Below, piece after piece: positions 1 through 64,000 of a DNA stretch of 64,000 bases. A program made the translations under genes and the position numbers. The stretch covers positions 36,215,501 through 36,279,500 of the forward strand of contig NC_091966.1 in assembly GCF_036711975.1 (NCBI RefSeq), written 5' to 3'. How positions within the stretch are numbered: position 1 is the first letter of the stretch; every line of letters begins with the position of its first letter. The notes under the pieces are model-generated. The model saw only the letters and a program-made list of their open reading frames with translations, searched no databases and was not told the DNA's origin. This DNA comes from Onthophagus taurus (taxonomy: Eukaryota; Arthropoda; Insecta; Coleoptera; Scarabaeidae).

Positions 1-1310
1 GGAAAAATATTAAGAAAAAAAATGTTTAAACAAAACTTGCATTTTCGTATAACCTAAAAGTGTCAAAAAAGATGCTAATTTAAAAATTCCTGGAAGGTGT
101 ATTTATTGAAATTAAGGAATGAAACTTATTCTAAATTAAAGCTCAAAGCTTTCTCTTTAAAATGATGTATAATAATTGTTGGGTTGGAATGGAAAAATAG
201 TGAGAAAAGAAATGTTGAAACAAAACTTACATTTTCGTATAACCTAAAAGTGTCAAAAAAGATGCTAATTTGAAAATTCCTGGAAGCCGTGTTTATTGAA
301 ATTAAGGAATGAGACTTATTCTAAATTAAAGCTCAAAGCTTTCTCTTTAAAATGATGTATAACAATTGTTGGGTTGGATCGGAAAAATATTAAGAAAAAA
401 AATGTTTAAACAAAACTTGCATTTTCGTATAACCTAAAAGTGTCAAAAAAGATGGTAATTTGAAAATGCCTGGAAGTTGTGTTTATTGAAATTAAGGAAT
501 GAGACTTATTTTAAATTAAAGCTCAAAGCTTTCTCTTTAAAATGATGTATAATAATTGTTGGGTTGGAATGGAAAAATAGTGAGAAAAGAAATGTTGAAA
601 CAAAACTTACATTTTCGTATAACCTAAAAGTGTCAAAAAAGATGCTAATTTGAAAATTCCTGGAAGCCGTGTTTATTGAAATTAAGGAATGAGACTTATT
701 CTAAATTAAAGCTCAAAGCTTTCTCTTTAAAATGATGTATAACAATTGTTGGGTTGGATCGGAAAAATATTAAGAAAAAAAATGTTTAAACAAAACTTGC
801 ATTTTCGTATAACCTAAAAGTGTCAAAAAAGATGGTAATTTGAAAATGCCTGGAAGTTGTGTTTATTGAAATTAAGGAATGAGACTTATTTTAAATTAAA
901 GCTCAAAGCTTTCTCTTTAAAATGATGTATAATAATTGTTGGGTTGGAATGGAAAAATAGTGAGAAAAGAAATGTTGAAACAAAACTTACATTTTCGTAT
1001 AACCTAAAAGTGTCAAAAAAGATGCTAATTTGAAAATTCCTGGAAGCCGTGTTTATTGAAATTAAGGAATGAGACTTATTCTAAATTAAAGCTCAAAGCT
1101 TTCTCTTTAAAATGATGTATAACAATTGTTGGGTTGGATCGGAAAAATATTAAGAAAAAAAATGTTTAAACAAAACTTGCATTTTCGTATAACCTAAAAG
1201 TGTCAAAAAAGATGGTAATTTGAAAATGCCTGGAAGTTGTGTTTATTGAAATTAAGGAATGAGACTTATTTTAAATTAAAGCTCAATGCTTTCTTTTTAA
1301 AATGATTTAA
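1..1310. repeat. 190-bp satellite in a 380-bp dimeric higher-order array
   Basis: Almost seven head-to-tail monomers begin at 1, 191, 381, 571, 761, 951 and 1141, each 190 bp. Two monomer types alternate. Type A starts GGAAAAATATTAAG and type B starts GGAAAAATAGTGAG. Copies of the same type are nearly identical, while A and B differ at many sites, so the recent amplification unit is the 380-bp AB dimer. The last A copy decays after about 1300. The array continues past the left edge. It lies downstream of the last visible REV3L exon. Confidence 0.97.
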
Positions 1311-1329
1311 AATGAGTGTTTAAAACTAC

Positions 1330-1347
1330 CGGTACTTTAAAGTACCG
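1330..1347. repeat. 18-bp perfect palindrome at the satellite edge
   Basis: CGGTACTTTAAAGTACCG is its own reverse complement. It lies just after the last satellite copy and just before the hairpin element at 1364. Its role is unknown. Confidence 0.8.
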
Positions 1348-1363
1348 TCGGGACACAAAGGGT

Positions 1364-1455
1364 TAAAGCCGTGTGTCCACTACCAAGTTTTCTTGCGGAA
1401 GTCACTTCTGGAAGCAACTTAAGCAAGAAAACTTGGTAGTGGACACACGGCTTTA
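1364..1455. mobile_element. Hairpin (foldback) MITE-like element
   Basis: Positions 1364-1396 and 1423-1455 are a perfect 33-bp inverted repeat with a 26-bp loop. The arm starts TAAAGCCGTGTGTCCACTAC. If the outer TA is a target duplication, the element is about 88 bp with Tc1/mariner-like integration. No coding capacity. The next 590 bp (1456-2045) show no exon on the minus strand that matches the missing REV3L C-terminus. Confidence 0.8.
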
Positions 1456-2045
1456 GATTATTGGAATGTTGTTTATTAAATAAATCAAAGTAAAGTTACT
1501 ATAGAAACAAATATAACAATGGACAAAATCCCAGCCCTATTAGTATTATGGTCACTTAATTTTTTTATAAATATTATTTTTCAACTATCATTTTCAACTA
1601 CATGAAAAATACTCAGAATTTAACGTAGAATCCATAAATGCAACAAAAATGGGGGGTTCCTATTTAAGATTATGTTAACTTAGGCATGGTATCTCAATTT
1701 TGGAACACCCCATTTCAATTCTATCTAAAAAAAGGCGCGTTAAAAACTATAACATAGATGTTCAAGCCTTTTTTCCGGAAGAATATACCCCCATTTTTTA
1801 TCGAAGTGATTCCATACTGTATGTACACAGTGTATATGTATATATCACGAATTTTAAAATAAATTAATAATTATTTGAATCATTCACATTAATCTTCCAT
1901 TCCCCTGTATACTCCGTTTTGTGAGCAACTGTACAAGTTTGACGTTATCAATATAACTTTAACATGTTATTTACTTACTTATTAGATCGATTGTAAATAT
2001 TTAACTATACCTGGTAAGCAACATAGTACAATAAAAGATACTTAC

Positions 2046-5000
2046 TTAGCTAATTCTAAAGCTGGAACACAAGCACCAGGTCGATAATAAGAAGCACCAC
2101 GATATTCTTTAGCGAACGTAAGATCTTGAATACTAACTCTTCCACTTAACAGTTTAGCAAACTGCCTTAAAACGTACTTCTTAATTAAACTAACATCCCG
2201 AGTATCAAATAAAAGCTTCAAACATTTCTCGAGCATTTTCGCCGAAGCTGGACAACCATCGCGACGGACAGTTTCGATTCCTTTAGCTAAAAATTCCGGT
2301 TCTTTTTGATCAACCGATTCGTACATATACCCAACGTAACGTTTTTTCGTTTGTAAGATGCAAGGTTGAAAAATTTTCTCTAATTTGAGTTTAACTGGGC
2401 TTGGATTGGAATTGGTAACAGCTTCGGCGATTTCCGCGCCGATTTTAAACGCGCATTCTTTAGATTTGCCCGGAACGAGTACGAAAAGTGAGTCTGTATC
2501 GCCATAAACGACTTTTGCGCCCCATTTTGATGTTTTTTCAACTAGTTGAATGGCTCGTTGTAAAGTTTCTCGTCCTTTACTTACTACGCTATCGCCTAAT
2601 TCAATACAGGGCATTCTCCCACTAAAATTAGCTGCTGTGTAACCATAAGTGACGTTTGCGATTAGTTTTAAACCCAATTGGCGTGCATCTAAGACTTTCG
2701 ATAAAACTTTATTTCCCGCGTTTTGTTTTAAAGATTTTTTGATCATTAATCGTGTGTCTAAGATTTCTTGCAACATCCTTGGTAATATACCCAATCTAAT
2801 CGATTTATTTACATAAGCGATTCCGCACGGGGAAATATTTAATTTTTCTTTATTTAAAAAATATTTTAAATATTTTCTTGACACCTTTAATTGATTTGCT
2901 CCAAACTCAAAGGGGGACGATTTTCCTAAATGTTCGATTCTACCCAAACATGTCGAAAAACAATAATTATAGGCGATAATCATCGATGGATATAAACTTT
3001 GAAAATCTAAAACGATAACGGGATCTGTGTAAAATTTTGATTCCGGTTCCATGATTAAAGGTAAAGATTCCGGGGCGCGCATTTTAGCCCGTTGTTGTTG
3101 ATTTGGTGAGACTGGAATGAAGTTTAGCGGTTTCGCTAAACGTAACATCATCGATTCAACTCGAAATTGCGATCCTCTTGATAAAACTTCGTAGAATTGA
3201 ATCCCGAAAAGTTTCGCTAATTCACTCGTTCGCCCAATTAAATCGAGTTGATCCATTATTTGTAAAACGGCACGCGTTTTATACGAATAATACTCAATTA
3301 CTCTGTTACGATAAACGGATGTTGGATGTTGTAACCAATTCGTTAAATCTTTATGTGAATACAATGGGATTCTGCGATGTAGAATATGATAAACAATATT
3401 TTCAAATGAATAACTTGTTAGGGCGATTTCATGGCGTAGAAGTCTCCAAAAATCGATTAAGATCCTTCCAGTTATCGTTAATTCTTCGTCATCTCCTCTT
3501 TTTCTTCGAGCGATATCCGGCGTTCTTGATAACGAAATGGTTAGATTTAATCCTAAAACGTATCCTCTATCGATTAAATAACCCCAAGAAAGCATTTCAA
3601 TTTCAAACCCAACAAAAACATCCGGATCTTTTTCTTTTACAAATTCCACAAATTCATTTATTAATTCCAATTCTGTATTGACCGGTTTTAAATTATATTT
3701 CGAATCGATTCCTTTTAAAATTGACAATTTCATTTTCGTCGGACTTGTTGGTAAAGAATTTATTATAAAACCACCTTTAGAAATGTTTTCGTTATCGTAC
3801 ATTGTAAATATAATCGCTTTGATTTGATCTAATTCGGGGTTGGGTTTGTATTCATTTCTTGTAATAACAACGACTTCGATTGAAAGAATCGTTAAATAAA
3901 GGTTTTCTTTTACAGCTTTTGCATCGTTTAAGTTATGAGAGGCTACTAAAAAATTGTTTTGGGTTGTTCCGGTAATTTCGTGTGAATTTGAATGTGTACT
4001 TGAGGATAAATTTTTTATTACGGTATCGTTACTTTTTAAGATTGTTGAATTTGGTAGAGTTTGAGTGTTTTTTAATTGGTCGTTAATTTCATTATTGCTC
4101 TTTTTCGACTCATCATTAAATTGATTTTGATCGCTATTTAAATGTAACTTAAAAATTGTTGAATTAGCATCAATTGGAGTGCACGGAGATAAACTTAAAG
4201 AATCGCAACTTTCCTCTCCATCCCTACCCGGACTATTAATCAAAAACATTCTTTTCTTTTCTTTTCCTTTTTCCTCATCGACCTCTTTTTTAATCGTTTT
4301 TTCCTTTAACCACTTCTCAACTTCTTTTCTAGTAGGAGGTAGTTTTCCGGGTGTTATTACAACGTTGCAATTTTTGCATGTTGATAATTTATATTCTAAA
4401 ATCTCTTTTGTACTCAACTTCTTATTATCAACTTGAAGAACTTGTAAGGTTTTCTTTTTTTGGCTCTCAATCCCTTCAAAATTTGTTTTGAAACTCGGTA
4501 AATCAACCACATTATTACTCGGAATTTTTAAAACTTTTCTGCCAACCTCTACGTTTCCGGTAACGTCATTTCGGTCGCTATAAAATGGTTCTTGATGTGT
4601 AATTTCTGGGATATTATAAGTTTCTAATGATTTTTCAATCATATCTCTTGAAGGTGGATTAAATTTTGGGGTGATTATTAAACTTTTTTCGTTCTTTTTG
4701 TTCAAATTTTGTGAGGTAGGTTTGTAAACACTCAAAATTGATGTATTTAATTTCTCAAATTTTCCGGAAATAATTTCGTTTACTGAGTCAGTGTTCATGT
4801 GTAAAGATGAAATTGTTTCATTTTTCGTTTTATCAACATCTTCTTGAGATGTTTCCGAATTTTCTGAAAAATTGTTAGCAACAACGCTTTCAATAACATT
4901 TTCTATAATAATATTTTGTTCTCTTTGATATGGGGTTATAACATCGCTACTGGAACTATGATTGCTATGTTGTGATAATTTTTTAAATTGCGGATCCATT

Positions 5001-5451
5001 TTTGATGATCCAGCTAAAGGTATAAATCTATTTTCAACATCGTATTGTTTAGCTGGATCTATTTTATGACAAATTGTAATTTCATCACTTGCAGGCGAAA
5101 ATAAATCATCGGAAAGTGAGGAATCATTTAAATTCGAATTATTTTTCTTAGGTGTAAGAGTATCATCTGAACTAACATCTTCTTGATCCGATCGATTTCC
5201 TCCAGCTCTTCCATCACTTTTCTCAATTATTTCGTTTACATCATTTTCGAGGGATTCATCTTGGTCTAAAGTAGTTTGACATAATTGAATGGGTAACACT
5301 TCTTTGTCACTTCCAATACTATTACTAGAAGACGAAGTGGTTGAATCACAATCAATATAAACTTTTTCATTGGCAACTTTCGAACGTTGAGCTTTAAAAC
5401 GACACGATAAATGTTCTTCGATGTGTGTTGTGTTCAAATTGTTTTCAGAAA
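2046..5451 (-). CDS. REV3L: REV3L exon 6: polymerase catalytic domain
   Basis: This exon holds the exonuclease-like and polymerase domains. Motif A DFQSLYPSMII is near 2975-3010, motif B KLIANVTYGY near 2640-2680, and motif C YGDTDS near 2490-2510 with both catalytic aspartates. KKRYVGYMYE and GIETVRRD are also present. Upstream are two short conserved segments, FNPPSR...QEPFYSDRND and LPPTRKEVEKWL, which match human REV3L just before the polymerase core. The exon ends in a canonical donor rather than a stop. The reading frame stays open up to about 5570, which allows alternative acceptors at 5452 or 5532. Confidence 0.95.
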
Positions 5452-8400
5452 CTTGAGTGAATGATAATTTTCGTCGGTGTTTGTATAAACTTTGTTTAGA
5501 CGCGGCGGTGTTTAGTGTTGATTGTGTGAGTCTGTAATAAAAGAAATTTTCGCGTTTATAAAAAGATTTTCATGTCACATCAAAAATGTTTCAACATTAC
5601 TAATAAATGTTGATTGTCTTATCTATAAATCTATAAATATCAATTATGTGCGTATTATTTTCAAACAAGAAGCACGAGAAACTCACGCTTTAACGTTGCT
5701 TATTTTATCCTGCGATTGAATTCTTGACAGTGCTAAAGTGAAAAAAATTTTCCTCAAATGAAACTAATTTTATGTAATTAGAAAAATGACAAGATTACCT
5801 GGTTTACCCACGGATTTTGTAGGTGAGGTATATTTAACTTTCAATGGGACGTATTTTGAGGTAGATTGGCTTGCAACAGGTTTTGTAACTTTTCTAACGG
5901 TTGTGATAACGTCTTCATCAGATGAAGAAGAATCGTTTGTTCCATCAAAATGAGCATATTGATTTATTGGGTATTTAAGCAAATCTGTAAACAAAAAGAA
6001 TGAAAATGTATATTTGTTTTCTAAAATCAATCTAAAACTATTGTTCTAATGTTCTAAAAAGTATTAAAAAAATCTTATAATATGTGTTCGTAACTCAAGT
6101 CTTTTAAGATCATAAGCTATTTAATTTTTAATGGCACATATACCATTAAAAGTTAATATAAATGTAAATATGAAATTCTTTATAAACTTCAAACACTCTA
6201 CTTCCTCCAATATGCCCAGAGAGCTCTCACACTACCAATAATTCACCCAATAATAATAATACTAGTAACACATTTTAGGTTAGTTTCAAATTTTCGGCAA
6301 GAAGAGTTAGTAAACAACCTCCCAAATTGTACTTAACTTGTACTCAAAAGTGTACCTACTATCAAGAAACATCAATTTGGGTTATCGCAGTATATAGGTG
6401 TTCCCATATAAGGTTCAGCTTGTACAATAATCGAAAACGACTAAAATCAGGGAAATCCAAGAATGATTCATTAACACATTACATTACACCCACTCAGGTG
6501 TACCGTTTGGTACGGTATATTGCCCAAAAGGACTCAATATCAGCTAATGCTAGAAAAGTTGTTGAGGCTTGTTCTGGAAAACCATCCACAACTGTGGTTC
6601 CAACGAGATGGAGTTAAGACATATACTGTAAGAGATGCAATTGCTTAGTTACAAGACATTTTTGGGGTCACGTAACAGTGACTTCAAATGGCCGCGTTTA
6701 ACTGTCTTAAGTGCTTCACACTGTTTTCTTTGAACGTATTTGAACGAATGAGTATAAATTAATAAGCCAGTGATTGCTAGCCTCTAATTTAATTTAGTAC
6801 TATTGTAGCACGTCCTTTGAGAGCATCAGTTATGTCAAATACAATAAAAACAGCTTCATTAATATATCTCGTATGGTGTTAGCAAGCACTGTTGTAACTT
6901 AGATATTTCCGCATCATAAAGCATAGAATACCATGTTAACTGCAAACTACCAACAATTCTGCTGTCCTACTCTTTGCTGTAATATGATTTATTTGATGAT
7001 TTATATGATAACATTATAGCACTCATTTGAAATAAATAACTTCAATCAGTGCTGTTTTTTCTAATTTTTCAAGTAGTGATCCACCACTACCTGTTTTAAC
7101 AAACGAAACTCTGATAACTAAGTTAGAGTTGGAGGAGAATTTTGAAAGCTGACCGATTTTCTGCTTGTGTGTGGTAGATGACGGCTGCTTTTTCATTCTA
7201 TCAGATTTTTCCGACGTGTGAGGCAATATGCGTCCTGATGGTCTTGTAGCTCTGCTACATGCAGTACGATGAGAGAATTGTAGACTCTGCCACAAGCGCG
7301 CATGGCGATCTTCAGGTCATCAGGTTGGATGTGGAATGGGTGGAGTGAAGAGTCAGTGAAACGCATATATGATGTTAAATGACAATAAAATTGCTGTGGA
7401 GTGGCTGAAAAGGCGTAAAAGAAGAAACGTGAAACTAAATGAGTAAGAAAAATTAACAAGGTGGTGAGGAATATTTTATTGGAGAAGAAATCTAAGAATG
7501 AAAGTGAGCAAAAATGCGTGTACATGAAGTAAAAGTATAAGAATGAAAAAGAGACATGGAATGGGAGATGGAGGACATTCGATTCCCTCCATCTCTCCTT
7601 CCATCGAATGGATAAGGATACATTTCGACGTATTATGTTGGAGTGTGCGAATACTAGGAGAGTTGAAAGGAGGTAAGAAATCAGGAGGAAAAGAGAATGT
7701 GGAGGAAATGTTAAGTTGGGAAACAATGCCAGATGGCCAAAGTGACTGAGACGAGTTTTAAAAGTCGAGGATGTATCCATAAAGAAACGTAGCTCTTGGG
7801 CTACGTTTGCAAAACAACTCTGAATGTGGTTAAACTCTGGGGCCCATGTGGCATATAGCTGGAGTAGGATTTAAAGAATTTTTAAGTTAATTTCACGAGA
7901 TGAGGAGGTTGAAGTCTAAGCCTAAATATTCAACAAATGTGTTGATATCCAATCCAACCCAAATTTATGCATGTTCGTATGTCCGTTTAATATGATATAA
8001 GCAATGAAAACAATTGATGATTGTTTATATTTAATTGTACAAATTAACTGTCTTACTTGTTCCATACATCATTAACCCTTAAAATTACAGAAACCTCGAG
8101 AAATTAGCGGAAGGGAGAGGAGGAAGCTCTGCACCCTACTTTGTGTTATCCTTGTATTGTCAGTTTGTGTGTAATTCTTGTTTTTGTACTCAGAAGTCTT
8201 AGTTAGTGCATACAATACGTTGTCTGTAATTTTGTATCTCAAAAAGTTGTGATAATTCATCACAGTAACCATGAAACTGACTTTAAAATACAATATAGTA
8301 TATATTTACCCAGAATTATCTTACTACAGGCTCCATTAAACGATAGATAGAACAATACGTATTGGATGTGATGTAGACCACCATACTTCTTTCTGTTTTA

Positions 8401-11400
8401 AGCATCTTCCACAAAATCTTTCTACAGTTTTTCAAGAAGTTGAAGATTTGTAGGATTTTCAGCGATATTCTTTTGACTCTCTTTTAAATTCTATAAAAGA
8501 AACTAAGTTGCTGCTAATGAAGTCCTATATACACCTTGAACCGCCTGGAATGTGTAGATAAATATTATTGATCATTACTGGGGCATATTCAGAAGAATGG
8601 AATAAATAAAAATTATTTCATACACATACTGAATTATTTTAGACATAACGAAGAGGTTATGGATATAATTTATATAATTTAGGTCTGCACCCTTTTCACT
8701 TTATTGATTCTACGTTTCACTTAATATAATAACAATAGTTATTGTCGTATATTTAGAACACCATTCGAATGCAGCGATTAAGAATCGTGTTTGCTATTTG
8801 CAATCTCCCCATTGTATAGTTGTCATCCTCTTTTTCCAACAAGAAGAAGTGACTGGAATCTCTTATTTGTCAGCTAATTATTTTATAAGATGACTCAATT
8901 CGATTGCTTCTTTCTTCCTCTTTCATAATAATGTGTAAGTATTGCTGTTTTTCCTCTGAATTAAACTATTCAGTTGTACTCGCGTTCATAATTTGTCTCT
9001 AATATTCGTCAGAGGTACATATAAGCTTATCTGATAACACCTCTGCCTCTTCCTGGTTGTTGGTGTCTTTCATCAGCTTCCTCATTCATATGATTGCTGT
9101 ACTAAAGAGCAGATTTTGCATTTGTGCCCAGCAACATCGTGAAAATGTGAATATATTAGAAGAATATGTTCCTTATTATTTTGTGGAGGTGACGATTAAT
9201 ATCTTCCTCGTACTGACATTGATTATCACTTCTATTAGATTTCTTGTACCCATACAATATCCAGTTTCTTTTCATCTATAAACGGCTCCAATTGTCATAA
9301 ATGAAATTGAACTGCCTTCAGCATTTATCAATTCGATATTTAGCGGAGTCATTAAGATAAGTACACTTCGCTGGACATGACATAAATGCCGTAAGTTCGT
9401 CAAAAAATAGTCATAAGTAAAGTATTAAATAGCGATTTTAAAGATTGATGTCAAATTTCAGATTTAAAGTTATGTTCAAATTGTTACACAACACCACAAA
9501 CATAAAGAAGAAGTTTTTATTATTTATAGAATAGATTGTTATTAAACTTTACTACTAGTGAGAGATTAAAATAAGTAAATTATATAAAAAGGAATTAAAA
9601 AAGGATTAATGTTACAACAAAAAAATACAACGAATTGTTAGCGACAATTGAAGAAAGTTAAAGAAAAAAAAAGAAAATTCTACAAAATAATCGTGCAGAT
9701 TTGAAAGTTACCTGGTTTTTTATCACTTGAAGCGTTTGGTTTAATATTTCCTCGCCCATAATTAAACATTTTAAATCTTGGGTAATTTAAACGATCGTCA
9801 ATATCTGTTCTTGTAGCAAACCCAAACAATTTAATTTCAGTTAAAGATGTATCTTTCGGTTTTCGTGAAGATATCTTCGCTTCTTTTTTAATGAATTTGG
9901 TAATATCTATATTACCGGGTATTTCTAAAGGTTTAAATTGCCTTTTATAAACTTTTTTTGTTGAAGAATTTTTATTTAAACCATTATTCTTATTAATAAG
10001 AAGTTTATTCTGCGGCGATTCTAATTTTTTAACTTCTTTCTTCAATGTTTCTTCCCCTACATTTTTGAATTGATTATTACATTTCTCTTGAGGTTTTAAC
10101 ATTTTATATGAACTTTTATTATCGTTTTTGGTTAAGTCAGTTTTCTTTGAATCTTTATTAATGCGTTGCCACAATTGTTGGTAATTCACAGTGAGATTAT
10201 TTTCATTTGTATGCCGTGTTTTTCGCGGAGATTCTATTCTTTTAATTTCTTTGTTCGATATTTTTCCTTCCCCTATATTTTTGATTTGATTATTGCATTT
10301 TCCTTGAGCTTGCAACAATTTATATGAATTTTTAGTACCGGTGCATTCCCACATCTGATGATTAATCACAGTGGAAGTATTCTGTGGAAGTTCTATTTTT
10401 TTAATTTCTTTCTTTGGTTTATTTTCTTCTCCTAAATTTTTGATTTGATTATTACATTTTTCTTCAACTTTCATCGTCCCACAACAAATTTCATTGTTCC
10501 CATTGACAATATTAGTTCTTTTTGAATCTTTATTAATGTGTTTCCTCATCTGATGATTAATTACAGCGGAAGTTTCGACATTATCTGCAACTCTTGTGTT
10601 TTTAGTAAATTTTTCTCCCACATTTTCTTCTTTAACTGATTTCTGATTATTTTCCAAGATGTTTTTCGTATTATTAGTCGCCATTTTAATAATTTCAATC
10701 AACTCATCAATCGTTCCTTCCAATTTATTTAAAGCTTCACTTTTCACTTTTGTATTACCAGCAAATTTTAAACTCTCCCCATTTTTATTTTCATTAATAA
10801 AAATGTTTTCTTCATTAATAACTTTTTCACGTTCATTTAAGTCATCATTATCATCACGTTTGATTTCAACTTGATTTTGTAGTATATGAACTTTTTCAAC
10901 ATTTTTTTCAAAAGTAATATCATTTTCATTAATCGATTTATTTTCTTCATAACAATTTTCAAATTCTTCTAAAACTAATCGTTGAAAATCCGAAAAATCA
11001 CTCATTGAATAATTTCCGGAGTGCGTCGATTGATTATTTCGCGGAAACACGGAGGATTGACGCATATTATATGTTTTCTTTAAAGGTAAAGTGTTGATAT
11101 CGATTCTTTGATTTTCATCCAACACCGTACAAGAATGCATTATTATTTGTTTTTTCGGTGGATTATTCGGATTTAAATCGTTCCAATTTGTATTTGGAAA
11201 ATTGTTCTCTTTATGTTGTAAAGTTGCAACATTAGTCTTTGGTAAATAAGAATACGGACGATTATTAGATTCAACAACTTTAAATTTTTGACTTGGATAT
11301 AATCCTGTTGAATAAGTAAAACAAGGATTATTGATTTTATTAGAAACCGTTGGTGATTTACAGAAAGAGTCTTCTAATAATGGAACATGTACTGTAATGG

Positions 11401-14400
11401 GAATTGTTTTTTTAGTAACCGAGTGGTTTTTAATCTTTTGCTCACTTTCATCGGTTAATTTTCTTTTTAACGGTTTCTTCTCACTACTTAATGTATCTGT
11501 TGTGCTTAAAATTTCGGTTTTCTTGTCCCCTTTTAATCGAAGACTTCTCTTTCTATTTCTAACTATAATTTTCTGTTTATCATAATCTCTTAAATAACGG
11601 TCTTCATCTCGAAATATGTCAATTTCTTTTACAACGTTATTTGTAGGTTCATTAATTTTACTTTTAACACAGCTTGATTTTGAAGTATTACATTTTTTTT
11701 CTTCCTTATGTTCTATTATTGACGAATTTAAGTTTAACGAAGGCATACTTAAACCAATGCTTTTTCGAACACTGTTATCGCTTGGAACTGTTTCCGCTTG
11801 ATTAATCGCAATCACATTGTCATCGCTCGAACTTAATTCTAAAATCGGAATTTCATTTATTTCCGATAATTTAGGAGACTTTACTTTTATTTCAATTAAA
11901 TTGGTATTTTGTAATATTTCAGTATCGGTGATGCTAATATTTAAATCATTAACAACTATGTCAAGGTCATCATTTTCAATACAAAAATCTTTTGAAACGA
12001 TTTTTTCATCGGTAACGTTTTGACTTTCATTTAAACTCGCATTATTTATACGATTTGAGGTATTTGAAGTTAATCCTGATGTCCTACTTCTTGTAATGTA
12101 GCGTGGACTTATTGTTGATTCACTATTTCCTCTTCTAATTCTTTTAGATTTACGAAGACTTTCAAAATTTTCATCATCATTAATTACTCGTTCATCATTG
12201 TCTATATTACGTTGTAAATCAGTCATAGAAATACAGTTTTCATTTGATTTTGTTAAGAATTTTTTATTTGCTTGCTTCGTTCCTTTTCGTTTTTTAATAA
12301 CTCTTCGCTTTCTCGCTGGTTTATTGATATTTGTTGACATTCCTGGATTCCCCTCAATCGATAAAATGGGATTTTTACTAATATCTGTTACTTTTTTCTC
12401 ATCTCCTTTCGGTTCAAACATAATTTGCAACGAATTTTCTTTTGATTCATTCAAAAGTATCTCACAACTATTATTGGATGATATCTCTATTTCGGATTCA
12501 CATCTTTTTGGTGTATTCTCATTAATATCAACCGTTTTAATGTTTGTATCAGAAAAAGTTAAATTTATTTGCATTTCTTTTTCACTCCGTGGTATCCCCA
12601 CATCTTGATCCTTAATTTCAGATAATGATAGATCTTCGTCAAGATTTATTATTTCATCCACACAATAATTTAATGTAGGTTGTATATTCCTTGAGTTTCT
12701 CTTCATTTCCTCACCATCATCACATCCTGATAAATCTAACATTTCAAGTGATTTTAAACTTGGTGTTGAAGTTACACATCTTTGATGTGCAAGATTTGAT
12801 TTCTTCTTCGTTGGTCTTCTTCCTCTTTTGTTTCTATTAATACAACGCAAATCAGATAAATTTAAAGAATTAATTTCTGAATGATCCCCGGTTACTGTTG
12901 ATTCCGTTGCAGAAGAAAGAAACAAATCCGATTCATTTACAGAATTATTTTTTTTCTCATTCTGATCGGGATCAAAACTAGAATTAGAAGTACATGTTTC
13001 ATTTATCGATTTTAACTTATATTTGAAAGCCAATGACTTTTTATTTTTCTTCGCTGGTCTTCCTTTTCCTCTTTTCTTAATAATCCCAACATTAGATTCT
13101 TCTCCATTAATAATTGAAAAATCAGAAATTTCTTCAGAAATGTTTGTATCAGATAAATTTTTCAAATTCATTTCTTCTATTTTCGTGGCATTTAAGTCTT
13201 TACATACTAAAGTAAATCTTTGAGGTAATGGTTGCTTATAGTTTCGAGAAAAATCGTTTAATTGCACTTTTAATTGAGGTAACTCATCACTTCTTAACTT
13301 TTTAACCAAATCACTTTCTTTATTTTGAGATTCAATGCTTAAATTAAGTTCATCTAAATCTGTATTTTTACTGATCTGGTTCATTTCTGCCTGAGATACT
13401 AAATTTAATAAATCGTTATGTAAATCACTTAGTTCTAAAACGCGTTTATTCAGAGATTCAGTACTTAAATCAAGTTCATTTAAACCTTTTATTCCATTTT
13501 TATCACTACAATTAAATTGTGTTGCCTCAACTGAAGAAGATGACGATGGCTCTTGATTTTTCTGCCTAGATTTTGTTGAGCTCCTCTTCCGAACATTTAA
13601 TTCATTAAAATTGATAGCTCTTCCATTTCGTAGTTTCATATCACGATTAACACTTTCGTTTTCAATTGACTCGGTGGAATTTGTTAATGCTTCAAGAACA
13701 TCTTTATTTTGTAATTGATTTTCTTCTGCTTTAGATAGTAAATGTAACAAATTGGTTTTTAATTTGGAAATTGTTGATATTGATTCTCTTTTCGACGAGG
13801 TTTGTAACATATCTAGAATATTTTTATATAATTTGGATGCAATTTCTTTTGAGGCGGATTGATTCAGGGACAGGTTATTGTTACACATTGACGACATTTG
13901 GTCGAGCTGTTGACATTCTTCTTTACTTGAAGATCCTCCACCTATTAAAGTGTTTAATTATAACTAGTATCCATGACAAAAGTCAAACCACCTAAACTTA
14001 AAAATCGATATCTTCGCAACCGTTCAATGAAAATGGAAAGAAGACGGAAAAGGGAGAAATGGGAATGAAATTTACGTATCTGATCATGTTAGGCAGAGAG
14101 TTAGAAAGGCAATGAATCACAAACGAATATTTGGAAAAGATTTGTGCAGGCGGAAAATAATGTTTGATGGATTGGTGAGGAGTGTGATAATGTATGGAGC
14201 GGTAATATGGGGGTGGAAGGAACACAAGATGGTGGAGAAGATCCAGAAGAGATACTGGAAGTGGGTCTTGAGGTGGAGCAGGGAGACTCCGGGATATATA
14301 GTGAGAGAAGCAGTGTGGAGACAGGCAAAAGGGGGATAAAGTGAGAAGATGGGCTGGAGCAGAGGAGCGTTTTTAAGATTTTGGGAGAGTGTTGGAGAGA

Positions 14401-17400
14401 GGTTAAGATTGGGGTGGAGGAATATAGACAACAAGAAAGAAAGGAAAAGTGGAAAAAGTTTTTTTTCGTCGAATGGTTGCGAAGATATGAGTCTGTAAAT
14501 TAAGGGGCCTTGACTTTTAGCAACGATAGTAAGGAAGAATTACAATACATTTTCTATACAATCTAACAAAAAATATGTAGGCTTGGTTTTATAAAAGCTC
14601 AATCAGTATCATGTTAGTCAATTAGTCCATCGGCGTGAAAGCACGTCGATCCAGCAAAGCCGCAAGACATTTTATAAAGATAAAAAGAAAACAAGTTATC
14701 AACAAATACTGTCAGAACAAACGTTAACAATCAAAAATGATAAAATCACATGGTAAAACACCTATTTAATCATAACTATACCTTTATTACTATCATCTGG
14801 TTGACCTTAATTAACTGAGAAACCACTAAACCTGGTTTTCTTCCATATCAATTTCATTTAATCAATAGAGAGAAAATATGTAATTAACTTTATTGTTATT
14901 TACAAATAATAAAAATCATTTCTTTAAGAACATCGCCTTAATTTAATTTATTATTAAGTGATGCACAGAGGGAATAACAATTACTAGTATTACCAATTTA
15001 TACATATATCTTCTATCGAATCTTTTAAAGATTCCCATAAAGCAACAATCACCATATTTTTATCTCCTTTTGAATTCATCTCTGAAAAAGATCTCAATTA
15101 AAATTTTATACAATTTCCTTAAAACTCATAAACTTACTCTGCAAAATCACAGCGAAATACAGGAACTATCACCAATAAATATAATCATCACTACGACAAC
15201 TAATATACACGGCATAAATATAAAACGGCAATAATAAATACAGGGTGATTCACATAAAAGTTGACATAGAGCAGGGACATGTAGAGGACAATAAATTAAG
15301 ATGATATAACGTAACTTACCTCTATACTAAGTTTTACCCGAGGAAAAAACATTCAATATCTTCGTAAATTAAAAATAAAACGTACGAAATTTGGTATACG
15401 TTATGAAAGAATTGGTAGCAAATTGAGATCAATTGAGGCATTTCAAAGGGTTGTTTAAGGGTGATGGTACACTACATTTTGACAGATAATTTTAAGCTTT
15501 TGGTGGATTTAATAAATTATTATTTCATTTCATGTGGAGTTTAATTCTAAAACTTTTCTTACTCTTATTATTTAAAAAAAAACTTTGCCGTTTTCATACT
15601 CAAATAACTAACGACATGTATTTCGTTAATGTTACTTAAAATCAATGAAAATTCAGTAGTCGGCTATGAAATTGTACGTCAAACTTGACAAATAGGTTAT
15701 AAAGTTATGTGATTTTTTAGTTATTGCTTACTGTTTGTTTTGAAAATTTCGCGAACAAGTGGACATGTTGTTAGTGCTAGGTTTCTGTGAAGGAAACTGC
15801 AGAAAGAGTGTTGAAGAATATCGGAGAAGATATCCTAATCGCGTGATCCCCCATAGAGAAACATTTTCCAACGTTAAAAGACGCGCTAGAGAAACAGGCA
15901 AGTTTTTCAGTAACACTCGGGAAGGTGTTAGTGCGATTAGGGCCCAAGACGAAGAACTTGTTTTGAAGATAGTTGAAGGTGAACTAGATACAAGTACAAG
16001 AATATCGTAAAGTTCTGTACCCCGACTTCTCAGACATAACCTACTCCACCTGTATCATGTTCAAAAAGTACAGGAGTTATTGCCGGAAGATTTGCTTAAG
16101 CGAGTAACTGTCTGTCAATTTATTTTACATCAAAATATTCATTTTCAAAAGAAAATTTTCTTTACTCACGAGGCTTGTTTTACCCGCAGAAGTATTACAA
16201 ATTTACATAATTACCATCAATATTCTGATGTAAACCCACATTACATTGACTAAATGGCGAAAATTATTTGGAATTTCTCCAAAACACTGCCAGATTTGTT
16301 TGATAAGGTGCCACTGCAACTCAGACGGGAACAATGGTTCGTGCATGATGGATCCCGTCTCATTTTAGTATTGCTGTGAGAGATTTTTTGAACCGCCAGT
16401 ATTCAAATAAATGGATAGGAAGTGGAAATAATTGCCTACTAGTTTGGCCCCCGAGGTCACCAGACTCAAATAAATGTGATTATTTTCTTTTGGGAGTGCT
16501 AAAAGAATCTGTATATTCTTCTTCAGTTGCGTCACAAGCAGAATTGTGGCATCGAATTACGAAGAAATAATTATCAATTATTAGAAAGAATGGATTTCAA
16601 TTTTCCAAACGAAGAATAAATTTATGCTTGAGAGAAAATGGTGGCCATTTTCAACAATTTTTATAAATTATATAGTGACTCCAAAAACTATTGGCTCACC
16701 ATGCCAATAGGAATTTGCCTAATAGAGGTAAATTTAATAAATTTAATATAGAGGCTAATTTTGCCTAATATAGGAAATGCCTAATAGTGCGTATTAGCAC
16801 TATTAGTTTGATAAAAATAAAATAAATTACAATAGAAAAGATTTATTATAATACAAATAGACATTGTAATGTCCATATAAGAAATTAGTCAACAATAATA
16901 AAAAAAAAAACAATTAAACTCAAATTTTTGCACTTAAAAAGTATTCACTCACTGAGGTTTAATAAAACAAATCAATAGTACCTACATATATTACAGTACA
17001 AGTGAGGAAACTATGATTTTTAATTAACGCGTATGTCGGAAAGACATACAAGTTAGTGGAAAATATTAGTTTCCCACGTGTGCTGTATAGCGTTTTGTTC
17101 AATCCTACTATTTAGAGAAAACCCGTCTTAAAATTCGATAATTCCTGAGTAATTTCATGTCGAAATGTCGGCGATGACAGCAGTTTCTGACATTGTCATG
17201 CTCTTAATTGATGTAATATGTAAACAACCATTTGTTCAATCCTACCTTCGAAATTGTCAGTTTCTAGCTTGGATACGAGTGTTGAAAGTTGTTATTTGCA
17301 TTCACTCTGCTGACTTCTTTTCACTCACTCTAATTTTTTTCAACCACTGTTAGCTAAATATAAAACCTTTAAAGGGGCAACTCTTTGTGTAAACGTAACG

Positions 17401-20400
17401 GATATTAACTAAAAAAAAACGGTGGACAGCACACGTGGAAAGTTAATTAAGTATTTCACTTGTATAAATTATTAATTTAAAATCAATTTATTAATTTTAT
17501 GAATAATGATGACAATTAACAATTTCGTATTATTAATGAGAAATTATGGCACTATGCAAAATTTCAGAAAGATCTACCTACATTGATTAAACCACCATAT
17601 TTTAGATTAGGTCAGAGTGAAGAAAAAAAAAACAATGAAAAATGCCATGAAAAAAAAATGACTTAAGTAGTCGCAAATATTGACAAATAAATTGCATTAT
17701 CCCTCAGTTTTAGTTCACATTTCAGTTACTATACAATATTTATGTTATTTAAACTAAAATGCGATTGTTCAACCAAAGTAGATAGATCCTTCTGAAATTT
17801 TGTATAGGACCATAATTTCTCATTTTGAACAACTTTTCTTAATAAAATTTTTCCGTATCATGAAGAAAAAAATTACTTTACCTAAACTAAAAATAGTTTT
17901 CGATTCATTGTCAAGGCCGTCTTTGTTTTCAAAATATGAAAATATTCTTAAAATTCTCTTCACACCAAGCTGGGCTTAATTCCTTAGCCTTAAAATAAAT
18001 TTCAAAAATTTTGAAGTCATTATACCTCTTGTGAGTCCCTATAAATAAATATTCCATCATATGGCGTAATTTTGTACATAAATTATGAGCCATTGTTTAA
18101 ATAAAACATACTTAAACCCTTGCGACCTGTAAATAACCTTTTAAACTATTTGTTTAATTTTAAAGAAACTTTGACCCGCTATATCTCGTTAAGGAGGCAT
18201 TTGCGACCCCATGTATATTAAGACTTTTCATCTTAATTTTTGATGTATTACCTGCCCTAGAAGTCTGTGAGCGGTTTCTTGAATCACCCTGTATAGATGT
18301 TTCGCACTGTTTTCTACCCATAATTTTTTCTTGTTAATTTCTTATAAGGACATTAGAACATCTATTTGTATTATAAGAAAATCTTTTCTATTGTAATTTA
18401 TTTTATTTTCAAACTACAAGTGCGAATAAGTACACATGGGGAGCGAATAGATTTTGGAGTCACTGTAAGTATATTCAAATTTTTGTTTCTATTATTGTTT
18501 AAGTTGTTTTTCTGTAAAATCATTATTGTTTTACTTGTGTTTTTAAGTAGAATTGATAAAAGGTATTTTGGTTGTTTGAGTTTTTTATGTAAACGACAAG
18601 GCTTTTATAACCTATTTGTAAAGTTTGACGTACAATTTCACTATTTGAATTCTCGATGATTTTAAGTAACATTGACGAAATATGTGTCTTTAGTTATTTG
18701 AGTTTTTCATGAAAACTACAAAGTTGTTTAAAAAATAATAAGAGTAAAAAAAGTTTTAGAATTAAATTCCACATGAATTAAGGTAATAATGTATTAAATC
18801 CGCCAAAATATTATTAAAATCTCTCAAAATTTAGGGGACCATCACACTTAATCAACCCTTTGAAATGTCTCAATTGGTCTCAACTTGCTTCCTTGGTACA
18901 CTCTTAACGTATACCAAATTTGGTTTTTCTAGCTTAATGTATTACCAAGATATTGAATGTTTTAAACATTTAAGACCCAACTTTGAAGGCCTATAACTCC
19001 TCAGGGATACAACTTAGTATAGAGATAAGTTGCATTAAATCATCTTAATTTATTGTGCTCTACATATCTCTGCTCTGTGTCAACTCTTATGTGAATCACT
19101 GTATAATACAGCATAACGTTAGCGCAACGCTATTTAATCACCCGACTTTACTATTTTAAAATAAATACATTTAAATCGAATGCTAAATTTAACCAGCCAA
19201 CATCATGATTAAGACTTTATAAAACCTGGCCGAAATTTATAGTTAAAACTTACCTGCTCCAATCGAAAAACATTCTATAACCTTCTTTCTTGTTACCCTT
19301 TTTGTAGGGGTTAAATCATCTGCTCCATCCAGTTGTGGAATACTTAGGGATAAATCAAAATAACATTCATCCAAATCTGCGTCATTTTGATCCAAATTTT
19401 GTTCGTCGCTTTTAACCGGAGTTTTAATATAAGGTAAAGGTATACTTAAATCTTCTTTTTCTTCATCATCTGATTCCCGCTCAGGTAATGCTTGTGAAAG
19501 AATGCTATCACTTTCTATATTCTCCCGAAGATCTCCCAAAATTTCCAAAAACTCCTTCGCATCCCTATCCAAAGAAAGATTAGCCTCAGTCTCTTCTGGA
19601 GTGATTGTAAAATCTAAAAACGTCGAATCAGACGATTGAGAGTTGTAAATATGACTTTCAATAGTTGAAGCATTTAAAATTTTTTTTGTATTATCCTTAG
19701 GCGTTTCAGCTGGATATACACTTAAATTTTGTTTGTCTTCGTTATCTTCATTTTTCGATGGTTTCTTTAGTTTTTCTTTTAAAGCGTTTAAATATGCTAA
19801 ATGAGTCGCTGTTGGTTCAATATCAACTCTGTTTTGTGTTAAACAATGTTCAACCAAAGAATTATCACCAACATTCCTTCTACGTTGTTTCTCATCATCC
19901 CAAAGGGCTTGTATACCTGGGTTTAATCCTAAACTTTGTGAATTTACTTCTGAACGGTTTAAAATGTTCTCAGCTAACCCATCAATCTCTAATTTGCAGG
20001 TACTCATTTTTTGTATTGTTGATGGTAATATTAATTCTTCAGGTATATCAATTAAGTCGATGTTACTTCGATATTTTACTTCAGAAACATTTATAAAGCT
20101 CATTCCATACAAATTGTAGTCGATCATAAATTGAAGTATGTATGGGATGTGTGCTTCGTGAGGTTGAAATATTCTTCCCATAATACTTCCGTTTTGAAGT
20201 AAGGCACAGGCTTTCTTTAATATTAAGGGGTTATAAAAGTATAGTTTGAGGAATTGATGGTGTTTTGGATGATAACCATAAAAAGGACTAAAATGGAAGT
20301 AAATAATCAAAAAAAAAATCAAATTCTTTGAATTTTAAATCAAAATAAAGTATTATATTACTTACATTCCTGACACAAGTGTAATCTTAAAAATATGTTG

Positions 20401-20773
20401 TATATTAGAGGCTGTTTGTCCCAATGAAACATTAATTGCCTTATCCAAACTAGCAGCTAATTGATATATAAAGCTATCAACCCCTTCTTGTCCATCATAA
20501 GGTATATAAATATATGGGAATACCCCATGGATGTGTAAACATGTTTTTACACCTACAAAGAAAACATAAAACATTTTTTATTATTAAAGAATTTAAACGT
20601 TTTGAATTTAGAAAAACCGATTAAAATATTATCTTACCAGTATCGGTGGACCCAAATATTCTTAAAATTGGTACCTGGTGTATTGCGGAACCCCGAAATT
20701 CAGAATACAAGGGGTCCAGATTGGAAATCGGGGGATGCATATAAAAATCAACGTTCACCACACGAACTAACAT
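2046..20773 (-). CDS. REV3L: DNA polymerase zeta catalytic subunit (C-terminus outside the window)
   Basis: Catalytic subunit of translesion polymerase zeta, which extends from mismatches and lesions. Exons (minus): 20773-20638, 20552-20366, 20287-19254, 13941-9712, 5984-5799, about 5451-2046. The first four junctions splice in phase at canonical GT/AG sites and give about 3060 residues; human REV3L has 3130. The N-terminal exons show the family's conserved KTCLHIHG, PFYGYHPK, PHEAHIPY and SIPQLDG. The large central exon is disordered and basic. The last visible exon carries B-family polymerase motifs. It ends LELA at a GTAAGT donor (2045-2040), so the C-terminal exon(s) with the zinc/iron-sulfur cysteines lie beyond position 1. 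The splice between the last two exons is uncertain: the strong acceptor at 5532 is out of phase, and a weak acceptor at 5452 is in phase. Confidence 0.95.
5799..5984 (-). CDS. REV3L: REV3L exon 5 (short linker exon)
   Basis: This is an open stretch bordered by acceptor TTTACAG (before 5984) and donor CCAG/GTAATC (after 5799). It is phase 1 on both sides and continues exon 4 in frame (DLLKYPINQY...). It encodes a serine/aspartate-rich acidic patch and a basic tail. No domain is recognised. Confidence 0.7.
5985..9711. other. REV3L intron between exons 4 and 5; no supported gene
   Basis: This is 3.7 kb of AT-rich sequence. Several open frames of 60-195 codons occur on both strands (for example minus 7193-7780). 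They lack recognisable domains, and the long one is low-complexity hydrophobic sequence. A basic coding-like patch at 7540-7750 (plus) may be an old element, but I cannot name it. Confidence 0.6.
9712..13941 (-). CDS. REV3L: REV3L exon 4: large central disordered exon
   Basis: A single 4.2-kb exon encodes about 1410 residues rich in N, S, K and E, with no folded domain visible. Two AT-hook-like basic patches, GRPAKKNKK and GRRPTKKK, lie in its N-terminal third, and a third basic cluster is RKRRVIKKRKG. Near its 3' end two similar blocks recur (VINHQM...KCNNQIKN...EEN), a degenerate internal repeat of about 70 residues present three to four times. It starts at acceptor AATAG/GTGGAGG, in phase with exon 3, and ends at CCAG/GTAACT, in phase with exon 5. 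Vertebrate REV3L also has one giant central exon. Taken alone this would look like an orphan gene. Confidence 0.9.
14005..14490 (+). mobile_element. Non-LTR retrotransposon C-terminal fragment flanked by inverted repeats
   Basis: Plus frame 14112-14339 encodes a basic segment with SVIMYGAVIWGWKE, VEKIQKRYWKWVL and TPGYIVREA. This is the typical region after the reverse transcriptase of an insect non-LTR element. It is truncated at both ends. Oddly it is bracketed by an inverted repeat, TATCTTCGCAACCGTTC at about 14009-14025 and GAATGGTTGCGAAGATA at about 14472-14488, which LINEs do not normally have. Lies within a REV3L intron. Confidence 0.75.
15720..16680 (+). pseudogene. Broken DDE transposase (HTH plus DDE) of the long-TIR element
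   Basis: Frame 15759-16010 encodes an N-terminal helix-turn-helix region (YRRRYPNRVIPHRETFSNV, RARETGKF), typical of insect transposases with a DUF4817-type domain. Further on, in shifted frames, come LPLQLRREQWFVHDG and WPPRSPDSNKCDYFLLG, the DDE-3 signature with the second and third catalytic regions, then LKESVYSS. Stops and frameshifts break it several times, so no active enzyme is made. The order and spacing suit a single former ORF of about 320 codons. Confidence 0.8.
17074..17438. repeat. Short element bounded by 13-bp inverted repeats
   Basis: CCACGTGTGCTGT (17074-17086) and ACAGCACACGTGG (17426-17438) are perfect reverse complements about 340 bp apart. A direct repeat TTGTTCAATCCTAC lies inside near 17096 and 17233. 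This may be a small MITE nested in the larger transposon. No coding potential. Confidence 0.45.
19254..20287 (-). CDS. REV3L: REV3L exon 3: N-terminal domain
   Basis: This exon continues the B-family N-terminal domain: PFYGYHPKHHQFLKLYFYNP, IFQPHEAHIPYILQF, IDYNLYGM, CKLEIDGLAENILNR, and NPGIQALWDDEKQRRR, all conserved with human REV3L. An acidic linker follows, then SIPQLDGADD, another conserved short motif. It starts at acceptor CATTTTAG (before 20287) and ends at GCAG/GTAAGT (after 19254). Confidence 0.95.
20366..20773 (-). CDS. REV3L: REV3L exons 1 and 2 (start of the protein)
   Basis: ATG at 20773-20771 opens exon 1 (20773-20638), encoding MLVRVVNVDFYM... and QVPILRIFGSTDTG. Donor G/GTAAGA is followed by exon 2 (20552-20366), encoding GVKTCLHIHGVFPYIYIPYDG and ASNIQHIFKITLVSG. 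Both match the start of polymerase zeta. Splice phases agree (phase 1, then phase 2). Confidence 0.93.
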
Positions 20774-22050
20774 GTTTGTGATGATTAATCTAATAGGATT
20801 ATTGTTACGCTAGCTCGGCGTTAAATTTCGTATAAAATCATTACGAAAAAAGAACGAAACACTCAAAAATGTTATGAACACTTATGTGATTGAGGTTATG
20901 TCGGTTCACAATCGGTATTCGGCGGTGTTTAGATCGCACAAGTTAATATAAGAGAGATAGACTTATGTGCGTTTGGTGAGTAAGATGGAGTGGGAACGAT
21001 GTTAAAATGGTTGCCTATTCCCTGGTAGATTTAGTTTCAAAAAGTGCGAAAAGTGCTGATAACGTGATTTTGGCCATAATCCGCTGACTAACAGGAATTA
21101 AAAACAATATGGCTATTGTATTACAAAATACCGAGAAATTTTTAATAGTTTATTGTTCTTGTCATATCAATTTAATTTGGGCGGAATTTGATATGAAGGA
21201 GAAAAAACGTTCTTTTAATCAAATTTTATCACCATAAACATGTTCATTTTGTCCAAGCACACTGATTATTGTATTTGTAGAGGTTTGCGATGATTTTTAT
21301 ATACAACTAGTGGGTAATTAATAAAAAAGTTCATTTATACAGCAATTTATTAAGTTGGTTAGCTTAGTAAATTAAGCTGTTCAGTGCAATTTGCCGGCAA
21401 TGTCATCCTCTAGTCACCTTTCTAGGTTGCGGGTCTTCTAAGTATGTTGATCATTGTGGACAGATCCCCAATCAAGACCCAACCGAAGTCACTATACATT
21501 AAACTCTCTCCATTACTGCTGCTCAGCCGGCAATTTAACAAGGGGAAGGTTTCCCTAGGATATCAGAGCCTTTCTCAGCTACATATTTATGTGTGTTCTA
21601 CAAATTCTTGCACCTTTTGTTCTCCACATTTTGAAGGAACATCGGCAAATCCCAGAAGAACACCAATGAAAATGGATAATTCTTAATTAATTTCGCCACC
21701 AGGAAATCATCAATTCAACCTTTTTCCACGCAAAAATGGATTATGTCAGGCGGTACCGTAGCTAATCAAATTCACACTCTAAACATGAAAATATATTATT
21801 ATGAACAACAATTATTATACCAATCACCTATTAGATCAAATAATATTTTGATATCGAATAAAGCCAACTCAAACAGTGGAACGACTGGACATTGAAAAAA
21901 TTGTAATAAATAAACTCTAAATAAACATTTTATTAAATGTGTATTACTAGAATTCTCTTTTAACACCGCACTATTTTACAAATCTGAAGCAATAATTTTT
22001 TTTCGTTTCATAGCGGATATGCACCGTCACAAATATTTATTTGTTACATT
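20774..22050. other. REV3L upstream region and unassigned non-coding DNA
   Basis: The first 250 bp upstream of the REV3L ATG should hold its promoter; no clear TATA box is seen. Around 21385-21680 the sequence is richer in GC and resembles degraded retroelement DNA (GGGAAGGTTTCCCTAGGATA near 21541), but no domain can be read. Confidence 0.4.
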
Positions 22051-22149
22051 ATGCTGATGCATATCCGTTCAACTTACTTGTATTTCTTATTTAGTTTTTT
22101 AAATCTATTCTTTATTATTTATACAATTAATAATTTTTATTCGTTCTTA

Positions 22150-22446
22150 ATTTCCGCATTACAAGATAAGGCAGATAGAAGTGAGCGAGAGCTAATGAAC
22201 AGATTCTCCGACACAGGAAATCTATGTATAGAGAAGCACTACGATAAGCTCAAAATCGAAATATCAGAAAATGCAGAGTGGTTCGACGAAGGATGCAAAA
22301 AAGCCACAAGGGAAAGGAACGCAGTACACAGAAAATATATGGAAAGGAGAACAAGAGAAAGAAGAGCAACTTATGAAGAAGCGAGGCAAAAAGCAGACAA
22401 GATATGCCGTAACCGTAAAATAATTCAAAAAAATAGTGAGATGTAA
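22150..22446 (+). mobile_element. Non-LTR retrotransposon fragment (pre-RT region)
   Basis: The plus frame encodes AEWFDEGCKKATRERNAVHRKYMERRTRE...YEEARQKADKICR. The WFDEECK-AIxxKN pattern followed by a basic helical stretch is the usual linker between endonuclease and reverse transcriptase in LINE ORF2 proteins. The frame then ends at a stop (22444-22446). Confidence 0.65.
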
Positions 22447-22574
22447 GGAGCGGCTCTTACTTTGGCAATGTGTATTCAACAAATAGAAATTTGTCACGTA
22501 TTTGCCAAATTTGGCAAAAGACATTGAAAATAATAAACTTGCACGAGTTAGCAAGGATAGAATGCAAAAAAGGC

Positions 22575-25285
22575 TCTTAAACCAGCCATGTCAAACATGC
22601 GGCGCATTGAGCATTTTCCTGCGGCCCGAATCAATTTTGAAAACAGCCAGATAATACGTCCTTCGAACGTGGATGAGCATTGTATTTTTCAGGAAAAGTG
22701 GGAATTAGAGTTTTTTTACTGCAAAGTAAAAGTAAGTAAAGTATTTGCTTGATTTGTAACACTACCGTCGGTGTCCAAAACTATACAATATAAAACGTCA
22801 CTATGATTGTCATAAAACTATACAGGCATCAACAGCTTATGTTTGCACGTCCAAGTTTTTTTTGTTTGTTTGCAAGCAAGACAATGAATCTGCTGTTCAA
22901 GCGAACTACGTACTGTCGGAGTTGATCGCAAACCACTCAAAACCATTTGTTGTAGGTGAATTTATAAAAGAGTGTCTTGTAAAGGCCACAGAATTTGTAA
23001 GTCCCGGGAGCGTGAAAGCTTTTCAAAATATATCCTTGTCCCGGAATACTGTCTCTCAAAGAGTTACTGAGTTGGCTGCCAATATAAGTGATCAGATAAA
23101 AACAAAATCAGACTCTTTTATTGCATTTTCTATTGCCTGTGACGAAAGTACAGATGTGTGTGGTGATACGATGCGTGCTGTTGATAGAGATATCAACGTT
23201 TATAAAGAATTACTGGAATTAGTGTCATTGCATGATACAACAACTGGGATGGATATTTTCAATGCTGTTTATGGACTTCTGCAAAAGTACAATTTAGATT
23301 TGTCAACACTATGTTCCGTTGCAACAGATGGAAAAAATAATAAATAATGGCTTCATTAAAATATTACAGACAGAGATCAGAGGAACGGGCAGTGACAATC
23401 AGATTTTCATCATGTTCGTTGTATACTCCACCATGAAGTTTTATGCTCAAAAGTAATCAAGCTGGAAAGCGTTTTAAAATCACTGAAAAAAATGCTAAAC
23501 TTCATAAAGTCCCGTGGCTTGAATCAGCGACAGTTTTTCGTGATTTTATGTGATTTAGAAAGTGCGATGACTTTCGTGTTCTATCGTTCTCGGTCGGTTT
23601 TGGAAACTTAAAGAAGAAATACGCTCTTTCATGGAAATGAAAGGACAAGATGTCAGTTTATTATCCGACGTACTAAGATCTTTCATTTATGGTAGATATC
23701 ACAAAACACTTGTCGGACTTAAATTCGAAATTGCAAGGACCACGTCAAGTTATAACAGATATGCATGATCATGTGAAAGCTTTCAAGTGTAAGATGATGC
23801 TGTAGGAAAAACAGTTAGCAGTGGATAGTCTGTCACATTTTCCGACTTGTAAGGCGTATCAGGAAAGTACAAGTGTCCTAATATTAGTGGTGGAACGGAT
23901 ATCCGGCAACTATCCGGTATCCGGCCTATCTTTGGTTGGATATTAAAAACCTATTACTTAGTACTCCACTATTCATAGGAATTTGTAAAATCGATATGTT
24001 GGAACATGAAAATTTCCCACAGTGTTAATAAAAGTGTCCTCTTTCCTATGAACCAACACATTTTAAAAAATAACTTTTAGTTTTTGAGAAAACAATATTT
24101 AAAGTTTTGATAAAAGTTTCGATGTTGCAATTTTCATCGATAACTTTCAAAATGCGCTATAAAATTCATTTCTTGAAGGATCCTTGTGGACATACCACCA
24201 ATTATTAATTAAAGTATCCTCTTTTTAATGCAACAAGCCGTTTTGAGAAATCACTTTTAGGTCTTGAGAAATAAATGTTTGAAATAATCGACAATTTTTT
24301 CGAATTTTACAATTTTCGCCGATTAAGTTTTAATAATTCGTATAAAATAAATTTCTTTGAATATGAGTATGAAAATTTCCCAAAGTGTTAATAAAAGTGT
24401 CCTCTTTCCAGTGAACTAACACGTTTTGAAAAATAACTTTTAGTTTTTGAGAAAACAACATTTGAAGTTTTGATAAAATTTCAGATGTTGCATTTTTCAT
24501 CGATAATTTTCAAAATTCGCTATAAAATTCATTTCTTAAAGGATCCTTGTGGAAATACCACCAATTATTAATTATAGCATCCTCTTTTTAATGCAACAAG
24601 CCGTTTTGAGAAATCACTTTTAGTTCTTGAGAAATAAATTTTTGAAATAATCGACAATTATTTCGAATTTTGCAATTATTGGCGGATTAAGTTTTAAATT
24701 CGTATAAAGTCGATAACTTGGAATATGAGTTTGAAAATTTCCCAAAGTGTTAATAAAAGTGTCCTCTTTCCAATGAACCAACCCGTTTTGAAAAATAACT
24801 TTTAGTTTTTGAGAAAACAATATTTGAAGTTTTCATAAAATAAAATAAATAATTTGATAATGTTGCAATTTTCATCCATAATTTTCAAAATTTGCTATAA
24901 AATTTATTTCTTGAAGGATCCATGTGGAAATATCACCAATTATTAATTATGGTATCATCGTTAACATATCTTATCAGCTTTCTTACTAATTTCATTTTTA
25001 TTCAAATATTGCAGTAATGTGGCAATGTAGGGTATTACTTCAGAAATTATAACCATAATGGCCGGATAACTGGATATCCGGCCGAAGGAGATGCCGAATA
25101 TCCGGTATCTGGCTTTTCGCAAAATCGCTATTCGTTCCATCACTACCTAATATCATACAAAACGTATACAGAGATCATAGGAAGCCTTCTAGTAGAATTT
25201 GACAGAGTCTTTAGGATTTTAAGATACTTTTGGCCCACTAGTCACTTTAAGTTTGACATGGCTGTCTTAAGCAGTAGAATGCAAG
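22575..25285 (+). pseudogene. hAT-family transposase pseudogene, interrupted
   Basis: Frame 22862-23347 encodes a hAT transposase core: AFSIACDESTDV (catalytic-region DES/T), SLHDTTTGMDIFNAVYGLLQKYNLDL and SVATDG. Shifted frames downstream continue with FWKLKEEIRSFMEMKGQDV, then after the insertion at 23885-25145 with TEIIGSLLVEFDRVFRI, FKFDMAVL. It resembles the GTF2IRD2/SCAND3-type hAT group. Frameshifts and stops disable it. The start near 22575 (CATGTCAAACATGCGGC) resembles a hAT subterminal sequence. Confidence 0.8.
23885..25145. mobile_element. Non-autonomous hAT element with internal tandem repeats
   Basis: The ends are TAGTGGTGGAACGGATATCC (23885) and, reverse-complemented, TAGTGATGGAACGAATAGCG (25145). 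An exact 8-bp target duplication CCTAATAT flanks it at 23877-23884 and 25146-25153, diagnostic of hAT-type insertion. Subterminal DNA is packed with TATCCGG motifs. The interior is about three tandem copies of a 360-bp AT-rich unit. There is no transposase. It sits inside the hAT transposase pseudogene; removing it rejoins that reading frame. Confidence 0.92.
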
Positions 25286-25500
25286 GCAAGAGACGAAGAG
25301 GGAAGTCACGAAAACGATGAAAGGACGAAGTGATGGAGGACGCACGATTCAAGAGAACCTGGAAGTGAGTAGCTCTTGATAGGAAGTGTTGAAGTCAAAA
25401 GATAAAGAAGACCAAGGTTCATTTTGGGCACCATTGGAGAGAGAGTCATGTAGAGGTGCTCTTCACCTCGTCGAGTTTGAGAGTAAAGTAAATTTTTGAA
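25262..25500 (+). mobile_element. LINE C-terminal fragment
   Basis: The plus frame reads GKRRRGKSRKRWKDEVMEDARF followed by VALDRKCWSQ. This resembles the common last segment of LINE ORF2 proteins (GRRxxGRPxKRWxDxVxxD). It abuts the 3' end of the hAT pseudogene and stops before the RECQL polyadenylation side. Confidence 0.6.
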
Positions 25501-25583
25501 AGAAAACTTATTATAACTCAAAAATTAAATAATGGAAACTTTATTCACAAAAGCCTCAAATACAAATACAATAAATATAAAAC

Positions 25584-27510
25584 CTAATTACTATCATCAG
25601 ATGAAATTACAACAGATTTTTTAGATTTCTTAATTTTCCTTGAATGATCACCTGAATTTTCTACTTTATCACTTTTTCGTTTCACATTTTCTGATGAATC
25701 AGAACCCCCCAACATTTTTTCAAGTTCCTTATTTTCTCTCATAGTAACTAAAAACATATCCTCACTTTCAGTTTGTTCGGATAATCTAATATAAACGTTT
25801 GTAGTGTATGGTGTGTAATTAAAGTAAAGTTTTAAATAATTTTCTTTAATTAAATTAGCTATGATAAACTCTAAAATCCCTTCAGATAATTTTCGTTTGG
25901 TTAATTTCGTCCAAGCTTGAACTAATTTTTTTAAAGTAAATCGTGTTTCTTTATCGTTTTGAAACACTTTACTAATTTCGTTTGCAAATTTTTTTATCAA
26001 GTATGTCTTGGTGGTAAATTTTTTGTTACAATTATCGCAAGATGTTTCACACTTTGGACAATTTTCATCAAATTGTTTGCATAAAATCGCGTGGCGACAG
26101 GTTACATTATTTAAACAATACTTAAAAATTTCGAGTGAATTTTCTTGTTCAATTTTAGAATGCGAATTTGAAGCTAGTTTTAAATAGTCATCGATTTTAT
26201 ACCATAAAATGCATGTTGATGGTTTTCCATCTCTTCCAGCTCTTCCGCTTTCTTGGTACAATCCTTGCAAACTTTTTGGCATTGTTATATGAACAATAAA
26301 TCTCACATCAGGCTTATCAATACCCAAACCAAAAGCAATTGTAGCTACAACAACTTGATATGTACCTTCTAACCATTTCTTATAAATTTTTGATCGTTCT
26401 TCTTTAGTTAAATCACCATGATAACGACCAGCTTTACACCCTTTTTGATGTAAAGCATAAGCAATGTCGTTTGCATCTTTAATTGTTGCGGTATAAAAAA
26501 TTCCTGATTGATCTTTAAATTCTTTCATATAACTCATTAATTTTGAGATATATTTCTCCATGTTTTCAGGTTTAGCTTCAACACGATACATTAAATTTTT
26601 CCTCAAAAAGCTTTTCTTTATTAAAATCGCATTGGGAATATTTAAATTAGTTATAGCGTTATCAACGACTTTAACAGTAGCTGTAGCTGTTAATCCCATA
26701 ATTGGAACTGTTTCAAATAATTGTCTTAACATTCCCAGATTTAAGTAATCTTTTCGAAAATCATGTCCCCATTCTGATATACAATGCACTTCATCTACAG
26801 CTATTAAACTTAATCTACCGGAATCATAACATTTTTGTAAAGATGTCATTAATTTTTTGCTATTAACTAAAAATTCTGGAGTAACATATAGTATTTGAAA
26901 AGATTGCTTTTTACTTCCATCTAAACACCCAAAAATTTCATTCTTTAATGAAACTTCTAATCCTTGCCCTAATTTTTCAACGGGTATCCCAAGTTGTGTT
27001 AAATGACATACCTGATCTTCAATCAATGATATTAAAGGAGATATCACTAAAGTAATCCCTTTCAATAATAATGCAGTCAATTGATAACACAAAGATTTCC
27101 CTCCCCCAGTAGCCATAAGAAGAATAACATCCTTTTTAGACATAACAGCATTAATAGCAGCTAATTGGCACTCCCTAAATGAATTTAATTTAAATTTACT
27201 CTCAAGAATGAACTGGGCTTTTTCACTCCAATCGTAACTTTCATTTGAAAATGTTATCCAGGTCGAACTTAACTCTTTAGTGTTTTTGATTTGTATTTTA
27301 GATTCTATTTCCTTTTTTTCAACGTTGAGTTTATGGAGAGTTGTTGATATTCTCATTCGCTCATCTTCTAATTTTATTATCTTTGAGGTTATATGATTTA
27401 ATCTCGATTTTAAAACTTCTAATGAATCTTGAAATTAAAGAAAAACGGTTTGTGTAAAGACATGTATAGATTTAAACGAAATATAGTAGTTTACCTTCTT
27501 TATTCTCCAT
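25584..27510 (-). CDS. RECQL: ATP-dependent DNA helicase Q1 (RecQ-like)
   Basis: A 3'-5' RecQ helicase for genome maintenance, probably nuclear. Exon 1 (27510-27495) is ATGGAGAATAAAGAAG with donor GTAAAC. Exon 2 (27427-25584) holds the rest: 619 residues, near human RECQL (649). An N-terminal coiled coil (about 5-50) precedes FRECQLAAIN, Walker A ATGGGKS (about 112-117), the DEVH box (about 217-220) with CISEWGHDF, SGIFYTAT, VATIAFGLGIDKPDVRF and YQESGRAGRDG. Zinc-binding cysteines follow in CRHAILCKQF, CPKCETSCDNC. DEVH rather than DEAH, the N-terminal coiled coil and the short tail favour RECQL1 over BLM, WRN, RECQL4 or RECQL5. The C-terminus KKSKKSVVISSDDSN looks like a nuclear signal plus an acidic tail. 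Confidence 0.93.
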
Positions 27511-29640
27511 ATTTTTATTATTTAAGTAATTGATGTTTGAAATGTTTTTTTAGGTTAGAAAAGTAAAACTTATTAACTAAGTTTTTTTATAAGTATTGTA
27601 AGGTTTATTTCATGTTTTTAAAATATTTCCTTGTTTAACGTTATTTTAATTAACGATTGATCTATAATAATTAATAATATGTACTCTTTAAGCATTGAAA
27701 GTTTTAATGGAATGTTTATTTTGAGGTTAAAAATTTTTAACTTTCAAATTTATTTTAGTTTTAAAATAGTTTGTTAATTCTAATTACGACTAGAAAGAAA
27801 TAAGAAGACCAGTAAGCCTAAGTAAGGCAATAAAAGAAATATAGACTGGCTCAAGTAATGAAAAGGTTTTTGCTTGGAAAAGGGATCATCATATGTACAG
27901 AATGGTTCAAATTCGATGTCCGAATAGGCTATCTCGGAAACTATAAGAGTTAGAAAAAAAGTAGCTTACATGTCTCGATTTCTTTTTTTAAATAAATTCC
28001 AATGTCGAAAACCTCAAAGCGCTATGGCCAATTCCTTTTTTAACCACTGATGTGAGTAAATAAATATATACAGGTGTCTCAGCGAGTCAAAAACAAAATA
28101 CATAAATAAGATAAGTAATAATAAGCTATTTACAATCAAAAGAAATACAATCAACATTAATATATATTTAAATTTTTTCCTTACTTTTTTTTATTCATTT
28201 CATGTATGTAAATAGGTATGAAAAATAAAAATGCATGAATATCGTTGAAATGGAGTATAGTGCTACTATAACTAAAAATTAATATAAAATTTACTTTATT
28301 TTCTAATATGTAACATTCTAACATGTTAAACTTTTCGTAATTTTCGTAATCTATCCAAAAAAACAGGATCTTTAATTTGACACTTCAGAATTAAAAAAAA
28401 ATATATGAGTGCCATCTATCAATAATTTATTAAGTCATTTAAGATTGCGCTTTAACTATATAGGTCCCTGCAGTCGGTAACTAATTTAGTTTTTCCTAAA
28501 CATCTTGAAAACGTGCATTAATTTTTCTTTATAACTATTAGCAATCGACAGGCTGATCTTTTTTCATAATTTTAAAACTATTTTTAATCCAAAGAACAAT
28601 TAAATAAAAATGAAAAGTTAAATTTTGTCAATAATTGATTCAGTTACCTCCTACATTCGTATATGAACATGTATGTACCAGATTCATTGCAATTAAAACT
28701 TTTGTTTATAAGATAATTATGAAAAACCATTGTTGCTAATACGTACACAACATGGCCGTCCTCTACATTTTTATTAATATAGCATACGTGTTATAGATGG
28801 CTCCACCAAAGAAGCAAAATTAAGAACTTTAAATTTAAATGTACTCTATTAATATTATTTTTCTGTAAGAAATTATGTAACAGAAGTTTATTGGTAATCA
28901 TGGTAGGGGCTTGAAAGGCCAATTTCATTATAACTGGCATCACCTTATTGTCAATTTTTATTGCACGTTTTGCAACGTTTTTTTGTTGCACGTAGCTTAA
29001 TAAACAAGATGCAATCAGTTAATCATATATTTAAAGACATATTTAAAAAATGTATAAACAAATAACTACGGAACTTTTGATTACACAATAATGGAAAAAT
29101 GGTGAACACTGCAACTGGGTAAAAGGGACAATGAAAGAAAAAATTAGGATGTTATAAAAAATATATCAACAAAATTTATTAAAAACGAGTAATACATAAT
29201 TGTTTTGTGAAAGTGTTTTGTAACGTTTATCCCTTCTTTTCATTCTCTTTATTATTGCTTTATGAGTTTGGAATTTATTTAAAATAACTTATTTCTTTTA
29301 CTTTATTTAATCTGACGACGGCTACATTACGGTTCTAAGTTTTTACTTACTTCTAAATATTAATATAAAATCAAACACCATTTATTTGTTGAATCGGCAA
29401 ATATCGCACTCTAGATCGCATGTCTAGATAATCGAGAAGAGTGGTTTAGGTGGTTAGAAACTACTAATGGGTTATCGAAATTTGGATTCCGTCTACACAG
29501 GTGTCCCGTATCTACCGCATCAAAGCATTATACGGTTGAAGTATACATTATTCAGAAGCGATTTTTTCCAATAAAATTTTTCGAAATGTTTATAATAACA
29601 CCTCTGTTTTTTTTTTAATTTTTCATTTAAATTACAATTT
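27511..29640. other. Intergenic, AT-rich, transposon-end sequences
   Basis: This holds the RECQL upstream region, then at 27894 a TIR-like sequence matching the reverse complement of 33653 (see the Mutator entry). Near 28070 ATACAGGTGTCTCAGCGAG matches, inverted, a sequence near 60345-60365, so it is a repeated transposon end. No gene is supported. Confidence 0.5.
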
Positions 29641-29644
29641 TTTT

Positions 29645-31991
29645 TTAATTATGATGGGTACATTCTATACCTCGTCCAATAAACCCCTGGATCCGTTCTG
29701 GCAAAAAACATTCATAATAAAATTGTTGAAGTCTTGGTAGCATATTATTTCTCCAAAAACTTTCGTCTCTCTCTATTTTTTCGATAAAAATGGGGTGTTC
29801 TTCATCTATATACACCACAAAATAGCACATTTTTCGTTTGGTAACGTGGAGTTGTCCTTGAATCTAAAAATATTTGTAATTTATAGTAAATATATACTTT
29901 TTTTACAGCACGTCATTGAGAAACTTGCAAGGCACCAGTTCTGGGAAGCTTCTGGCTTAAACTGTATATTTTTAAAATACCTGATAGAAATAATTGTGAT
30001 TATGTTTTAATGTTGGTTGCCCCTCCTTGTACATCAAACAAAATTGCTTGTTATTTTCTATAGCATTGTGGACTGACTGCTTCTTTATATGTAAAGAGTA
30101 AGCATACTTAATTTCTACAACGGCATCCTCTCCTACCAAACCTAGTTATATAATTTTTACCATGAAATAAAAAACAATAAAAATAAATGAAAACTAACCG
30201 TCAGGTGACGCTGCTAGAAAACCATATTCCGTGTCTACAAATAAGCCTGCATTCTGGACTAACGTACCGGTAACTTCTTCAAATTTTCTTCTGGCAACTT
30301 CTTCATATCGTTTTCCATATTCCATTGCTGGAGTTACTAAATTTTTTTTATATAAAAGTCTCTTCAAGAGAGGTGAACATGAAGTTTTCAATTTTCGTTT
30401 AATAATTGATCCAAAATTAGATGATGTGAAACGTTTCTGTCTTTCCTGTAGGTATACAGCATTACTGAATTGGCCTATTGTTGCAATCGCCAATTGCCAT
30501 TGTTCTTCTTCAGTGACCTAAAAAAACAGTAAGACAATATAAAATGGCCAATGATCATATCATAATTCATAATATTTTGTTACTAACAATTAATGTTATT
30601 ATTTTATATGAGGGTGATTAAAATTGGTAAATACCTGTAAAGATTGTAATATTCTGTTATACTCTGAATTAAATTAAATTCTGTTGTATTCAGTAATGCC
30701 TGTTGTGCATTTTCACCATAATCTAAATCTGTACCTTTTTCTACTTGTTGCTGTTGATTTTTACCTTTTGTTATTCTTGTCTTCTTCTTTTGGTCATGCT
30801 GACTCATATGTCTAATAAACAATTCGCTCATTTCTACACCTGCAAACTTTTGAAACGACTCGGGTAGCCAACCAATCCTGAAACATATTTTATAATAAAA
30901 ACAGCTTAATAATGGACATATTACTACCCGAATTGTATTTCAATGTTGAGAGGTAAGATCGCACTTCGTAAGATCGCCTTTGAATTAAATTTAAGCGTTT
31001 GCCACAATTTAATTTTGCTACAAGAGCCATAAAAACTTCAGCCTTGTTATTATTTTCATAAGCTACTAGTTTATGAGCTCTTGCCAGCACAGGTTCCATA
31101 GCACCTATAACGATTTTGTAAAAAATGAAATTAACAATCTGTGGCAGAAGTATAAATACTTACTTCTTAAGTGATATACTAATCCTGAACTAATAAATTT
31201 ATTTACTAGTGTCGCATTTCTAAATCCAGGGGTGTTACAGTAATGTGAAACACAATCACTGTGGTTCCCATAAACATGATTTATTGAATTAGCAATATCA
31301 GTTTTTAGATCTTCTGCATTTTCGTTAATTTTGGCTCGATACATAATAAATTGTTGAAGTGTTTTAATTTTTTCATTCGTTAACATTTTTCGAGCTTGAA
31401 ATGATACCCCGTCATTAGTTGCAGACGTCTTTATTTTATATAAACTTTTTCCAAAGTTCTTTATCAGGTGATTTACGCATTCTATTTTATCTACCTCCAT
31501 ACCATAACTCACGTTAGATCTAATTTTGCTGTATACGCTGGAATCGCCATCACCGATCATTTTTAGATATTTAACCCCATGCATACTTATGTTGTTATTA
31601 AAAGCTTCTACTAAAATATCAGCCTCCATTCCTGTAGAAGAAGCCTCCCAATTTTTAAAACATCTATGTTGTGATGAAAATTGTCTTAAGTTGGCAGCTC
31701 TAGTGCAAATACAACAATATTTGTTTCGCACTCAATATTATCATTTATTTTCTCAATGCCACAAATTGGCACTGAATCTACAACTACTGACCCTATTGGC
31801 TGTGCAAATTTTTCAATTGGTCTACAATAAAATCATTAGGTATTATTATTAGGATTGTCTCAACCGGAAAAAAATAGACGGTTTTCAAGTACTTACCCTT
31901 CTGATAATTCTTTCCTTTTCTGCCAAATCTTTTTCCAAGTGGTAGATCTTTTAGAGCGTTTACAAACCTTACTTGGATGTTTTTTTACCAT
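29645..31991 (-). mobile_element. Mutator-like element gene with YqaJ-type nuclease domain
   Basis: Possible start 31991 (MVKKHPSKVCKRS...), donor 31896. Block 31731-31175 matches the arthropod Mutator-like transposase domain: RNKYCCICTRAA, CFKNWEASSTGMEADI, KMIGDGDSSVYSKI, ECVNHLIKN. Next, spliced in phase, PVLARAHKLVAYENNNKAE, GGKRLN-like. Then a basic linker (30880-30635) and a YqaJ/lambda-exonuclease-like PD-(D/E)XK domain: SSNFGSIIKR, PAMEYGKRYEEVA, GFLAASPDG joined at 30193/30141 to LVGEDAVVEIK, then IQGQLHVTKRKMCYFVVY and a stop at 29645. The last three exons splice exactly in phase. The transposase N-terminal catalytic part is missing, and two upstream junctions (about 30900/30880 and 30635/30521) look out of phase, so it is probably a decayed element whose nuclease part is still open. 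Confidence 0.75.
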
Positions 31992-32555
31992 TTTTACTAA
32001 AATAATACTACACTATTGTAAAGTCACTGTCTTATAAATCACTATAATAAACAGCTAATCTAAACACTAACACTAAATCATTAAAATTAATACTACAGTT
32101 ATCGTAATATTCTGCGTGCATCCGGATATTCTAGTAATACGACGTCAAAAGCCAAAAGACTAAAAATGATCTTTTGTTGAGGTTTCTTACTACGTAAAAC
32201 TTATCTTTCTTCGTGATTAGTTTCATACCCTAAACGGAAACAAGGAAAAAAGTAAAGCACCTAGATAAACAAACGGAGCAATAAAATCAGGTATAATGAC
32301 GGCGTCGAGCGCTTGTTTTACCCCGAAACAGTTGCCCATATTTTATTTCCTCGCGTTCTCAAAAATCATGAAATATTTTTTAAAAATTGTTAGGTGGAAA
32401 CTATGTATTTACTATGAAGTATTTTATTTTATTAGTTTACCCTTCTGTTATCTAATTGTTATCCGATAAACTGTTTTCAAGGAAAGGAAACGAGGTTTTC
32501 CAAAAAATATAAAAGACAAGACATAGTCATTAATTTTTTATGAGCTTGAAATCAT

Positions 32556-32769
32556 AAAAAATAGTATATTGTTTTATATGGAAGAGAAGCAGTGCTTTTT
32601 ATGGCGTGGTCTGTCGCTTAGCGACGAACGCAGTGAGTCGCTAATGACAGATGAGCCGTTAAAATTGTGGCGTGTCCGACAGTTTGCCGGACGAACGAAG
32701 TGAGTCCGGCAATGACGGACCAGCCACAAACGAATCTGCTTCTCTTCCGAATAAAACATAGTATTTTTT
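32556..32769. mobile_element. 214-bp MITE with two GC-rich hairpins
   Basis: Terminal inverted repeats of about 34-37 bp (32556-32592 and 32736-32769) share GGAAGAGAAGCAG and GTTTTAT, with AAAAAATA at the ends. The interior (32601-32727) is much more GC-rich than its surroundings. It comprises two direct copies of about 60 bp, each folding into a long interrupted hairpin with an 11-base apical loop GAACGMAGTGA. No open frame. See the separate feature and finding for the stems. Confidence 0.8.
32601..32727. other. Tandem covarying stem-loops (possible structured RNA)
   Basis: Copy 1: basal stem 32601-32605/32655-32659, middle 32610-32615/32646-32651, apical TTAGCGAC/GTCGCTAA (32618-32625/32637-32644). 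Copy 2: basal 32667-32671/32723-32727, middle 32674-32678/32716-32720, apical TTGCCGGAC/GTCCGGCAA (32684-32692/32704-32712). Loops 32626-32636 and 32693-32703 are nearly identical. The copies differ in stem bases, yet pairing is kept on both sides, while loops are conserved. That pattern suggests selection or copying constraint on structure. Strand cannot be decided because the hairpins are symmetric. Confidence 0.6.
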
Positions 32770-32874
32770 CTTCAAACGTTGCAAATAATTGCAATATAAA
32801 TTTTAATAAATTTAATAAAATGACAATTAACTTATTATGTATTAATCTTTTCCAATACGGCGCTAAAGTGACAT

Positions 32875-32933
32875 GTGCTTCAGCGCTATGGCGCTAAAGT
32901 GAAATTTACTTTAGCGCCATAACGCTGAAGTAC
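32875..32933. repeat. 59-bp near-perfect inverted repeat
   Basis: The sequence from GTGCTTCAGCGCTATGGCGC to its reverse-complementary right half pairs with only a few mismatches, centred near 32904. The motif GGCGCTAAAGTGA also occurs once more just upstream (about 32859-32871), giving three copies in 75 bp. The function is unknown. Confidence 0.7.
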
Positions 32934-33840
32934 TTTTTTGCTATGTTGATCTTACCAACCGTCGTTATGCAACAATGACTTACTTCTACCGCGAGTAAAC
33001 ACGACAACAAAGTTGTCATTTAATGACGTTTGAAGAAAAAAACAATTTTATCGATTTTCAAAAAATATATTTATTTAAATATAGTTAACTTAACATAGGC
33101 TACCAAACCATCATGCACGAATATCGTCTATTTCATACTAGGACTGCCATCTGTAAATCGAAATTCTAACTTATAAGCCGGAACGAAATTTTTTTTAATG
33201 AAGCCCAGTCTTAATAATATTAAATATTAATAAATTAATAATAAAAAATGTTAAATAATGCAATCTATTCCAACTTTTGTGTAACACAGATATAAATTAA
33301 ATAATTCAACAAATTTATTAGTTTCAAATATCAGAAATGTTTTTTTAATTTTTAGTTATAATTTACAGGAAACTGTAAATTTAATTTCTTTGACAACACT
33401 AAAAAAAAGTTTATTTTTAGCTTTATTTTAAAACAATAAGAAACAGACTTGCCGAACCCTATATTTTTGTAATCAGAAAAAAATAACGAATTTAATAAGG
33501 GAATAATCAGTGGATGTTTCAATTTAAAAAAAAACGAAATTGTCATATCTCAAAATCTAACCGAAAATTTTTTTTCTACTTCATCAAATTCTCTGTAAAA
33601 AACCAGTTTCCAAGTTAGCCTATTTGGACATCGAATTTGAACCATCCTGTACAGGTTCTAGAGCAGATTATTTTAAGTTCATTTCTTCAAATCTATAATT
33701 TCTTGGTCTATACGAGCCTGTTCATAAATTTCTAAACCACTTAATAAAAAGAATATCTGTAAGCTTTATTACATCAAATATACATTTAAATCAAAATAAA
33801 ACTAATTTAAATCTCAACTCATATCTTAAAAATTAATTAA

Positions 33841-35573
33841 TTAGAACTCTTTCTTTATGAATTCTTTTTTCTTCAATACAGTATTTTCGATAGTTACTTT
33901 TCCACCTTGACGAAAAATCTTCCCTTTATTTTGGAAGTTTTTTGTATCACTCGAAAATTGAACTTGTTTCTTTTGAAAAACGTCATTTTCTTTATCTTCT
34001 TCTTTCACACAATTTTTGCTTTTCACCAAACTGGCAGATCGTTTCATTAACCTTGACAGATCAATATTCTTATCTGACATATAATTTATGCAAGGAACAA
34101 GAACTGGTGATTGTGCAGGTGAGTCATCCGGTTTTTCTTTGACAATAAGTGTTTCATAAGACTCCTGTAATTCTTTTATTTGTTCTTTTAATTTCGTAAT
34201 TGTTTCTTCTTTAACATCAAGTTCTTCTTGGATTTTAACGAATCGTAAATGCCAAGAACTTGATTCTCTCATAACTTCTCTGTTCCGATCAACTAACAAC
34301 ATGTTAGATAGAGATGTACGGTCATATTTTTCTAAGAGATTGTTGATTTGTTTGTTCTTCATGTCGATTCTATACTCGATCAGTGATAATTCTTCATCTT
34401 TCAACGCTTTTACGGCTATTAATGGACGCGAATCTAATTCCTTTTTATATTCGGCTATTAAAGATTCTAACACATTAATACGAACCCTAAAAAATTTTAA
34501 ATAATTTTTATTGTTGCTTTCAAAATACATGTGGTTCGATTAAATGTTTTAGTTATTTTTCTTACTTGTAGCTGTCTTCTAAATCTAATCTATCATTGTT
34601 TCTATCTTCAATTTCTTTTTCCCAATTTTGTTGTAATGTACCATTTTCAACTCTCATTTTAAAAACTTGATTTTCCAATCTCGATATTTGCTGTTTCATT
34701 TCGTCGTAATGGTTTTTCATTCTATTCACTTTTCCTTGAAGTTCAACTCGTCTAAAAATAATTAAAATTAAATTATTTTTTAATTATTTTTAATCAAATT
34801 AAATCAAATACTTTTCCTCGACTTCTGCAAATAACGAATTTCCTTGACCGCTCGAACTATCAGGTTTACTTTTCAGTACATCTAATTCCGTTTTTGCCAT
34901 CATTAGGTCTTCTTGTAATGTATCAGCTAATTTTTTTGATTCCTGTAACTCATCCGATTTACGTTGATAGTTTTCGGATAATATATTAAAATCGTTTTTT
35001 AAATTCTATAAAAGAAAGTATAATCATTAAGCATAAATATAAAATTATTAAATCCCTTACATTCATGCTTTCTTCATAAATATGGATATCATTTTCGAGA
35101 TTTAAAGCACTCTCTCTCATCACGCTGTTTTCTTCTTTTAACTTAGATATTTCCAATTCTAATTCTTGTACTTTTTGAAGTAACGATTGCATTTCATCCG
35201 AATCTTCCACAACAGACCCTCTTTTAGACATAGATTCTATTTGTGCAGTTAAAACTTTTAGCTGCTCAGATTTAGCTTGTAAAGCGGCTTCAACTTCTTC
35301 GAGGGCTTCCGTTTTAGCCAGCTCCATAGCGCGTTTTTCTTCTTCCAAGCCATCCACTCTCTTTTCCCAATCTTTATTATTTTTCGCGAGTCTCATTTGT
35401 AATCCTTCTATTTCTGCTATATAATCTTTCTCCAGAAGTGTTAAGCGAGCCACTTCACGTTTTAAATCGTAAATTTCTTGATTTACAACGTCAGAGGACG
35501 ATTGGTTTTGCATTTCGATGCAGTTTTGGTTAACGGAGTTGGATTTAAAATACGATCGAATGAAATCTAACAT
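33841..35573 (-). CDS. SPDL1: Spindly, kinetochore dynein adaptor
   Basis: Spindly recruits dynein/dynactin to kinetochores through RZZ and helps silence the spindle checkpoint. Exons (minus): 35573-35061, 35005-34812, 34751-34566, 34486-33841. All junctions are GT/AG and in phase, giving 512 residues. The protein is almost entirely coiled coil to about residue 420. At the exon 2/3 junction it carries the Spindly motif GNSLFAEVEEK-R (about 226-237), which family members use to contact the dynactin pointed end. The tail is basic and disordered (PVLVPCINY, SLVKSKNCVKEEDKEN). I do not see a clear N-terminal CC1 box (AAxxG). The start is uncertain: MLDFIRSYF (35573) is used here; MQNQ (about 35513) is possible. 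A donor-like GTAAGATG at 35661-35668 hints at a 5' UTR intron. Identification rests mainly on the Spindly motif and architecture. Confidence 0.85.
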
Positions 35574-36234
35574 AAAAAACGTAAAACGTGAGAACCGTTG
35601 GGATGTTAAATTCAAAATAAAAGTGCATTTAACATAATGATTATTATAAGTACAGTTCATCTTACCTAATATCGACGTGCCTATTTTGGGGGAGTGAATT
35701 AACTGTAAATAAATTATTAATTGAGGAAAAGCAACGAAAAATTTTTGATTTGATTTGTTTAATTTTTATGAATGTTTGACAATTGATTTATGCCACATTT
35801 TTTTTTTTTTATGTCAATGTTGGTAAAGTTTACGATTCAATTATATTTAATATATTTAATGATTTTAATGTTACAATATTTATTTAATCCAATAGAATTG
35901 ATTGTTGTTTTGGGTTTATTGAAAAATAAACAATTTTTTTTGAGAATTTAAATTTTTACTGAAATTCAATATCTGAACGTTATTTAAAAATTTCGTCTAT
36001 TTTCTTTATAACTCAAAATTATAACTATTATTATTATTAATAAATGTATTAATAACAAAACTTAAACTATATTCTTAATATATACAATAAATAAGCTTTA
36101 ATTTATTTGATTATTTAATATCGACTTTAGAACGTATTATTATGACATAATCACATTTTTGACTTTGACCGTTCGCGGATATTCTTTACAGGTTTAATTG
36201 GAAATATTTTATATTTTAGAAAAAACCAATTAAA
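35574..36234. promoter_or_regulatory. Shared upstream region of Spindly and ATP synthase epsilon
   Basis: The two genes diverge from this 660-bp region. It is AT-rich with no distinct TATA box. Both promoters must lie here, but their elements cannot be resolved by eye. Confidence 0.5.
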
Positions 36235-36949
36235 ATGAGTGCCTGGAGAGCTGCTGGTTTAAAGTAAGCTTTTTAAAAAATATACTTTTTACTGTGTGTT
36301 ACTTAAAACGTAGATCGCATATAGGTTATGTAAAGCTATCCAAAATGGATGATTTTATGATGAATTTATTTTTGTAGTTACATTAACTACTCAACTATTG
36401 CTGCCCGGCTATTGAGACAAGCTTTAAAACCTGAATTTAGAGCAGATGCCGCTAAAAGGAATGAATCTCACATTAAATTCACATCGTGGGTTGATGGAAA
36501 ACCAGTCGGTAAGAAAAGCTTTAAAAATTATTCCATTTTATAGAATTAGTAAATTGTTTCTTCGTTATTTAAAAAATGATTATTTTTAAAGGTCGTAAAG
36601 AATAATAATAAGTCGTAAACCATCAACAATGTGGTGAGTGAAAAAAGGAAGGCAAAATAACATAAATGTTCTATAAAAAAAGTTGAGAGAGTTTGCTATA
36701 ACCATATAAAATACTAAATTAAAACTTATTTATAGAACATATAATTTGGTATTAACATTGAGTTTTTTAATGCTTTTAATATAAATTTAACAGGTTTTTA
36801 TTATATTTTTAACAGCATGATTGGAGTTCATCAATCATATTTTTGAAGCATGTTTGGGGCCTAGCTTAATTAAGGGATTTTTGTACTAATTTGTTTGTTT
36901 GATTTTGTTTTCAGCTCCAGAATATGATCGCCATTTGAACAAGCCTTAG
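36235..36949 (+). CDS. ATP5F1E: ATP synthase F1 subunit epsilon, mitochondrial
   Basis: A tiny stalk subunit of mitochondrial F1-ATPase; the insect orthologue is called stunted in Drosophila. Exons: 36235-36263, 36378-36508, 36915-36949. Introns are GT/AG with matching phases. The product is 64 residues, starting MSAWRAAGLNYINYSTIAAR and continuing with LRQALKPEFRADAAKR, SHIKFTSW and a short C-terminal tail. This is the classic family pattern without a cleaved presequence. Too small and split to be found as one ORF. It ends 260 bp from the convergent MVD gene. Confidence 0.94.
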
Positions 36950-37209
36950 TAAAACCAGTTTTTATTTTTATGATACTGTGTATTTGTGTTAATGTGAACT
37001 TATACCAAATATAGTTTACCAAAGATTAAATGCGTCTTTTATTATTTTTATAAATACTACATTTCATGCTCTTTGTATAAAAATAGTTCCAAATGAAACT
37101 TATCTCCAATATGTCTACCACCTGAAATACCAGAGCTAAACTTCAAAGACAATTCATGTTCTAAAATTACAAACCACATCTTTTTCGCATATAATTTAAC
37201 CCAACTTGC

Positions 37210-38648
37210 TTAAATAATTGTTTTAATTAAAACTTTTGGATTTCCCATTTCATTTAAAAGATGTTCAGATTCATCTTCAAGCATTTTAGGCCCACTGCCA
37301 ACTTTAGTTTGAATAATATACTTTAATTGATCCATCTCCATCCGTTGATTCATTACTTTACCTTGTAAATCTTCAGAAATCTACAAAAAATTAATTAAAA
37401 AAATCATAAAAAGTTACAAATCCTCACATTTTGAGATAAATCTTCAAACGGAATTCCTCTAAAATACTCTTCTTTAGGTGTACTTGATGGATACACATAA
37501 TTTATTAAAGATATCACTTCAGAAACGTTTTTTTCTAACGTGTATAAGCAAGCATTTGGCCCCGCATCGAATGTATAACCCACCTAAATTATAAATTTAA
37601 TTATTATTTCTTAAATATTTTAATATTCTAACCTCAATCGACTTTTTAATTTCATTATAAGAATGCACCAAACTACAAATACTATGGGAAACATCGTTCA
37701 TGTAAACACAAGGTGGGTAAGTATCTAAACAAGTTGCATGAAACTGATTGGAATCTTTCATTGTAATTTCAGCGAATTTTTCAAAATTTTTACTTTTAAT
37801 TGCATCAATCATTTCATTGATACGTTTAGGAACAATACTTTCTGCTCTATACTGAAGCAAAGAAGACGTTTTTACACTTGTTTTCATTCCAGAGGTTGAA
37901 CTATATTTTTTTCTAGAATCATTAACAACTAATATGATAACGCGTATTTCAGGCCAATGACTTTTTGGAACGATTTCTTTCGCTATTGAATCAAAACCGA
38001 ATTCGTTTTCGCCCATATGCCATCGAACCCAGCCCCCATAAATGCTTCTACAAGCACTTCCAGATCCTCTTCTAGCGACATCGGAAATTTCCCCATCAAT
38101 TTCATATAATTTAGCTAAAGTAAAAACTAAACAAGCGTATCCCGCTGCTGATGAAGCAAGACCTGCAGCTGTGGGAAAATTATTTTCTGAACAAATATGA
38201 ATTTTCCAATCGAACCATTTCAAGTTTTTGTTCGCTTTTTTTCTAACTGGGACAAAAATTAACAATTTAAATCAACTTAAACGTTACTATATTTGGTTAC
38301 CCACTTTCTTTCAAACAACTTTGCATTCTGATGTTATCGCAATTCTCCTCTTTTCCATTCAACCAAAATTTATTCTCTTTAAAATTTGGATTTGCCATTA
38401 TCGTCGTTTTAGCACACATCTAAAAAAATTTTATGATTTTATTTCAATCAATTTAATCTTTATTTTACCTGCTCTGTATCTAATGTAGTGCTTATTGAAT
38501 CATTAATTGGTAAAATAAGTTCCTCATTTCTTTTACCCCCTAAAAATTGAAATCAAAACTTATTTATTAATTATGAAATTGATTTGAAATACTTACAATA
38601 TTTAATTACAGCTATATTTACCGGTGCGATACACGTTACAACCTTCAT
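37210..38648 (-). CDS. MVD: Diphosphomevalonate decarboxylase
   Basis: A GHMP-family enzyme that converts mevalonate diphosphate to isopentenyl diphosphate using ATP. In insects this pathway feeds juvenile hormone and prenylation rather than sterols. Exons (minus): 38648-38597, 38539-38469, 38419-38305, 38246-37633, 37583-37428, 37380-37210. All phases agree, giving 392 residues (human about 400). Seen: N-terminal [14 protein letters not shown], the GHMP ATP-binding loop [14 protein letters not shown] (about 102-115), [10 protein letters not shown] (138-147), [17 protein letters not shown], and YTFDAGPNA with catalytic Asp at about 290. The third intron uses the donor GTGGGT. Complete and apparently intact. 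Confidence 0.97.
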
Positions 38649-39955
38649 TGTTGAAATGCTGGGTGTTTAAGAAAAGGGAAAGTTTTAACTTTTTAGTTTG
38701 AACTCATTTGAAGTATTTCCGATCTTTACCGATAGATGGCTCGGTTAAGAATTAGGTTATATTTACCTTTTTTGGTGCAGCTTTTCTGTGTTGAATGAGA
38801 TAAAACTAAATTTTAAATATTATTAATAGATTTATTTGTTTGTAGGGAAGTGCGGATTTGGTTTTAAAAGTTAATGTTTAAGGCATTTTATATCATTCGA
38901 AGTTAAAAATAATTTTCACCGCATTCGTTTTAACGCGCATGCTCAATATCTAAAACTTCTACAGGGTGATTAAAAGATATATACTCATATAAACTTGTAA
39001 GATCTCATTTCAGTTTTTTATGGCTTATATGTCTTAAGACAACAACATCATCGTTAGTGAAGTCCTGTCGATAATCACTTGAGGAGGCTAATATTTATAA
39101 TAACGTCACGCTAAAATGGCGGAAAGAGCATACCTACCGGAAATAACGGATTGGCTAGCGAAACGGGTTGCTAAGAACTCACCGGTTCAACTCCATCTCC
39201 CATCGAGTTTTTTCTCGATAGATGGGATGAGTGCAATAATTGTCTTTGCAGAGAAAACTCTGCTCTACCCTGACTGGAAGAAATCAACTCAGTTCCTGGG
39301 AAAGTCTAAAAGTAACATGAGGCTCCTCACCTACTTCCAGCCCGACACTGCGGGTTACGGCGAACATACCCTTTTGTAGGGGGTGTGAAATAGTAAGTGG
39401 AATCCATTCTTGGCGTAACATAGCCCCAAATTTCGGACATAAAAGGCATACCCTTCTGTTCTATATTAACATTAAAAACCTTAGGCTGGTTTTCTGACCC
39501 CTGAATGAACTGTAAATTGTGGGGATGTTGCTGGGGCCTAAATGCTGTAAAGAAATTCACTCCCACATGAAACTACATACATATCTGAAGACTTAACGCA
39601 ATCTGAAAGAACATCAAACAATAGAAGTAATGCATAGATTAGTTGGTTTAGTTTTATTTAGCATCATTGAGCTGACATTACAGATTTGCGTTAATGATAT
39701 AATAAATATAATAAAGGTATACAAAACAACCCTATTTTTAAGAGTGTTTTAAAAAACCTTGCTTTCAATGCATAATCCTAACACCACCTAACTACTCACC
39801 ACACATCCTAACAGCTGCAGCGCATGAGCCAGATGCTTTAACACAAGCGCTTCTATAAATTCCTTAGAATAAAGCTCTATAATCCTCCACAGCAGCTAGA
39901 TATGAATGAAGTTACCAATAAATAAATTTTATGTCTATTATTAAAAACCATGTGC
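38649..39955. other. Intergenic; unassigned open frames
   Basis: A transposon-end-like TACAGGGTGATT occurs at about 38962. Overlapping frames at 39116-39379 (plus) and 39327-39566 (minus) lie in a GC-richer patch. I recognise no domain in either; a degraded repeat is most likely. Confidence 0.4.
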
Positions 39956-39959
39956 ATTC

Positions 39960-41810
39960 AAAGATTTACTCCTTTGTCCCTACGACAAATCTGGAGATGG
40001 TGATAAGCAGGGAGTGTTCTAGAGAGTCCAGCAGTTCTTGTTTCTTGACAAGATAAATTTTACTTTTTGCTCCTACGGCAAATCTGAAGGTGCAGAGACT
40101 CAGGAAACATATTCGTATTATTTAGGGCAGTCCCAAAAAGCTGCAGTTTCTGAATCTTGAGTAAATGAATTCTCTTAATTGTAATTAACCATTTCATTTG
40201 ACATTTTTAATCATTCAAGGTATCCAAACGTATCCTATGATGTGAAATCATGGAGCCTACCCAAAGTATCTACAGTAGCCCTAGTGTTAAGCAGTTCCTA
40301 AATAGTTCTTGACAAGATGAATTTTACTTTTTGCTCCTATGCGAAATCTGAGGGTGCAGAGACTCAGGAAACATATTTGAATTATTTAGGTCAGTCCCAA
40401 AAAGCTGCAGTTTCTGATTCTTGAGAGAATGTATTCTCTTAATTATAATTAACCATTTAATTTGAAATTTTTAATTATTCAAGGTATCCAAACGTATCCT
40501 ATGATGTCAAATCAGAGAGCCTACTGAAAGCATCTAGAGTAGCCTTAGTGTCAGCAGTTTCTGGTTCTTGACAAGATAAATTTTACTTTTTGCTCCTATG
40601 GCAAATCTGAAGGTGCAGAGACTCAGGAAAGATATTCGCATTATTTAGAGCAGTCCCAAAAAGCTGCAGTTTCAGATTGTTGAAAAAATGTATTCTCTTA
40701 ATTGTAATTAACCATTCAATTTGAAATTCTTAATCATTCAAGGCATCCAAACGTATCCCTTGATGTGAAATCATGGAGCCTACCCAAAGTATCTACAGTA
40801 GCCCTAGTGTTAAGCAGTTCCTAAATAGTTCTTGACAAGATGAATTTTACTTTTTGCTCCTATGCGAAATCTGAGGGTGCAGAGACTCAGGAAACATATT
40901 TGAATTATTTAGGTCAGTCCCAAAAAGCTGCAGTTTCTGATTCTTGAGAGAATGTATTCTCTTAATTATAATTAACCATTTAATTTGAAATTTTTAATTA
41001 TTCAAGGTATCCAAACGTATCCTATGATGTGAAATCAGAGAGCCTACTGAAAGCATCTAGAGTAGCCTTAGTGTCAGCAGTTTCTGGTTCTTGACAAGAT
41101 AAATTTTACTTTTTGCTCCTATGGCAAATCTGAAGGTGCAGAGACTCAGGAAAGATATTCGCATTATTTAGAGCAGTCCCAAAAAGCTGCAGTTTCAGAT
41201 TGTTGAAAAAATGTATTCTCTTAATTGTAATTAACCATTCAATTTGAAATTCTTAATCATTCAAGGCATCCAAACGTATCCCTTGATGTGAAATCAGAGA
41301 GCCTATCCAGAGTATCTAGAGTAGCCTTAGTGTCAAGCAGTTTCTGGTTCTTGACAAGATAAAATTTACTTCTTGCTCCTACGGCAAATCTGAAGGTGCA
41401 GAGACTCAGGAAACATATTCGAATTATTTAGGGCAGTCAAAAAAACCTGCAGTTTCTGATTCTTGAGAAAATGTATTCTCTTAATTATAATTAACCATTT
41501 CATTTGAAATTTTTAATTATTCAAGGTATCCAAACGTATCCTATGATGTGAAATCAGAGAGCCTACTATCTCTAGGCTACTCTATATCTAGAGTAGCCTT
41601 AGTGTCAAGCAGTTTCTGGTTTTTGACAAGATGAATTTTGCTTTTTGCTCCTATGGCAAATCTTAGGGTGCAGAGACTCAGGAAGCATATTCAAATTATT
41701 TAGGGCAGTCCCAAAAACCTGCAGTTTCTGATTCTTGAGAAAATGTATTCTCTTAATTTTAATTAACCGTTTAATTTGAAATTTTAATCAATCAAGATAT
41801 CCAAACATCA
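39960..41810. repeat. ~260-bp tandem array with a recent ~520-bp duplication
   Basis: About seven degenerate copies share TTCTTGACAAGATRAATTTTACTTTTTGCTCC, a GGTGCAGAGACTCAGG block and ATTCTCTTAATTRTAATTAACC. Copies start about every 260-275 bp (markers near 40072, 40333, 40593, 40856, 41115, 41373, 41648). The stretch from about 40250 to 40770 is almost identical to 40773-41290, showing a recent two-unit duplication. It is intergenic between MVD and the SLC7 gene, and has no coding signal. Confidence 0.9.
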
Positions 41811-43091
41811 GTTGCATATGAATCATGCTATGCATTTCACATGTATGATGTGAAATCAGTTGCATTACATAATTTGCAATTGTATACTATAAACAAAAAT
41901 TATCGTCAAATTTATTGAAAAATAATGGTCTTAATTAAATTTATCAGTTTAGATTAATTATATTTAAATGACTTTATATTAACGTGGGTACAAAACTGAA
42001 ACGACCTCAACCTCTCAACTAACATCACTAGAAAATAAAAGACCCAATTCGCCAAACCAATTATGTTATCAACACAAAAAAAGAACAGGCATAGATGTAT
42101 CAGTATGAAGAATACCTAATAATAACACAGAGCGTAAACGACTTAGGAAAATTGGTAAACACTCTCTTCCTCGCTCCGTTTTACTACGCGTTTAATGATT
42201 TCAAAACCCATTGTTAAAACATCTTTTATTTTTAACTTGATAATTGGTATCATGATGTTCGTTTGCAATCTTTGTATGGTTTCTTAATGTATTGTTTATT
42301 GGTGTTTGATTATAAACGTTAAAATACATCAATGTAACCTTGTACATTGCAAGATAACCTCATTTTTAAAATTTCGTTTTTTTTAATGCACGCGAATTGA
42401 AACGCGATAAGAAATATTGTTGTTCTTTGACTGACCTACAATAATTTTAGTGTATTTATTAATTATGATATGTTTCAACGATTTTTTTTATAACTGCTGA
42501 TTTTATCATTTTTATAATACATAATTAGTTTTAGAACTCATTTATCATTCAAAAATTGGTATTAATTAGAGATAAAGCTATTTAAACAAAATATTATAAC
42601 TATTTCTAAATTACTTTGTACATTTATAAAAAAATTATAAGTAAACATTGTTAGTGGTGTAGTTGTTATTGCTTTAAAATAACAAAATAGATTTCGCGTT
42701 AAGTTTGGAATTAATGCAATTTATAACTTATTTGGTAATAGATTAAAAGTTACTAAGCGAATTAACAAATACGTTTAAATATAAATGTTTCTTTGAAGTC
42801 GTTCAAATGACAATTCGCGTCAATTAGCATTGGGAATCTCGTTATCAGAATCTATTTATTAGTTATAAACCGTGCGAGATACTACTAAGATGTTCTCAAA
42901 ACGTCGCTCTCTCAGACGACAGATGTTATTTTGATCGCAATGTGATTTAGTTTTAATTTATTTTAAATCAACAAATAATTAGTTTTAAAGTTATTTTTTT
43001 AAATAATTAAAATAAAAACTTTTTTGTGTGTGATTTTAGTGATAATTTCATAAAAATTTAATTGGATCGGTTTTTTATAAAAGTTATCATC
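41811..43091. promoter_or_regulatory. Upstream region of the SLC7 transporter gene
   Basis: AT-rich intergenic DNA leads to a probable 5' UTR before the ATG at 43092. CTCTCTCAGACGACAGATG near 42908-42926 is a possible initiator-containing region. No other feature is recognised. Confidence 0.35.
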
Positions 43092-46000
43092 ATGGCTGGA
43101 GGTAAAAAAACAATTATTTTACTTTCTAAATTACATATTTTTTTACAATGAAATTTTTTATTTTTATGGCATGTCGTAAGCAATATATAAAAATCGTTTT
43201 CAATCATTTTCTTATCTAGATGTAGACAAAAAAAGTTTTAAAAATCGTAATCCAAGATCTTACATAAAAGTAGAAAACTGATAAACCTATATTTATTGTG
43301 CAATATAAATCATTATTTTTGATTTATCTTTAATTTGGGAAATATAAAAATAAGATTGTAAATTAAAGTTGAATTAAACTTTAAGATGGGGTTCCATTAT
43401 GATTCATAATTTAGTTTTAATTAAAAAAATAAAGAAATAATATTTTTTTATATAGATAAATAAATAATGAGGGTAATTAATTTTTTTTATAACTATGTGA
43501 CAATCAGGCCTTAATAAATCCATTCTATCACTCTCCACTGGGATTTTATCGATATCGAGGTTCATTGCACTTTATATTCTAACTTCTTATAAATGTTTAC
43601 TTAGCATATTATTACTTAAGTATTTCCATTACGTTTTACAAATACTGTTAATTAAAATTGTGGGATATTTAGCATTGAAAAAATTTACACATTCTTGTTA
43701 AATCTAAGGACATGGATTATTATTACTTAATACATAAATTGTATATAATTAAGTAGCATTTAGGTTTTTTTCTTTAGTGTGAAAAATACTAAATAAATAA
43801 ACTCAATTTAAAAAATCTTTGTTCGAAAAAACACGTGTTTGAAGTAATAAATTTAATATTTCATCTTCATTTAATCAGTTTAATAATTTTAAAAATTAAT
43901 ATCTCAAAAAATAAAAGATATTTTGAAAAACGATTTGTAGTCTAAGAAAAGCTCTTTTCAACGATACCAAGTTTATTAAAATCCGTTCAACTATTTTGAA
44001 ATTATTGGCATTTGTTTACAAACATTTTCGAATACCCCACACTTTATTTGTAGAGATAGGACTAAAAAAACTATAATTTATCTAAGCTTTAAAAGGCATA
44101 TATTCTTGTGTAATGTTAATACAGTGGAATTTCGAGAGATCTTAGAAACCTGAAAATAATTTCTTAGATTTTCTCTTGGTCACTTTAGCCATTAAATTTT
44201 TTATTGCAAGTCGCTACAATGAGTAGTTTCTGAGATAGAGTACTTTGCAAGCTTATTTGGCCATCCTGTACATTGGCAGAAAAGTTTTTGCAGAATGACT
44301 GAAATACTAATACTTGCTAAAGGTCAGAATACTGATAAAGAATACTGGTAAAAATGTTTAGTGAAAGAGAAGATATATATTTCATACATGTATTTCCCTA
44401 AAAATATTATGTAGTACATTTAAAGAAGTTTCTTTAAAAACTGACACAGAGGTTTGTACAAAATGTGCAGAATACTAACACTGAAAAATAATGCTGATAG
44501 AAGTGTTGGTAACAAGAGAAGAATAAATGGGACAGTGAATTCTGCAGACATGTACGCTGGAAAAGCAACTTTTTGTAAAATTTTAAGATAAAAGCGCTAA
44601 TATTGACAAACAAAATTTTGCGAAAAGGTCTCAATAGCGATAAGAAATACTAGCAAAGCTGATTGGGGAAATAGCTGGCACTAACAAAGAACTATGATAT
44701 ATTTTTTTATAAAAGAATTTAGTACATTTAGAAAGAATTTTTAGAAAAAACTGAAAAACAGTAAAAGAAAAAATACCAATACTAAGATAGAAGTTTGTGA
44801 CAAGTCCAGAATACTGACGCTGATAGAAAGGAAAACTAAGACAGAAAGGAAAAAGCAGTTGGCATCAACAAAGAACTCTAAAATGTCTGTAACAAAAATA
44901 GGAAGTTTGAATGAGAGTCCTGCAAATGAAAGTGATAATGAAAATTTTGCAAAAAGAAAAGTAAGTTTACTGTGGCTAATACCAAACATTGGCACATTTC
45001 TTTGTTGAAAGAGCAGAACAAATGGCGTTGACATAAAACACTGACGGGGATAGTTCTAATGACAATGAACATGTTACACAAAGACCAAGTTATTGAGGTT
45101 ACTAACACCGAGATACTTTTACAAAATGACATAAACACTGACACTAACAAACACCTTCAGCTTCATTGTTATCAATAAGCTAATCATTTCTGAATATATG
45201 GTAACTGAAACCGGTTAATATGCAGTTTATGAGCACTACTCGGATTTTAACTTTTCCTTTATAATAATTCTTGTATGAGGAGACAGAATTTGTGGAAAAA
45301 GGAAATCGCGGAGATTTTCTTCAAAAACGTCACCATTTCCAATTCTCTCAACGACTTTTAATTGCAACCTCACGCATCATTAACGTTCTTAATTCCATAT
45401 GAGCTAACCCGCCTCATATTATTCGACATCAGATAAGAACGCCTTGTTAATCATGTTTTTAATTGCTCAACTTGAATATTAATTTTATCATGTATAAATA
45501 TTGCTTTCCTTGATATTTCCTAATCCGGTATTTAAACACTCAAGATAGCTTAACGCGAAATTATCCTTTATGTGAAATTTTCGTCTATCTAACAATAAGA
45601 CCAATCTGAGTGAGTCATCATCCCTCTCGGATTCCTTTATTTTATACAAATGCCCATTATGTTTAGACTTTTCCTACAAAAATTGTTTAACATTTTACTT
45701 TCCATAATAAAACAGCATTCAATTGTTTTTATTTGAGAAAACAAATGAGTAATGAATAACACTTGAATTTTTTAAATGGTAATGCACTCTTTTGTTAGGC
45801 TCATTTGATAGAGGTTTTTTTTCTTTTTTCGATTACGTACATAATGAATTATATTAATCAAAATAATATTAACATTTTTTTATCATTCTTTGATATATTT
45901 CAAAATAACTAAGAATTTATTAATTTCTATCGAATAAAACTTATCTTAATTTTGCTTCATCATGCATCTCTTTTATATTATATTCTTGTGTGGGCGATTC

Positions 46001-49000
46001 TTATTCTTATGAATGATTGAAAAATGAAATGTTTGAAGTTTTTAACAATGACAAAGTGGGCAATCTAGCGAACCTGCTGTTTCTGAACATTTCAGAATTT
46101 TTTCTAAGAGAAGACGAAGAAATTATGATTTTATTTAATTCTTATCATTTAAAACTTTAACATCTAAACATTTTCCACATAATTTTACACATACATTTAA
46201 TTTTTTTCATTCATAAAATTATTTAACTTATACCTAAATAAAATCCATACAATAAAAGAGAATTTGGTTTCATTTTAGCACCAAATTAACTCAATTAGAC
46301 ACTTTCTGTTACAATTTTTGCTTTAACCTTGTGTGTTATGTAAACTACTAAAAAGTGTAAACATAAAATGTCGATTATATCGTCTCAAAGAAAGGTCAAA
46401 TTCAAGGCTGCAATAACTTCTTTTGTATACATTTTAGACACCTTTTCTTCAAAATTACTACCAAACCATTTAACAATACTAAATTTTCTTTTCTGAAATT
46501 TTCGCTTCTATAATACTATAAATATAATAGTATAAAAATTATTATATTACATAATATCTTTGTCGTGGCTAAATCTCAATCAGAGGTTCCTAGCTATGAC
46601 CCTTGTAAGTTAGCGCACCAGATATCATAACGAAGCCAGAACACTATTCTGTGATGAGAGATTCATTTTGAAGCATAAAACTAGTGATGGATTTTGCGAA
46701 AAGCCAGATACCGGATATTCGGCTATCCGGCCATTATGGTTATAATTTCTGGTACATTTCTGAAGTGATACCCTACTTTGCCACATTATTCAGATATTTG
46801 AATAAAATTGAAATTAATAAGAAAGCTGATAAGATATGTCATTTTATTTGGATCCAAGATACAAAATGAACTTTTTTGATGCTGATGTAACTCACGAAGC
46901 AACTATAAAAAGAGGATACTTTAATTAATAATTGGCATATTTCCACAAGGATCCTTCAAGAAATTAATTTTATAGCGAATTTTGAAAGATATCGATGAAA
47001 ATTATTGCAACATCGAAAATTTGATCAAAACTTCAAATATTGTTTTCTCAAAAACTAAAAGTTATTTTTCAAAACGGGTTTGTTCATTGGAAAGAGGACA
47101 CTTTTATTAACACTTTGGGAAATTTTCAAACTCATATTCCAAGAAATGGATTTTTTACGAATTTTTAAAACATAATCGGCGAAAATTGCAAAATTCGAAA
47201 AAATTGTCGATTATTTCAAAAATTTATTTCTCAAGAACTAAAAGTGATTTTTCAAAACGGCTTTTTGCGTTAAAAAGAGGATACTTTAATTAATAATTGG
47301 TGATATTTCCACAAGGATCCTTCAAGAAATTAATTTTATAGCGAATTTTGAAATTTATCGATGAAAATTGCAACATCGAAAATATTATCAAAACTTCAAA
47401 TATTGTTTTCTCAAAAACTAAAAGTTATTTTTCAAAACGGGTTGGTTCATTGGAAAGAGGACACTTTTATTAACACTTTGGGAAATTTTCAAACTCATAT
47501 TCCAAGAAATGGATTTTTTATTAATTTTTAAAACATAATCGGCGAAAATTGCATAATTCGAAAAAATTGTCGATTATATCAAAAATTTATTTCTCAAGAA
47601 CTAAAAGTGATTTTTCAAAACGGCTTTTTGCGTTAAAAAGAGGATACTTTAATTAATAATTGGTGATATTTCCATAAGGATCATTCAAGTAATTAATTTT
47701 ATAGCGAATTTTGAAAATTATCCATGTAAATTGCAACATCGAAAATTTTATCAAAACTTCAAATATTGTTTTCTCAAAAACTAAAAATTATTTTTCAAAA
47801 CGGGTTGGTTCATTGGAAAGAGGATACTTTTATTAATACTTTGGAAAATTTTCATACTCATATTCCAAGAAATGGATTTTATACGAATTTTTAAAACTTA
47901 ATCGGCGAAAATTGCAAAATTCGAAAAAATTGTTGATTATTTCAAAAATTTATTTCTCAAGAACTGAAAGTGATTTTTCAAAACGGCTTGTTCCATTAAA
48001 AAGAGGATACTTTAATTAATAATTGGTGATATTTCCACATAGATCTTTCATGAAATGAATTTTATAGCGAATTTTGAAAGTTATCGATGAAATATGGTAT
48101 ATGATATTTGGTGACTATCCGGTATCCGGCGGGATTTTAAAAAATGGTCGGATACCGGATAGTTGCCGGATATCCGTTCCACCACTACATAATACGAGAT
48201 TGCTCTGGCAAGGTTTACAGAACCTATATACTTAAATTTCTACCCGAATAAGAGTATTTAATCTTTTAAAACATACAAGTGTTCATCGCCCTACTATATT
48301 GATAGCATTTATATTGATAACCTCCAGAATGTTAGCCATCATCCATAGACCTTTTATCAGTCGTCAAACATATGAACATCTTTAGCATCTGACGTTTGTG
48401 TGTTAATCTTACTCTAAAACAAATACCATTCGCAAGTTCTTCAGTATTACTTATCGCCAATTAAATAATTAATGACTTTTTACATTTTAATCTTAAGGGA
48501 TTTAACAAACTTTTTTCTTTACAGCAGCATCACCCAAACAAAATGGAAAAATCGAACTTAAACGAGAACTGGGATTATTCTCAGCGGTTAATATGATATT
48601 AGCCGTTATGATAGGATCTGGAATATTTATATCACCAGCTTCAGCTTTATATCATTCGGGATCAGTTGGAATGTGTATTATTGTTTGGGCAGTATGCGGA
48701 TTAATATCACTTTTAGGTAAACTAAACATTCAAAATTAATTAAATTCTTTTCATAATTAATTGTTTTAAGGTGCATTGGCTTTTGCTGAATTGGGAACAG
48801 TAGTGCCACGTTCAGGTGCTGAATATGCTTATTTCATGGACGCATTCGGCCCTTTACATAAATTCTGGGGAAATTTACCAGCATTCACAGCATCTTGGAT
48901 TTACGTTGTAATTTTAAGACCAGCGGAAGTTGCTGTAATCGTGATGACATTTGCCGAATATTTTTGCCAACCCATTTTAGATGCTTTATGTATTAAAGAC

Positions 49001-50378
49001 GAAGAGTATTCCGGATATCTTAAAAAAGTAGTCGCTTTACTTGCAATGGCTTCAATAACTTATATTAATATGAGCAGTGTTAAATTATACGTTAAATTAC
49101 AAAACATTTTCGGTGCGTGTAAAGTTATCGCGTGCTTAATCGTTATTGGAGGGGGAATTTATGAATTATCCATCGGAAATGTTGGAAATTTACAAAAAGG
49201 GTTTGAAGGAACAAATTATCATCCAGCAAATTTAGCTTTGGCTTTTTATAGCGGGTTGTGGGCGTATGATGGATGGTAAAAAATTATTTCGATTTAAAAC
49301 AATTTTTTGTAAGTACTTATTTATGAATTAGGTCAACCATAACGACTGTTACTGAAGAAGTTAAACGTCCCGAAGTAAATATTCCTCGAAGTATAGCTAT
49401 TAGCGTACCGTTGGTTACTTTATTATACGTTTTTATGAATATCGCTTACATGACTGTTTTACCAATTCCGGAAATGATACAAGCCCAAGCTGTCGCTGTA
49501 GCTTTTGGAGAAAGAGTTCTTGGAGCAGCCGGATTTTTAATCCCCGTTGGGGTTGCTTTAAGTACATTTGGATGTGCTTTAAGTGTCCAATTTGGAGTGA
49601 CACGGTATTAATTTGGTATTTTAATCTAGATTCTAATTAACAATTTTAATTTTTATTGTTAGATTATGTTATGTTGCTAGTCAAGATGGTAATATGTTGA
49701 AAAGCATGTCTTTTGTACATGTTAAAAGATTAACCCCAGCTCCTGCAGTTGTAACTCAAGTATTACATTTAAAAGTAAATTTTTTTAATTTTTTTTAATG
49801 ATAATTATTTTTTTTAGGGAATTATAACGTTTATTTTTATAGTAATCGGTAATATAATGCAATTAATTGAAATGGCTAGTTATTTAATGTGGATATTTTA
49901 TGGAACTGCAATGGTTGCTTTATTGATGTTGAGAAAAACGATGGCTGATGTTCCTAGACCTTATAGGGTAAGATAACACGTTTCTTATCAAGGCTACATC
50001 CTTTCTTTTCTTGTAATCAAGAAAATAATGTCAGTCACACCATCTGCCACATATTAAAATTACTTCTAAAGTAAATTTATTTAATTTTTAGGTTCCAACA
50101 ATAATTCCAATATTTATAATAATTGTGGCTGTGTTTTTAAGCGTAGTTCCTCTTGTAACAGATCCGTCGTTTAAATATGTAGTTTCAATTCTGTTCATTT
50201 TAATAGGGATGGTAATTTATTGGTGGTTTATTTATTTAAATAAACGTCCTAAATTTATGGGTAAGTCCTAAATCTTAATTGTGATATTAATTACTAATTT
50301 TGTTATTTTTTAGATGGTTTCACACGTTACATCCAAATTTTATTCCAAGCAGTGCCACCAGCAGTTCATGTAGAATAA
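43092..50378 (+). CDS. SLC7-family light-chain amino-acid transporter (b0,+/LAT-like)
   Basis: An amino-acid exchanger of the APC superfamily, expected in the plasma membrane and usually paired with an SLC3 heavy chain. Exons: 43092-43101, 48525-48716, 48771-49275, 49332-49604, 49663-49771, 49818-49967, 50092-50260, 50314-50378. All are in phase and give 490 residues, normal for the family. TM1 contains the substrate-binding GSGIFISP (about 34-41). Others: AFAELGTVVPRSGAEYAYF, GLWAYDGWSTITTVTEEVKRPEVNIPRSI, GLISLLGALAFAE. About 12 hydrophobic segments. Cysteines in EYFCQP and ALCIKD are candidates for the heavy-chain disulfide. The first coding exon is only 10 nt and is followed by a 5.4-kb intron. 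The closest type is b(0,+)-like (SLC7A9/Drosophila sobremesa-like), but other insect SLC7 paralogues are not excluded. Confidence 0.92.
43102..46681. other. First intron of the SLC7 gene, 5' part
   Basis: 3.6 kb of AT-rich DNA. Between about 44280 and 45160 the phrases AATACTGAC/AACACTGA, GCTGATAGAAG and ACAAAGAACT recur irregularly, as in an old, strongly diverged tandem duplication. Minus frames there (44434-45150) are hydrophobic, low-complexity shadows. No gene. Confidence 0.5.
46682..48187. mobile_element. Second copy of the non-autonomous hAT element, inverted
   Basis: Same family as 23885-25145, in opposite orientation. It starts TAGTGATGGATTTTGCG (an 11-bp deletion relative to the other copy's terminal repeat) and ends with GGATATCCGTTCCACCACTA at 48187. 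Flanking octamers CATAAAAC (46674-46681) and CATAATAC (48188-48195) match at 7 of 8, a decayed hAT target duplication. The interior has about four copies of the 360-bp unit versus three in the other copy. Lies in the SLC7 first intron. Confidence 0.9.
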
Positions 50379-50510
50379 AAAAATTATTTTTTTTAAATCT
50401 TTTTTATGAAAATTAATAAAATTTATTCACAAATTTACAATAATATATAAAAAATACTTATATCTACCAGCATCAACTCACTCATCTTTAACGTTATGAC
50501 CAGAATGCAC
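50379..50510. terminator. Convergent 3' ends of the SLC7 gene and ZZZ3
   Basis: Only 132 bp separate the two stop codons. AATAAA-like hexamers occur near 50379-50425 on the plus strand, and AT-rich sequence suits polyadenylation on both strands. The 3' UTRs probably overlap. Confidence 0.5.
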
Positions 50511-53500
50511 CTATCCTACATCATTATCTATAAATAAACCGTTCGATCTTTTTTCCGGGGGTTTATCCTTCATAAATTCGTCCAATTCATCACTATCTAT
50601 ATCACTACTCAATCCCGACATTTTATCATTATCGTCAAACTCACTTGTAATCTCATTTTTATCATATTCTATACTTATATTATGTTCACCATCGCGCACA
50701 ATCGAAAACTTATGAGATAAAGGATGTTTTGTTGCTGAATACATTTGAGTTAACATACAATCAGTGCAATAATCCACTGAAGATGTTTGACACGTTGTAC
50801 AATGCCACCGACTTCCCGAAATTGGTTCTTCTTCACAATAATCACACTAAAAATAAATTTTTAGAAATAAATTTTAAAATAAAAAATGTTGAAATTACTT
50901 TATATCCAACATGTTGAAATAAACACGCATCTTCATCATCTTCACACTTTTTCTCCTCTTTAATGAGTTTCAAAATTTTTAATTGAATTTCGTTTTCATC
51001 TCTGACGTTTTCGATGAGTTTTTCTTGTTGATACCCGGTGCTTAATAAATAATTTGATGAGTTAATATGGGGAATTTGTTCGTTTGAATAAGAACTTTGA
51101 CTAGCTCCTGGTACTTCCTCTAATTCGTTCATTGTAACTGGAATGTTTAGTTCTGGGAAGAAAGTGGACGGTTTTATGTTGCAATTCCCGTGTGGAATTT
51201 TAGGGGACTAAAAAATGATCAATTATTAAATAAAATAATTGAGTAAATGAGAAAAAATAACCTTTCTTAATACTAATTTAGGTATTCTTCCTGGAATTGG
51301 TAAACCAGCTTTTTTTAACTTCAAAAAATATTTTTGAATCCTGCTACAAACTTGTTGAACAGTTCGTGTACCTAAAGCGGCTGCTATTTTTTTGTACCGT
51401 CTTAATTCTATGTCTTCGGGAGGATAAGTTATTAAAAGTTCTTCTAAACGTTTTTGTTCTTCAACTGTCCAAGGCTAAAACAATAATTTGTTATTGTTGT
51501 AAATATAAACGATAAATAAGTATTAGTAAGTTAGAAATTTTAAAATAAGACTTGAGTCATAGTCAAAATTTAAATAAAGTGGAAGAAAAAGCAGCATAAA
51601 ACTTTAAAATAAAATCATTAAAATAAAACAAATACCTAGTCTTCACATCAAAATGGTAAGACTACATGGTATATGGTAAGTTATTTGAAACAATTAAGAA
51701 AAAAGAAAGTGTTTACGTTGAATAAATAATAAAAAAAAGGATTTGATAAAGAAGAAAAAGGTCCAAATATAGCTCAAACAAACGAACTCAGCAACATCGA
51801 GACAAAATTTTGATTTATGAAATTTTCTTGAAGGCAAAAGACATTTATAAAATAGTAGATGGCACATATCCATGCCCAAATGAAGATAAAAAGAGAGAAG
51901 AATGAGAACAAAAGGATGCAATTGCTCAAAAGATAATTATAACAACTATAGAAAAACATAAGATATGTTTGCAAAAGAAATGTTTGAAAAACTAGCGCTG
52001 ACATATGGAGAAGAACAGAATCAATATTACCTATAGAATATAAACATTTCAGAAGTGCGTTGGAATCGACAGCAATAAAACATAGAACTTTGACGAAATT
52101 AACAGCAGGTTATTAAACGAAGAAATTAGAACACAAGATAAAACTTTAATTGAACAAGTTGCATTCAAAAGTAACGTAAAGCGATACAGAAAAAAAAACC
52201 AAATAATAAAATTACTTATTTTAAATGTGAAGAAAACGGGCACATTGCAAGGTATTGTAGAAATGAAACTTAATGTAGAATATGTAAAAAGAATAGCCAC
52301 CAGGAGAATCAGTGATTCTTTGGATACAAAAACGAGAGAAAAAATGGAAAAGTTAGGTTTCTTGCAGCAAGTGAAAAAAATATATCGAATGAATAGATCA
52401 TAGATTCAGGTGCTTCAGCACACATGACAAACACGGAAAGATTGTTAGAGAAAAAGGTAATTATAAATGAAAACATTCAAACGGCAAAACAGGATCAAGT
52501 TCTTAAATCAGGAGCAATAGGCGAAATAGAAAATTGCAAATTAAAAGAAGTACCAGAGTTAGTAAAAAACCTATTGTCTGCAGCAAAAATGGTGGAGAAG
52601 TTGTATTTGAACATGAAGGTATAAATGTTTACAAGAATGATGAAATAATAATGAGTGAAAACAAAAATAAAAATTGACTCTATGTAATACACCTTAAAAA
52701 AAGTAAAATAAAACTTGCACCAAAAGAAGAAACTGAGAAAAATGACGACAATGAAAAGAGAATAGAAACCAAGGAAGTGGAAACAACCAAAATTGATGAA
52801 AGACCACATAGAACCAAAAAGACTTGGGCGAAGGGAGGGCCTCAACTAAAAAGAGGAGCCCTAGCCTGGTACACCGATGATTCAAAGACAGTTGATCCGG
52901 AGTAGGTATGGGCATCAGTGGAACAAACAGCCACATTAAACTGCCCCTCAGCTCGGACATAACAATTTTCCAAGCAGAACTTTTTGCTATAAACTTCTGC
53001 ACCGCTTTGAACCTATAGAAAGGACAGAAAGGTGCATCCATAAACATTTTCACAGACAGTCGGGACGCCTTAAAGGCAATTCAGTCCTACAGGTGTGACT
53101 CCGCACTGATCAGAAAGTGTACCAGCAACCTAAGAGAACTCGTTAGGGGCAATGATGTTACCCTATGGTGGGTTCCAGGTTACAGCAACATTGAGGGCAA
53201 TGAGAAGGAGGACAAGCTGGCCAAAGAGGCAGCGTACACGCCCTTTATTGGACCCCAACCTGGCTGTGGTCTACAAAAAAGCCACCTAAAACAAATAATC
53301 AACAATTGGGAGGTCTCAAAGGTAGCCTTACGATGGAAAGAAGTTCCAGGTCACAGACAAGCGAAGAGTATGATAACTCCGTCGCAAAACAAAACCAAAG
53401 AAGTTTTCTGCCTCAGCAAAGGGGATCTAAGGACGCTATCAGGTTACCTAAGCGCCCCTAAATTACCACCTCTTCCACATTGGACAAGCTGAGGATCAAA

Positions 53501-54959
53501 CTTGTCGACTTTGCAACGACGAGTCAGAAACAGCTGAACATATACTGTGCAATTGCGTCACCAGAGGCCGTCTAAGACACAAAATTTTCGGTGAAACTCT
53601 GTTGACACCTACCGACATAAAGGTTCAAGACCTCAGGCCAATACTAAAGTCATCAAGAATAATAATAATAAGATTAAAGTATTACCAAAGAGTACAAAGA
53701 AAAATGGAAAAAGGAAATAAAAGACGAAATATTGGAAGAAGAACTTATAAGCAGAGAGTTAGAGGAAAGAAACTATAAGAAAATTGAAAAGAAAGAAGGA
53801 AAAAGACAGGAAGAGAAAGAGGAAGAAGGAGAAGAAGTGAATGAACAGAAAAAGGGGAAGAAGAAAAAAACCGAACAAGAAAAAGATGCTAGAAGAGAAA
53901 AGATAAGAAGAATGCCAGAAAAATTCAGAGATTTTGTTTGGCAAACCTATGAAGAAGCTTTCAAAGACGAAAATAAAGACAAGTGGAAAAATGCAACAAA
54001 AGAGGAAAAACGATTAATAGATAAAAATGAAGTAAGATTAGACCAGAAAATATTATGGAGCAAATAGATTTTTAGAATAAAGGAAGATGGAATATTTAAG
54101 GCGAGACTTAGTTAGAATTTGAACAAGATTTCAGTAATCTAACAGATGAAATTTTTAGTCCTGTAATAAGTTCAAATGTTATAAGAACTTTGTTTGTAAT
54201 TGCAGCAGCAAAATCTAGTTACATAGTTAAATTCTACATAAAAACAGCTTTCTTATATGGAACCCTTGATGAAGATGTAAGTATATATATGCAAATATAA
54301 ACGATAAATAAGTATTAGTATAAATAATACAATAAAATAAAAATATTAAACCTTACCATCAAGACATACCTATGTATGTATCAAAAAGTGTTGCAATACA
54401 AATTAAAATAAAATAGAAGCATTATTTCTAACTACAAGCCTATCAACTTAAATTAAATTACAACAATTATAACAAAATTTAATCTTTTTATTTGATTATT
54501 TACTTTGCTATGTGTATTTGTTGGTTTTTGATGATTTAAATCCTCAGCTTTAACACCTCCATCTTTCCCATCAATACTATTAATGATTGCCAAGAGATTT
54601 TCAGGTACTTTAACATCAAATTTTTCCCAATTAATTTTAGGAACATCAATAATAACTTGCATATCGGGAATATCCAAATTTTCACCTCTTTGCATTTTTT
54701 CAATCATCTCAACAGGATTTGATTCATATTCTTTTTGTAAATCAACAACTTTTTTATAATCCTAAATAATTCAATAAGATTTAAATGATTATTTCAAATA
54801 AATTATTGAGTTACTTACATCGATGGCTCGTTTTCTTTGTGCTTCCAAAACGAACATAATCTTTAAGAGTTCGCTATAATCGGCGTTTCCTTTTAAAGCT
54901 AAATGGTCGGATTCGAAATAAAATAACTCATCCTCTTCATTATCATTTTTCTCGTTCAT
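50511..54959 (-). CDS. ZZZ3: ZZ-type zinc finger protein 3 (ATAC complex subunit)
   Basis: A reader/scaffold subunit of the ATAC histone acetyltransferase complex (nuclear). Exons (minus): 54959-54819, 54761-54504, 51474-51262, 51207-50899, 50846-50511. All are in phase, 418 residues. Exon 1-2: [37 protein letters not shown], which matches the conserved N-terminal block of ZZZ3. Exon 3: a SANT/Myb domain, [21 protein letters not shown]...[26 protein letters not shown]. Exon 4: KPSTFFPEL and FQHVGYK. Exon 5: the ZZ finger ([33 protein letters not shown]), then an acidic tail. Shorter than the vertebrate protein, which has a long N-terminal extension. The second intron holds about 2.7 kb of transposon DNA. 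Convergent with the SLC7 gene, with stops 132 bp apart. Confidence 0.93.
51501..51528. repeat. 28-bp direct repeat, left copy
   Basis: AAATATAAACGATAAATAAG and the following 8 bases (TATTAGTA) recur exactly at 54293-54320. The two copies bracket the Copia/Jockey composite inside the ZZZ3 intron. Confidence 0.85.
51529..54292 (+). mobile_element. Copia retrotransposon remnant (gag-protease and RT parts)
   Basis: In the plus direction, with many stops: a gag zinc knuckle [14 protein letters not shown] (about 52225-52265), the aspartic protease site [12 protein letters not shown] (about 52397-52430), then, after an inserted block, Copia RT-region text [20 protein letters not shown] (53910-53970), [10 protein letters not shown] (about 54078), and [20 protein letters not shown]...[13 protein letters not shown] (about 54135-54280). 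Integrase and LTRs are not recognised. Lies antisense in the second ZZZ3 intron. Confidence 0.8.
52845..53660 (+). mobile_element. Jockey-type non-LTR fragment (RNase H) inside the Copia remnant
   Basis: Frames contain [64 protein letters not shown]: the ribonuclease H domain of a Jockey-like LINE. Base composition is clearly richer in GC than the Copia parts either side. It ends in a short AAT repeat (about 53664). Frameshifts are present. Confidence 0.8.
54293..54320. repeat. 28-bp direct repeat, right copy
   Basis: Exact second copy of 51501-51528. Too long for a Copia target duplication (usually 5 bp). Confidence 0.85.
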
Positions 54960-55418
54960 TCTAGAAAAAAATTCAAAAATACCCGCTTAAACAGCGCCAT
55001 CTATACAAAATTTATACAACTAAAACGTAAATATTTTTAATCCCGATAAATCTCGCTTTGAGATTTTTTTAATCTTTATTATTGTTTATTTAGTTACCTA
55101 ATTACTTCTTGGTGAGATCTAACGGTTCGAATAACAATAATATAATTACGAGCGGATGTAAACACGTGAAAGTGACAGTTAACATAACCTAATCTTTGTT
55201 CGAGAACTTACGCCTTCTGTGACCTTTAGAGTTCAGTTACTGTTATATTAAGTTATTATTTGAACTACTCACGCTTTATATTAACGAATTTATCTCTTTA
55301 CGGTACATAAAATTACATATTTTAAGCCGATTGTAAATTTTGCGATTGTGTTATGAGCGGCCGGTGTGTAATGTATTGGCGGGAAATTTGAAATTATTGC
55401 AACGATTTCAGTTAAAAA
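54960..55418. promoter_or_regulatory. Bidirectional promoter region of ZZZ3 and MCAT
   Basis: 459 bp separate the two divergent start codons. ACTTACGCC and GGTTCGAATAAC-type mixed sequence lies in the middle, and GAGCGGCCGGTGTG at about 55354 is locally GC-rich. No TATA box stands out. Confidence 0.55.
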
Positions 55419-56665
55419 ATGAGTTTATTTGTACGTGTTTCGAATAAAGTTTTAAAGAAACGATTTTGCCGTAACGTTCACACTTCGTGGCTATTTTTTA
55501 AAGATAATAAAGAAAACAATGAATCTCCGTTAAAGAAAATGTTAGATGAAGCTGCATCATTTGATGATTTAAAGAGTGAACACCAAGTGTGGGCAACTCT
55601 TCCTTATGGCGAAACCGCCAAAATTCGAAAACAAGGTGAATACTTTCAAAAAGAAAAAAAGGATCCTCGCGATTCAACGATTATTTTATTTCCTGGTCAA
55701 GCAACTCAATATGTTGGAATGGGGAAAAACCTTTTACAATTTCCTTTAGTTAGAGATCTTTTTGAATTGGCCAGTTATCTTTTAAAGTATGATCTGTTAA
55801 AATTATGTTTGGAAGGTCCAAAAGAAAAATTAGACGAAACTAGATATGCTCAACCCGCGGTTTTTGTTTCATCTTTAGCTGCTTTAGAAAAATTAAAAGA
55901 AGAACGGCCAGATGCGATTGATAATTGTGTAGCAACAGCTGGATTTAGTTTAGGTGAAATAACTTCGTTAGTTTTTGCTGGCGCAATCGGTTTTGAAGAT
56001 GCAATTCGTTTGATTCGAATTAGAGGTGAAGCTATGCAAATGGCTGGGGAGATGCAGAAGGGAAGTATGGTTCGGGTTCTTTATGGACCAGATGCAAGTG
56101 TGGGATTTGCTTGCTTAAAAGCTAAAGAATGGGCAATTGAAAAGGGGGATGAAATCCCAGAATGTAGAGTTTCAAATTATTTATACCCTCACAGCAAAAT
56201 TATAGCAGGAAGTATATCAGCAATAGAATTTTTAGAGAAGAATGCAAAAGAATTTAAATTGAAGAAGGTTTCACGGTTAGCTGTTAGTGGTGCTTTTCAT
56301 TCAGATCTTATGGCACCAGCTTTACAACCGGTTCGAAAGATTTTATCAAAAATTAATATTGAAGATCCTGTAATTAACGTTTATTCGAATGTTGATGGAA
56401 AGAGATATCGAAATGCTGATCACATAAGAAAACAACTTCCTAAACAAGTATGTATTTAAATAATTAATAATTTCGTTTTTATAATAATTTTTTTTAGATC
56501 ATTAAACCTGTCAAATGGGAACAAACAATGCATGTTCTTTACGAACGAGATCAAGGAGAATATTTCCCAAGAACTTTTGAATGTGGTCCTGGAAGTTCTT
56601 TAAAAACAATTTTAAAACAAGTTAACGCGAAAGCTTGGGATCATTGTGTTAGTATAGAAGCGTAA
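55419..56665 (+). CDS. MCAT: Malonyl-CoA-acyl carrier protein transacylase, mitochondrial
   Basis: Loads malonyl groups onto mitochondrial acyl carrier protein for type II fatty-acid synthesis, which feeds lipoate. Exons 55419-56447 and 56498-56665 (donor CAA/GTATGT, acceptor TTTTTAG) give 398 residues. The N-terminus is basic, with FVRVSNKVLKKRFCRNVHTS, a mitochondrial presequence. Core motifs: FPGQATQYVGMG (about 91-102), AQPAVFVSSLAALE, the nucleophile elbow GFSLGE with Ser at about 178, RGEAMQ with Arg at about 203, GAFHSDLM with His at about 294, and the C-terminal ECGPGSSLKTI. GFSLGE replaces bacterial GHSLGE, as in animal MCAT. Drosophila counterpart: beg. Divergent from ZZZ3. Confidence 0.96.
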
Positions 56666-58900
56666 AAATATTTTTTTGTAACAAATAAATAATATTTAAA
56701 AAAATAAATTGTTTTAATTTATATTCACTTTCAACAAAATTAATCTTCATTATTTCAACCGCACTCAGCGATAATTATAAACATTAATTTGAACGTTAAC
56801 TTTAGAAAGCGAAGACGGGTCATTATTAACAATTATTAAAGAATAAAAATGCGAAGAATTTTAATAAGTGACCATTGTCCGATATGGAATCTTGTTATTT
56901 TTACTACGTGGTGAAAATGACGATCCATAATCGGTGGAAAGGATGATTATTTGAAACTTAATCGGGTGAGAGGGAAAATTTAGTTTCCAAGTGGAATCGA
57001 AAGTTTTTTTCTTTTCGTTTTCAATTTTAACTGCTTGACCTATAATTCACTTAATAATATTTGATGTCTTATTGTCGCTTTTAAAGAAGGATGTTGTTAG
57101 GCGAATGAGTTGTTCATTACTAATAAACTATGATTAATTTTTAACCGTGAATCAAAAAATTCCAAGGACGTTAATTTAATCGAATATAAAATACGAATAA
57201 TATTCCTTAATAATCTTTAAACAATTAAAATACTACTGTGATTTAATACAAATATTTTTATAATTTTAATGGACAAAAATGGGTGATTAAGTTACAAATA
57301 CAATTTTAATTTTAAAAGGAATTATTATGATTAAAAGAAACGCAAAAAAATTAAGCTCATTTGAAAATATCATGTTTCATCATCACTAATTATGAGAGAG
57401 AATATGGTTTTGTAACATCTAGATTTATATTTCTGCAATAAGGCTTATTTATAAGAATCTGGAACAACATTTTTCTAATTATAATTAAAGATTGCCCTTT
57501 TTTAATTCTACCTCTACAATCAATGCGGCATTGAGACTAATATTATTTATAAGAATGACCAAGTACTATTAGATTTTTCCATTACCTCCAATATCAGCAT
57601 TGTTCCACCTCTGCAACTACTAATTTAAGCATAGTTTTACAACAACTCTATAAAAATTGAGCATTGAAGAACTTTACTATTAAAGAAAGAATGAAAAGAT
57701 TTGTTCATCATCCAATAATATCCACTCTACTTTATTTTTTGAGTCTACTTTATTGTAGACTCGTCGATATTAAGAATACAGATCCAGATGATATAAACAC
57801 AGACAGTGCTGTTGTTGTGTGCAATTACTGTACTTTAATTATCGTATTGAATTATTCTAATTACTATTATAGTTCTAAAGCCTGACTAAATCAAAAAATG
57901 ACCACTTACACACCGGAAGCAGTGGCGCAAATTGTCACCATTCCCGTTAACTATATTATCATTATAAATTTAATGCTATGAGTTGAAAAAGTGGATATTA
58001 TTATTATTACGGATGAAAACACATTAATAAATGAATTATAATCGACTGACAGAAATCTAATATCGATCAAGAAAAATATCACAGTTATTTTAGGGTGTTA
58101 GGGTTGGTAACAATTTGTTTTGAAGTTAAAAATTGGTTATGTTTCACTTATGACATAAAATTTAATTAATTGTCATAATTATTATCAATCAATCATGGAA
58201 ATAAAGAGTTTTACTATATGCGAGAGAAAAGAATCAATCTTGATCTATCAGCTCTCTAAACCAATTTTCTATCATAATTTCCCTTCTTCCAGTTGTAAGA
58301 ATAGTTGACTTTAATAAAGATAATCATTATATGTGTTTCCTACAAAGTTAATTACTACACAAAGTATATTATTATTATGAACAAAATGATTATTTTACAA
58401 TAGATGATTTATTGCAAGGCGCTATACAGTAATTATACAGGAATAAGAGATCTCATTAAATAAGTACGCAATAAAATACTACGTCGTCTAAGTTCCATTG
58501 ATAGTCTCTTTTCCAAGATTTAAACTCTTGAAAATGACATAGAGGAGAAGTAATGAACATCGAAGTATCCGTAGTTAATATGATGGCTTCTGCAGCTTTC
58601 AATTTTATAGATATTTCATCAATCAAATTATGGTGTATTTGTGGTAATAAATTTTGTGATGGAAATAAACTTTGGACACTGCATCCCACCCAATCTCCTA
58701 AATTCTTCATCTTTCACCATAATAAATGGATGATACTCTTTACATCATTCTTAATGGGCTTACTTCGGGTATATATATTTGGATATTTTATAGTAAAGTT
58801 TCTTCTTAAGTTCCCAACAGATCTTTCGTTAAAACTAACAGTAGACTTGTAGTAAATTCATTCTTGTCCTCTTCTTCTCACCAGGAATTTCATTAAAATT
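56666..58900. other. Intergenic, no supported gene
   Basis: AT-rich. Short frames at 57664-57885 and 58456-58852 on both strands lack recognisable domains. CAGTGGCGCAAATTG near 57923 resembles a hAT terminus, but no partner was found. Confidence 0.5.
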
Positions 58901-58929
58901 TCAAGAAGAAAAGAAAAACCAAGAGAAGG

Positions 58930-59445
58930 GAAACGTAAAATAAAATTACAGATGAACATCACCGTTTCTTTGAACTTAAAGTTGAAGAAAATCCTAAAAT
59001 CACACTTAAGCAGTTGCAAGAAACATTACAAAGTGGGTTTCAGCTTAATGTAAGCAAGGAGTGTATTCGACAACACCTTGACGGCCTCATGTTTATATTA
59101 AAAAAAATACGTTTTGAACCAGAAAGAACCAACACTGTCGAAGTGAAAACAAAAATATCTCAATACATAAGACATTTGGTAGAACGTGAAAAGATAATTT
59201 ATTTAGACAAAACGTACTTTAATTTTTTTTATCTGCGAAGTCAAGGTCGTTGTAAAAAAAAGGAAGTCGTTGTACTTCCATTGCTGCCGGTAAGCGGAGA
59301 GCAAATGGGCATCTTATCGGATATATCAGTAACTTGGGATCGATTTATCATGAATTAAGAAGGGGGTCATTTAAAAGAGGAGAGGCTAATGAGTTTGTTA
59401 GGCAATCCTTAAGAAGAGCTCAAGATAGCTAATGTCAAATCATCA
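58930..59445 (+). pseudogene. Tc1/mariner-like transposase remnant
   Basis: Frame 59014-59358 encodes a winged helix-like part (LKQLQETLQSGFQLNVSKECIRQHLDGL), a DDE start with the first Asp in IIYLDKTYFNFF, then RSQGRCKKKEVVVLPLLPVSGEQMGILSDIS. It continues after a stop with RGHxKEERLMSLLG-like text. This is the IS630/Tc1-related type common in insects. The third catalytic residue region is missing, so the gene is dead. Confidence 0.7.
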
Positions 59446-59449
59446 TAAA

Positions 59450-60173
59450 TTTAATTGCTAATCCTATGAGTTGAAATAGAGGGCATTGATATTATGTTGT
59501 TCTTTTCTTCATAAACGACCTCTCGCTGGTACCACCTCACCCTACAAAGCTCATTATGTTTGCGGATTACACGACTACCATAAATAGTGTTATATTTTAA
59601 CATTAAATAAAATATATATATCTAATACGTCAACTGAAATACGTTGTGTCTCTACGAGCAGTGGTGAGTTGTTACTACGAATACTTTTTTTCACGTATCC
59701 TACCCTATACTATGTTAGGATCACTCGTCTCACTCTGTCAAGGTTTTTCGCACTCAGAGAAGATGTGTCAGAGTGATTGCAGACATTTCCTACATCGATT
59801 GTTGCAAAAGTGCATTCATTGAGCTCAATCTAATAACACTTCCATCCTTATAGATACTCACTTGCTTAAAGTTCATTAAAGCTAACATTAAAAAGTATAA
59901 AATCAATAGTTGTAACCACAATTACCAGATGAGGCACAGAAACTCGCTGCTTAATAATTATATGGTACTTCCAAATTTCGAAAAGTTAACGTACCATAGT
60001 AAAGTGACTAAACGTTTTAGACAACTGTTCTCGACATCAAAACATACTCCATCATGTTGCTTAAGCATGTTCTGAATCCTAAATTGATATCCCAAAAATC
60101 GAGTGTTCTCTGATTTTTGAACAAATGTCTGCTGGAGCAGATTTTTCTAGAAAAATTTGTACAAATATGTAAA
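59450..60173. other. Intergenic DNA between two Tc1-like remnants
   Basis: I see no conserved gene. GCAGTGGTGAGTTG near 59660 is transposon-end-like but unpaired. Confidence 0.35.
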
Positions 60174-60366
60174 AATATACAGGATATTCCATTAAAACAA
60201 ATAAAGTAGGTGGTGACTTCCGGTATAAACGGAAGTGCTAGATATCTGAAAATATTTTAGTTGAAGAGAACGCTATTGATAATACTTAAGTTTGAATTCT
60301 CAAATTTTTATTTTGGCCAGAACCCCAGAAAGCCTAATGAACGGTCTCGCTGAGACACCTGTATAT
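60174..60366. mobile_element. Short transposon-end element (MITE candidate)
   Basis: ATACAGGATATTCC at the left and GAGACACCTGTAT at the right form a weak inverted pair. The right end (TCTCGCTGAGACACCTGTAT, about 60345-60364) recurs inverted near 28070. No coding potential. Confidence 0.45.
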
Positions 60367-60474
60367 TGAGGGGTAATGGCCAAGAAAATTTGTCTTAAAC
60401 AGAGTACAGATTTCAAAAATTAAAGAATATAATTAGGAACAATATTCCAAAGATTAATCTAACTAACTGTAACA

Positions 60475-61155
60475 GTTACGTTATAAAGAATCCATTCTCG
60501 TTCAACATGAGCGGTTTGCTTAGGGTCGTTGTCTTGTTGAAAGACCCACCGATTTTCAAGCCCTAAGCGCTCTGCTGATTTATATACCGACCCTCCACCA
60601 TGTTTAACGGTTGGGAGCAAATTCTTTGCTTTAATTTCTTGGTTTTCCTGCCGCAAAATATTTCCGATTCGAAAATATTATACTTACTTTTGTCAGTAAA
60701 CAGAACTGTTTTCCAAAATTTAAAGTCACTTGCAAGATATCTTTTAGCAAATTCAATCCTTTTCTGCCTATTTTGTTGGAAAATCCAAGGTTTTTTTCGT
60801 CGAACTCGTCCATAAAATCCATTAAATCTTAACACTCTACGTACATACAGAGTCTGGATGCACAATTTTATGAGTAGCTTGTTGAATTTCTTCTACCAGT
60901 TGAGGAGTACTTGTTCTGGGATTATCTTTCACCCGTTTTAAAGTTATTCGGATATCACGTTGATCTAAAACTCTTGGATGACCAATTCGTGGTTTATTTA
61001 ATTTAATACACTTCAATTCATTGAAATTAAATTCTTTTAACACTTTTTAAGACTTTGGCAACAGTTTTTGCAATTTCACCGTATAATTTCCCTCATTTCT
61101 TAACTTTACTATTAAATGGCGAACTCCAACCGATATTTCTTTTCTTTCCACAATA
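60475..61155 (-). pseudogene. Tc1-family transposase pseudogene with internal deletion
   Basis: Minus-strand frames read, in order, a start like MERKEISVGVRHLIVKLRNEG, KPRIGHPRVLDQRDIRI (paired-like second helix-turn-helix), RVLRFNGFYGRVRRKKPWI, FAKRYLASDFKFWKTVLFTDKSKYN (first catalytic Asp), NLLPTVKHGGGSV, then directly SAERLGLENRWVFQQDNDPKQTAH (second Asp). The roughly 40 residues normally between GGGSV and this segment are deleted, and several frameshifts occur. The C-terminal DxE part is cut off near 60475. Confidence 0.85.
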
Positions 61156-61700
61156 TTTTAAATTTTAACTAATATAATATTCACTACTAAGTTAACTAGA
61201 AACTATAATATAAACTTTTTAAACATAAAATAACATAAATATTAATTAAAAATGTCTTTGTAAGCTCTTTTGTATCAAATGCGTAACTTGTTGACTTTTG
61301 TGAGGTTTACCTGTCAGTATTCAATTTTTTGCTCTGTCCAAGGAGCACTTGATTTAGTTTTATTTTTCTATCTTAATATTAGAGTATATGGTTTAGGAAT
61401 TATGATTATTTAAAAAAGGCCATATTTGCATTATTTTTATATACTTTCGGATCATTTTGGTCAAGGTTTAAGCTTTCGACTAAGTTATTATTCATAAAAG
61501 TCGGTTAAGAAATTCTCGTATTATGATCAAAATTATCTCTTAAGAAACTAACTTCGCATTGGTTTGGAAACCATTCATTTATACTAAAAACAAATGAAGG
61601 ATTAAGTACGATTATAGTTTGTTTTACTTAGTATTAGTGTTTTAATCTTTTGCCTTATAAATCAGCCTGTATAAAATTTTTATTCGTTCCGATTCCATTA
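61156..61700. other. Upstream intergenic DNA
   Basis: AT-rich sequence without coding signal between the Tc1 pseudogene and the GC-richer 5' end of the next gene. Confidence 0.4.
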
Positions 61701-62045
61701 GCATTGGAAATGCATTTGCAATCCGAATACGTCAGATAGCCGGCTGCGACGACCGATTCGATCAAAAAACCCGGCCACGATATTCGTCATCAGATCGAGT
61801 TTTGATCGAAAAGATCGAAGTGGTGGAACCACGATGTTGTTGCCATGGTTATTTCGTTTGCAGTATACAAACCGTAGAGACACGGCGCGGCGCGCACATC
61901 GTCGACACCAGTCACTAGTACTCGCACCGTACTCGCGTTAACGTGTATTTTTATTCTCTTAAAAATTAAAAACGATTCGGAAATACAATAATAATATAGA
62001 CACAGATATCGCATGCGATAACGAACGACAACGAAGATAATAACG
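61701..62045 (+). promoter_or_regulatory. Promoter and non-coding first exon of a plus-strand gene
   Basis: Base composition changes to GC-rich with many CpG (GACACGGCGCGGCGCGCACA, about 61880-61899). This is typical of a 5' UTR/promoter in an otherwise AT-rich genome. A donor AACG/GTGAGA at 62046 and an acceptor TTTTTGAG at 62232-62239 would define a 5' UTR intron leading to the coding exon. Confidence 0.5.
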
Positions 62046-62239
62046 GTGAGATTAAATTAAATCGATCTCGATGGCCGCGATTATTACTATCAATACAACG
62101 AATCGGGTTAGTTTTTTTTAAAGCTATTTTCGTTTGTTTTTAACCCTAATTTGTGATTAACCCGTTATTTAATTAATTTTTATTATTTCCTGAATTTGTG
62201 TATCTCAATATTCATTTTATTTTTTTTTGTATTTTTGAG

Positions 62240-62311
62240 GCGGGAAGTGAGTAAAGAATGTTCAAAAGTTTTGGTAAAGAAGAAAACTTGGGGGTTATTG
62301 ACGGAATTAAG
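62240..62311 (+). CDS. First coding exon of an unidentified gene (continues past the window)
   Basis: ATG at 62258 opens 18 codons, MFKSFGKEENLGVIDGIK, ending in phase 0 at a strong donor AAG/GTAAGT (62312). An acceptor precedes it (62239), after a good polypyrimidine tract. The peptide is too short to name the gene. No later exon is obvious within the remaining 1.7 kb, so the next exon probably lies beyond 64000. The call depends on the splice signals and the GC-rich 5' region. Confidence 0.45.
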
Positions 62312-62361
62312 GTAAGTTACTTCTTTTAACATGCAGTTGTGTTTAAATTAAAGTATAATTC

Positions 62362-62426
62362 CAAACTGCAAACCGCACGCGACACTACTGGTTGTCATAG
62401 TAATGCAGCCTGCGGTTTGCAGTTTG
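62362..62426. mobile_element. 65-bp hairpin element in intron 1 of the unidentified gene
   Basis: CAAACTGCAAACCGCA (62362-62377) and TGCGGTTTGCAGTTTG (62411-62426) are perfect 16-bp inverted repeats around a 33-bp loop. The design resembles the hairpin at 1364-1455 but the sequence differs. Confidence 0.65.
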
Positions 62427-64000
62427 CAACTCTACCGCCTGTCATGGAATTGTACCTTTATCCACAATCATATAATTTGAAACAGGTTTTACAACGATAT
62501 ATTTCGTTGCTATCCAAAAACTGGTTGTATTTTCAAAATAAAAAATTCTATATACAGGTGTTTATTAATTTTCATTGAAAAATTTTTAATAAGATATTTT
62601 TTTATATATAAATTCTATTAACATACCTCGAACGGTTCATAATAAATAACTATATTGAAATTTAGTACAACTGGATACTTTGCTTTGTGAATATACCGCA
62701 ATGAGTTAACGGAAGACTCGCAAAGATCTTAATGGATAGCGAGTTGAACGGTTTCCAATAATAACTCCGTTTAATGGGGGTTTTATTATAATTTTCTTTA
62801 TTTTTTGACTTACAAAATACATTCTTTAACTCTTTTAAGCAAGTTTTACCCAGAAAGAAATCTAGTTCAATTTACTTTATTGTTTTAATCGTTTACTGTG
62901 CATTTATAGGTTTATTGCAGTTGTTAAAACAAAAACAGGTAGAAGTAGTCCAGGAAAAACGGAAGTTAAGAAGAAAAGAATGTTTTAAAAATAACTTTAC
63001 AGAAACGTTTCTTTTGTTTTTGTTTCTTTTGAACTGCTAAATTTGGCGATTGCGACTAAAAAGACAAACAAATGGAGCAATAAAATAACTATAAAGAGAT
63101 TCATTTATAATCGTTATCTTTTTACAAATATGATCTCGTTTACACAGTTTACTCGCTTATCAGAAAGCGAAACGTAGTTAAACTAATATTCTTATAACAT
63201 TTTTATCAGGTGACGTTAAAGTTTATTTTGGGCAATTACTATTACTACGTAATTGTTAATAAATAAATATTGCAGTGTGCTATCAATTTTAAACAAGATA
63301 TATTAAAGAGGATTAATTCGAATTTTGGTTAAACCTTTTTTAATCTAATTTTATTGTATTCTAATATCCCGCACTTTGTTATTCACGAATTGAACCAAGA
63401 TCATTTCGATATCTAAATGAAAAGTTTCCATCCTTCCAAGCTATCCATTTACGCGCCATATCTATTTTTTACAAAAGTTTATTACTGCATTTAAGTTGGG
63501 TCACAAATATTGACAATTTCTACTATCAACATTAACTAATCTCAAACGGTGTCCACAATATCCACAACCAACTGGAAATGTACCGCATGGAACCAGTTAA
63601 CAATATGGACCGGAACCCTTTTTATCCTTACTACTCTTCATTTTATCACAGGCTTCTTTGTACATTTTGTTTCTTCATTGCTGGGCTATCTTTTGGATAT
63701 TTGTGTAGAGCTTATTGATTTCTGTGTCATTGCGGGTTTCAAGTAATATAATATAAGTGTGTATAGATACACAAAATGCTGAGCTAATTCTGCGAAGTTG
63801 CCATCACGGTATCATCTAGTATGGCTTAGGGGAGTAAATTTATGACCATTATGTATTATGTTACACCTAACGCATCTTTGTTTTTCAATAATGTTGATCA
63901 GAATTATTTTGAATTCGCTAATTGCATGTTGTGGCGTTGACATTTCAACTCCACATTTGCAGCAATTTACGCTTCTCCTCTTTACGTGTTATCTCCGGAT
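62427..64000. other. Right-edge region, no supported gene
   Basis: AT-rich presumed intron. From about 63540 the sequence becomes more balanced. Its minus strand has patches such as a CNCGVEM-like stretch near 63950, possibly a retroelement, but too weak to call. The plus frame 63549-63746 is hydrophobic and unrecognised. Confidence 0.35.

Follow-up and report, generated by a model that had tools for sequence, protein, structure and literature searches.

The two tandem hairpins at positions 32601..32727 of the window (the whole stretch of 64,000 nucleotides of Onthophagus taurus DNA analysed here) belong to a short Crypton derivative that is non-autonomous; this family identity is firm, and the hairpins are probably part of a folded single-strand recombination site of that Crypton. 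Both hairpins, H1 and H2, were present where an earlier note on this DNA had placed them, near what turned out to be the left end of a 478-bp element. The features on which the analysis relies are as follows.

32560..32561, + strand: host target bases AA left of the insertion; AA stood before the retrieved left ends except one (GA).
32562..33039, + strand: whole non-autonomous element, 478 bp, TAGTATATTG...TTTGAAGAAAA, with constant ends in the retrieved copies.
32562..32567, + strand: TAGTAT, a 6-nt spacer that belongs to the element and marks its left junction, present in 68/69 retrieved left ends.
32562..32592, + strand: left end, or left arm of the putative folded site, TAGTATATTGTTTTATATGGAAGAGAAGCAG, an imperfect reverse complement of 32736-32763.
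32601-32659, + strand: hairpin H1, apical stem 32618-32625/32637-32644 (TTAGCGAC/GTCGCTAA), loop 32626-32636 (GAACGCAGTGA).
32665-32729, + strand: hairpin H2, apical stem 32684-32692/32704-32712 (TTGCCGGAC/GTCCGGCAA), loop 32693-32703 (GAACGAAGTGA).
32736..32779, + strand: internal inverted copy of the joined ends (the 'splint'), kept in 63/64 elements.
32875..32933, + strand: right-side hairpin with GCGCTAAAGTGA repeats, arms of 29 nt, 90% complementary.
33026..33039, + strand: right end ACGTTTGAAGAAAA, with 196 exact right ends genome-wide.
33040..33047, + strand: target bases AAACAA-TT (A N5 TT) right of the insertion, identified by junction comparison.

Among the retrieved loci, the left end TAGTATATTG and the right end TTTGAAGAAAA were constant and the middle varied in length. 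The sole retrieved left end without TAGTAT was a relic with TGGTGT (1/69), and the right-side hairpin region was retained in all but three of 64 elements. The left ends matching exactly genome-wide (AA-TAGTAT) numbered 181. A 186-bp stretch was 100% identical in 40/40 scored copies, out of 218 first-look candidates in the 290.8-Mb genome. The junction, deletion-map and stem counts given here, unless described as genome-wide, refer to 53 merged loci of contigs C1, C2 and C3. Four of the 56 right-end matches in these loci were preceded by GGAA or AGAA, represented the internal inverted copy and were removed, leaving 52; 67 left-end matches with AAATAC corresponded to the internal copy on the other strand and were left out as well. 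The earlier note had taken the element for a MITE, which was wrong in the sense of terminal inverted repeats (TIRs), as neither of the termini TAGTATATTG and TTTGAAGAAAA is an inverted repeat of the other and no target site duplication (TSD) accompanies them. Some of the copies formed a head-to-tail array (C3:10244712-10250152, loci L001-L004) of 597- and 464-bp units with junctions reading exactly GAAGAAAA-TAGTAT, so that Crypton derivatives make up a satellite-like array there. Such tandem junctions bear indirectly on a putative circular extrachromosomal intermediate of the element.

The element was assigned to the Cryptons, and not to the TIR-MITEs, because a 2.4-kb relative with shared ends encodes a tyrosine recombinase. 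This relative, L080, comprises 2415 bp between ends identical to those of the element and carries a two-exon tyrosine recombinase gene; it is the clearest of three loci with the element's left end that carry at least the start of the coding region. The locus L079 also carries a recombinase gene. Exon 2 of L080 matched Phage_integrase (PF00589) with an E value of 8.9e-10, above the cut-off, and exon 1 weakly matched the integrase N-terminal SAM-like domain Phage_int_SAM_4 (E 1.6e-4, below the cut-off). The residues R17, K44, H119, R122, W145 and Y154 were invariant in four sequences, namely L080 and three relatives (42-48% identical). The coding strand of L080 contained two stop-to-stop frames of at least 90 codons, both of them recombinase exons, and no reverse transcriptase or DDE transposase was found among the coding-strand frames of that size in the 2415 bp; the opposite strand contained one 111-codon frame across the left end and the hairpin module. 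The name is used here in the sense of a transposon with a tyrosine recombinase and without a reverse transcriptase or DDE enzyme (PMC3212892). Short terminal direct repeats, a trait of fungal and oomycete Cryptons, were absent at the ends of the element, which does not exclude an animal Crypton, because animal groups have also been reported without them (PMC3212892). Cryptons are likewise not known to make TSDs, according to the available text of PMC3627910. L080 also contained, at approximately 1028-1431, an inverted repeat (about 100 bp, 86% alike) that stretches from the last part of exon 1 to within the presumed intron.

Exon 2 gave 118 match rows in the genome. Nine rows, from eight copies, were 98-100% identical, and this group included five full-length copies without stops and two with one stop; the remaining 109 rows were 28-58% identical, some of them being pieces of one copy. 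Five loci chosen from the 109 diverged rows (L083-L087) had no clear element ends and no comparable module, so generality beyond the Crypton family of L080 is unsupported. Judged by eye, the inverted repeats in L086 and L087 resemble other inserted elements. When solved structures were searched by sequence with the recombinase, a single chain carried the name of a tyrosine recombinase, XerA (E 0.026); the best-scoring row (E 0.01) was labelled ribosome-associated inhibitor, and no integron integrase appeared up to E 10. No relative of the recombinase was found in viral contigs.

Comparison of the junctions revealed precise insertion into AA^ANNNNNTT, with no base duplicated or lost, and the target is dyad-like. 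Empty sites were sought among the retrieved loci and the window by comparing joined flanks; an ungapped paralogous empty site was found for 7/50 elements, in six cases with full identity across the 18 junction bases shown (e.g., C1:1091371 versus C1:39881099 and C2:3031361 versus C3:10244712). The geometry of insertion, like the identity of the element, is shown by the data. The retrieved non-tandem right ends were followed by A at +1 in 52/52 cases and by TT at +7/+8 in 50/52. Genome-wide, the 196 exact right ends consisted of 152 with TT at +7/+8, five with T and then another base, and 39 with another base at +7; 28 of these 39 read GAAGAAAA-TAGTATA, the tandem junction, and 11 did not. When only the 168 non-tandem right ends were considered, TT was present at +7/+8 in 152 and lacking in 16, and A was present at +1 in 166, the two exceptions both reading CAAATTT. 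At the left junction the TAGTAT of the element is retained, and the six bases after the right end belong to the target.

If a tyrosine recombinase exchanged both strands across a 6-bp spacer, products of two kinds should result. The first, AA-TAGTAT-left end with right end-N6-TT, was the only kind seen; the second, AA-N6-left end with right end-TAGTAT-TT, was not found with exact patterns. The left-end scan covered spacers not starting with T and returned a single genome-wide instance of AA followed by such a spacer, CAGTAT, which is a point change; the right end GAAGAAAA-TAGTAT-T did not occur anywhere in the genome. One of the 28 right ends described above, at C1:42350682, was followed by TAGTATAT and then by DNA unlike the element; it is ambiguous and could be a rare other product or exception, or a broken tandem copy. 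Because the reciprocal junctions were absent in the exact-pattern scans, the one-sided junctions would fit the exchange of one strand, the + strand in the window, and at the level of sequence this one-strand signature is strong.

Several other features of the window were recorded. The segments 24006-24956 and 46906-48092 contain 363-bp tandem repeats related to arrays elsewhere that carry this Crypton, and the Crypton insertions in two such related 363-bp arrays (C1:1625390 and C2:23182474) occupied one and the same unit position. On the minus strand, 30197-31728 encodes a Mutator-like transposase (PF20700) and, after it, a YqaJ-like recombinase domain (PF09588); this appears to be what is left of a Mutator-type element close to a YqaJ nuclease. 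An ordinary host gene, that for mevalonate diphosphate decarboxylase, has an exon at 37600-38265, also on the minus strand.

In reverse complement, the internal segment 32736-32779 imperfectly matches the joined ends, right end then left (ACGTTTGAAGAAAA^TAGTATATTG...); the first part of the segment pairs with the left end, and TTTTTTCTTCAAACGT (32764-32779) pairs with the right end. The same right-end/left-end junction occurs naturally in tandem copies. The complementarity of the arms scored 27.5, whereas none of 2000 shuffled versions of one arm exceeded 10.5. By sequence and predicted folding, the two arms on one strand can pair, which would rebuild the crossover site with the hairpins at its tip, and the mismatches and small bulges of the paired arms cluster around the crossover. 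H1 and H2 are part of a single arm-loop-arm unit (32562-32779), and both hairpins are surrounded by a 13-bp stem (32580-32592/32736-32748); the unit and the stem had been overlooked in the earlier note. In L080 coordinates, the splint ends at 194, and the left module was kept to position 192 or beyond in 63/64 elements, one of which stops two bases short of the splint end. The exception (1/64) was a 215-bp relic. The 12 distinct left breakpoints lay at 192, 194, 204, 230, 251, 260, 261, 266, 375, 385, 442 and 536, eight of them at 192-266. Finding eight of eight breakpoints in the last 75 bases of 36-266 corresponds to p ~1e-4, a value that assumes independent events and was framed after the data had been seen. 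As the burst is young, common descent of the copies, and not a requirement for the module, may explain part of its retention.

The hairpins themselves are distinctive. The loop motif, scanned with three flanking bases on each side and up to three mismatches, occurred at two places in the window, H1 and H2, with 0.04 expected from shuffles; genome-wide, the loop pattern gave 354 matches and its reversed control none. Folding of 32581-32749 yielded z scores of -8.9 (RNA) and -8.3 (DNA), with 0/200 shuffles folding as well in either case. The GC-rich island noticed previously was confirmed (0.53-0.54 in the hairpin region versus 0.15-0.40 in the neighbouring 100-base windows), as was the observation that the stems of H1 and H2 differ with pairing retained in both. 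The latter had been taken for a classic covariation signature. The compensatory signal comes from two paralogous hairpins, too few to demonstrate that pairing is under selection, and paired changes of this kind could arise from template switching at hairpins. In 62/64 elements (leaving out C1:42738600, which is misaligned by an internal insertion, and C2:25760363, an old relic), 15 stem substitutions were counted, of which 12 break a pair, three make G-T and none is compensated. Covariation therefore stays unsupported, as stem changes in the young copies lack compensation, and these 15 changes, of the very type that the earlier note had named as evidence against its own reading, tend towards refuting it. 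One pair-broken form was common to three separate places and another to two units of one array, so single stem pairs are not critical. The H1 apex had lost 24 nt in four loci (L080, C1:25387710, C1:26062727 and C2:25759040) and the H2 apex was deleted in L079, the deletions running between short direct repeats; in the copy at C1:8931213, the H2 loop was inverted within an intact stem. Each apex is individually dispensable. A scan for the same loop on other stems, covering stems with A or T as the next base, gave one match and one in the reversed control.

Taken with the junctions, the predicted pairing leads us to infer a single-stranded step in the movement of the element. The single-stranded module would fold and bring the joined ends into pairing with the inverted copy, and the recombinase would then see a double-stranded-looking site with mismatches around the crossover, cut one strand and join it to the target; replication would resolve the one-strand product. 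The hairpins would serve as a terminal structure that holds the arms together and is replaceable in detail, and the splint could also align both element ends during excision. The earlier proposal of a DNA structure recognised by a transposase finds support in spirit: the hairpins cap an inverted repeat containing the recombination site of a tyrosine-recombinase transposon. Several points run counter to the folded site, among them the uncompensated stem changes, the youth of the burst, the 16 right ends lacking TT, the loci L083-L087 and the ambiguous right end at C1:42350682. Folded as single-stranded DNA, moreover, the two strands of the natural tandem junction are almost equally stable (-70.6 kcal/mol for the transferred, top strand versus -67.6 kcal/mol for the other). 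One-sided junctions could also arise through biased mismatch repair after an ordinary double-strand exchange.

The latter possibility is the principal competitor, although we consider it unlikely. It holds that the Crypton recombinase performs an ordinary double-strand exchange with a 6-bp stagger, that the heteroduplex spacers are always repaired or segregated one way, and that the inverted copy acts in duplex DNA as a second arm to which the recombinase binds, the hairpins being spacer. Tyrosine recombinases typically use spacers of 6-8 bp between inverted arms (PMC3212892). The dyad-like target was also used in both orientations: two opposite insertions (L019 and L020, flanks compared by eye) occupy one AA-N6-TT site in an inverted repeat, and two copies at C7:2096112/2096133 (2096112-2096161) lie tail to tail with eight bases between their right ends. 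However, unbiased resolution would leave the reciprocal junctions that the exact-pattern scans failed to find, and the donor spacer, TAGTAT, differs from the target spacers. Differing spacers are usually not tolerated by ordinary second-strand exchange. Double-strand exchange also leaves unexplained why the hairpin-tipped inverted copy was retained so consistently. A still less likely account gives the H1/H2 pairing no function of its own, the arms being kept complementary by template switching in replication while riding on a recently expanded element. Both the inverted H2 loop and the apex deletions between short direct repeats are as expected of replication at hairpins, but the inverted copy and hairpins were kept in 63/64 elements, whereas the rest of the element was freely lost.

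It is very improbable that the hairpins act as RNA, be it a structured transcript, a small-RNA precursor or a ribozyme of the element. The strong RNA fold and the differing stems of H1 and H2 with pairing kept are what such a role would lead one to expect; the uncompensated stem changes in the copies, the existence of one-apex-deleted copies, including the recombinase-carrying L080 and L079, and the parity with the control in the scan for the loop on other stems all argue the opposite. The Rfam search of the window, which addressed a known family as an explanation, returned no family at the gathering score, so the folded RNA suggested in the earlier note gained no positive support. At a lax threshold, 13 matches (11 miRNA and two small-RNA families) were obtained, all within the element; the best reached 31.4 bits versus the 90 required, and the sole match on H2 was mir-7616. 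An RNA family as the identity of the hairpins was dropped on account of these weak matches. An initial reading took the element for a Helitron-like (Helentron/HINE) rolling-circle element with the hairpin pair as its 3' palindrome, and its layout does resemble HINE anatomy (PMC4067079): a subterminal inverted repeat, a palindrome near one end, no TSD, an A/T-rich target and tandem arrays. This idea was abandoned once a tyrosine recombinase was recognised in copies that share the ends; a relative with shared ends encoding an enzyme with R-K-H-R-W-Y, together with a target of AA^AN5TT instead of a T-rich sequence flanked by T, makes it the least credible of all, and it is largely refuted by L080. 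Helitrons may also exist in the Onthophagus taurus genome.

The folded single-strand site that we favour has parallels in layout, which are offered as analogy with no claim of homology. Animal Cryptons, including the non-autonomous CryptonI-1N1_RPro, are likewise tyrosine-recombinase DNA transposons with abundant short derivatives, in which terminal direct or inverted repeats were not found (PMC3212892); the target rule AA^AN5TT, the one-sided junctions and the hairpin-bearing inverted copy described here are unreported in the available portion of that paper. In the attC sites of integrons, two arms pair on one strand with an unpaired spacer and bulged bases, the terminal structure is variable and sometimes branched, which may be likened to the replaceable H1/H2, and only one strand recombines (PMC2727003), a property with a putative counterpart in the one-sided junctions described here. 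The attC system differs in being bacterial and in using IntI and the partner site attI (PMC2727003), whereas the present element is eukaryotic, has dispersed targets and uses its own joined ends as arms. In CTX phage attP(+), acted on by XerC/XerD, a pair of inverted att copies separated by 90 bp folds into the functional site when the DNA is single-stranded, and the target dif1 also has a 6-bp central region; CTX depends on host Xer enzymes and fixed dif sites (PMC4246890), unlike the present element with its self-encoded recombinase and more than a hundred targets. A further two-recombinase system is similar in its tyrosine recombinases, 6-bp spacer and top-strand-only exchange, and differs in having two other core genes and a spacer carried over from the donor; as far as its available description goes, its authors detected no inverted repeat structure in the att sites examined.

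Proposals for how Cryptons move draw on an analogy to bacterial elements, and animal Cryptons have been described, in the available text, without terminal repeats able to serve as substrates (PMC3212892). No folded or one-strand mechanism for Cryptons was found in the open-access literature as represented by titles and the openings of abstracts. The exact ends, the target rule and the one-sided junctions come from a recent burst, and the mechanism is therefore directly testable. We regard as evenly balanced the broader proposal that an animal transposon moves as a folded single strand by means of a tyrosine recombinase, with a splint capped by two hairpins and one-strand integration. If true, this would make the element a eukaryotic counterpart of integron cassettes and the CTX phage, and it could explain the missing terminal repeats in animal Cryptons. 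Should the single-strand route hold, folded-strand tyrosine recombination would not be limited to bacteria and phages.
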